Source: a virus. From it: DNA of 35,285 nucleotides. Location: the IMG/VR virus record IMGVR_UViG_3300047509_000146, positions 1-35,285 of that record, one strand, 5' to 3'. Under the pieces are notes generated by a model, which saw nothing but the letters and a program-made list of their open reading frames with translations, was not told the DNA's origin and did not search any database. The translations under genes were made by a program, and so were the position numbers. Positions 1 through 35,285 of the stretch are shown one piece after another (the first letter of the stretch is position 1; every line of letters begins with the position of its first letter).

Positions 1-73
1 CTATTTTTTCTAAACAAATAATTACATCGCCAACTTTTTCTCTGTCATTTGTACTTTTAAGCAAATAAAACAT
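1..73 (-). CDS. 5' part of the 102-aa early protein (cut by window edge)
   Basis: Reading leftward from an ATG at 73, preceded by an AAGGAG ribosome site, this gives the first 24 residues (MFYLLKSTND...) and then runs off the window. The complete copy is at 34911-35219 because the ends are redundant. It follows the DUF669 gene by 15 nt in the leftward early operon. The product is not recognised. Confidence 0.9.
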   Translation of the reverse strand, partial: MFYLLKSTNDREKVGDVIICLEKI

Positions 74-126
74 TTATTTCTCCTTAGTTCAAAACGGTAT
101 ATCATCATCATGAAAATCATCTTTTT
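1..126. repeat. Terminal direct repeat, left copy
   Basis: Bases 1-126 are identical to 35147-35272. The match stops at base 127, where the left end reads c and the right end reads g. This is the signature of a circular or terminally redundant genome cut open by assembly, so the unique length is about 35,146 bp. The repeat spans the start of the 102-aa gene and the end of the DUF669 gene, so it is ordinary coding sequence rather than a dedicated terminal repeat. Confidence 0.93.
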
Positions 127-571
127 CCACCGCTGCCTTAACAACACCTTCTCCAAACAAATAATCTTCTACTTTGTTTTTATCAGGATAGCGGGCGCCA
201 GGCGCCTTTCCTTTTAGCTTATCTTCTGGAATTTCTCCACCTTTTTCTGTGACAATTCTAACTTGTACTGATTTTCCTACAACAGTTTCGGAGCAAAACT
301 TTTTCTCTTCGTATTCTTTTAAGATGCCCGCAGAATTAGCACAGTGAATCACTTTCCACATCATACCCTTGGTAAATACCAGGAAGTCCCGAACAGGATG
401 AGGCTTACCATTCATATCATAGACAGACAAATTCATATCCATCATCGGGTTTCCGCTCTGTGACATTTTATCAACAGAACTTTCTATCACCGCCTGGTAG
501 TCACCATCTGGCAACAATTGAAACCTTTCACTCATTGCTTGGTCTAGACTCAACACTTCATAATCAAACAT
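89..571 (-). CDS. DUF669-family SSB-like protein with SSB C-terminal tip
   Basis: A 160-aa protein resembling the DUF669 family, phage proteins usually encoded beside a Sak4- or Erf-type recombinase and thought to bind single-stranded DNA. The last residues read HDDDIPF, which matches the acidic tip of bacterial SSB, the peptide that recruits host repair and replication enzymes. The start ATG at 571 overlaps the stop of the upstream recombinase gene (TAATG), so the two are translationally coupled. Inferred role: coats ssDNA during phage recombination and replication and recruits host SSB partners. The family call rests on sequence feel and context; the tip is directly visible. Confidence 0.8.
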   Translation of the reverse strand: MFDYEVLSLDQAMSERFQLLPDGDYQAVIESSVDKMSQSGNPMMDMNLSVYDMNGKPHPVRDFLVFTKGMMWKVIHCANSAGILKEYEEKKFCSETVVGKSVQVRIVTEKGGEIPEDKLKGKAPGARYPDKNKVEDYLFGEGVVKAAVEKDDFHDDDIPF

Positions 572-1425
572 TATGCTTTCTCTCCTTGTGTTATTTTAGA
601 CTTAAGATGGTCAATTATCTTTTGTATAACATCCTTGGGTAGCTCATCAAAACTTTCAGCATTATGCTTTTCAACCCATTTCATCCAGGTTTCTTCGGGA
701 ACTTTGAACAAATCTATGAGCCTTTCCACTTCTTTGATTTGATCCTTATCGGCTAATTCTTGCGGTACAACGTCTTTATCTATACACTCCGCGCCGTATC
801 GTTTAATCACCTCATCGTAGGAGAAAGAAAATGTCTCATTCATCGGAAATTCATCAATACGAGATTTCTTCGTTATTGCAACAAACTTGTCACCTCGGAT
901 TTGGGTCTCAAATACTAAGTCAAACATATATCCAAGACGATTGTAACAATTATAGGTTTGACCAACTACAGACATATTGGAGCCATATTCCTTTTTAGCC
1001 TGACAACATATGATGACGTTCAAGTCCATTTTGAGCAAAAGATTTATCAACAGTTTCATCTTTTTGTTAGCGGCGGTTACATGGCGGCCAAAGTCACTCC
1101 CTGTAACGCGCTCACAATCAGCCTGAAGATTCTCATAGGGAATAGTCAAAGAGTCAATAACCAATGTTTTGAAATTATGTTTGGTTGACATTAATTCTTT
1201 TACTTGCTGCAAGATTTCTTCGAAGTCGCCGGTCGCTAAAACAGAACCCCCGTTCTTATTTATCATATCGGCGTATTTTTTCTTGGATGTGGTGTCTTCT
1301 GTATCTATATATGCTGTGAAAGGAAATTGACACGCGCACATGGATTTTCCCGTGCCCATTTCTCCATAGAACATGGCTTTCAAACGTTGCATTTTTACTT
1401 CTGGTTTCTTGAAACGTAAACCCAT
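571..1425 (-). CDS. Sak4-like ATP-binding single-strand annealing recombinase
   Basis: A 284-aa P-loop ATPase. Walker A is GEMGTGKS at residues 21-28 and the Walker B-like strand is TLVIDSL ending near residue 93. DTED at about 41-44 follows the first strand, as in the AAA_24/RecA-core proteins called Sak4. Known members promote annealing and recombination together with an SSB partner, which here is the downstream DUF669-type gene. The C-terminal 80 residues are charged and may mediate oligomer or partner contacts. It lies in the leftward early operon, 14 nt after a zinc micro-protein gene. The length is typical of the family. Confidence 0.85.
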   Translation of the reverse strand: MGLRFKKPEVKMQRLKAMFYGEMGTGKSMCACQFPFTAYIDTEDTTSKKKYADMINKNGGSVLATGDFEEILQQVKELMSTKHNFKTLVIDSLTIPYENLQADCERVTGSDFGRHVTAANKKMKLLINLLLKMDLNVIICCQAKKEYGSNMSVVGQTYNCYNRLGYMFDLVFETQIRGDKFVAITKKSRIDEFPMNETFSFSYDEVIKRYGAECIDKDVVPQELADKDQIKEVERLIDLFKVPEETWMKWVEKHNAESFDELPKDVIQKIIDHLKSKITQGEKA

Positions 1426-1439
1426 TTTCCACCTCTTAG

Positions 1440-1559
1440 TTAAATTTCTTCATAACATTTTTCACATATAAAACCGTAGCGAACTTCATGGCTACAATCA
1501 TTATGGCCAATTTCCTCCTCACACTTGTCACAATAATAAACATCATCTATTAAACTCAT
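1440..1559 (-). CDS. 39-aa zinc-ribbon micro-protein
   Basis: A very short gene with two CxxC pairs (YYCDKCEEE and FICEKCYEE) and an intervening H/C-rich stretch, consistent with one treble-clef or zinc-ribbon unit. The start ATG at 1559 has an AAGGG ribosome site upstream. It sits tightly between the Sak4-like gene and a hypothetical gene in the same operon. Function unknown; such phage micro-zinc proteins often bind nucleic acid or host factors. Confidence 0.7.
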   Translation of the reverse strand: MSLIDDVYYCDKCEEEIGHNDCSHEVRYGFICEKCYEEI

Positions 1560-1568
1560 ATATAACCC

Positions 1569-1949
1569 TTATGCTGCGTTAATTGTTTTAATTTCAAAGT
1601 TATAATCATCAAGAATGCTATCTAACAATTCATCCATAGCGCTCTTAAAGTAAATTGCGACTCCTTTCTTCCATGCCGCAGAAAAGTTGAGAGAGCTTTC
1701 CAATGATGAATCAGAGATAGATTTTAATAGCGCTGGATACATCAAAGTTTCATAAGCTGGATTGTCCAAACCATTAGCTTCATTAGCCATGGCAGGATCA
1801 TCTTTCATCATGAATGAAACTAATTTATGGACGTCATAGTCTGGGATTTTGTCAGAGTCAAAGTAACAGCGACGCTCTGGTTTATTATATTGGCTATAAG
1901 CAACCACTAGGGTTCTAGCGAAACGTTTGGTTTCTTTTGAGTAGTTCAT
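1569..1949 (-). CDS. Hypothetical early protein, 126 aa
   Basis: I chose the ATG at 1949 (MNYSKETKRF...) because AAAGGA lies just upstream and the previous gene stops within that ribosome site. The longer frame back to 2033 would overlap the upstream gene. The protein is soluble, mixed helical, with a C-terminus rich in D/L (DELLDSILDDYNFEIK). No family recognised. Its place in the recombination operon suggests an early function. Confidence 0.7.
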   Translation of the reverse strand: MNYSKETKRFARTLVVAYSQYNKPERRCYFDSDKIPDYDVHKLVSFMMKDDPAMANEANGLDNPAYETLMYPALLKSISDSSLESSLNFSAAWKKGVAIYFKSAMDELLDSILDDYNFEIKTINAA

Positions 1950-1950
1950 A

Positions 1951-2085
1951 TTAGTCATTCCTTTGACAGTTAGTGTTGTTCTCATGCCACACTTCACACA
2001 TTGGGCAAAAAGCACCTTCAAACACATCATCATTCCTTGATGATTGATTTTGGACGTAACTGTGTTGTATATTGATCTCGATCAT
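1951..2085 (-). CDS. 44-aa small protein with CPMC motif
   Basis: The start at 2085 (MIEINIQHSY...) is preceded by GGAG at 6 nt; an upstream in-frame ATG at 2148 lacks a ribosome site and lies across a hairpin. It carries CPMCEVWH and a later C, so it may be a partial zinc-binding knuckle. It stops one base before the next start region and is probably coupled to it. Function unknown. Confidence 0.6.
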   Translation of the reverse strand: MIEINIQHSYVQNQSSRNDDVFEGAFCPMCEVWHENNTNCQRND

Positions 2086-2114
2086 AAATATCTCCAAAGG
2101 TTTTATGTTCATCC

Positions 2115-2142
2115 GAGCTAGGAGGCTCCAACCTCTTAGCTC
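2115..2142. other. Strong hairpin between early genes
   Basis: Two 11-nt arms (2115-2125 and 2132-2142) pair around a 6-nt loop. Position 2121 against 2136 is a G.T wobble on the + strand, but an A/C mismatch in the leftward transcript. There is no T-run after it in either direction, so it is not a typical terminator. It sits in the leader between the secreted-repeat gene and the 44-aa gene and could be an RNA processing or stability element. Confidence 0.5.
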
Positions 2143-2155
2143 AGCCATTTAATAT

Positions 2156-2344
2156 TTAATAGGTCGTCGCATAGCTTCCATCACTAAACCAGGTTGTATT
2201 TCCTATCTGATTTGCATATGACCCGTCGCTAAACCAAGTTGTATTTCCGATATTATTAGAATAACTTCCGTCACTATAGTATGTAGTAGATGCAAATATA
2301 TTTGTTGTGACGAATAGCATTGATATAAGTAATAGTTTATTCAT
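2156..2344 (-). CDS. Small secreted protein with triplicate WFSDGSY repeat
   Basis: A 62-aa protein. Residues 1-18 form a signal peptide (KLLLISMLFVTTNIFAS, likely cleaved after FA or AS). The mature part is three near-identical 15-residue units of the form TT-W/Y-F/Y-SDGSY-x-N-x-IGN, the last one cut short. GGAG lies within the end of the preceding RHH gene, so translation is probably coupled. It is likely periplasmic. Repeats of this kind occur in short secreted bacterial proteins of unknown role. Possible roles, inferred only, are envelope modification or superinfection exclusion. Confidence 0.75.
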   Translation of the reverse strand: MNKLLLISMLFVTTNIFASTTYYSDGSYSNNIGNTTWFSDGSYANQIGNTTWFSDGSYATTY

Positions 2345-2346
2345 GT

Positions 2347-2511
2347 TTACTCTCCAAAAGTTTCAAATGTTTTCTTGCTTACTGACCTCTCTAGTATTTC
2401 TCTAACTTGCGCTGCGAGAGTAACCTCTCTTTGTATAGCAAGTATCTTTAGTTTCTTTAAACACTCATTGCTAACTTCCGTTCCCACCTTTTTCAACTCT
2501 TCTTGTGACAT
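2347..2511 (-). CDS. Ribbon-helix-helix (Arc/CopG-like) regulator, 54 aa
   Basis: Starting at 2511 (MSQEELKKVG...), the product has a charged N-terminal part and then two helices containing LKKLKILAIQREVTLAAQVREIL, the pattern of RHH repressors (hydrophobic helix A, turn, helix B with an R-E-I-L core). It lies directly downstream of a perfect-consensus promoter (2545-2572) and upstream of the secreted-repeat gene. It is probably a DNA-binding regulator of the early arm. Confidence 0.75.
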   Translation of the reverse strand: MSQEELKKVGTEVSNECLKKLKILAIQREVTLAAQVREILERSVSKKTFETFGE

Positions 2512-2544
2512 TTACTTTTCCTTAGTGGCTACGCTAAAAATGCA

Positions 2545-2572
2545 ATTATACATTTGCATCATTTGATGTCAA
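2545..2572 (-). promoter_or_regulatory. Sigma70-type promoter with operator-like inverted repeat
   Basis: On the minus strand TTGACA (2572-2567) and TATAAT (2550-2545) are both perfect consensus, with a 16-nt spacer. The -10 lies between the arms ATGCAA and TTGCAT, a 6+6 inverted repeat. The promoter sits inside the 3' end of the upstream 57-aa RHH gene and would drive the 54-aa RHH gene and the leftward early operon. The inverted repeat is a plausible operator. Confidence 0.8.
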
Positions 2573-2719
2573 TACTTCTTTGTCATATTTTCTTTTCATT
2601 TTTTCTACCGATTTTAGAATAATATCAGCCATTGATCTTTCTTCGTCTGCTGCTTTTCTTTTTAAGAAAACCCAAAGTTCTTTTGGAATCTTCACATTAA
2701 ATGTTTTCATATCTTTCAT
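2546..2719 (-). CDS. Ribbon-helix-helix (Arc-like) regulator, 57 aa
   Basis: The N-terminus KTFNVKIPKELWVFLKRKA is a classic RHH beta strand followed by helix A, and SMADIILKSVEKM is helix B. It starts at 2719 and is the first gene of the leftward arm. A 12-bp perfect palindrome (2738-2749) lies just before it, suggesting autoregulation. The 3' end of the gene contains the strong promoter for the next genes. Confidence 0.8.
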   Translation of the reverse strand: MKDMKTFNVKIPKELWVFLKRKAADEERSMADIILKSVEKMKRKYDKEVLTSNDANV

Positions 2720-2737
2720 TTTTATATTCCCTAAGTG

Positions 2738-2787
2738 GTATAATTATACATTGATGCTAATGTATATCATTCAATGCAAAGAGTCAA
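2738..2787 (-). promoter_or_regulatory. Early leftward promoter and palindromic operator
   Basis: Minus-strand TTGACT (2787-2782) is followed after 17 nt by TACATT (2764-2759), or after 15 nt by an extended TGA-TATACA. A perfect palindrome GTATAATTATAC (2738-2749) lies downstream, before the RHH start. The 11-mer AATGTATAATT is shared with the other early promoter, so one RHH protein could bind both sites. Confidence 0.6.
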
Positions 2788-2989
2788 CATGACGAATGTA
2801 TTTAATTGGAGGTATAGTCAAGGGGTATCATTTAAGGTTAATATTGGGGTTTAGATTTTAAGAGCGCTGCTTCAACAACGCTCTTGGGATTACAATTACG
2901 GTCAACCTGGTCAGGTCTTTTTGCTATAAAGGAGGTCACAATTATAGCGCGGCCTACGGATAGGTCAACCCTCAATACAAGGATTTTAT
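2788..2989 (+). promoter_or_regulatory. Non-coding control and leader region of the rightward arm
   Basis: About 200 bp separates the two divergent arms. It holds a hairpin with 7-bp arms AAGAGCG (2860-2866) and CGCTCTT (2879-2885), two copies of GGTCAACC (near 2900 and 2962), an orphan strong ribosome site (AAAGGAGG near 2929-2936) and a possible 21-codon leader ORF (2789-2854). The real gene start at 2990 has AAGGA 6 nt upstream. A clear -35/-10 pair for rightward transcription is not obvious to me. The arrangement resembles a regulated leader. Confidence 0.5.
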
Positions 2990-3682
2990 ATGCATCATTC
3001 ATTTGATACTGAAATTGCGCAAGCTCACGGAGTCAATGTTGCTATATTTTTGAATCATATTGCTTTCTGGATTCAGAAAAACGCCGCCAATAAAAAGCAT
3101 TTAAAAGAAGATAGAGTTTGGTCTTATAACACACAAGAGGCCTTTCTTGTTCAGTTTCCATATTGGTCACGCCAAAACATCCGCACTATCATTTCTTATT
3201 GTATAAAAAACAATCTAATTATCGTTGGAAATTACAATGAAAACGCATATGACAGAACAGCTTGGTATACGCTAACAAATAATGCGCTTGATTACTTCCC
3301 AGACGTGAAATCGGTTGTTTATAAAAGGATAAATGCCATTGGTTGGAATCAACCAATGGAAATGTTGGAACTAACAAATGGAAATGTTGGAACTAACCCA
3401 CCTATACCAGATAATAAACCATATAATAAAACAGATAATAAAAGCTTTTGCGCTTCACGCAAATTTGAGAAGCCAAAAAAAGATCAAAAGCCAGATCAAA
3501 AGCCAAAGCCTTCGCCCAAGGCAGTGCCAATCAAAGAGGCCAATTTGATCAAACACGACTGGGCTCCGATGAAGAATGAGGCTGCATCGATAGAACAGAA
3601 CGAAACATTCAAACGTGCATTACCGCCCCCAGAACTAAAACAAATAATACAAAAACTTAAAATTCGTGGAATGCACGCCTAA
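2990..3682 (+). CDS. Replication initiator-like winged-helix protein
   Basis: A 230-aa protein. Residues 1-107 have the pattern of phage replication-initiator winged helices (W-S-Y-N-T-x-E-A-F, FPYWSRQNIRTII, DRTAWYTLT). Residues 118-136 are encoded by three 22-bp iterons, and a Lys/Pro-rich linker of about 45 residues (KPKKDQKPDQKPKPSPK) leads to a C-terminal helix. Like lambda O, it seems to carry the origin inside its own gene. No helicase or loader gene was seen, so the C-terminal part may recruit host replication proteins. It is the first gene of the rightward arm. The exact family is uncertain. Confidence 0.7.
   Translation: MHHSFDTEIAQAHGVNVAIFLNHIAFWIQKNAANKKHLKEDRVWSYNTQEAFLVQFPYWSRQNIRTIISYCIKNNLIIVGNYNENAYDRTAWYTLTNNALDYFPDVKSVVYKRINAIGWNQPMEMLELTNGNVGTNPPIPDNKPYNKTDNKSFCASRKFEKPKKDQKPDQKPKPSPKAVPIKEANLIKHDWAPMKNEAASIEQNETFKRALPPPELKQIIQKLKIRGMHA
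3342..3397 (+). repeat. Three 22-bp iterons, candidate replication origin
   Basis: GTTGGAAYYAAC occurs at 3342, 3364 and 3386, an exact 22-bp period (about two helical turns). The core is itself a near-palindrome (GGTTG...CAACC at copy 1). The spacer AATGGAAAT is shared between copies 1 and 2. An AT-rich stretch of about 35 bp follows (3410-3445), suited to unwinding. Lying inside the initiator-like gene, this has the layout of the lambda origin in gene O. Confidence 0.75.
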
Positions 3683-3709
3683 CAGCTTCATTGACAGGAT
3701 GTTGATGAT

Positions 3710-3925
3710 ATGGACAACGAGCGAAGAGATTATTTACTTTCATTTGATGAAATTGGGGCTGCGAGCTTACCTCGGGAAGATTGGTATGATCGAACACGGC
3801 TATTAAGGCGAAAGGAAGCCAATGACATGCTTGAAAGGATATCTAGGAAGTTTTCATTTAAAAATACCGATATGGATGCCAAAAAAAAGAAATCCTATGG
3901 GGGTACATTCAATTATAATGATTAA
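3710..3925 (+). CDS. Hypothetical protein, 71 aa
   Basis: Starts with MDNERRDYLL after an AGGATG ribosome site and follows the initiator gene by 27 nt. It is highly charged, with an Arg-rich middle (DRTRLLRRKEAND) and a Lys run near the end. No family recognised. Its position next to the replication gene suggests an early role. Confidence 0.65.
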   Translation: MDNERRDYLLSFDEIGAASLPREDWYDRTRLLRRKEANDMLERISRKFSFKNTDMDAKKKKSYGGTFNYND

Positions 3926-3977
3926 CCCATCAAAAACAGTGGATTATTAAAAATAAATCAACCACGGGCTTTATTTT

Positions 3978-4388
3978 ATGACAAAGAGAAATATTATACA
4001 TTTTTACCGACAGCATGATTCAATGAAAAGTTATCTGTGTTTTTATTGTAATGATTATGGAGAAAGTAAAGATCACGTTCCTCCTGTTTCTTGTTCCGAT
4101 GTTTATGAAGAAGATCAAAGATATGTTGTAAGATGTTGTCTTCTTTGCAATTCCCTTTTAGGAAGCAGGGCATTACTTAGCTTTCTTGCGAGAAATGATT
4201 ATTTATTAATTAAATATGAATGCAGATTTAAAAAACTCTTATCTATGCCTTATTGGAGCACAGAAGAAATTTCAGAATTGAAAGGTAAGTTAAAAAGAAA
4301 AATCATCATGACTATCAAAAAGAAAAAATATATTGAGAATAAAATTCTATTCATAAAACAAAATATTTCAATATTACAAGGATATTAA
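3978..4388 (+). CDS. HNH-like zinc-finger nuclease, 136 aa
   Basis: An N-terminal CFYC (residues 21-24), then KDHVPP (31-36), then RCCLLCN (52-58) gives the two CxxC zinc pairs around a DH motif seen in HNH endonucleases. The C-terminal half is Lys/Ile-rich and strongly A+T-rich, unlike its neighbours. It may be a free-standing HNH mobile nuclease or a DNA-processing enzyme. The second HNH histidine is not clear, so activity is uncertain. Confidence 0.6.
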   Translation: MTKRNIIHFYRQHDSMKSYLCFYCNDYGESKDHVPPVSCSDVYEEDQRYVVRCCLLCNSLLGSRALLSFLARNDYLLIKYECRFKKLLSMPYWSTEEISELKGKLKRKIIMTIKKKKYIENKILFIKQNISILQGY

Positions 4389-4424
4389 AATTTAAACATT
4401 CTCAAATGGAAACAAGGACGACTA

Positions 4425-4604
4425 ATGAGGATGAGAGCCAAAAATCCAAATAAAAACGCTTACCTTGTTGTTTGCCCTATGTGCAAATATAGGCCGGTAT
4501 TTTGTAGTTGTGTGGAAAAGGATGTTCTACATGAAACAATTTTCAACGAACGAATGGACTCGGCGCGGGAAGAAATACAAAGCTCAAACCTTCGCGGCTC
4601 TTAA
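4425..4604 (+). CDS. 59-aa zinc-binding micro-protein
   Basis: ATG at 4425 has AAGGA 9 nt upstream. The product contains VVCPMCKYRPVFCSC, so four cysteines could bind zinc, followed by a charged helix. An alternative longer frame over 4465-4731 has no good start and overlaps the next gene heavily, so I prefer this one. Function unknown. Confidence 0.6.
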   Translation: MRMRAKNPNKNAYLVVCPMCKYRPVFCSCVEKDVLHETIFNERMDSAREEIQSSNLRGS

Positions 4605-4627
4605 ACAACTTTATGGAGCAGATAACC

Positions 4628-5011
4628 ATGACAGGGATTGTCAAAAAGAAGGCAGCTCTACCCAAGGAAGATCACGAACAAATCACCTTTGTGGTGTGGC
4701 TGAAGAAACAGGGCTACTGGGTAAGCGCTAGTGCGAATGGTGGCTCACGGAACCTATTTGAGGCTATGAAATTCAAACGCATGGGCGTATCAAAGGGTTA
4801 CCCTGACGTCTTTGTTCCCTTACCCGCCGGCCCCTACCACGGATTTTTTATCGAAATGAAGCGTCAAAAGGGTGGAAAAGTCAGCGAAGAACAGAGAGAA
4901 TGGCTAGAATACTTGAGAAATCAAGGATATTATGCGGAAGTTGCGAAAGGATGTGCAGAGGCAAAAGAGTTATTTCTGCACTATCTTTCGTTTATACCAC
5001 AAGCTGCATAG
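4628..5011 (+). CDS. VRR-NUC domain nuclease, 127 aa
   Basis: The product fits the VRR-NUC family: E-H-E at the N-terminus (EDHEQITFVVWLKKQGYWV), then GVSKGYPDVFVP, then FFIEMKRQKGG, matching the PD-(D/E)XK core E...G.PD...E.K. In phages such proteins act as structure-specific or junction nucleases. I start at 4628 because GGAG lies 8 nt upstream; an in-frame ATG at 4613 has no ribosome site. A strong terminator follows the gene. Confidence 0.85.
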   Translation: MTGIVKKKAALPKEDHEQITFVVWLKKQGYWVSASANGGSRNLFEAMKFKRMGVSKGYPDVFVPLPAGPYHGFFIEMKRQKGGKVSEEQREWLEYLRNQGYYAEVAKGCAEAKELFLHYLSFIPQAA

Positions 5012-5072
5012 AGCTTAGGTCCGAGTAACTTTAGTGTGTCACTCCTCGTTTTGTATCACTTCAAAATGGATC

Positions 5073-5098
5073 AACCCGCTTTCTCGCGGGTTTTTTTT
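5073..5098 (+). terminator. Rho-independent terminator
   Basis: AACCCGC (5073-5079) pairs with GCGGGTT (5086-5092) around a 6-nt loop, followed by a run of T to 5098. It lies 61 nt after the VRR-NUC gene and before the next small gene, so it ends the first rightward unit. Confidence 0.9.
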
Positions 5099-5114
5099 CG
5101 AAAAGGAATTTCGA

Positions 5115-5270
5115 ATGATTGTGAGTCGTTGTTGTAAAGATATGGTTGATGTTTTTAGCACTAATGAGGGCACGTCATTTTATGTCTGTGTTAATTGTGG
5201 AAAGGCGTGCGATGTGGTGCTTAAAGTGATACAATGCAATAATGATTTACAAGACCATACCCACTTATGA
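5115..5270 (+). CDS. 51-aa zinc-ribbon micro-protein
   Basis: The ATG at 5115 has AAAGGAA upstream, just after the terminator. The product has RCC near the start and YVCVNCGKAC, typical of a zinc ribbon. Its 3' end overlaps the following homing-endonuclease start by 29 nt, which may reflect insertion of that endonuclease. Function unknown. Confidence 0.65.
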   Translation: MIVSRCCKDMVDVFSTNEGTSFYVCVNCGKACDVVLKVIQCNNDLQDHTHL

Positions 5271-5814
5271 AGGAAAATACTCCATTTCGGAAAAAGGAGA
5301 TGTTGTTTCTCACCCTAAAAATTACGGATTTGGTCTGCACGAAGAAAGAAATTTAAAACAGACAAATCAAAATGGTTATAAATCTATTAGATTAGGCAGA
5401 GGCAAGAAAAATTTTCATTACATTCATCAACTGGTTGCTTTAACTTTTTTGGAGCATATTCCCGGAAAAAATTTTGTTAATCACAAAGATGGAAATAAAA
5501 AAAATAATCATTTTTCTAATTTGGAGTGGTGTACTAACGCTGAAAATGTTCGACATATGTTTAAAAGTGGATTATCAAAAAACCGTTATCTATCGGTAGA
5601 GGACGTCTTAAAAATAAGAAGTCTTAGAAATAAAAAATTTACATATATACAAATTGCCAAGATATTTTCTATTTCTAGAGGACACGCAAGTGAAGCTGCT
5701 AGAGGTATAGGCAGGTTTTCTGATACCATCTTTTCATTATCTTGGACGGAAAATTTAAGTCATGATGACACCAGAGATGCAATCCAAACTGAAACGTTCT
5801 TTGATTTTGCATGA
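5242..5814 (+). CDS. NUMOD4/HNH homing endonuclease
   Basis: A 190-aa free-standing endonuclease. Residues 8-22 (TYEGKYSISEKGDVV) match the NUMOD4 motif. Residues 60-105 have the HNH_3 pattern (IHQLVALTFL, FVNHKDGNKKNN, NLEWCTNAENVRHM). Residues 117-155 form a C-terminal helix-turn-helix. It overlaps the zinc gene at its start and the lysozyme at its end (5762-5814), and is visibly more A+T-rich than its neighbours, as expected of a mobile gene inserted between two phage genes. Confidence 0.88.
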   Translation: MIYKTIPTYEGKYSISEKGDVVSHPKNYGFGLHEERNLKQTNQNGYKSIRLGRGKKNFHYIHQLVALTFLEHIPGKNFVNHKDGNKKNNHFSNLEWCTNAENVRHMFKSGLSKNRYLSVEDVLKIRSLRNKKFTYIQIAKIFSISRGHASEAARGIGRFSDTIFSLSWTENLSHDDTRDAIQTETFFDFA

Positions 5815-6190
5815 AGGATACAAGGATCATCCTTATTTTGACACGGTTGGCAACATCACAATTGGCATCGGTTATAATCTTTCTGACCGGGGCCTACCCG
5901 ATGAATGGATCAATAGGCAGTATCAAGATGACGTCGAATATTTCTATAATCAGCTCTGTACCTTTCCGTGGTTTGAATTACTAAGCACTGACCGTCAAAT
6001 TGTGCTGATTGACATGGCCTTCATGGGCTGGAAGAAGTTTTTAAGTTTTAAGAATATGATAAAGGCACTTGAGCAAGGGGATTATCACCTAGCCGCTTCT
6101 GAAATGCTTAAAAGCAATTGGGCTGTACAAGTGGGTAATCGTGCGATTACACTGGCTAATGTGATGAATGACGGGGTATATCATGTTTAA
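5762..6190 (+). CDS. Phage lysozyme (endolysin), GH24 family
   Basis: A 142-aa T4-type lysozyme (GH24) that cuts the glycan backbone of peptidoglycan to release phage. The catalytic triad is E18 (LHEGY), D27 (FDT) and T33 (ITIGIGYN) with the expected E-x8-D-x5-T spacing. There is no signal peptide, so a holin would be needed; the candidate is the next gene, which overlaps by 8 nt. MM at 5762/5765 leaves a one-codon start ambiguity. The start lies inside the homing endonuclease gene. Confidence 0.92.
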   Translation: MMTPEMQSKLKRSLILHEGYKDHPYFDTVGNITIGIGYNLSDRGLPDEWINRQYQDDVEYFYNQLCTFPWFELLSTDRQIVLIDMAFMGWKKFLSFKNMIKALEQGDYHLAASEMLKSNWAVQVGNRAITLANVMNDGVYHV

Positions 6191-6464
6191 AGAAATGTTA
6201 GGTGAAGCATTCCCCATTATCGAGAAATTTGCGCCATCCATTGCGGCTATCGTTGGATCTCATGCAAGCCCACCGCTCCTGATATTAAATACACTCCTTC
6301 TCTTGGCGAAAGTCTTTAATCCGGTCGAAGAACATTTTAATATCGAAGATGTAAAAAATTGGATATTGTTACATCCAGACTGCGAGGAACTCCTAAAATT
6401 AGCCGAGCCTCAAGTGAAAGAATTACTACATGATTTAGATACTGAAGTATCTGCTAAAAACTAA
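6183..6464 (+). CDS. Putative holin or lysis partner, 93 aa
   Basis: I start at 6183 (MFKEMLGEAF...) after GGGG at 7 nt, overlapping the lysozyme stop. The first 50 residues are mostly hydrophobic (APSIAAIVGSHASPPLLILN and TLLLLAKVF), enough for one or two membrane segments; the C-terminal half is acidic and helical. Position directly after lysozyme supports a holin role, but the sequence does not match a family I can name. Confidence 0.5.
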   Translation: MFKEMLGEAFPIIEKFAPSIAAIVGSHASPPLLILNTLLLLAKVFNPVEEHFNIEDVKNWILLHPDCEELLKLAEPQVKELLHDLDTEVSAKN

Positions 6465-6494
6465 AGCCACGGATGGGCAACTATCCGAGGGTTT

Positions 6495-6707
6495 ATGATT
6501 AAATTTGAGAATAAAACAAATGGAAGATTTTACTATCTAATAATAAAAACGGATTTGTTAAATGAAATGGTGTTATATGCTAACTATGGCGGCGTGGGTA
6601 TTTTTCGTAGTCGTACCCTATGCGCTGGCGACAGAAATACAATATACAAAGAGATTGAACGAATATCTAAACGACGATTAAAACGTGGATATTCTCTTGT
6701 GAGTTAA
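6495..6707 (+). CDS. WGR-domain-like protein, 70 aa
   Basis: FYYLIIKTDLLNEMVLYANYGGVGIFRSRT, followed by a helix ending KRRLKRGYSLV, follows the WGR fold pattern (Trp-Gly-Arg domain: beta hairpin, x-Y-GRVG-like turn, helix ending in KxxxGY). WGR domains occur in PARPs and in nucleic-acid-binding bacterial and phage proteins. Here WGR is replaced by YGG, so the family call is tentative. The short gap before it holds a small CGGAT/ATCCG hairpin. Confidence 0.5.
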   Translation: MIKFENKTNGRFYYLIIKTDLLNEMVLYANYGGVGIFRSRTLCAGDRNTIYKEIERISKRRLKRGYSLVS

Positions 6708-6744
6708 ATATACTATTCTCATACTTCACATACGGATTTGTGAT

Positions 6745-7248
6745 ATGCCAGGCGGAAGACCTACAGATTATACTGAAGAACTAGCCCAAGAAATTTGTGA
6801 TAAAGTTGCAAGTCGTGGCGCTGGCCTAGCAACTTTTTGCAGTGAAAATCCACATTGGCCCCATCGAGATACTATTTACCTTTGGCTTAGAAAATATCCC
6901 ACGTTTTCCGACAATTATGCGAAAGCAAAAAAAGATCAAGTTAACGCTTTAGCTGATGAAATCCTTGCCATATCTGATGATTCCTCTAGGGATTCCATAG
7001 TAAAAGAAGATAAAGACGGAAATGAATATGAGGTATTTAACACGGAGTTTGCTGCACGTTCACGGCTGCGTGTAGATACTCGTAAATGGATAGCTGCAAA
7101 ACTTGTTCCTCGGTTATATGGCGACAATGCTGGTATGCGGGAACTCTATGAAGAAATAGCGGAATTGCGGCGTGAACTGGCAGCAAAAGGAGTTGCAAAA
7201 GATGGCGGAGTTAACAACAGCGAAAAGGAACAAGATTCCGAAGTCTAA
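6745..7248 (+). CDS. terS: Terminase small subunit
   Basis: A 167-aa protein with the pattern of phage small terminases: GRPTDYTEELAQEICDKVA at the N-terminus, a helix-turn-helix (DTIYLWLRKYPTFSDNYAKA), then AARSRLRVDTRKWIAAKLVP and LYGD, ending in a charged coil. It recognises the pac site on phage DNA and delivers it to the large subunit encoded downstream. Five small genes separate the two subunits. pac itself is often inside terS in P22-like phages but I cannot identify it by eye. Confidence 0.88.
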   Translation: MPGGRPTDYTEELAQEICDKVASRGAGLATFCSENPHWPHRDTIYLWLRKYPTFSDNYAKAKKDQVNALADEILAISDDSSRDSIVKEDKDGNEYEVFNTEFAARSRLRVDTRKWIAAKLVPRLYGDNAGMRELYEEIAELRRELAAKGVAKDGGVNNSEKEQDSEV

Positions 7249-7429
7249 ATTCGGAATGCCTGGCGAAAAGAAATATCCTATGCCAGATAGATCTCATGCT
7301 GCAAATGCTAAGGCACGTGCATCGCAAATGGTTAAGAAGGGAAAATTAAGCGAAGCATCTAAGGAAAAAATTGATGCTAAAGCTAATAAAATATTAGGCC
7401 ACAAAACTCTTCGTGGCGTTAGAAAATAA
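7202..7429 (+). CDS. DUF6582-like small basic protein, 75 aa
   Basis: The start at 7202 follows AAAGGAG by 10 nt and overlaps the end of the small terminase gene. The product contains KSKFGMPGEKKYPMPDRSHA and NAKARASQMVKKGKLS, a motif common in short phage proteins and in DUF6582-type tails of phage structural proteins. It is strongly basic. Role unknown, probably virion- or DNA-associated. Confidence 0.7.
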   Translation: MAELTTAKRNKIPKSKFGMPGEKKYPMPDRSHAANAKARASQMVKKGKLSEASKEKIDAKANKILGHKTLRGVRK

Positions 7430-7446
7430 TCAAAAGGAATTTGACC

Positions 7447-7629
7447 ATGAAAGAAGAAAATGGCGATCAAGGCGTTGGAGCTACAGCTTTTGACTATCCG
7501 AATAACCAACACCCGAATTACGAAAACCGTATTTATCATACATCCATTAAAGTGCCAAAGCCCAATAACGCGGCAGCTATGAATGTGGATCATGCCAAAG
7601 TCATGAACCAAGTATTGAATGCTAAATAG
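7447..7629 (+). CDS. Hypothetical protein, 60 aa
   Basis: Starts MKEENGDQGV at 7447 after AAAGGAA. Asn- and Pro-rich with little predicted structure. No family recognised. It lies in the small-gene run between the terminase subunits. Confidence 0.65.
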   Translation: MKEENGDQGVGATAFDYPNNQHPNYENRIYHTSIKVPKPNNAAAMNVDHAKVMNQVLNAK

Positions 7630-7637
7630 GGGGATGT

Positions 7638-7817
7638 ATGGCTGTTGAACGTGATAACAACAAGTTAAGCGCCATGTTTAATAAATCATTGGATGATGCG
7701 AAGAAAAATAATTCTTTGCCTGAGCGTCGATACAAAAGCAAAACTGAGTCGCTGGGCGATGAGATGATTAAAGACGCTAAGGATCAGGGTCTTACCATGG
7801 AAGTAGACAACTCTTAA
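7638..7817 (+). CDS. Hypothetical protein, 59 aa
   Basis: ATG at 7638 follows GGGGG and reads MAVERDNNKLSAMFNKSLDD, ending MEVDNS. It is soluble, charged, with one likely long helix. It sits 8 nt after the previous gene in the same operon. No family recognised. Confidence 0.65.
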   Translation: MAVERDNNKLSAMFNKSLDDAKKNNSLPERRYKSKTESLGDEMIKDAKDQGLTMEVDNS

Positions 7818-7831
7818 TAGGATATCATTAC

Positions 7832-8017
7832 GTGCAATGTACTGGATGCAAATATCCTGACTCGCATGTTGTTTATACCCGTCATGATCATGTGCGAGAT
7901 GCGATTGAAAGACGACGTGAGTGTTTGCGTTGTGGTATGCGATTTACCACACGTGAGCAACTAAAAGAGCCCAGGCGCCCCCTAGATGATCGATTTCCGA
8001 TGGGGCATAAGCCATGA
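7832..8017 (+). CDS. NrdR-type zinc ribbon, no ATP-cone
   Basis: A GTG start at 7832 gives a 61-aa product. It begins MQCTGCKYPDSHVVYTR and continues RRRECLRCGMRFTTRE, closely matching the N-terminal zinc ribbon of the ribonucleotide-reductase repressor NrdR (CPxC...RRRECxxCxxRFTTxE). The ATP-cone that follows in NrdR is absent. The gene overlaps the large terminase start (ATGA). It could bind DNA at NrdR boxes, or have been repurposed for packaging; both are inference. Confidence 0.8.
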   Translation: MQCTGCKYPDSHVVYTRHDHVRDAIERRRECLRCGMRFTTREQLKEPRRPLDDRFPMGHKP

Positions 8018-9600
8018 TCTCACTTGCGCAATGCAGACAAGATTTTTATACGCTTCGTGATTCAATCAAACGCCAAGATGTTCAACATATATTTTTCGAC
8101 AAGGATGAAACGAGAATTTATGCAAGCGATCAGCAACGTGTTTATGTTCCGAATCCAACTGGTAAACTTTTTCATTCTGACAGTACTTTTGTTCGTTTGC
8201 TCATGGGGCCTTATGGCAGCGGAAAGTCAACGATCTGCATTAATGAGATTGTTAGACTTGCCTGTGCAATGCCCCGGTGGCGAGATGGTAGGCGGCGATC
8301 AAAGTGGCTCATCATACGAAACACAAGTGGAGAGCTACAATCCACGACCTTACAAACCTGGCTCACCTGGTTTGGTGACCTGGGCGTTATTAAAAAGCGT
8401 CAAAAGCCACTCCTTACATACGAGCACACCTTCAATGATGGCCTCGGTATAATCGAATTAGAATTAGTTTTTATTGCATTGGATCGAGATGAAGATATTC
8501 GCAAACTTAAGTCCATTGAAGCGACAGCCGCTTACATCAATGAATTGTCTGAAGTACCACAAGCCGTATTACACCATCTTATTGGTCGGGTTAATCATCG
8601 TTACCCTAGTAAAGCATTTTGTGCAGAGCCATATTGGTCTGGGATAATTGCAGATACCAACCCACCTGACGAAGATCACTGGATCAATAAAGATTTCGAG
8701 CAAAACCCGACAGAGAACTATAAGATATTCCACCAGCCATCCGGCCTAATTCAAAATGGAGACGGAAGTTTTGCGAAAGACAAACAAGGTAATTACTTGG
8801 CTAACCCGGACTGCGATAATTACGCAAATTTATCTTCTGACTATTATGTCAAGCTTGCGGAAAAGCGTTCGGAAGGGTTCATTAAAGTTTACTGCGGTGG
8901 AAAATATGGCATCGTTGAATCAGGTAAACGTGTTTACCCCGAGTATAATGATGATATTCATTCCGTACCTAAGCTCGACGCAATACAAGGGTTGCCAATA
9001 CATCTTGGCTGGGATTTTGGTCTTACGCCTGCTTGCATTGTGTTTCAAATCAGCGCCAGAGGGCAAGCCAGAATCTTAAAAGAGTACATAGCGCAGGATA
9101 TGGGAATTAGGACATTTGCGAAGAATGTTGTGTTGCCTAGCTTGCCGGTGGATTTTATTTATAATCGGGTTGGAGAATCGGAAGCTGATCCGGCAGGAAT
9201 GGCGGGTGACGCTATCATGGAGGAATTGAGCTGTATTGGTGAGCTTAATTCTTTAGGCATAACCACTAATGGTGCAAGCTCGAATGATCCCGATGTGCGT
9301 ATCTCGTCGGTGCGATATTTCTTGAACTCAATGATTGACGGACAACCTGCATTTATCATGTCAAGAGAAGGATGCCCGACATTGCGTAAGGGATTTATTA
9401 ATGGGTATGTATTTAAAAGGCTTAGCGTGACGGGCGATGAACGCTATCATGAGAAACCAAATAAAAACAAATACTCTCATCCACATGATGGATTACAATA
9501 TGGCTTGATGAAGTTTGCAGCGGATCGGATTGTTGAGAATAAACGGCCTGAAGCGAGCAAAGTGGATATGTATAACCCAGTGTTTAGGTGGCAGAATTAG
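8014..9600 (+). CDS. terL: Terminase large subunit
   Basis: A 528-aa ATPase/nuclease that packages DNA into the prohead. Walker A is GPYGSGKS (65-72), Walker B with catalytic Glu is TAAYINELSE (171-180), and ADTNPP (213-218) is the coupling motif. In the nuclease half, D334 (LGWDFG) is the first metal ligand, ESEADP lies at about 389-394, and HPHDGLQYG at about 491-499 carries the last acidic residue. The start overlaps the zinc-ribbon gene (ATGA). Length and motif order are typical. Confidence 0.95.
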   Translation: MISLAQCRQDFYTLRDSIKRQDVQHIFFDKDETRIYASDQQRVYVPNPTGKLFHSDSTFVRLLMGPYGSGKSTICINEIVRLACAMPRWRDGRRRSKWLIIRNTSGELQSTTLQTWLTWFGDLGVIKKRQKPLLTYEHTFNDGLGIIELELVFIALDRDEDIRKLKSIEATAAYINELSEVPQAVLHHLIGRVNHRYPSKAFCAEPYWSGIIADTNPPDEDHWINKDFEQNPTENYKIFHQPSGLIQNGDGSFAKDKQGNYLANPDCDNYANLSSDYYVKLAEKRSEGFIKVYCGGKYGIVESGKRVYPEYNDDIHSVPKLDAIQGLPIHLGWDFGLTPACIVFQISARGQARILKEYIAQDMGIRTFAKNVVLPSLPVDFIYNRVGESEADPAGMAGDAIMEELSCIGELNSLGITTNGASSNDPDVRISSVRYFLNSMIDGQPAFIMSREGCPTLRKGFINGYVFKRLSVTGDERYHEKPNKNKYSHPHDGLQYGLMKFAADRIVENKRPEASKVDMYNPVFRWQN

Positions 9601-9609
9601 AGGCGTTTG

Positions 9610-10089
9610 ATGAGCGAGATTCAAGATTTAAAGAATTATATAATGGCTATTCAACAACAGTTAAATAACCTAACTATCATCATTCAAAATCATAGCAAAA
9701 AAGATGATAATTTAAATGAGATATTAAACTTAGTGCATAATCAAAATTTCGAAAAGGCGAGATTTAATCAATCCTTATTCGAAAATGTATTTCCTGATAT
9801 AGTTCATAGAATTAGTGTTATAGAACATGAATTATCAATAAATAGGCGTAAGGAACAGGACAGAGAAATGATGTTATTACGTCCAATACATACCTTAGGG
9901 TTAATGCCTAGAACATTAAGAGGCCTATTAGCGGAAGGGGTACATACTATCTCTGATTTAATAAAGCTATCTTCATTAGATATATTGAAGATGGTAAATA
10001 TGGGAAAGAAATCTTTAGATGATATTCTACATTCTCTCGCGATAGTTGATTTAACTTTAAGAGCAAATAAAGATGAGAGAAAAATATAA
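9610..10089 (+). CDS. Coiled-coil protein with RNA polymerase alpha-CTD domain
   Basis: A 159-aa protein. Residues 1-85 are a helical, coiled-coil-like segment. Residues 89-145 match the C-terminal domain of bacterial RNA polymerase alpha: LLRPIHTLGL, then R101, then LLAEGVHTISDL, then VNMGKKSLDDI. By alignment to E. coli alpha, R101 corresponds to R265, N130 to N294, G132 to G296, K134 to K298 and S135 to S299, so most UP-element DNA contacts are kept; N268 and C269 become R and G. It may bind promoters or replace or compete with host alpha-CTD to redirect transcription. The start follows GAGG and lies 9 nt after terL. Confidence 0.85.
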   Translation: MSEIQDLKNYIMAIQQQLNNLTIIIQNHSKKDDNLNEILNLVHNQNFEKARFNQSLFENVFPDIVHRISVIEHELSINRRKEQDREMMLLRPIHTLGLMPRTLRGLLAEGVHTISDLIKLSSLDILKMVNMGKKSLDDILHSLAIVDLTLRANKDERKI

Positions 10090-10125
10090 ATAAGCGAATA
10101 TGATTTAAGCTTGGGAAAATAGAAA

Positions 10126-10332
10126 ATGCCGACATATGACGAGCTTACCAAAGCTGATGAGTTGATGAACAGGGATATAATTTCGCATGAACTGGAAATA
10201 ATTAGACGACTTATCGAAGAATCTAACGCGCACCAAAATTTTATTACAGACGTCTTTATGAAAAACTGTGAAAGGTTCGCTGAAAGAATCACGAAAATTG
10301 AGACAGCTTTATTTGGTAAAAGTGAGGATTGA
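10126..10332 (+). CDS. Hypothetical helical protein, 68 aa
   Basis: Starts MPTYDELTKADELMNRDIIS. Mostly helical with heptad-like hydrophobics (HELEIIRRLIEESN, ITKIETALFG). It may be a small coiled coil that partners the preceding alpha-CTD-like protein, whose N-terminal half has a similar character; that is inference only. No family recognised. Confidence 0.6.
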   Translation: MPTYDELTKADELMNRDIISHELEIIRRLIEESNAHQNFITDVFMKNCERFAERITKIETALFGKSED

Positions 10333-10334
10333 TT

Positions 10335-10484
10335 ATGAACCCCGAACAAAACAGAAAAGAAGTTCTAGCCAACGACAAAGACATAGCGCGTCAAGTGCCG
10401 TTAATCCTGACTGATCGTGTTGGCGTTGCTAAGCCACAAGAATTGCGTAATGAAGAATTATTTTATAGGGCGATTGGTAGATGA
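10335..10484 (+). CDS. Hypothetical protein, 49 aa
   Basis: ATG at 10335, two bases after the previous stop, reads MNPEQNRKEVLANDKDIARQ and ends ELFYRAIGR. Its TGA overlaps the next ATG (ATGA), which supports both genes. No family recognised. Confidence 0.65.
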   Translation: MNPEQNRKEVLANDKDIARQVPLILTDRVGVAKPQELRNEELFYRAIGR

Positions 10485-10675
10485 AAGAAGATTTATTCTA
10501 TTCTCCATATGTCAGTGGGCCAATCTATGAAATCCGTATTGAAAGGGAAGATATTGAGCAGGCCCTATCTTGGTTTGATAGAATGCCCATCAATCAAGCT
10601 ACTCATTATGATGAAAAAACATATGCGGGTTTGAGGAAGGTTGTTTCCCACATGAGAGCATTAGAATTTAAATAG
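10481..10675 (+). CDS. Hypothetical protein, 64 aa
   Basis: Translationally coupled to the preceding gene by ATGA. Contains YEIRIEREDIEQALSWFDRM and GLRKVVSHMRALEF. Small soluble alpha/beta protein, family not recognised. Confidence 0.65.
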   Translation: MKEDLFYSPYVSGPIYEIRIEREDIEQALSWFDRMPINQATHYDEKTYAGLRKVVSHMRALEFK

Positions 10676-10685
10676 GGGAAGAGGG

Positions 10686-10940
10686 ATGACATGTTTATGT
10701 AAAAATCCTGACGGATCATTTAGTCATTATTGTTTGGGAACGTGTACGCAAAAAGCTTATGTGCCTGTTGATGCTGTTCAGGTACGCTCTGATAAATCTA
10801 TAGAGGACAGGCTTGAGTATTTGCTGGGTATTTTTTTAGATAAGTTAGACGTCAGAATAAAAAATATAGAAAGAATCGCCGATCAAAAATATAAAGAAGG
10901 CTTGCGTGACGGGCTTGAAATGTATCGGGAAATTTACTGA
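10686..10940 (+). CDS. Cys-rich small protein, 84 aa
   Basis: The N-terminus MTCLCKNPDGSFSHYCLGTC offers four cysteines and a histidine for zinc; the rest is a charged helix (RLEYLLGIFLDKLDVRIKNI). The start follows GGGGAAGAGGG. The last base is shared with the next start (TGATG). Function unknown. Confidence 0.65.
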   Translation: MTCLCKNPDGSFSHYCLGTCTQKAYVPVDAVQVRSDKSIEDRLEYLLGIFLDKLDVRIKNIERIADQKYKEGLRDGLEMYREIY

Positions 10941-11416
10941 TGAGTCATGATGATGCTGGGATGTATGAAAGAGCCATTAGGGAAGGACGAGAAAAAGAGC
11001 TGGATGACCAAATTGCTAGGTGCGCAAAGGAAAATTTACGGATGAGCGGCTGTCACGTTCCAATTTCTCAATGCCACTGTAAATGCCATGTTAGTCAGAC
11101 ATGGTGTTGTGGTAATTGCGCATCCGTTGATTTGAAAGATGAGTTTGTGTCAGTCCATGTTATCCATACTATGAGACAAACTATTGAAGCGTGGCAGAAA
11201 GGCTGTGAGGTTTTGATTGTTGAGTTGCAGTCGAGAATTAAAGAGCTAGAAGAAATGCAAAAGTCTATGATATCTATGCCAAACATGGTTTGGGCTAAAT
11301 ATCATAAGACGCCGTATAAGTGTCCTGTTTGTGATGGTTATGCCGGTACAGTTTTAAATGGCGTGATAGATGAACATTGTCATGCTTGCGAAGGGAAAGG
11401 AATTTTATGGGGTTAA
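10940..11416 (+). CDS. Zinc-binding protein with DnaJ-like C-terminal knuckles, 158 aa
   Basis: Residues about 28-60 carry a cluster of C and H (CHVPISQCHCKCHVSQTWCC), then a long helix (residues 75-112), then CPVCDG and CHACEGKG at the end, the CxxCxGxG-type pattern of DnaJ zinc knuckles. It probably binds two zinc sites joined by a coiled segment. Coupled to the preceding gene by TGATG. Role unknown; assembly chaperone or nucleic-acid binder are possible. Confidence 0.65.
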   Translation: MSHDDAGMYERAIREGREKELDDQIARCAKENLRMSGCHVPISQCHCKCHVSQTWCCGNCASVDLKDEFVSVHVIHTMRQTIEAWQKGCEVLIVELQSRIKELEEMQKSMISMPNMVWAKYHKTPYKCPVCDGYAGTVLNGVIDEHCHACEGKGILWG

Positions 11417-11429
11417 TAAGGAGAGTCAA

Positions 11430-11588
11430 ATGCCATTGGTTAAGGGTAAAAAAGCCAAAACTCGCAAAGGATTTGGTGAGAACGTTAAGCGTGAAATGAA
11501 AGAAGGAAAGAAAACTTCGCAAGCGGTTGCTATTGCTTACAGTGAAGCGCGTGGTAAAAAAGAAAAAAATAAAAAGGTAAAAAAGTAA
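11430..11588 (+). CDS. DUF6496-like basic protein, 52 aa
   Basis: ATG at 11430 follows AAGGAGAG. The sequence MPLVKGKKAKTRKGFGENVK and then KKTSQAVAIAYSEARGKKE matches a short phage family (GKS..TR....NI..E...GK...QAVAIAYS). Extremely Lys-rich. Often found between terminase and portal genes in podoviruses. Its role is unknown; it may bind DNA in the capsid. Confidence 0.75.
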   Translation: MPLVKGKKAKTRKGFGENVKREMKEGKKTSQAVAIAYSEARGKKEKNKKVKK

Positions 11589-11728
11589 TGACTTATTTTT
11601 CGCTTATATTAATTTCTTTTCTTATAAGCCTTTTTGTTGGAACTACAAAAGTTTGTATTGGGCTAGGAATATTAGTTCTAATTCTGGCTGTCATCCGGAT
11701 TGTCGATATAATGGGATATCTGGATTAA
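11588..11728 (+). CDS. 46-aa membrane protein
   Basis: ATG at 11588 overlaps the preceding stop (TAATG). The product MTYFSLILISFLISLFVGTT... has two hydrophobic segments (about residues 3-18 and 23-41) separated by a short charged turn, so it should be a two-pass inner-membrane hairpin. It could be a second holin or antiholin, but it is remote from the lysozyme gene. Confidence 0.6.
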   Translation: MTYFSLILISFLISLFVGTTKVCIGLGILVLILAVIRIVDIMGYLD

Positions 11729-11759
11729 GGAACTATTTTAAATCACAAGGAGAAGTATC

Positions 11760-12011
11760 ATGAGCATTTATTCATTCAATATCAATTTCCCAGGCCAAAA
11801 TAATGGTGTTGTACCACGTATTGGCCATCTTTATGCGCCAAACAATACCTTATCTGAAGTAGCTGCGGCAGGATTTCTTGATGGCTATATTCAAAGCCAA
11901 AACTTCAGCGTATTAGCTACTGATTTGATTGCAGCCGTCGCATCTAATGGTACGCAATGGTATAAGCCTGTTTTCACAAATGGATCATGTCAATTAACAG
12001 TTCTACCATAG
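11760..12011 (+). CDS. Small conserved-looking protein, 83 aa
   Basis: Starts after AAGGAG. MSIYSFNINFPGQNNGVVPR then LSEVAAAGFLDGYIQSQNF and ATDLIAAVASNGTQWYKPVF suggests a small beta-rich fold. Similar short proteins lie before portal genes in P22-like phages; a minor virion or decoration role is possible. Family not firmly recognised. Confidence 0.6.
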   Translation: MSIYSFNINFPGQNNGVVPRIGHLYAPNNTLSEVAAAGFLDGYIQSQNFSVLATDLIAAVASNGTQWYKPVFTNGSCQLTVLP

Positions 12012-12019
12012 GGATATTT

Positions 12020-12229
12020 ATGTCTGATATTTTTAGAAAAGTATATAGAGCTCTTTCAGATGAAAATTCAAAGCATATTGTTTTGATGAAAGAAAAAGCA
12101 GAAGAGCTGTTTTCACTCTTTGATAAAGTAAATAGTCGTGAAATGGCAGTTGCTAAAACTAATTTAGAGCAAACAATGATGTGGGCTACTAAAGCTGTTG
12201 TTTTGGATGATGAAAAAACTAACCCATAG
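12020..12229 (+). CDS. Acb2/Tad1-hairpin-like cyclic-nucleotide sponge
   Basis: A 69-aa helical protein. Start ATG at 12020; a longer frame from 11987 lies inside the previous gene. It contains RALSDENSKHIVLMKEKAEE, then SREMAVAKTNLEQTMMWATK, the helical-hairpin signature of the Acb2 family. Known Acb2 proteins form hexamers that sequester cyclic di- and trinucleotides made by CBASS immunity. The family call comes from the SRE-x-x-x-A-x-T-x-LE-x-x-x-MWA pattern, size and position. It is paired with a Tad2-like gene 13 nt downstream, forming an anti-defence cassette. Confidence 0.8.
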   Translation: MSDIFRKVYRALSDENSKHIVLMKEKAEELFSLFDKVNSREMAVAKTNLEQTMMWATKAVVLDDEKTNP

Positions 12230-12242
12230 GAGAAAAGTAACA

Positions 12243-12479
12243 ATGAAGTTTGAAGAAGCAATGAAGAATTTGGAAGCGGGTCATTACGTACAACGCGATG
12301 CATGGAAAGTCACCGGCGAATATTTGGTTGCATTACCTGGCATTCCTTATGTTTGGCGAATCGTCACCCAACCTCAGCAAAATGCGGGGACATGGGTTGC
12401 AACACGTGAAGATTACCAAGCAAATGATTATGAAGTTGTAAAGAAAGATGAAGATAAGGAAATGCTAGACGCAGCATAG
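12243..12479 (+). CDS. Tad2-like (DUF2829) anti-Thoeris protein
   Basis: A 78-aa protein starting at 12243 after AGGAG. MKFEEAMKNLEAGHYVQRDA, W, YLVALPGIPYVWRIVTQPQQ, NAGTW and ANDYEV match the DUF2829 pattern (F-EA--L--G--V-R--W...A-DW-V). Characterised Tad2 proteins form tetramers that sequester the Thoeris signal gcADPR, and some also bind CBASS nucleotides. The usual ADDW is ANDY here. Together with the Acb2-like gene it should blunt nucleotide-signal immunity. An alternative annotation for this family, type I toxin-like, seems less likely. Confidence 0.78.
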   Translation: MKFEEAMKNLEAGHYVQRDAWKVTGEYLVALPGIPYVWRIVTQPQQNAGTWVATREDYQANDYEVVKKDEDKEMLDAA

Positions 12480-12564
12480 TATAATGCGCATAGATGGCCG
12501 ACGATAGATTGGGCAGAGACGTATCTCATAAGTCCGCTTTGAAAATAGGCCACCTACCCTAAAA

Positions 12565-12598
12565 TACCAATACAGGATGAATTGGTAGGAAATTGGTA
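12565..12598 (+). other. Hairpin with alternative pairing arm before portal
   Basis: TACCAAT (12565-12571) can pair with ATTGGTA at 12581-12587 or with a second ATTGGTA at 12592-12598. It lies in the 155-bp non-coding gap between the anti-defence genes and the portal, about 37 nt upstream of the portal start. There is no T-run, so it is not a terminator. The mutually exclusive arms could modulate portal translation. I see nothing else definite in this gap. Confidence 0.4.
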
Positions 12599-12634
12599 AT
12601 TCAAACGATGTTACATTAACCAAGGATGGTTAAA

Positions 12635-14875
12635 ATGGAACGCGATGAAAACGACGTTAACAAAGAAAACTTAACGCCTGATGAAATAAACGACATGGAA
12701 GACCGTCGTATTGCCATGATGAATGAAGCTGGCATCGACGAAGTTGACGTGTTGCAACGCTGCAATCAGCATTTAAATACTTGGAATTCTTATTTCAACG
12801 AAAATATTGTCCGTGGTAAGGATGATATGAATTTCGTATTGCGGGATCAGTGGACGGCGGTTGAAAGAAGTGAATTCACGCGTTTGTTCAAGCCTGCAAT
12901 GACATTCAATAAATTGTATGATTCAACCAAAAAAGTCGTAGGTGAGCAAAGAAAAAATAAGCCGGACTTAATTGTAAGGTCGTTAACCGGTAAGGCAACT
13001 CAAGAACAAATAAACCTACGGGCAGATCTAGTAAGAACCATATCTTATCAGAGTCAGAACGATTTAGTTTATCAAACCGCATTCAAATCAGCCCTCATGA
13101 TGGGATTTGGTGCGTTTCAAGTCTGCTTAGACTATGAGTCACCAAGAAGTTTTAACAAGATCATAAAGTACGATATTATTCCGGACGCTACAAGCTGTTC
13201 ATGGGACCCAACCGCATTAAAGCCCCATAAAGGCGACGGCAATTATTGCTCGCGTAGATTCATATTTACGCGTGATGAGTTTTTTGCAACCTATCCCTAC
13301 GTTCTTAATCCAGTTTCTTACACTGATCCCTATATGCTGCTTGATTTCCAATGGACAACTCGTGACACGATCATTGTATGCGATGAGTTCGTTAAAGAAT
13401 GGTTTCCGCTAGTGATAAATCATATCAAGATCGGAAAGGAATTTAAGGTTTTAGATAACGACCAATGGGAAGCAGAACAAAAGGCATATCAGCGGAAGCT
13501 TGATATTGCGGGCACGGGGGAAGCCCGAGCTATTATTGAGAAAGATCGTCCCATTAAAGTGGGTGAGCGTCAGACTCAAGATTATAAAATTATGCATTAT
13601 CGCTTAATCCGCGACCGAATAATTGATTTTAGTGAGTGGCCGTCGCGTCAACTTCCTATTCCCTTTGTCGATGGCGATAGTTATTACGTGGAAGGACGAC
13701 AATATACTAAATCATTCATTCATGAGGCGCGCGATGCACAGAAATTGCTTAACTATTCACGTTCTGAATTAGCGGCTGAATTGAAAAATCGACGCCGTGA
13801 GCAGTGGCTTGGAACACCAGATAATATCATTGGTTATGAGCAGGACTGGCGTAATCCAGAACTTCAAATGGGTATCTTGCGGGCAAAACCTGATCCTAAA
13901 ACCGGTCAAATGCCGGTCAAGATGCCAGCCTGGGAAGTTTCACAGGGTTTATTTATGACAGCTCAATCCACCGGTCAAGACATCAAAGAGATATTGGGCT
14001 TCTCTGAAGCTGAAGCACTGCAAGGCCGTGATATTTCAGGAAAGGCACGACGTGAACGCAAAATGGAAGGTTCCATGTCGGCATATGTCTTTTTTGATAA
14101 CTTGAATCAAGCGATTGAACAAGGCGGTCGAGTGGTCAATGATTTGTTGCCTCATATTATTGGCGATGAAGAACGTCACATGAATATCTCTAAAAAGGAT
14201 GGCAAATCTGATTCGATCATTATGAACCAACGCGTGGGCGAAGGGGATAACGTGAAAATCACAAACCAATTAGAGCAGGGTGATTTTGACGTTGAAATCG
14301 ATACGGGTCCAAGTTTTGCAGTACAAAAAGATATTGCACTTGAGTTTTTTCAACAAACTATGCAAGCAAGCCCTCAAATATTTCCTCTTATTGCGGATCT
14401 TTGGGCTTCCCAGCTTGATTTGCAACAAATGCCAACCATCAAAGATAGACTTAAGACTTTGGTTCCTCCAGATATTATTGCCAAGGAGGAAGGAAAACCA
14501 CCGCCGCCCCCCAAACCTGATCCACAGGCTCAGATGATGCAGGCTGAAATGGAGTTTAAGCAAGCTCAAATTCAGGAAAAACAAGGCGCTCTTCAGCTTC
14601 AAATGGAAGAATTACAAATTAAGAAGCAAAAACAGGATTTAGAAAAGGCGCAACTTATTTTAGATGCGCAAAAAGCAAAATCAGAAGCTCAACTTAACTT
14701 ATATGATCATGCTTTAAATGTAAGAAAGGCTGAAATAGTTCACGGTGGAGAGAATAGAAAGCATGAGAATGACTTTACTCATAAGATCGCATCAATCCTG
14801 GCTAATTTGCATGAATCAGATAAGCAAAGGGAGCATGAGAAAGAATTACACAAATATAAAGCCTCTACTGATTAG
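12635..14875 (+). CDS. Portal protein, P22-like
   Basis: A 746-aa portal, the dodecameric ring through which DNA is packaged and ejected. The start at 12635 has AAGGA at 9 nt; an ATG at 12626 overlaps that ribosome site. It resembles the P22 gp1 family in length, with FKPAMTFNKLYDSTKKVVGE and KNKPDLIVRS in the N-terminal part. The C-terminus from about residue 625 has a PPPPP stretch and a long Gln/Lys/Glu-rich helix, like the P22 portal barrel. It lies in the order TerL, portal, scaffold, coat. The portal stop overlaps a minus-strand endonuclease gene by 11 nt. Confidence 0.92.
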   Translation: MERDENDVNKENLTPDEINDMEDRRIAMMNEAGIDEVDVLQRCNQHLNTWNSYFNENIVRGKDDMNFVLRDQWTAVERSEFTRLFKPAMTFNKLYDSTKKVVGEQRKNKPDLIVRSLTGKATQEQINLRADLVRTISYQSQNDLVYQTAFKSALMMGFGAFQVCLDYESPRSFNKIIKYDIIPDATSCSWDPTALKPHKGDGNYCSRRFIFTRDEFFATYPYVLNPVSYTDPYMLLDFQWTTRDTIIVCDEFVKEWFPLVINHIKIGKEFKVLDNDQWEAEQKAYQRKLDIAGTGEARAIIEKDRPIKVGERQTQDYKIMHYRLIRDRIIDFSEWPSRQLPIPFVDGDSYYVEGRQYTKSFIHEARDAQKLLNYSRSELAAELKNRRREQWLGTPDNIIGYEQDWRNPELQMGILRAKPDPKTGQMPVKMPAWEVSQGLFMTAQSTGQDIKEILGFSEAEALQGRDISGKARRERKMEGSMSAYVFFDNLNQAIEQGGRVVNDLLPHIIGDEERHMNISKKDGKSDSIIMNQRVGEGDNVKITNQLEQGDFDVEIDTGPSFAVQKDIALEFFQQTMQASPQIFPLIADLWASQLDLQQMPTIKDRLKTLVPPDIIAKEEGKPPPPPKPDPQAQMMQAEMEFKQAQIQEKQGALQLQMEELQIKKQKQDLEKAQLILDAQKAKSEAQLNLYDHALNVRKAEIVHGGENRKHENDFTHKIASILANLHESDKQREHEKELHKYKASTD

Positions 14876-15359
14876 AGGCTTTCAGATAATCAATTGCTGA
14901 ATGCATTATGGTTTCCGAATCTTTGAATGAACCTAATCCGGTATTACAGGTATGGCACAAAAGCCCTCTTATTTTTCCTGTTGAATGGCAGTGATCCACT
15001 GAAAGCATTTTTACTTTATTCGTTTTTTTCTTTAATTGAGTTTCAGGATTTTTACAAATCGCGCAAAGATTATTTTGTTTTTCTAGCATTGAATAATATG
15101 TTTCTGGCAATAATTTAAATCGATGAAGAATAGTATAGGCATGCGATTTATCTTCATGCTTTATGAAAGTTGGAACTTTTCTCTTATCATGTTTTTTTGG
15201 GGTCTTTAGGTATTTAATTTTTATTCTATTTCTTTCTGAATTATTTCTGCATTCCCGGCATCTCAAATAAGGTGTTCCAGTGTTAGACAATCTATTTAAA
15301 ATAGTTTGTTGTGTATTTAATTCGCCATGAATTTTACAAATTTTAACAATTTCGGTCAT
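14865..15359 (-). CDS. Endonuclease VII-like HNH endonuclease (antisense insertion)
   Basis: A 164-aa protein on the minus strand inside the rightward structural operon. I start at 15359, with GGAG at 6 nt. CAICKNPE, then SVDHCHSTGKIRGLLC, then CNTGLGSFKD is the signature of the recombination endonuclease VII fold (CxxC, DH-H, CxxCN), which cleaves branched DNA. An N-terminal zinc-like segment has C-x2-H and C-x2-C. It is A+T-rich and is the only opposite-strand gene in the late region, so I read it as a mobile nuclease inserted between portal and scaffold. Confidence 0.85.
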   Translation of the reverse strand: MTEIVKICKIHGELNTQQTILNRLSNTGTPYLRCRECRNNSERNRIKIKYLKTPKKHDKRKVPTFIKHEDKSHAYTILHRFKLLPETYYSMLEKQNNLCAICKNPETQLKKKTNKVKMLSVDHCHSTGKIRGLLCHTCNTGLGSFKDSETIMHSAIDYLKASNQ

Positions 15360-15591
15360 AGACACTCCATCAAGTGTAATCATCAAATAGGTCAAAACCA
15401 GACAATTGATGAGATTGCTTTTCGGCCGCTAAACCTAGGTTTTGATAAATCATTATAACTACATTCTATACCGGTGCATCTATTTTGTTCTAACAAAAAG
15501 CGTACAATTTCTATTACGAGTACAGGATGTACATCGAGCGCCGCAGCCGCTTAATACTGCCGGGCAAATGAATGCCGAAGTGGAGAAGAAT

Positions 15592-16407
15592 ATGGAAGTT
15601 CAAGCAGATTCTAACCAAGGCCAGGATGGTCTAGCTGATCAAGTGATGAATCATGTAGGTATCGAAGAATCAGAACCTAACGTGCAAGCGGAAGGGGCTG
15701 AAGAAGGCGATAATAGCGAAGGGATGCACTCGAAAGAGACCTTAGCCGTCCAAAAGCGGTTGAAATCTCAGAAGAGGGCACACGAGCGGGAAGTTCGTGA
15801 ATTGCACGCCAGGATTGGCGATTTAGAGTCTAGGATGACTCAACCTAACTATCAATCACAAGAGCAGCCGATGAATCCCTATACCCCGCCTCAAGGTGGT
15901 GGAATAGATGAGCATATCCACAAGGCAGTGAGTTTTGCGCTCCAACACAAGGAAATGGAGGAACGCAAGGCGCATGAAGCGCAGAATCAAGCACATGTTC
16001 AACGACAATATCAGGACTTTCAAAAGCACCTTGATAATGTGGGCGACAAGTACGACGATTTTCATGATGTAGTATTTGGACGTGATACACCCTATACCCC
16101 ATCGATGCGTGATTATGCAGTCACATTGCCTCGTAATGGCGCAGGAAGCGCCGGCGAAGTGCTCTATAAGCTCGGTAAGAATCCCGAAGAACTACACCGT
16201 ATTTCCAAACTCCACCCATTAGACCAAGCAAGTGAGATGTCGAGACTGTCTCATGCTTTGATTAGTGGTGGCGAGCAGCGAAATGGTGCCCCATCACGTC
16301 CCTTAGGACAAATCAAGAATAACCCAGTCACCAACTCACATGTGGTCACAGACAAAACACCTGTCGGTAGTATCCGGCAGCGCATGAAGTCGGGCAGCTG
16401 GAAGTAA
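15592..16407 (+). CDS. Scaffolding protein
   Basis: A 271-aa, Glu/Gln-rich helical protein between portal and coat genes, the position of P22 scaffold. Residues 60-90 (about) form a charged coiled coil (RLKSQKRAHEREVRELHARI), and the Lys/Arg-rich C-terminus (TPVGSIRQRMKSGSWK) suits the coat-binding helix-turn-helix of scaffolds. I chose ATG 15592, which has GGAG at 6 nt; ATG 15568 is the alternative. The frame is open upstream to 15442 without a clear ribosome site. Scaffold is expelled after capsid assembly. Confidence 0.75.
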   Translation: MEVQADSNQGQDGLADQVMNHVGIEESEPNVQAEGAEEGDNSEGMHSKETLAVQKRLKSQKRAHEREVRELHARIGDLESRMTQPNYQSQEQPMNPYTPPQGGGIDEHIHKAVSFALQHKEMEERKAHEAQNQAHVQRQYQDFQKHLDNVGDKYDDFHDVVFGRDTPYTPSMRDYAVTLPRNGAGSAGEVLYKLGKNPEELHRISKLHPLDQASEMSRLSHALISGGEQRNGAPSRPLGQIKNNPVTNSHVVTDKTPVGSIRQRMKSGSWK

Positions 16408-16409
16408 AC

Positions 16410-16439
16410 ATTTAGAGACATTTAGACGTATCTCTAAAT
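16410..16439 (+). other. Hairpin in the coat-gene leader
   Basis: ATTTAGAGA (16410-16418) pairs with TCTCTAAAT (16431-16439) around a 12-nt loop. It lies just after the scaffold stop and 46 nt before the coat start. No T-run follows. Such stems often stabilise or process highly expressed coat mRNA; that role is inferred. Confidence 0.5.
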
Positions 16440-16484
16440 TTAGATCGTCCAGTTGCCTATCACCAATGGAATGGAGACAGGGCA

Positions 16485-17705
16485 ATGCCTAATCAATTTA
16501 TTAATACGCAGTTAGTTTCTAACACAGCATTAGCGATGTTCGCTAACAACGCACCTTTTGTTATGACTGGATCACGCATCTATCAAGATGACTTTCAAAA
16601 TTCCGGCTATAAGATAGGCGACACTTTGCAGGTTCGACGTCAAAATAACTTTATTGTTGGTGACGGTTCTACAGCGGTTCCGCAAGATATTATCGAAACT
16701 GTTGAAACCATCACGATTGCGCATCAATACCATGCATTGATCTCGTATACGATTCAAGATTTGTCCCTGCGTATTGAAGACTTCTCGCGCATGTTCATTC
16801 AGCCCGCTATTCAAAATATCATTACTCAAATGGAAACTGATATTTGTCGTGCCGCTGAATTAGAACTTTATTTCTTCTCGGGGACAGCCGGAACACCCAT
16901 TAACTCCTTCCAATCAGTTGACTTAGCAGGCGCTAAGCTGCTTGAAATGGGTGTTAATATTGCATCCGATGCTTACATGGCGATGACCGTTCGTGACGGT
17001 TCCAGCTTGAAATCAGCACTGTTAAACAACTTCACCCCAGTATTTAACGAAGATATTGTCAGACAATCTGCAATTGGTCACTTGTCTTACTTTGATATTT
17101 TCCAATCCCAAAACATTGTGCGACACGTTGCGGGCGCGGGTCCTTTGCTCCATGCAGGCGATACATTGACCGTGAATGGCGCGGTTGCCTCAGGGAATAC
17201 CCTAGTATTGGCAGGGGCTAACGGTGGTGGTGCTGCGGTGACTAACTATTTCTTACCTGGTGATTTGATTTCAATTGCCGGCGTGACCAGTGTTAATCCG
17301 CTGGGACGTCAATCAACGGGGCAGAATATGCAGTTTGTGGTCACTGCACCCGCATCTTCTGCGATAGGTGGCGCGATTACAGTACAAGTTAATCCTACCA
17401 TTATCAGCGATACATCTAGCCCATTGCAGAACGTCAGCAATGCGGTTCCAAGTGGTGCTGTCGTTACTATGGTACCAAGCTATAACGTAAACGTTGCTTA
17501 TCCTGCACGTGGTCTGGATATCGTTTGCCCACCGTTGTACAAACTGCAAGTACCTTATTCCAGTGTTGCAATCGACCCTGAAACCGGTTTATCACTCGCT
17601 GTTACACAAACTGGTGACATTCAGGCTTATCAAAACTTGATGCGTATCGATATTTTGTGTGGCTTTAAATGGCACCCACAATACGCTGTTAAACAATTGT
17701 CATAA
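16485..17705 (+). CDS. Major capsid (coat) protein, P22 gp5-like
   Basis: A 406-aa coat protein with HK97 fold as in P22. N-terminus NTALAMFANNAPFVMTGSRI and long helix region AIQNIITQMETDICRAAELE resemble the P22 coat family, as does the segment YPARGLDIVCPPLYKLQVPY near the C-terminus. Residues about 215-325 form an inserted Gly/Ala/Thr-rich beta domain (HAGDTLTVNGAVASG...), in the position expected for the telokin-like I-domain of P22 coat. Strong ribosome site (GGAGACAGG). First gene after the scaffold. Confidence 0.9.
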   Translation: MPNQFINTQLVSNTALAMFANNAPFVMTGSRIYQDDFQNSGYKIGDTLQVRRQNNFIVGDGSTAVPQDIIETVETITIAHQYHALISYTIQDLSLRIEDFSRMFIQPAIQNIITQMETDICRAAELELYFFSGTAGTPINSFQSVDLAGAKLLEMGVNIASDAYMAMTVRDGSSLKSALLNNFTPVFNEDIVRQSAIGHLSYFDIFQSQNIVRHVAGAGPLLHAGDTLTVNGAVASGNTLVLAGANGGGAAVTNYFLPGDLISIAGVTSVNPLGRQSTGQNMQFVVTAPASSAIGGAITVQVNPTIISDTSSPLQNVSNAVPSGAVVTMVPSYNVNVAYPARGLDIVCPPLYKLQVPYSSVAIDPETGLSLAVTQTGDIQAYQNLMRIDILCGFKWHPQYAVKQLS

Positions 17706-17718
17706 GGAAATTTGCCCG

Positions 17719-17934
17719 ATGTCACTATGTTGCGTCTATCACAAAGCTCAACCTTTTAGGGTTGTAGAAGATGAGTTAGCAAATGAAATGGTGGCAACGG
17801 GTGAGTGGTTTAGACATCCAAACGATGTATATAAACAAAAGGAAATTATTCATGAAAAGCCGATACGACGGAAATCCAAGCAAAGAAGCATCGATAGCGA
17901 ATGTGCGCCAAGGCCGGATGGAAGCGGAACATAA
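17719..17934 (+). CDS. Hypothetical protein, 71 aa
   Basis: Starts at 17719 after AAGGAAA, 14 nt after the coat gene. MSLCCVYHKAQPFRVVEDEL then EWFRHPNDVYKQKE and a basic C-terminus. Its last 83 nt overlap the next gene in another frame. It could be a head-completion or decoration factor from its position; no family is recognised. Confidence 0.6.
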   Translation: MSLCCVYHKAQPFRVVEDELANEMVATGEWFRHPNDVYKQKEIIHEKPIRRKSKQRSIDSECAPRPDGSGT

Positions 17935-18136
17935 TTCCAATAATCAATTCGTTAAGAAAGTACAGAATGAGCAAGCACGACATGCGGGTCGTCCACCCAA
18001 GCTGGGCGGTGAATCCATGATGTTTAATGCTTATATGTGCAATAACGGTATGCACGCGCAAGAACTTGCTCGTGATATTACTCGTGGCATTGACGAAGTG
18101 GCTTACCCTGTTAAGCCTTCCAATACCAGCGAATAA
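17852..18136 (+). CDS. Hypothetical protein, 94 aa
   Basis: Starts at 17852 after AAAGGAAATTATTC, within the previous gene. The sequence MKSRYDGNPSKEASIANVRQ, then ARHAGRPPKLGGESMMFNAY and MHAQELARDITRGIDEVAY, is basic at first and helical at the end. A strong terminator follows. Late-region location implies a virion or assembly role; no family recognised. Confidence 0.65.
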   Translation: MKSRYDGNPSKEASIANVRQGRMEAEHNSNNQFVKKVQNEQARHAGRPPKLGGESMMFNAYMCNNGMHAQELARDITRGIDEVAYPVKPSNTSE

Positions 18137-18143
18137 GTCGATC

Positions 18144-18178
18144 AAATCGACATAGCCCTTAACTATGTCGATTTTTTT
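18144..18178 (+). terminator. Strong rho-independent terminator
   Basis: AAATCGACATAG (18144-18155) and CTATGTCGATTT (18163-18174) form a perfect 12-bp stem with a 7-nt loop and a T-run to 18178. It lies directly after the coat-gene cluster and would partly separate coat expression from the tail genes. A further CGACATA copy lies at 18188-18194. Confidence 0.92.
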
Positions 18179-18206
18179 CAATTTTTTCGACATAAGGGGC
18201 TAAGGA

Positions 18207-19247
18207 ATGGCTCAGGTTGTCAGGACGACAAACGATGTTATTGTTAATTCCCTTTTTCTGTTGGGGGAGTTAGGCGTAGGAGAGACCCCTGACGGTTTCA
18301 TGCTTCAAACTGGTTTGGAACTCATCAATGAATTGCTGGACAAATTTGCTGCTGACAGTATTTACATACCATTTCTGACAACACTCGATCATACATTCAT
18401 TGTTGGAAAAGACACTTATTCTATATCAGATATGATATTGGGAAGTGATATAACTGCCGATCGAGTGGTTGATTTATCCTTTGCCAATTATACGGTTCCT
18501 GGAACTGGCGTTAATCAGCAATCTAATCCGATTACTTTTAATTTCACAGCGGATACCGTTACCAATACCATTACTATAGGTAATACGGCCGGATTTCCAA
18601 CCGGAACACCTGTGGTGCTGAATTCCTTTGGTACGATTCCATCGCCATTAGTGACAGGAGTAACTTACTATACCATTTTCTTGAATGGAACGACGTTACA
18701 ACTGGCTCAAACTGAGCAAGAAGCATTGATTGGCATTCCCATTCAGTTAACTACTAATGGTATCCCGATTAATACCATCACTGCATTTCAAGGCAACCTA
18801 AATGCCAGCATGACAGCGTTGATTTATCCGTTGCGGATCATCAATAAAGCACAGTATTGGGGCGTTGTAAGACAAAATAATTTAATGGCACGACCTGGTT
18901 TTATCTTTTTGGATAAACAAGCGAATGAGAGCCTTGTTACAGTTTATCCCGTGCCTGATCAGCCATACCCTTTTAAGCTTCAAGTTAAATCTATGATTAA
19001 TTCCCTTGGGCCACAAGATACGTTAGGAGAATTGCCGCCTAACTATTACGGGTTCATGAAATACGCGTTGGCTCGCAAATTCTTATCGTATTACCCATCG
19101 GGTAATTGGCCGCAAACGGCTGAAGATGAATATCAAGATTATTTCAATACGTTCAAAAATGCCAATGAAACAGATTTAACGATTAGACCATCGGTGACCT
19201 TAACGGCGCCGGAACCTTTCTACTGGCCTAATATTTTGAGCTACTAA
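18207..19247 (+). CDS. Head-tail connector, P22 gp4-like
   Basis: A 346-aa homologue-like protein of the P22 tail accessory factor gp4, which sits under the portal and closes the head. N-terminus NDVIVNSLFLLGELGVGETP and helix GLELINELLDKFAADSIYIP, plus the C-terminal PPNYYGFMKYALARKFLSYY, fit the family. It is longer than P22 gp4 (about 166 aa), because residues about 108-195 are an extra Thr/Asn-rich beta domain also seen in the next protein. It begins shortly after the terminator and ends sharing a base with the next start (TAATG). Confidence 0.85.
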   Translation: MAQVVRTTNDVIVNSLFLLGELGVGETPDGFMLQTGLELINELLDKFAADSIYIPFLTTLDHTFIVGKDTYSISDMILGSDITADRVVDLSFANYTVPGTGVNQQSNPITFNFTADTVTNTITIGNTAGFPTGTPVVLNSFGTIPSPLVTGVTYYTIFLNGTTLQLAQTEQEALIGIPIQLTTNGIPINTITAFQGNLNASMTALIYPLRIINKAQYWGVVRQNNLMARPGFIFLDKQANESLVTVYPVPDQPYPFKLQVKSMINSLGPQDTLGELPPNYYGFMKYALARKFLSYYPSGNWPQTAEDEYQDYFNTFKNANETDLTIRPSVTLTAPEPFYWPNILSY

Positions 19248-21127
19248 TGACACAGACAACCGACTATGACATCGTTGGAAGCTATAACAACCAGAGAATA
19301 AGCAGCATTGATGCTGAACGCTCTGTGAATATGTTCGAGTATATCGATCCGCTGGGTAAAAAACCAAAATCACTTATTAATACATCAGGTCTTGTAGATG
19401 AAGAATTTGATTTTGGAGCAGCCACGGGTGGTTTTCGTGGTCAGTTTGTTTTTAAGCAACCTTCTAATGCGGAAACCAATGAATATTGCGTGATTGGTAA
19501 TTCTATTTATCGCGTTAGCACCGCAGGTGTCACCTCACTTTTGGGCACTATAAGTAATAGCACAGGTTATGTTGGCATTGATGCTAATACGTTTCAGATT
19601 ATTTTTGTAAACGGTGAGAAAGGGTATATCTGGGACACCATAGCTTCTACATTTACAATGATTACCGATGCCTCATTTCCTGTAAAGCCAATTGACGTTT
19701 GTTATTTAGATGGATTCTTTGTTGTTGCTCATGGAGACACAAATAATTTTCAACTATCGAGCTTCAATCAAGGGCTAGTTTGGGGGCCTGATTTTGCGAC
19801 AGGCACAGGAAACGCTTTTACTGCAACCAGTGGTGCATCACCTAATTTAGTATTGGGAACAGGGACAACATTAAATTATGCCCCTGGAACTCCCATAACC
19901 TTTAATGGTGCAGGAACGTTGCCAACGGGGACACCCGCTATCTCTGTCGGAACAACTTATTACGTTAAAACCGTAGTCAATGCCACCACATTTACTATTT
20001 CAACCACAAATGGTGGCGCCGCAATTACTTTTTCCACTGTTGGTATTGCTCCAATATTTGTTACCAATGGCGGTCAGTTACAGCAAGGCGCGATAACCAC
20101 TCATCCTGGAACTATTGTTGCGTGTCGAACATTGCATCGACGATTATTTTTGTTTTCTCAGAACTTCACTGAGGTTTGGGAAAATGCAGGTATTGGGACT
20201 AACCTTCCATTCAGGCGTAACAATGCACTGTTAATGGAATATGGAACGCCTGCTATTGGCAGTGTTTCAGTCGGTTTTGATTTAATGTTTTTCTTATCAC
20301 AAGACCGTGATGGCCTGGGTTCTGTCATGATGGTGCGTGGTACAGAATCGATTCCGACAAGTAATCGAGCGTTGGATTTTCAATTAGCACAATATGCATC
20401 AGACCAACAAGTTGCAGATTGCAGAGCATTTTTGATTAAAGAAAATGGCCTCATTTTTTATCGCATGAATTTCACGCTTGCAAATCATACGTTTGTTTAC
20501 AACGTCACTCTTAGTAATCCAGCGCAAGAAGAAACAAAATACTGGCACGAAGAAGAAGTGTTAAATGGAAATCGTCACCCAGCGCAAACACATGCTTATT
20601 TCAATGGAAATAATTATGTTGGGGATTATTTACAGCCCATACTTTATCGAGTTGATCCGGGTGTCTATACCAATAATGGCGAATTAATCCGTCGCATGAG
20701 AATCACTCGTGCTTTTGTTCCACCAGGCTATCAGCGAATCAGAATTGACAGATTGCAAATAGATATACTGCAAGGAAACATTAATAACCTTCAACCCATT
20801 TTTGAAGAGTTAGATTTATTGACTGAAGATGGTTTTATTATTCAAACTGAGTCAGGCGATGATATTTTATTGCAGCAAGAATTGAGATTGAATGATCCGC
20901 AAGCACTCTATGTTTTTATGTCTATCTCAAAAGATGGAGGCCAAACTTATGGATATTCTGTGCGAGCACCTATGGGGAATATTGGTCAAAGAACATTTAG
21001 AACGCTATGGCGCAAGCTCGGCACGACCAAGCGCGGCCAAGCATTTGTTGCGATGTTTGAATTTTTTGATGCGGTTCCCTTTGTGATATTAGGGGCGTCT
21101 TGGGCTATTGAATTGTTACCGGAATAA
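19247..21127 (+). CDS. Packaged-DNA stabilization protein, P22 gp10-like
   Basis: A 626-aa tail-hub protein resembling P22 gp10, which binds the gp4 ring and caps the channel. It starts with SYNNQRISSIDAERSVNMFE, the family's characteristic beginning, and carries CRTLHRRLFLFSQNFTEVWE mid-protein and GQRTFRTLWRKLGTTKRGQA near the end. Residues about 187-275 are a beta-rich insertion similar to the one in the preceding gp4-like protein (GTPITFNGAGTLPTGTPAIS, TTYYV, TTFTIS). Longer than P22 gp10 (472 aa), largely because of this. The start is coupled to the previous gene. Confidence 0.9.
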   Translation: MTQTTDYDIVGSYNNQRISSIDAERSVNMFEYIDPLGKKPKSLINTSGLVDEEFDFGAATGGFRGQFVFKQPSNAETNEYCVIGNSIYRVSTAGVTSLLGTISNSTGYVGIDANTFQIIFVNGEKGYIWDTIASTFTMITDASFPVKPIDVCYLDGFFVVAHGDTNNFQLSSFNQGLVWGPDFATGTGNAFTATSGASPNLVLGTGTTLNYAPGTPITFNGAGTLPTGTPAISVGTTYYVKTVVNATTFTISTTNGGAAITFSTVGIAPIFVTNGGQLQQGAITTHPGTIVACRTLHRRLFLFSQNFTEVWENAGIGTNLPFRRNNALLMEYGTPAIGSVSVGFDLMFFLSQDRDGLGSVMMVRGTESIPTSNRALDFQLAQYASDQQVADCRAFLIKENGLIFYRMNFTLANHTFVYNVTLSNPAQEETKYWHEEEVLNGNRHPAQTHAYFNGNNYVGDYLQPILYRVDPGVYTNNGELIRRMRITRAFVPPGYQRIRIDRLQIDILQGNINNLQPIFEELDLLTEDGFIIQTESGDDILLQQELRLNDPQALYVFMSISKDGGQTYGYSVRAPMGNIGQRTFRTLWRKLGTTKRGQAFVAMFEFFDAVPFVILGASWAIELLPE

Positions 21128-21130
21128 TAT

Positions 21131-21394
21131 ATGGCAAATGATTTCGACCAATTTCCACTCTACGACCCTCTTGTGAAAACGGGAACGAATCGTATGGCTG
21201 ATGTTTGGGTTTCCTTTATGGCTACGTTTTATATGAATTTGATCAGCTATCTAACGGCTGGTGGAATCTTATTGCCACAGGTCACATCGGATCAAAGGGA
21301 TGATTTACAGAACGTACAAAATGGACAAATGATATATAATACTACGTTAGATACAGCCCAATACTTCAAGGCAGGAGTTTGGACGTCTTTCTAA
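21131..21394 (+). CDS. Small tail-stub protein, 87 aa
   Basis: MANDFDQFPLYDPLVKTGTN, then a hydrophobic helix (MATFYMNLISYLTAGGILLP), then VTSDQRDDLQNVQNGQMIYN with a C-terminal YFKAGVWTSF. This C-terminal pattern is common at the end of phage tail-tip or fibre proteins. It occupies the position of the P22 needle gp26 but is too short to be that protein. Role inferred as tail-associated. Confidence 0.6.
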   Translation: MANDFDQFPLYDPLVKTGTNRMADVWVSFMATFYMNLISYLTAGGILLPQVTSDQRDDLQNVQNGQMIYNTTLDTAQYFKAGVWTSF

Positions 21395-21416
21395 CACTAT
21401 ACAAGGATGTATAGCT

Positions 21417-22076
21417 ATGATGTCAGGTAATTTAGGTATACAAAATGCTGGATCTATTCCTCAGTATGCTATGGGCGGAATGGGCGGCATGAACACCAGT
21501 GGCTTAGCCGGACTTTTAGGCGGCCTATTTGGCAATTCAGGCGAGCCTTTTTCAGACGCAGCACATCAATACCAGCACTGGGGCAATCAAGCTGCTAACG
21601 TTCAAAATCCATTTCTGAATGCCGGAACCGGCGCTATTGGTAATTATCAGCATTGGTTGCAAGGGATGCAAGATCCCACCAAATTTATCAATAATACGAT
21701 GTCCCATTATCAAGAGTCTCCTTTTGCGCATTTTCAGCAACAACAAGCCATGCGTGCAGCGAATAATATGGGATCTGCGAGTGGATTAAGTGGATCAACA
21801 CCTTTGCAAATGCAGGCCCAGCAAAATGCATCAAACATCAGCTCGGGTGATATGAACAATTGGTTACAGAATGTATTAGGGATTAACTCTCAATATGGCG
21901 CAGGGCAAAATAACCTAATGCAAGGTGGCCAGAATGCAGCTAACGCATTGACTGGCTTGTATGGAAATATGGGTGCTAATCTAGGTCAAATGGCATATGG
22001 ACAGGGTGCAGCCCGTAATAATGATTTCATGAGCATGTTGACTGGTGGCTTGCAAATGCTGCCAATGTTCTTATAA
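21417..22076 (+). CDS. Ejection/injection protein, P22 gp7-like position
   Basis: A 219-aa Gly/Asn/Gln/Met-rich protein (MMSGNLGIQNAG..., GGMGGMNTSGLAGLLGGLFG, repeated QQ, NN). Low-complexity helical character and place before two further large internal proteins fit the P22 ejection proteins gp7, gp20 and gp16, which leave the virion with the DNA. No direct sequence motif is decisive. RBS AAGGATG upstream. Confidence 0.65.
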   Translation: MMSGNLGIQNAGSIPQYAMGGMGGMNTSGLAGLLGGLFGNSGEPFSDAAHQYQHWGNQAANVQNPFLNAGTGAIGNYQHWLQGMQDPTKFINNTMSHYQESPFAHFQQQQAMRAANNMGSASGLSGSTPLQMQAQQNASNISSGDMNNWLQNVLGINSQYGAGQNNLMQGGQNAANALTGLYGNMGANLGQMAYGQGAARNNDFMSMLTGGLQMLPMFL

Positions 22077-22088
22077 GGGGTTTTTACT

Positions 22089-23282
22089 ATGATGAGCGGA
22101 ATACCATTACCCACTCAATTTACTCAACAGCCTGGCGGGATTCAAGAGATGTATAATGCACTGCTTCAAAGTGGTGCAAAAGGTTATTATGCGCCTTTAA
22201 CTACTTTGGCAGACGCAGCCTCTAAGATGACTTATTCCAGTCTAATGGGGCCGCAATATATTGCAAAACTTATGGGCAACCCTAATATTGTGGCGAATAG
22301 CCCAGAATTGAAAGACCCTGCTACGACAAGAATGCTTGCTCAAGCAGGGATGGGCGCTGGCGCAGGAAATGCCTTGATGAATATGGGAGGTATGCAACAG
22401 GGCCAGTCCCCACTTGCGAATGCAATTGCCCATATTAAAAATGCATTTGGTTTTGGAACACCATCACAAGAGGGAGCTTCCTCTAACGCAATGTTGCAAC
22501 CACAACCATCGATGCAGCCCGAAGCGGGCACCGGAAGTTCTGTAGCAAGCCCTCAAGAAGTCAATTCTATTCTCGATACAACTATGGCGAATCGAGATAA
22601 AAATGGAACTCCTGCACCCTCTCACAGTTATGAAGAGAATGCGGGTCAATTTAGAGGAACTATAGCGGAAGGCGAACAGTCTGGAAAGTTAAGAGCAGAT
22701 GATATCCATGAGCTTGGCGAGGATCAAAAAAATCTAAGTCGATCTGGTGTAACCTTGGATCGTTTAATTAATACTGCAACAAGTCCGGCCTTTCAAGACA
22801 TGCGTAATAAAGTGCCTTTCTTTCAAGATAAACAGCTTAGGGCGCTTTCAAAAATTGGATCTCATGAAGAACAAAAAATGGTGGGTGATTTTATCTCAAC
22901 AGCGCAAAATTATGTTGCTGACACGGTTAATTCTTTTAAAGGTAAAGCATTAGAAAAAGAATTTAATCTTGCTAACAAAATGAAAGTTGATGAAAACGAT
23001 ACGATGGATGTGGCTCTAGGAAAGTTAAGAGCTTTAAAAACATTGAAAGAAATTGCAGAAACAAAAAATGATACGGTCATCGGTCTGATGGAAGATCAAC
23101 ACATGAATTTAGGCGACGCTATCAAGCGTGCTAATAAACTAGTGAATACGAAAGATATTGAGGATCGAGTTGATAAATTGATTTCTCCAAAACCGTCTGA
23201 AGAAGATATTCAACATATGATGAAGAAATATAATTACACACGGGATCAAGTGAACCAAAAACTAAAGAAAAAAGGTTATTAA
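22089..23282 (+). CDS. DNA ejection protein, P22 gp20-like position
   Basis: A 397-aa protein. Gly/Met/Ala-rich N-terminus (residues 1-170), helical Lys/Glu-rich rest (GSHEEQKMVGDFISTAQNYV and later LGKLRALKTLKEIAE), ending KKYNYTRDQVNQKLKKKGY. This composition and the middle position of the three-gene set fit an internal ejection protein. Start MM at 22089/22092; AAGGGG lies upstream. Confidence 0.7.
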   Translation: MMSGIPLPTQFTQQPGGIQEMYNALLQSGAKGYYAPLTTLADAASKMTYSSLMGPQYIAKLMGNPNIVANSPELKDPATTRMLAQAGMGAGAGNALMNMGGMQQGQSPLANAIAHIKNAFGFGTPSQEGASSNAMLQPQPSMQPEAGTGSSVASPQEVNSILDTTMANRDKNGTPAPSHSYEENAGQFRGTIAEGEQSGKLRADDIHELGEDQKNLSRSGVTLDRLINTATSPAFQDMRNKVPFFQDKQLRALSKIGSHEEQKMVGDFISTAQNYVADTVNSFKGKALEKEFNLANKMKVDENDTMDVALGKLRALKTLKEIAETKNDTVIGLMEDQHMNLGDAIKRANKLVNTKDIEDRVDKLISPKPSEEDIQHMMKKYNYTRDQVNQKLKKKGY

Positions 23283-23283
23283 T

Positions 23284-24306
23284 ATGCCTATTGATTTTCT
23301 TAATGAAGATCGACCCGCCGAAGCACAATCTATGGATTCGGGTCGTGATTTCTTAAATGAAGATAGTGCACCAGAAAAAGAAAGTTTTGGCGCGTCTTTG
23401 CGCCGGGCTATTCCCCGAATAGGTACTGATTTGTATCACAAGGCTTATCAGGGATTTCAGGCCATTCCTAGTTATTTACAAAAAGCAAAAACGGAAGCAC
23501 CTGGCCTCTTATCTTTAGTTAACCAGCACCCATTGCATCTTGCTATGCAGGGATTAGCTGGAGCAAATGAAGCAATTAATTCTTTAGCGCAAACGCCATT
23601 AAATCTAGCGCAATATGGCGCAAACAGATTAAACCTATTGCCACAATCTGTACCTAATGCAATAGCTAAGATGACACCAGAAGATACAACACAAGCCATT
23701 AATCAATTATTTGGTGACCCAAGATATTCGGGGGAAGCTGCTGTTCGTGGCGCCTTCAGAAATGCATTGCCGCTTATTGGCGGCGTCAGACTTATGGAAG
23801 GAATGCCACATTTAACTAATCGTGGCGCAACTCGAAATTTGAATACAGCCCGTGAATTAGCAAATGGTCGAAATATCGGAAACTTAAATGTAGATCCTGC
23901 TCTGATTGAAGATGCTAGACAATTTCTACCTAATACATTGCCCTATCGTAATACTTACGACGCTGCCCAAGGAGGGGATTACAATAATTTATTTAGATTG
24001 CAGTCGGATGTTGGGCAAAATGCGTCTGATTATGCTAAATCATTGTTTTCAGCGGCAGAGCGAAGCCATGGTCGTGCGGGTCTTGGCGCAAGAAATAGAT
24101 TGCTTGATGCTATCCATGAAAACTTGAGATCTCAAGGACATGAGGATATTTCTGATCTATTAAGACAGGGACAAAATGATTATAGACGATATCGCGCATT
24201 TAGGCCGTATAGAAACATTTTAGCGGCCACTGCATTAGGTTCTGTCCTTCCCACTAATTCATTACTTAACATTGGGAAAAAAATCTTGCTGCACAAACCA
24301 GAATAA
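23284..24306 (+). CDS. DNA ejection protein, P22 gp16-like position
   Basis: A 340-aa protein, start ATG 23284, right after the previous stop. The N-terminus repeats DFLNED twice (residues 4-9 and 22-27). Residues 70-135 are Ala/Leu/Asn-rich and amphipathic, suitable for membrane insertion. The C-terminus has RQGQNDYRRYRAFRPYRNIL and a hydrophobic helix (AATALGSVLPTNSLL). As third ejection gene it would enter the cell with the DNA. The family is inferred from position. Confidence 0.65.
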   Translation: MPIDFLNEDRPAEAQSMDSGRDFLNEDSAPEKESFGASLRRAIPRIGTDLYHKAYQGFQAIPSYLQKAKTEAPGLLSLVNQHPLHLAMQGLAGANEAINSLAQTPLNLAQYGANRLNLLPQSVPNAIAKMTPEDTTQAINQLFGDPRYSGEAAVRGAFRNALPLIGGVRLMEGMPHLTNRGATRNLNTARELANGRNIGNLNVDPALIEDARQFLPNTLPYRNTYDAAQGGDYNNLFRLQSDVGQNASDYAKSLFSAAERSHGRAGLGARNRLLDAIHENLRSQGHEDISDLLRQGQNDYRRYRAFRPYRNILAATALGSVLPTNSLLNIGKKILLHKPE

Positions 24307-24449
24307 CAACAAAAACAATAATTAACATGATTTATCTCATTAAGTTGATTAATTGATAAACTATAAATGAATATAAGGTCAAAAAGCAAGCATTATTTTT
24401 ATATTAAATTAATGTAGAATAGTTGTAATTTCACAAGGAAGTGAAAAAG
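24307..24449 (+). promoter_or_regulatory. AT-rich gap with possible fibre-gene promoter
   Basis: About 140 bp of very AT-rich DNA before the fibre gene. TAGAAT at 24415-24420 could be a -10; the matching -35 (around 24392) is weak. AAGGAAGTGAAAAAG supplies the ribosome site. I see no terminator. Confidence 0.35.
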
Positions 24450-26060
24450 ATGGCAATTACATATTCATTAGCGCCCAATCCAAAATGGTACATTGCTGAT
24501 AAGGTTGGACGTCCTCTAGGTGCAGGCTATCTTGCGACCTTCAGCAATTTAGATCACACCTTATTAAATCCAGTTTACACGGATGCATCAGGTAACTTTC
24601 CATGGCCTTATATTGATATTCCACATACTGATATTGTAGGTATTCTTTTTGATGAGAATGGCTCACAAGGGCCGTTTTATTTTAAATTTGATTCCTCGTT
24701 GCCAGACAATCTTTATTATCTGGAAGTTTATGACAAAGATGGCGTCCTGCAATGGACAATTGATGATTTTTCCGGCGGCACTGGTGGCGGCGGTGGCACT
24801 GTAACTAACTACATCAATATTAATAATCTTGTATCTAATAATATAATGCTGCGATCCAATGTAGGCGTTACCCCCATAGCAACATCGACCTTTTTAAAAA
24901 TAGCACCAGGCGCTCACTCAGGACTTGCACAGACGGCATCTAATGCCGGGCCTGACATTGTATTCTTGAAAACTAACTTAACCGCGACTGATACATTGAG
25001 TATGCCTCTGTTTGATCAAGGTGAGAAATTCCCCAATGGCGAACCCACCCCGATTAATTATCTTCATTATGTTTGTTCTGTGGCGGGAACAGGTGAAACA
25101 CAAAAATGTGTTCAGTTTCCGATAACACATGGCGTGCAAAATATTCAAGATCAAGCAGTGACTGTGAGCATCTTTGCTAGATGCACCGCAGGAAATGCTA
25201 ACCTCACTTTAAACTGGATGCAATTTTTCGGTGATGGCCCAGCCGCCAGCTCCCCGGCTGTAGCAGTCTCACCGATCCAAACATTAACATTAAGCAGCGC
25301 TTGGCAGAAATTCGTGATTATCCCCCCTGGAGCAAATGTTCCAGATACAACAGGGCTGACGATAGGCCAATGCGGAAATGATGGTTTATTTTTACAAGTT
25401 TCATATCCGCTCACAGCAACCACTACTATCGATTTTACACAACCATCAGCCTATATGGGCAGCATTGTGCCTGGTGTTAATTTTGTACCTAACGATCAAA
25501 TAGAAGCTGTGATGTATAGCCCAAGGACAGGTTATACCGTTCAAGGTCTTGATACTGAAACAATGGGCGGTTATGTGCCCATGAATGACGGCACCATAGG
25601 AGCTTTAGGTTCGGGCGCCACCACGCGAGCTAATATAGACACCTTCCCGCTTTATAACATGCTTTATACAAACGTCATAAATACATGGGCGCCTGTTTCT
25701 GGGGGGCGCACTGGGAATGCCATTAATGATTTTGTAGCTGGTAAAACAATTAAGCTGACACGTGCCTTGGGTCGCGTACTCGGAACCTATGGTAGTGGGG
25801 CCGGATTAACTGCGCGTGTATTAGGTGAGTTTTTAGGTGAAGAAACCCATACATTGATTCTTGGCGAAATGCCAGCGCATCAACACGGACCACCAGCGGG
25901 AACGCTTGGTTATCGCTCTCAAGTTGCGGCAGGAGGGACTTTAAATGAACAGGCCGGGACGCTTGATGCAATTGGGCTTGCCACAGGTAGTACTGGCGGC
26001 GGCGGGGCGCATAACAACATGCAACCCAGCGGCTTTGTAGCCACATTTATTAAGTTATAA
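24450..26060 (+). CDS. Tail fibre with collar domain
   Basis: A 536-aa fibre. Start ATG 24450 (a GTG at 24441 lies on the ribosome site). Residues 1-110 (APNPKWYIADKVGRPLGAGY, LEVYDKDG) form an N-terminal head-binding-like domain. A Gly-rich hinge (GGTGGGGGT) follows, then a long beta-rich shaft. The C-terminal 100 residues have the phage tail-collar pattern (GEETHTLILGEMPAHQHG, AHNNMQPSGFVATFIKL). It is the first of three fibre genes and probably recognises the host surface. Confidence 0.82.
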   Translation: MAITYSLAPNPKWYIADKVGRPLGAGYLATFSNLDHTLLNPVYTDASGNFPWPYIDIPHTDIVGILFDENGSQGPFYFKFDSSLPDNLYYLEVYDKDGVLQWTIDDFSGGTGGGGGTVTNYININNLVSNNIMLRSNVGVTPIATSTFLKIAPGAHSGLAQTASNAGPDIVFLKTNLTATDTLSMPLFDQGEKFPNGEPTPINYLHYVCSVAGTGETQKCVQFPITHGVQNIQDQAVTVSIFARCTAGNANLTLNWMQFFGDGPAASSPAVAVSPIQTLTLSSAWQKFVIIPPGANVPDTTGLTIGQCGNDGLFLQVSYPLTATTTIDFTQPSAYMGSIVPGVNFVPNDQIEAVMYSPRTGYTVQGLDTETMGGYVPMNDGTIGALGSGATTRANIDTFPLYNMLYTNVINTWAPVSGGRTGNAINDFVAGKTIKLTRALGRVLGTYGSGAGLTARVLGEFLGEETHTLILGEMPAHQHGPPAGTLGYRSQVAAGGTLNEQAGTLDAIGLATGSTGGGGAHNNMQPSGFVATFIKL

Positions 26061-26070
26061 GGAGAGAAGA

Positions 26071-26361
26071 ATGGCGTTTTTACAGCAACAAGATATACCA
26101 CCCATGGACGGTTTTAACTTCACTGGGCCAACAAGAATGATGGCAGGTGTTGCTAGGACACTAAACCCTACTAATGGCACGCAATACGGTGAAAAAATGC
26201 GTTGGATATATGTTGGGGTGACAGGTGACGTTTCCTATGTCAAATGGGACGGCACAACACAAGTTCTCGTCGGGCTTGCGGCAGGGGTATTTCATCCTAT
26301 TTATTCATTAATGATTAATAGCGCTGGAACAACTGCAACAAGTATTGTGGTGGGAAGTTAA
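26071..26361 (+). CDS. Fibre-associated protein, 96 aa
   Basis: MAFLQQQDIPPMDGFNFTGP then RWIYVGVTGDVSYVKWDGTT and ending INSAGTTATSIVVGS. Short beta-rich virion protein of a type often paired with tail fibres, possibly a baseplate or fibre tip element. Strong ribosome site (AAGGAGAG). The stop overlaps the palindromic terminator. Confidence 0.6.
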   Translation: MAFLQQQDIPPMDGFNFTGPTRMMAGVARTLNPTNGTQYGEKMRWIYVGVTGDVSYVKWDGTTQVLVGLAAGVFHPIYSLMINSAGTTATSIVVGS

Positions 26362-26383
26362 AAACTTAAGCTTAAGTTTTTTT
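26361..26383 (+). terminator. Palindromic terminator-like stem
   Basis: A perfect 20-bp palindrome (AAAACTTAAG/CTTAAGTTTT, 26361-26380) followed by three more T. The stem is AT-rich, so it may act as a moderate or bidirectional terminator between the small fibre protein and the next fibre gene. Confidence 0.6.
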
Positions 26384-26417
26384 AAATGGACTTATTAATT
26401 TTACAAGGAGTTTCACA

Positions 26418-27638
26418 ATGGCTTTTCAACAATTCAATGTATCACCCTGGTTAACCCCGGTTCGTCTTGCTGCAACTAGCAATCAATCGGGAACCTATTT
26501 CAATGGACAAGTTAACAATGGCGTCGGAGCAACTCTCACATATGCAACAGGTGCATTAACCATTGATAGCGTGACAGTAGAAGTCGGTGATCGCGTTATT
26601 TTAACCGCACAAACAAATGCTAATGAAAATGGTGTTTATGTTTGTAATGTAGCTGGCGCAACGGGTGTTGCAGCAATTTTACAACGTTCTGCTGATCAAC
26701 AATGTATTGAGCAAATGAAAGCAGGTCAATATGTATCAGTTGCGGCAGGTTCCGTTGAGGCTGGTAATTTCTATACTCTAGTAGAACCACTTCCTGCCCA
26801 CTTAGGTATCGATGATCTGGACTTTAATGCCGATCCATCTGCCGGTGCTGTTTCATTCTCAGGTGGCGCTTCAACCGCTAATGCTCTCCCTGTGTTTTCT
26901 GACACTGCTGGTAACATTAAAGCTGCAACTACTACAGTGACACTGGGTCAAGCTTTAAGCATTACAGGTGCTCTTACCGCCTCTGGCGCTATTGCGTCTA
27001 CCGCTGGTAACATCACCTCCGGCTCTTCAGGCGATGCAGGAAATTTCATTTCTTTCCCTGCAACCGCTGCAAATGGAACCTTTATTTTTGAAGCGCTGAA
27101 TGCGGGTGGAGCGTTTAATACAACCGTTCGCAACTCTGTGATGGGGCAATCGTCTGTTATTTCAATCCCAGATCCAGGCACTGCAACCAGTAAATTTGTA
27201 TTGCAAGACGGTAACAACACTGTTTTGTCAGTATTAAATTTAAAATACGGCGCAACTCCTGTTGCTCAAGTAGATCCTGCTTCCTGCACCATTACTGCGG
27301 CTGCCGGCGCTGCTAATACTGCAACCGTCACTATTCAGTTAAAAGACGGAAGTGGTACCAACATGGCGCGCATTATGCCTTTCCGCGTTTATGCGTCCTC
27401 TGCGGCTGATGGCTTAACCTTAGCAAGTGCTGCTTCTACTGGCTTCTCGGTAGCATCTGGCGGCTTAAGCTTGAATAACGGCGCAGCTATTACTACGCAG
27501 ATTTCTTGTATGTCTAGCGCAACTGGCGGCTGTGTTTTAAGTCTGTTAGATACCGCAAAACAAACCAGCTATCTAGTTTTAGTTTTAGCAAATGGTTGCA
27601 AAATATCCGCTCAATTATCATCCGGAAGCTATGGTTAA
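26418..27638 (+). CDS. Tail fibre/adhesin, 406 aa, repeat-containing
   Basis: MAFQQFNVSPWLTPVRLAAT, then an Ala/Gly/Thr-rich beta protein. Residues about 55-125 (TVEVGDRVILTAQTN, NENGVYVCNVAG, AGNFYTLV) match the common phage fibre domain for GDRVLV.QT.....NGIY. Residues about 197-262 form a unit (TSGSSGDAGNFISF ... SVISIPDPGT) repeated in the 491-aa fibre downstream. The C-terminal domain may bind receptor. AAGGAG ribosome site. Trimeric fibre likely, inferred. Confidence 0.7.
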   Translation: MAFQQFNVSPWLTPVRLAATSNQSGTYFNGQVNNGVGATLTYATGALTIDSVTVEVGDRVILTAQTNANENGVYVCNVAGATGVAAILQRSADQQCIEQMKAGQYVSVAAGSVEAGNFYTLVEPLPAHLGIDDLDFNADPSAGAVSFSGGASTANALPVFSDTAGNIKAATTTVTLGQALSITGALTASGAIASTAGNITSGSSGDAGNFISFPATAANGTFIFEALNAGGAFNTTVRNSVMGQSSVISIPDPGTATSKFVLQDGNNTVLSVLNLKYGATPVAQVDPASCTITAAAGAANTATVTIQLKDGSGTNMARIMPFRVYASSAADGLTLASAASTGFSVASGGLSLNNGAAITTQISCMSSATGGCVLSLLDTAKQTSYLVLVLANGCKISAQLSSGSYG

Positions 27639-27645
27639 TAATAGT

Positions 27646-27674
27646 GGGGCGTCGACAAAGCGCCCCTTCATTTT
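27646..27674 (+). terminator. Terminator-like hairpin
   Basis: GGGGCG (27646-27651) pairs with CGCCCC (27661-27666) around a 9-nt loop, followed by TTCATTTT. Directly after the fibre stop. Confidence 0.65.
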
Positions 27675-27685
27675 GAGGCCATATT

Positions 27686-27826
27686 ATGAATTGGTACGGG
27701 TCAGGTTTTATTACGATAATTCTTTATGCGACAGGTGGCGCCGCTGCCTTGAATGAAAATGAATTATTAACAGAAAATAATCTGGATATTTTAACAGAAT
27801 TGAGTCAATCCATTCTCACGGAATGA
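27686..27826 (+). CDS. Small protein, 46 aa
   Basis: ATG 27686 with GAGG at 6 nt reads MNWYGSGFITIILYATGGAA and ends with LLTENNLDILTELSQSILTE, three LTE units. It resembles the short repeated-LTE peptides seen after phage fibre genes. The N-terminus could be membrane-inserting. Function unknown. Confidence 0.6.
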   Translation: MNWYGSGFITIILYATGGAAALNENELLTENNLDILTELSQSILTE

Positions 27827-27866
27827 GAATTTTAAAAATTTCATAATTTTAGAAGGAACTAAAATC

Positions 27867-29342
27867 ATGGCTGGCATAAAAATTTCTGCTTTACCCGCAG
27901 TTGCAAGTGCGCTCACTACCGATTTCTTTCCCGTAGTGCAAGGCGGCGTGACAAGTCGTGAAACACTGGATCAGGTTCAAACTTTATTTCAAGATGGGGG
28001 CGGCTTTGTTCTTACAAGTCCCTCAGCTGATCAGACAATTACAGCTCATAGTTTAACTTTAGCAGCAGGTATTTTAACATCTGGCGCACAAACAGGTGGT
28101 GTTGACGGTTCATTAATATTATATCCCAATTCTGCAAGTGTCGGTGGATTTCGATTTTTAAATAATACAGTTTCTACTTTTTCAACCACTGTTTCAAATT
28201 CGTCTGTTGGACAGGCAATGACGGTCTCTATTCCAGACGCCGGAGCAGCCGCCGCTAATTTTATATTGTCAAAAAATGCTGGAACTCAACATATAACAAG
28301 CGGTGGATTAGCAATTGATGCGGGTATTTTAACGTCCGGTATTTCAACGGGTGGAACGGCTGGCAAATTTACTGGATTTTCGCCAACAGCAACAAGCGGA
28401 AGTTTATCTGTTGTGGCAGCCGATAGCGGTGGAAATTTCGCAAATGTACTAACTAATGCATCAACCGCAGCCGCTCGCACTTGGACACTCCCTGATGCGA
28501 CAGGAACGCTTGCATTAGCTTCTGGAACGGTAGCAGTAGCAACCACGGTGACTACAACTGCAACAAATTCCACTAATGCCTCTTTTTTCCCAACATTTGT
28601 TGCGTCAGGAACAAGCGGTAATCAGGGGATTGATACAGCAACAGGAATTACTTTTAATCCAAGTTCTAATACTTTAACTACGACGACATTTAGTGGAGCA
28701 TTGTCTGGCAACGCTACAACGGCTACAACGGCAACAAATGTTGCAGTAGGCGGTATTACAGGATTGGGCACAGGTGTTGCAACTGCTTTAGCTGCGAATG
28801 TAAATGGTTCTGGCGCTATTTCTCTTACCACATCTGCCACATTTGTAACTCCTGTTTTGGGGGTAGCATCTGCAACTAGTATTGCATTTAGCTCAACTTC
28901 TGGCGTTATTGGCACAACAACAAATGATAGCGCACCGTCAGGAAGTGTTGGATATTTTGTTTCAGCCACAACATCATTTGGATCGCCCGTTTCGTTAACT
29001 AGCGATACCCCAGCAAATATATGCAGCATTAGTCTTCCAGCCGGCGATTTCGATGTCTGGGGCAATGTTGGTTTTCTAGGGGGCGCGAGTACCATAGTAA
29101 GTTATTTGGCAGGCTGGATAAGTAGTACTTCTGCAACAAATCCTGGCAGAGATGCAATTGCCCAAAGGTCATTTGGTGGCTCAGGTGTTACTGTTTTTAA
29201 TCAAGCCAATGATATTTTTAATGTTCCACAAATAAGAGTTTCTTTAGCTTCTCCTACTACTATTTATTTATCAGCTCAAGCAGGATTTAGTATAAGCACT
29301 TGCAGTGGATATGGCAATTTGTGTGCTAGAGAAAGAAGATAA
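27867..29342 (+). CDS. Tail fibre/adhesin, 491 aa, with internal repeats
   Basis: MAGIKISALPAVASALTTDF is a common fibre N-terminus (KISALPAA...TD..PV...G.T) and probably forms the attachment end. Residues about 68-134 and 152-218 are two copies of a beta unit (GILTSG.xTGG...SIPDAG/TLPDATG) also present in the 406-aa fibre. The C-terminal 140 residues (YFVSATTSFGSPVSL..., SISLPAGDFDVWGNVGFLGG) look like a distinct head or receptor-binding domain. Last large late gene. Confidence 0.72.
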   Translation: MAGIKISALPAVASALTTDFFPVVQGGVTSRETLDQVQTLFQDGGGFVLTSPSADQTITAHSLTLAAGILTSGAQTGGVDGSLILYPNSASVGGFRFLNNTVSTFSTTVSNSSVGQAMTVSIPDAGAAAANFILSKNAGTQHITSGGLAIDAGILTSGISTGGTAGKFTGFSPTATSGSLSVVAADSGGNFANVLTNASTAAARTWTLPDATGTLALASGTVAVATTVTTTATNSTNASFFPTFVASGTSGNQGIDTATGITFNPSSNTLTTTTFSGALSGNATTATTATNVAVGGITGLGTGVATALAANVNGSGAISLTTSATFVTPVLGVASATSIAFSSTSGVIGTTTNDSAPSGSVGYFVSATTSFGSPVSLTSDTPANICSISLPAGDFDVWGNVGFLGGASTIVSYLAGWISSTSATNPGRDAIAQRSFGGSGVTVFNQANDIFNVPQIRVSLASPTTIYLSAQAGFSISTCSGYGNLCARERR

Positions 29343-29391
29343 TGTTTTACATATCTTTGATAAAATTAATATGAAAAATTAAGAGAACTCA

Positions 29392-29592
29392 ATGACGGAT
29401 CTCATATTACAATTAGATAAGCGGGCATCCGAATCATTAAAAGAATTAATGACTCATTATCGTGTGAGCAGCAAAGCAGAAATCATTTCTAAAGCGATTG
29501 CTGTACTTAAAATTGCATCTCACATAGATAAGACAGAAGGAGAGTTGCTCGCAAGAAAAGGGACGCGTGAAACAAAAATAATTGTTCGTTGA
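29392..29592 (+). CDS. RHH-type regulator-like protein, 66 aa
   Basis: MTDLILQLDKRASESLKELM, then VSSKAEIISKAIAVLKIASH is the beta strand and two helices of a ribbon-helix-helix fold. The C-terminus is basic. Found near the end of the late arm with a membrane protein after it, a pairing I recall as common in bacterial and phage genomes. It may regulate late or convergent genes. Confidence 0.7.
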   Translation: MTDLILQLDKRASESLKELMTHYRVSSKAEIISKAIAVLKIASHIDKTEGELLARKGTRETKIIVR

Positions 29593-29601
29593 AGGCCAAA
29601 A

Positions 29602-29877
29602 ATGAGTGATAAGCTCTTGGATAATTTCTACGATGCTCAATGCTTTGATTCTCATCACATGGAATCACAAATTACTATTGGCAGGATAACCGAAAAAGAG
29701 AAATTTTTAGCGGCAAAACAAATATTGCTTGGACTCGCGATACTTTATATTTTAACCGTAGTGGCCTATTTGATTAAGCCACTAGAGGGTAATAAATTAC
29801 TGGATATCTGTACGACTACTTTTCCACCTCTGGCGACTCTGATTCTGGTGGCGTATTTTCGGGACAAACAGCATTAG
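29602..29877 (+). CDS. Membrane protein, 91 aa
   Basis: Cytoplasmic charged N-terminus (1-38), then two hydrophobic segments (ILLGLAILYILTVVAYLI and FPPLATLILVAYF). The short loop and positively charged end give a two-pass inner-membrane topology. It could be a holin-like or signal protein; no lysis gene is nearby. Its last 62 nt overlap the opposite-strand gene. Confidence 0.65.
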   Translation: MSDKLLDNFYDAQCFDSHHMESQITIGRITEKEKFLAAKQILLGLAILYILTVVAYLIKPLEGNKLLDICTTTFPPLATLILVAYFRDKQH

Positions 29878-30247
29878 CTTTTAAGAAATCTTCGTAATAT
29901 GTTTTTATTGCTTTATTTTGTATTTCCGCGCCTCTTAATGCCTCAAGTCTTCTCCTATATTCATCTCGACGTGAAAATTCTTCATAATGGGCAAGAGCAT
30001 GACCTGTGGATTTTATATCAGAATAAGCTTTCATTGATTCACAGATAAACCACACAATATTTGAAATTATCATTCCCATTCCTATTAATACAAAATTAGA
30101 AATTTGTTCATTTCCATGAATTAGATAAAAGTCAAATATTAAAATTCCAAGTGAAAATAATATTAGTGCAATTAGTAAAGAAAAGTGGGTTTTAGAGTTA
30201 TTTAGAGACTGTTTATAAAACTTAATATCCATATCAAAATTTAACAT
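29816..30247 (-). CDS. Membrane protein, 143 aa
   Basis: Last gene of the leftward arm. Start at 30247 after GGAG. Two membrane segments (HFSLLIALILFSLGILIFDF and NFVLIGMGMIISNIVWFI) then a long cytoplasmic helix (SRRDEYRRRLEALRGAE). The C-terminal end is acidic and lies inside the convergent overlap with the 91-aa membrane protein. No family recognised. Confidence 0.65.
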   Translation of the reverse strand: MLNFDMDIKFYKQSLNNSKTHFSLLIALILFSLGILIFDFYLIHGNEQISNFVLIGMGMIISNIVWFICESMKAYSDIKSTGHALAHYEEFSRRDEYRRRLEALRGAEIQNKAIKTYYEDFLKANAVCPENTPPESESPEVEK

Positions 30248-30673
30248 TTAATTCTCCTCAACGTTAAAAACAAGCAATTGGTTATTTTGAATGTGATGAT
30301 CCACTGGTGTAAGAAGACGTTTTTTTAATGGTGTCATATGCTGCCATTTAAATTGTACTTTATAGCCCGCAGACCCATCTAAACCTAAGCTAAATCCTGT
30401 GCCAGCTTCAGTTTTGACAAGCAGAAAATTCATTAGGTTATTTTTATCATGCATTACCACAATTTTGTCTTTTTGTTTCCATTTCAGTTTTTCAATTATA
30501 TTATCGCCAATTCTAATGAGGACACGATCAATAACATCAGGTTTTTTTGAATCGGATATGCAAAAAGACACGGCTACTTCGTCTCTGCTAACTTTTTTCC
30601 CTCTGTTAGGTGTTATTGTTATCCATTCAATTTCTTCGATCATTTTCTTTAAGTTTGGTTTAGCTGGTTTCAT
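30248..30673 (-). CDS. Hypothetical soluble protein, 141 aa
   Basis: MKPAKPNLKKMIEEIEWITI, then VLIRIGDNIIEKLKWKQKDK, IVVMHDKNNLMNFLLVKTEA, and VQFKWQHMTPLKKRLLTPVD. The central stretch (RIG..IIEKLKWK..DKIVV) resembles an AbrB-like swapped-hairpin DNA-binding motif, but I am not sure. Directly coupled to the next membrane gene. Confidence 0.6.
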   Translation of the reverse strand: MKPAKPNLKKMIEEIEWITITPNRGKKVSRDEVAVSFCISDSKKPDVIDRVLIRIGDNIIEKLKWKQKDKIVVMHDKNNLMNFLLVKTEAGTGFSLGLDGSAGYKVQFKWQHMTPLKKRLLTPVDHHIQNNQLLVFNVEEN

Positions 30674-30682
30674 AGAATTACC

Positions 30683-30729
30683 TTATGTTTGTGTTTGTGT
30701 TTGTTTAAAAGGTTTAAAAGGTTTAAATA
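30683..30729. repeat. Micro- and minisatellite at a gene 3' end
   Basis: A run of tttgtg-type 6-bp units (30686-30701) is followed by 9-bp tttaaaagg units (30702-30725). Both lie within the C-terminal coding part of the 83-aa zinc protein and encode KPF and QT repeats. Confidence 0.75.
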
Positions 30730-30934
30730 AATGTTCTCGCATTAACTCATGTTGAATATGCGCCACATGACAGCAATTTGCGCGGGGATGAAGAGGAAAG
30801 CTCTTACTGCAATTAGTACAGATAATTTTTGTTCGTATCATAAAAACAGAATCGGCTAAGACTGTAGTTTCGGTTTGTATTAATTCATGCGCGCATAAAA
30901 ATTTCTTGATTGCTTTGGTAATAAATACAATCAT
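30683..30934 (-). CDS. Zinc-finger small protein with repeat-encoded tail, 83 aa
   Basis: Start at 30934 overlaps the stop of the DUF551 gene (ATGA) with GGAG 8 nt upstream; the longer frame to 31006 overlaps that gene. ICTNCSKSF and NCCHVAH give a C2-CH-type zinc site. The C-terminus FKPFKPFKQTQTQT is encoded by tandem 9-bp and 6-bp repeats, so its length may vary between phages. Confidence 0.65.
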   Translation of the reverse strand: MIVFITKAIKKFLCAHELIQTETTVLADSVFMIRTKIICTNCSKSFPLHPRANCCHVAHIQHELMREHLFKPFKPFKQTQTQT

Positions 30935-31191
30935 CTCGGCAACTCCGGTAAAATCATCCAATGGGTTACATTCCTCAAAACATTTCCTGGGATTTCCTGA
31001 GAGCAAAAATCAAATGCTGTCATGTGCTCAGGAGGCTCTTTTGAGGGTTTTATTCCTGCGTTTTTCAGATCTTGTATTACTTTATCTTTCTCCAAAAAAA
31101 CACAGACAGAATAAAGGTAATTTTTGCTTATTGCTAAAACACGGTCGCCATGTGACGGAAGACCTTGAGATAAACTTATCCATTTACTCAT
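30931..31191 (-). CDS. DUF551-family protein, 86 aa
   Basis: MSKWISLSQGLPSHGDRVLA at the start and VTHWMILPELP at the end are the DUF551 signature (WI.V...LP..G..VL ... VTHWMPLPEPP). The family is widespread in gammaproteobacterial phages; its function is unknown. The insert between the motifs is longer than usual. Its stop overlaps the next start (ATGA). First gene of the distal leftward unit after a gap of about 160 bp. Confidence 0.85.
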   Translation of the reverse strand: MSKWISLSQGLPSHGDRVLAISKNYLYSVCVFLEKDKVIQDLKNAGIKPSKEPPEHMTAFDFCSQEIPGNVLRNVTHWMILPELPR

Positions 31192-31354
31192 CTTAATTTT
31201 TTACTCCTTAAAGACCGGTAAATGCAATTACCGGCTGTTGGTTTAAATAGTAGCGAAAAGCGCCTTTTTTGGATTATTTTTTAATCAAAATGCCTTTTGA
31301 ATTAATATTACTCACTTGTTGGGTGATTTATGTGCTATGTGTGGATAAATTTTG
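31192..31354 (-). promoter_or_regulatory. Leader of the DUF551 unit with hairpin
   Basis: No gene found. CCGGTAA (31215-31221) and TTACCGG (31228-31234) form a 7-bp stem with loop ATGCAA. A short GCG/CGC stem with a T-run near 31253-31269 could be a weak terminator in the rightward direction. AAGGAG for the DUF551 gene is at about 31203-31208. Confidence 0.45.
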
Positions 31355-31558
31355 TCATAATTGAGGGCTCGGCATAGGTGGTAAAGGCTCATCAAGATAA
31401 ACAACATTTTCCATCGCTTGAACAAACCAACGAACACCGTATTTCTTATCTTCAGGTAAAAATTTCTCTAATTCCAACATGCAAGCTGTGCCATAACCCA
31501 AAAGGATCAATACGCGACAATTCATGTCTATTAATTTGTTAATGTCTAATTCTTTCAT
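31355..31558 (-). CDS. Hypothetical protein, 67 aa
   Basis: Start at 31558 (MKELDINKLIDMNCRVLILL) with GAGG at 7 nt, coupled to the upstream RHH gene by ATGA. C-terminus Pro-rich (LPPMPSPQL). Small alpha/beta protein, no family recognised. Confidence 0.65.
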   Translation of the reverse strand: MKELDINKLIDMNCRVLILLGYGTACMLELEKFLPEDKKYGVRWFVQAMENVVYLDEPLPPMPSPQL

Positions 31559-31704
31559 GAGTAAGCCTCTATGCAAGTTCTAATCGCTTCGCTCAATGAT
31601 TTTAATTTTAACTTCTTCATGATGCGCTTAACTTTTAATTCAAGCTTTTCATCAAGCATGAAGGCCATTTGTTTGTTCATAGGTTTTTTTGTTACTTTTT
31701 TCAT
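31555..31704 (-). CDS. RHH-like small regulator, 49 aa
   Basis: MKKVTKKPMNKQMAFMLDEK then LELKVKRIMKKLKLKSLSEA and IRTCIEAYS fits a ribbon-helix-helix protein (strand MAFMLDEKLELKVK, helix, turn SLSEA, helix). Very basic. GGAG within the end of the previous gene serves as its ribosome site. ATGA overlap with the next gene. Confidence 0.65.
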   Translation of the reverse strand: MKKVTKKPMNKQMAFMLDEKLELKVKRIMKKLKLKSLSEAIRTCIEAYS

Positions 31705-31710
31705 AGTTAT

Positions 31711-32172
31711 TTACTCCAAATTTATCAACTTATTTTCAATTAGGTAGATAAGCATTTTTGCCCTGGTATTAGCTTCGTTAACATCATAAATATTCTTTGT
31801 TAGCATTGCATCAAATAACCAGTTTCTAAATTGATTTGTTGTGTCACAAATATAATTAATGGTCCAAACCTCTACAGGTTTTTCTTCTTCTACAATGATA
31901 TTTCTACCAGTTACTAAGCGAAAATTACTAAATATTTTTTTCTCTTCATCTTCCGTTTTTATGAATATTGATTTAGGAAGTAGGGCTCCAAGCTCTGCTA
32001 CGGTGAATGCTGAGTAATGTGCTGGTGGAACATATTTTCTATCATATTGAAAATGAATATCTGTCGTTCCGTCATTGAAACATGTATACCAGAATAAACT
32101 TTCTTGCTTAACCCCAAGCTCTTTCAACTTTTTAGCGAGCTCTAATGAGCACACTTGATCTTCTAGCTTCAT
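31711..32172 (-). CDS. Hypothetical protein, 153 aa (ELGVKQESLFYW-type)
   Basis: CSLELAKKLKELGVKQESLF then FTVAELGALLPKSI is a motif set that recurs in bacterial and phage proteins of unknown function. A C-terminal helix (NEANTRAKMLIYLIENKLIN) follows. Start at 32172 lies inside the repeated junction with the 53-aa gene, so it is translationally coupled. Confidence 0.7.
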   Translation of the reverse strand: MKLEDQVCSLELAKKLKELGVKQESLFWYTCFNDGTTDIHFQYDRKYVPPAHYSAFTVAELGALLPKSIFIKTEDEEKKIFSNFRLVTGRNIIVEEEKPVEVWTINYICDTTNQFRNWLFDAMLTKNIYDVNEANTRAKMLIYLIENKLINLE

Positions 32173-32330
32173 CTAATCAAATCCTCTTTTTTAATTTTAT
32201 CCAAGGTGTAGCTTTTACAACATTCCGAGCAAAGAGCAATAATTTCAATTACATCTGGATAATCGACGTGTGCATCATAATAAGCTTTTGAATCACATAT
32301 AAAACAATGTTTGTAATCTAAATAAGCCAT
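32169..32330 (-). CDS. 53-aa zinc-binding protein ending in KEDLIR
   Basis: HCFICDSKAYYDAHVDY then LCSECCKSYTLDKI gives two CxxC pairs for zinc. Ends KKEDLIR, encoded by the repeated 18-bp junction that also holds the next gene's ribosome site (GAGGA) and start. First member seen from the distal side of the repeated-junction array. Confidence 0.72.
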   Translation of the reverse strand: MAYLDYKHCFICDSKAYYDAHVDYPDVIEIIALCSECCKSYTLDKIKKEDLIR

Positions 32331-32522
32331 TATCTAATCAAATCCTCTTCGGTGTTATCGGTAGAATAAGTCCGTATTTCACAAATATGCCGAAGTTCAT
32401 CAAATATAATCACAACTGTTTTTTCTTTTCCCGATTCTGCTTTATCAAAGCCATACTGTTTTAACAGCTCTGGTAGTATTGATTTTCCTTGGCATCTTGC
32501 TTTCATCTAATCAAATCCTCTT
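32171..32522. repeat. Three copies of an 18-24 bp junction repeat
   Basis: An identical 18-mer lies at 32171-32188, 32332-32349 and 32505-32522; copies two and three match over 24 bp (to 32355 and 32528). Each copy encodes the C-terminal EDLIR of one gene, the stop, and the ribosome site and start of the next. Spacing is 161 and 173 bp, one small gene each. A degenerate copy lies near 33117-33139. Confidence 0.88.
32330..32506 (-). CDS. 58-aa protein ending in TEEDLIR
   Basis: MKARCQGKSILPELLKQYGF then KTVVIIFDELRHICEIRTYS and TEEDLIR. Stop overlaps the next ATG (TAATG). The 24-bp junction at its end is identical to the one at the end of the upstream 143-aa gene. No family recognised. Confidence 0.7.
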   Translation of the reverse strand: MKARCQGKSILPELLKQYGFDKAESGKEKTVVIIFDELRHICEIRTYSTDNTEEDLIR

Positions 32523-32934
32523 CGGTGTAGGTGATTTTTAGATGTCCAACAAAAGAATCCATGTTTGAGTCAACACAAGATTTTGCTAATTCTAAGGATG
32601 CATGAAAATATGCATCCCCATTAGAATAAACATTAGCGTAGAAGGTTTTTTCTACTACTGGCTCCTCTAAAAGTAAATCGTGCCCGTGGTGTAGATTTGA
32701 TGTTCCTTCTGTAGTGAAAGAAACCATATAATTATCGATAACACCAATCAATGGATACATATGATTACAAGAGAATAAATGTAATTGATCAACGTAAATA
32801 TCATTGCATTTAGCTCTAAGACCAGCCTTGTAGCGATCATAATCAAACGGGATTAAGCGGGTTTTCTTTTTATTTAAGCAGCAACTTTGTTCGTCACAAT
32901 TTCTGTCTGTGTTCTGGGTGCAGGCGTTTGTCAT
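32503..32934 (-). CDS. Hypothetical protein, 143 aa, ending in TEEDLIR
   Basis: Start at 32934 (MTNACTQNTDRNCDEQSCCL) overlaps the preceding stop (ATGA); the longer frame to 32949 is less likely. Cys-rich N-terminus, then a beta-rich part (FYANVYSNGDAYFHASLELA). It shares its first six residues with the upstream gene and its last seven with the 58-aa gene. Confidence 0.7.
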   Translation of the reverse strand: MTNACTQNTDRNCDEQSCCLNKKKTRLIPFDYDRYKAGLRAKCNDIYVDQLHLFSCNHMYPLIGVIDNYMVSFTTEGTSNLHHGHDLLLEEPVVEKTFYANVYSNGDAYFHASLELAKSCVDSNMDSFVGHLKITYTEEDLIR

Positions 32935-33155
32935 TTTTTCAATTTCCATTCAATAATAGGTTTTAATATTTTTATTGTTTCTTCATCGTGAATTATATGT
33001 GAGTGATGGTAGTAAGAAGTTAGCTCGTTGAGTGAACACATCATAAATAAATCTTTTAAAGTTAAATCATGAGGATTGTCAGAAGCTATAAAATCCATAA
33101 TTCTATTATTTACTTTTTCTATTAATTCTTCTTCGGTGCAGGCGTTTGTCATTTT
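32917..33155. repeat. 21-bp direct repeat at two gene starts
   Basis: The same 21 bases are at 32917-32937 and 33135-33155. On the minus strand each covers the start codon and the codons for MTNACT, so two adjacent genes begin identically. Spacing is 218 bp. Confidence 0.85.
32931..33152 (-). CDS. Hypothetical protein, 73 aa
   Basis: MTNACTEEELIEKVNNRIMD then LTLKDLFMMCSLNELTSYYH and a Lys-rich end. Helical, soluble. It starts with the 21-bp repeat and the TEEELIE stretch that resembles the TEEDLIR ends of neighbouring genes. Coupled by ATGA at both ends. Confidence 0.68.
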   Translation of the reverse strand: MTNACTEEELIEKVNNRIMDFIASDNPHDLTLKDLFMMCSLNELTSYYHHSHIIHDEETIKILKPIIEWKLKK

Positions 33156-33322
33156 AATAAGTCCTGTTGCATATCCGTTATATATTTTTTAACAATATCC
33201 ATTAATTGATATAAGCTATCACTAGAAAAAAAACCGCACTTGCTGGCAGATGGAATACTTATATCTGCACAATATTCATTGCTAAATTTTTCATATCTTA
33301 AATGTATAACGATCTCGCTCAT
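33149..33322 (-). CDS. Hypothetical protein, 57 aa
   Basis: MSEIVIHLRYEKFSNEYCAD then ISIPSASKCGFFSSDSLYQL and a helical end. Start overlaps the stop of the secreted-protein gene (TAATG) and its own stop overlaps the next ATG. No family recognised. Confidence 0.65.
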   Translation of the reverse strand: MSEIVIHLRYEKFSNEYCADISIPSASKCGFFSSDSLYQLMDIVKKYITDMQQDLLK

Positions 33323-33717
33323 TAGAAAAACACCTCAACCCATTTGTCATCCGAGGCAATGGCATTTGCGGCGCCAGTCACTTGTGTTGTTGCTGTCAAG
33401 GTCTTTGTGCCGACACGCGGAAACATTAGCGTGATATGTAAGAGATATTCTCTAGTTAGCGTTTGACCTTTGGCTAACGCAATGTGGTAAACCTCTTTTC
33501 TGCATCTATTAGTTTCGTTGTGACAGAGTGAAAGAGTGACATCAAATATCTTAGGCGATGGCTGGTCATTCGTAACTGTGATGCTGTGGCGACTCGCAAA
33601 TGCTGTAGCTACGTTACGGTGAGTCGTAGTGCCGTTTGTCAGCGCGTAGGCTTTTGCTGTCGGCGCAGCTTGGCAAAGAGCAGGCAATAGTAAAAGTGTT
33701 CCTAAAATCTTTCTCAT
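33322..33717 (-). CDS. Secreted protein, 131 aa
   Basis: MRKILGTLLLLPALCQA is a signal peptide (likely cut after CQA). The mature part (YALTNGTTTHRNVATAFASR, VTLSLCHNETNRCRKEVYHI) is beta-rich with two Cys that could form a disulphide, and is predicted periplasmic. Its signal resembles that of the preceding frameshifted gene (LLLLPALC against LLLPTLC). Role unknown; superinfection exclusion is possible. Confidence 0.72.
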   Translation of the reverse strand: MRKILGTLLLLPALCQAAPTAKAYALTNGTTTHRNVATAFASRHSITVTNDQPSPKIFDVTLSLCHNETNRCRKEVYHIALAKGQTLTREYLLHITLMFPRVGTKTLTATTQVTGAANAIASDDKWVEVFF

Positions 33718-33936
33718 TTTTTCTTTTCCTTTTTGTCATCATTAGAAGAATGAGGGGCAACAGGTATAATAATTGGATGCTTAACGGATGGATGCACGGC
33801 TTCTGCAACATGAACACTTGCATGCGATGAAGCGTGGCTGCTTGCATGGCCACCACCGCCGCCATGCCCCCCCTCCTCCAAATGAAAAGCAAAGTGTGGG
33901 TAAAAGTAAAACTGTTGCTAGGGTTTTCTTAATCAT
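33714..33936 (-). pseudogene. Secreted Gly/His-rich protein, frameshifted at G7 tract
   Basis: Start at 33936 with AAAGGA upstream. MIKKTLATVLLLPTLCFSF is a signal peptide. As written, the frame soon runs into a Cys/Arg-rich tail and stops. Removing one G from the run of seven (33867-33873) gives a 73-aa product, GGGGHGGGGGHASSHASSHA followed by a Val/Pro/His part and a Lys tail. That frame ends exactly in an ATGA overlap with the next gene, which argues it is the real one. Cause: sequencing error, phase variation or slippage. Confidence 0.7.
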
Positions 33937-33958
33937 ATCATTTCCTTTTTGTTTAAAA

Positions 33959-34339
33959 TTAGTATTCTAAAACTTCCCAATCGTTCGCGGAAAAACATTC
34001 AAATGTAGGCGTGAAATCAAATTTCGTAATACGTCTCATAAATAATTCTTTGCGGTCTTTTGAGCACTCTAGAAAACAGTTTTCTGGCCAATCAAATAAT
34101 TTAATGCCCTTTCCTTTATGTAGTTCCTCAATTGCATTTACAAAAGATATTTCGTTTTCTCCTTCACCAACAACTAGCCATCTAGACTCGACAATATCCA
34201 TTGAATAAATAAAAGGGACGCATTCCTCTCTAAAACATTCTATTATCAAGGTATCTTGTAAAAAAATAGATTTATCCCAGGCCTTACGACGCACGCGCAA
34301 CCCTTGCTCTAACTTTTCATATGCTTCTTTAAAATTCAT
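33959..34339 (-). CDS. Second Tad2-like (DUF2829-type) protein, 126 aa
   Basis: MNFKEAYEKLEQGLRVRRKA, W at the start and FSANDWEVLEY at the end match the DUF2829/Tad2 frame (F-EA--L--G--VRR--W ... A-DWEV). An extra segment of roughly 50 residues lies between them. By analogy it may sequester an immune signal nucleotide. It starts in a TAATG overlap with the preceding HTH gene. This is a distinct copy from the one near the portal. Confidence 0.65.
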   Translation of the reverse strand: MNFKEAYEKLEQGLRVRRKAWDKSIFLQDTLIIECFREECVPFIYSMDIVESRWLVVGEGENEISFVNAIEELHKGKGIKLFDWPENCFLECSKDRKELFMRRITKFDFTPTFECFSANDWEVLEY

Positions 34340-34716
34340 TAATGATCTCGCAATAACTGCAACTTTCTAGATTTTAACTTGGAGTGCTTTAACTTTTCTT
34401 TTTTCTCTAGAGCATAGATATATTCTTCAAAGAAAATAGCCACATCAATAGGCGACCCTCCCTGTGGTAACGCTTTTATGTCGGAATGATTCACATGCGC
34501 TGGTACTTTATATTTGTCCAGCATTTCTATGACATCATCCCGGCAAAGATCCCAGCGGTTTTGTAACATTCTGAGGCTAAAACCTTTTCTATTTTCTAGA
34601 AATTCTTTGTAGTCTGTTATTACATTATTTGCATCAACACTTTTTACAACCATCGGCACCTCAGCGCCCGTAGGTCCGTGTTTTGCAATATGGATTGTTA
34701 ATTTATTTTTTGGCAT
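34339..34716 (-). CDS. Possible HTH DNA-binding protein, 125 aa
   Basis: Start at 34716 with AAGGA at 6 nt; an upstream TTG frame to 34779 is less likely. LQNRWDLCRDDVIEMLDKYK, then VPAHV resembles a helix-turn-helix of the excisionase/MerR type (RW..-..V...L.....P). C-terminus very basic. Could be an early regulator. Family uncertain. Confidence 0.55.
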   Translation of the reverse strand: MPKNKLTIHIAKHGPTGAEVPMVVKSVDANNVITDYKEFLENRKGFSLRMLQNRWDLCRDDVIEMLDKYKVPAHVNHSDIKALPQGGSPIDVAIFFEEYIYALEKKEKLKHSKLKSRKLQLLRDH

Positions 34717-34910
34717 TGTTGTCCTTAACAAAAATTGGCAATCGGTAGGAATTGCACCTGCTATAAACACATCCCTCAATCATCTGATTAAGTAACAATT
34801 ATTAAGACCCAGTACCCTTTCAGGCATAAACCAATACTTAGCTGGTATCCATCTGTTTATGTAATTGTTAACCTACGTGTCACTGTCCACGCCGCGATTG
34901 CCATATAATC
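34717..34910 (-). other. Non-coding interval, possible structured RNA
   Basis: No convincing gene. GGCAATCG (34737-34744) and CGATTGCC (34895-34902) are inverted repeats about 150 nt apart. On the minus strand the end near 34739-34760 looks like a T-arm (GCAGG, loop TGCAATT, CCTAC), but no anticodon arm is evident and one T-stem pair is mismatched. It probably contains a promoter for the leftward genes. Confidence 0.3.
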
Positions 34911-35219
34911 TTAGCTCATACGATGTCCAAACATGTTTTTCATAGCTTCCTCTGCCATATCTTTTTTAGTTGGCTTTGTTTTCACTAAGTACTCATTAGC
35001 AGTTTCTCTGCTTAGGCCTAGATTTACCATCTCATTTTTAAGCTCTTCTTCAGTATTAAAAGCAGCTACCCAAGAATCTTTGCTATTCATGACAACTCGC
35101 AAAAGATAGTTTTTTTCTTCTTGATCATACTGAGCATAGAAAGATTCTATTTTTTCTAAACAAATAATTACATCGCCAACTTTTTCTCTGTCATTTGTAC
35201 TTTTAAGCAAATAAAACAT
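34911..35219 (-). CDS. Hypothetical early protein, 102 aa (complete copy)
   Basis: MFYLLKSTNDREKVGDVIIC then SFYAQYDQEEKNYLLRVVMN and LSRETANEYLVKTKPTKKDM. Small alpha/beta protein, no family recognised. The start has AAGGAG at 7 nt and it follows DUF669 in the circularised genome. The left-end copy at 1-73 is its 5' part. Confidence 0.75.
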   Translation of the reverse strand: MFYLLKSTNDREKVGDVIICLEKIESFYAQYDQEEKNYLLRVVMNSKDSWVAAFNTEEELKNEMVNLGLSRETANEYLVKTKPTKKDMAEEAMKNMFGHRMS

Positions 35220-35272
35220 TTATTTCTCCTTAGTTCAAAACGGTATATCATCATCATGAAAATCATCTTTTT
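35147..35272. repeat. Terminal direct repeat, right copy
   Basis: Identical to 1-126. The 13 bases after it (35273-35285) differ from 127-139 of the left end, so the ends agree for 126 bases and then diverge. Confidence 0.93.
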
Positions 35273-35285
35273 GTAAGCGATCCAC
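35235..35285 (-). CDS. C-terminal fragment of the DUF669 gene (variant)
   Basis: The last residues of the DUF669 protein, ending HDDDIPF, are repeated here. The residues just before KDDFH read VDRLQ rather than KAAVE, still in frame. The fragment is cut by the window end. It is either a population variant or an assembly end artefact. Confidence 0.6.
   Translation of the reverse strand: MDRLQKDDFHDDDIPF

Follow-up and report, generated by a model that had tools for sequence, protein, structure and literature searches.

A phage gene directly behind the large terminase encodes an RNA polymerase α C-terminal domain on a helical stalk

Why does a gene for an apparent piece of bacterial RNA polymerase (RNAP) lie directly behind the large terminase gene (TerL) of a phage, and what could its product do? 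The window analyzed here, a stretch of 35,285 bases, is the complete IMG/VR virus record IMGVR_UViG_3300047509_000146 of an uncultured phage with P22-like head genes, scaffold and coat among them (Table 1). At 29% GC, the gene under study is poorer in GC than TerL (43%) or the window as a whole (39.5%), and its likely ribosome-binding site overlaps the TerL stop codon by its final base. No promoter or terminator of its own was assigned, as promoter-like and terminator-like sites between TerL and the portal gene were no more common than in shuffled sequences. In a divergent region of the window, at 2968-2941 on the minus strand, a strong σ70-like promoter match (TTGACC-16-TATAAT, 11/12) suggests use of the host RNAP; no phage polymerase was seen among the genes searched.

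Table 1. Positions of the features discussed, in window coordinates
Feature	Position	Strand	Basis or remark
Small terminase	6745		
Large terminase subunit, TerL	8014..9600	+	Left edge of accessory slot
GAGG, likely ribosome-binding site	9600-9603	+	Direct reading; 6 bases 5' of ATG
αCTD protein gene, 159 aa	9610..10089	+	Open from ATG 9610 to TAA 10089
Stalk codons, residues 2-29, 33-60, 62-89	9613..9876	+	N-terminal module common to L011, L059, L144
RNA polymerase αCTD codons, residues 82-150	9853..10059	+	Profile, PDB sequence match, AlphaFold, Foldseek
R101 codon, equivalent of E. coli α R265	9910..9912	+	Alignment
N130-M-G-K-K-S135, equivalent of E. coli α N294-S299	9997..10014	+	Alignment
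68-aa gene, proposed partner	10126..10332	+	Singleton
Slot protein, 69-member component	10940..11416	+	Variable helical part, C-terminal paired CxxC (DnaJ-like zinc-ribbon) motif
Acb2/Tad1 hairpin-domain protein, likely anti-CBASS/anti-Thoeris	11987..12229	+	PF24729, E=7e-14
Tad2-like protein, likely anti-Thoeris	12198..12479	+	PF11195, E=1e-8
P22-like portal	12626..14875	+	Right edge of accessory slot

The C-terminal head of the protein is almost certainly a genuine RNAP α C-terminal domain (αCTD), as originally predicted. The Pfam model RNA_pol_A_CTD (PF03118) scores 47.1 bits over residues 82-143 (cut-off 23.8; E=1.9e-12); the general helix-hairpin-helix (HhH) model HHH_5 reaches 17.3 bits on the same protein, under its cut-off, and the other general HhH models likewise fall under theirs. 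A sequence comparison with the PDB likewise leads to RNAP α chains, the best being 1coo (E=6e-9). The AlphaFold model, whose input alignment held 20 phage sequences, has a mean pLDDT of 91.6, rising to 97-98 across residues 81-150. All 50 PDB matches listed by Foldseek are RNAP α chains or RNAP complexes (8y5t_A2 with TMt 0.93 and rmsd 0.3; 1z3e_B with TMt 0.94; best isolated-domain entries with rmsd 0.3-1), and neither RuvA nor a ligase, the HhH families that the prediction had named as the competing identity, is among them. No general HhH family (RuvA, DNA ligase, RAD51D) gave a better match than αCTD. The rpoA model TIGR02027 gives 45 bits against a cut-off of 227.8, with the match confined to positions 214-297 of 298. 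This restricted match and the helices in the AlphaFold model agree with the earlier description of the N-terminal half as helical and free of the α N-terminal domain (αNTD). Since it lacks an αNTD, the 159-aa protein is not an RNAP subunit. It has no Pfam match to Sigma70_r4.

In the E. coli αCTD, as is well established (for R265, in part in PMC2988021), residues of the 265 determinant contact DNA and those of the 261 determinant contact σ. We aligned the head with αCTDs from five bacteria and with 26 further phage ORFs. Five of the six residues of the 265 determinant (R265, N268, N294, G296, K298, and S299) are kept: R265, N294, G296, K298, and S299 correspond to R101, N130, G132, K134, and S135, the same five retained residues that had been listed from the sequence at the outset, and N268 is replaced by R104. 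C269 of E. coli α corresponds to G105. The 261 determinant (D258/D259/E261), the contact to σ region 4, is lost, with H94/T95/G97 in its place. From these equivalents, the head largely retains its DNA-contact face but not the one that contacts σ. Patterns spanning E. coli positions ~258-273 had been used to pick most of the other phage ORFs, so conservation among them at these positions is selected, and positions 294-299 lie outside the patterns. The head is basic, with a pI of 9.7 and a net charge of +3 compared with 5.1 and -3 for the E. coli αCTD, and the heads of relatives L011 and L018 carry net charges of +5 and +2. Judged by residue conservation and charge, the head probably binds DNA, and promoter-like AT-rich sites are the targets one would naturally expect of a true αCTD that keeps most of its DNA-contact residues. 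A distant αCTD-like relative encoded 5' of TerL, L078:8931-9371, has lost nearly all of the DNA-contact residues, with S, T, H, T, and I at E. coli positions 265, 268, 294, 296, and 298, indicating that the αCTD fold can serve another purpose.

These residues divide the functional part of the original prediction, which had proposed that the protein binds promoters, competes with αCTD, or acts as a co-activator adaptor. Binding and competition gain from an αCTD with most DNA contacts kept, whereas a co-activator or adaptor that touches σ as the host αCTD does is weakened by the missing 261 determinant.

The stalk that precedes the head consists, in the AlphaFold model, of three long helices that span residues 2-89 and run into the head; it may form a coiled coil or an oligomer. 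The same module opens the protein encoded directly behind TerL in both L011 and L059 and occurs in the second slot gene of L144; an alignment of the stalk extended to no sequences other than L011, L059 (=L150), and L144. Between the window and L011, a single pair at or near saturation of synonymous sites, the stalk shows 76% amino acid identity (dN 0.15) and the head 37% (dN 0.72). In L059, the stalk is followed by a different head, predicted as β-strands by a low-confidence model (pLDDT 55). The pattern suggests that the stalk is conserved while its heads change. L018 carries a canonical αCTD on another N-terminal segment in the same first place after TerL; the proposal that this segment is the same stalk found no support, as 218 of 1000 shuffles reach its score. 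Whole-protein relatives were found neither in annotated phage or plasmid collections nor by a single-sequence viral scan.

The higher conservation of the stalk than of the head would suit a fixed docking partner, as expected if the stalk contacts RNAP or a phage factor and the head adds a UP-element contact that turns on phage promoters, for example late ones. Fusions of αCTD to σ region 4 in other phages (described below) also fit such a co-activator or adaptor. We nonetheless regard this role as unlikely, because the σ-contacting determinant is lost, promoter-like sites in the slot do not exceed chance, and most relatives lack the gene and yet have to express the same late genes.

A place right after TerL had been called an odd one for a transcription factor. 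A survey of 129 loci with TerL (101 distinct TerL ends; about 100 related contigs) shows that it is not. The gap between TerL and the portal ranges from none to 5.2 kb, with a median of 1.9 kb across the 129 loci, and the first gene after TerL belongs to 46 different families. Median GC is lowest in the first slot gene (0.33), with 0.36 in other genes of the slot and 0.41 in TerL. The site is a hypervariable accessory-gene slot, and its use for cargo answers the puzzle of the gene's position. αCTD itself occurs in only 3 of 92 distinct first-slot genes; in this position L059 encodes the stalk with another head. The domains that Pfam recognizes in 145 slot representatives include αCTD, σ70 region 4, DnaB-N, DnaG zinc ribbon, HNH, cytosine methylase, cold-shock, Tad1/Acb2 hairpin, and Tad2-like. 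The window slot holds one Tad1/Acb2-type and one Tad2-like gene; family members that have been characterized act as sponges for defense signals (PMC12043709). The αCTD gene is best explained as exchangeable accessory cargo in a slot that also holds anti-defense genes.

Other slot genes deserve mention in their own right. Proteins of the 69-member component have helical parts of very unequal length and mostly a C-terminal pair like CPVCDGxG...CxxCEGKGIVWG, and the window copy has no Pfam match. Lone σ70 region 4 proteins are encoded by the first slot gene in L040/L092 and the second in L100 (Pfam E=9e-7 and 2e-12), and lone DnaB helicase N-terminal domains, without the helicase domain, occur at L050:4045-4374 and L066:10772-11125. 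The 68-aa gene that follows the αCTD gene had been put forward as its partner, a suggestion that was not supported: no relative of this gene turned up among about 100 related contigs, and the closest relative, L011, lacks it. Nor was a relationship of its product to the stalk supported (pairwise p=0.08; profile score reached by 32 of 1000 shuffles).

The composition of the slot bears on two further alternatives. Because the gene lies immediately 3' of TerL, the head is basic and of HhH type, and the remaining slot genes are of many unrelated kinds, the protein could be a binder of AT-rich DNA without a role in transcription, such as an accessory in DNA organization, packaging, or ejection. This too seems unlikely to us, since the head matches αCTD specifically rather than HhH domains in general, and it is not conserved alongside the packaging genes. 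An αCTD mimic might instead serve as a protein decoy that titrates host activators or a defense factor that senses αCTD, as would fit an anti-defense slot with Tad1/Acb2-like and Tad2-like genes and recurring lone pieces of host machinery (σ region 4 and DnaB-N). Here, however, it is surface residues used for protein contact, those of the 258-261 region, that are lost, while DNA contacts are kept; with no match to defense models, we consider this reading quite improbable.

The host of the phage was approached through sequence relatives. There was no DNA match to known phages, and relatives of TerL in GTDB genomes were limited to two MAG contigs, L174 and L175, assigned to Planctomycetota and Thaumarchaeota; given these clashing hosts, both are probably misbinned virus contigs. 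Cultured phages with relatives of TerL and capsid have mostly proteobacterial hosts, at identities below 40%. The phage group is uncultured and is present in many metagenomes.

Phage αCTD proteins also occur elsewhere. When viral contigs were scanned with canonical αCTD patterns, 23 further contigs came up whose αCTD ORFs have several architectures: in some, the domain follows a short N-terminal part, and in others it shares a chain with σ region 4, in some cases together with a Cro-type HTH. Fusions of σ70 region 4 and αCTD are present at L153:1386-2237, L166:5332-6225, L170:5506-6189, and L173:5323-6186 (L173 by eye), and those of L166 and L173 have an N-terminal Cro-type HTH as well. The L153, L166, and L170 fusions come from unrelated phages. 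Such fusions unite both upstream promoter contacts of RNAP in one regulator. BFVD and UniProt hold phage proteins named 'RNA polymerase, alpha subunit, C-terminal' (uncultured Caudovirales; Mycobacterium phage Mithril; Rhodococcus phage Finch), and the αCTD protein c00050 of Bacillus phage Goe8 has its gene in the terminal repeat, with copies at 1959 and 156106. A 12.4-kb terminal region of SPO1, likewise a large Bacillus phage, has most of that phage's early host-takeover genes (PMC6873191). With the named BFVD entries and Goe8, the lone phage αCTD is an already annotated kind; we found no functional study of such proteins in the open-access literature. Many αCTD matches in 'phage' records were left uncounted since, from their match pattern, they are probably contaminating host rpoA; rpoA is annotated in Acinetobacter phage MD-2021a and Salmonella records, and Listeria and Enterococcus records are unannotated. 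OR851339, OR847224, OR846589, OR844994, and others are 'phage' records of this type, with αCTD matches that resemble host rpoA.

Occupying AT-rich promoter DNA in trans is the role that best fits a phage-made αCTD lacking the σ contact, and we tentatively favor competition with the host αCTD at promoters as the main role of the protein, which would make it an accessory host-takeover factor. The stalk would render the protein multivalent or dock it on a phage factor, and the basic head would grip the minor groove of AT-rich (UP-like) DNA through R101, N130, G132, K134, and S135. Acting in trans, with neither the RNAP tether nor a σ-contact surface, the protein would occupy UP elements or other αCTD sites, so that host transcription would fall or be tilted to phage promoters. 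Competition is supported by the αCTD proteins of L011, on the stalk, and L018, on another N-terminus, which also come first after TerL, and by the lone σ70 region 4 proteins, AT-rich first-slot genes, and anti-defense genes of the slot. The αCTD-σ region 4 fusions in unrelated phages and the Goe8 αCTD in a terminal repeat lend it support, as do phages that attack the host αCTD by other means, T4 with Alt and ModA and LUZ19 with Rac. Against it stand the change of N268 to Arg, the loss of DNA contacts in L078, and the presence of the domain in just 3 of 92 first-slot genes; a late-operon place behind TerL also does not obviously fit early host shut-off.

As read from its sequence, the αCTD on a stalk is a likely device for interference at host promoters. 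Competition makes a sharp prediction for this small protein, a UP-element shift that depends on R101 and K134. A bolder version, which we hold to be doubtful, is that a trans-acting αCTD on a stalk with swappable heads seizes UP-element sites from host RNAP, as one of several lone pieces of host machinery (σ region 4, αCTD, and DnaB-N) swapped through the slot to disturb host transcription and replication. Head swaps on a conserved stalk, and the lone σ region 4 and DnaB-N proteins, mark this slot as a place to seek more takeover and anti-defense factors.

Compared with the αCTD of E. coli RpoA (PF03118), the window head has the same fold, HhH core, and equivalents of R265, N294, G296, K298, and S299; it differs in that the protein has no αNTD and carries a three-helix stalk, N268 is Arg, the 261 determinant is lost, and the domain is basic rather than acidic. 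The fusions in L153, L166, L170, and L173 likewise place αCTD at the C-terminus of a regulator-like phage protein, but bear a σ70 region 4 HTH and in some cases a Cro-type HTH, neither of which the window protein has. Lone phage αCTD proteins (those of the window, L011, and L018, and the BFVD matches) are similarly small and join αCTD to an unrelated other part without αNTD. The window protein differs from the annotated ones in its stalk module with exchangeable heads and its place in the TerL-portal slot; the Mithril, Finch, Caudovirales, and Goe8 proteins have other N-terminal parts, and that of Goe8 another place in the genome. Phage factors that act on the contact between host αCTD and promoter are also known: T4 Alt and ModA ADP-ribosylate R265 of the host αCTD (PMC2988021), and LUZ19 Rac causes removal of the host αCTD (PMC7552054). 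Those are enzymes that modify the host domain or cause its removal, whereas the window phage makes an αCTD of its own, which, if it does act in trans, would be the mirror strategy to theirs.
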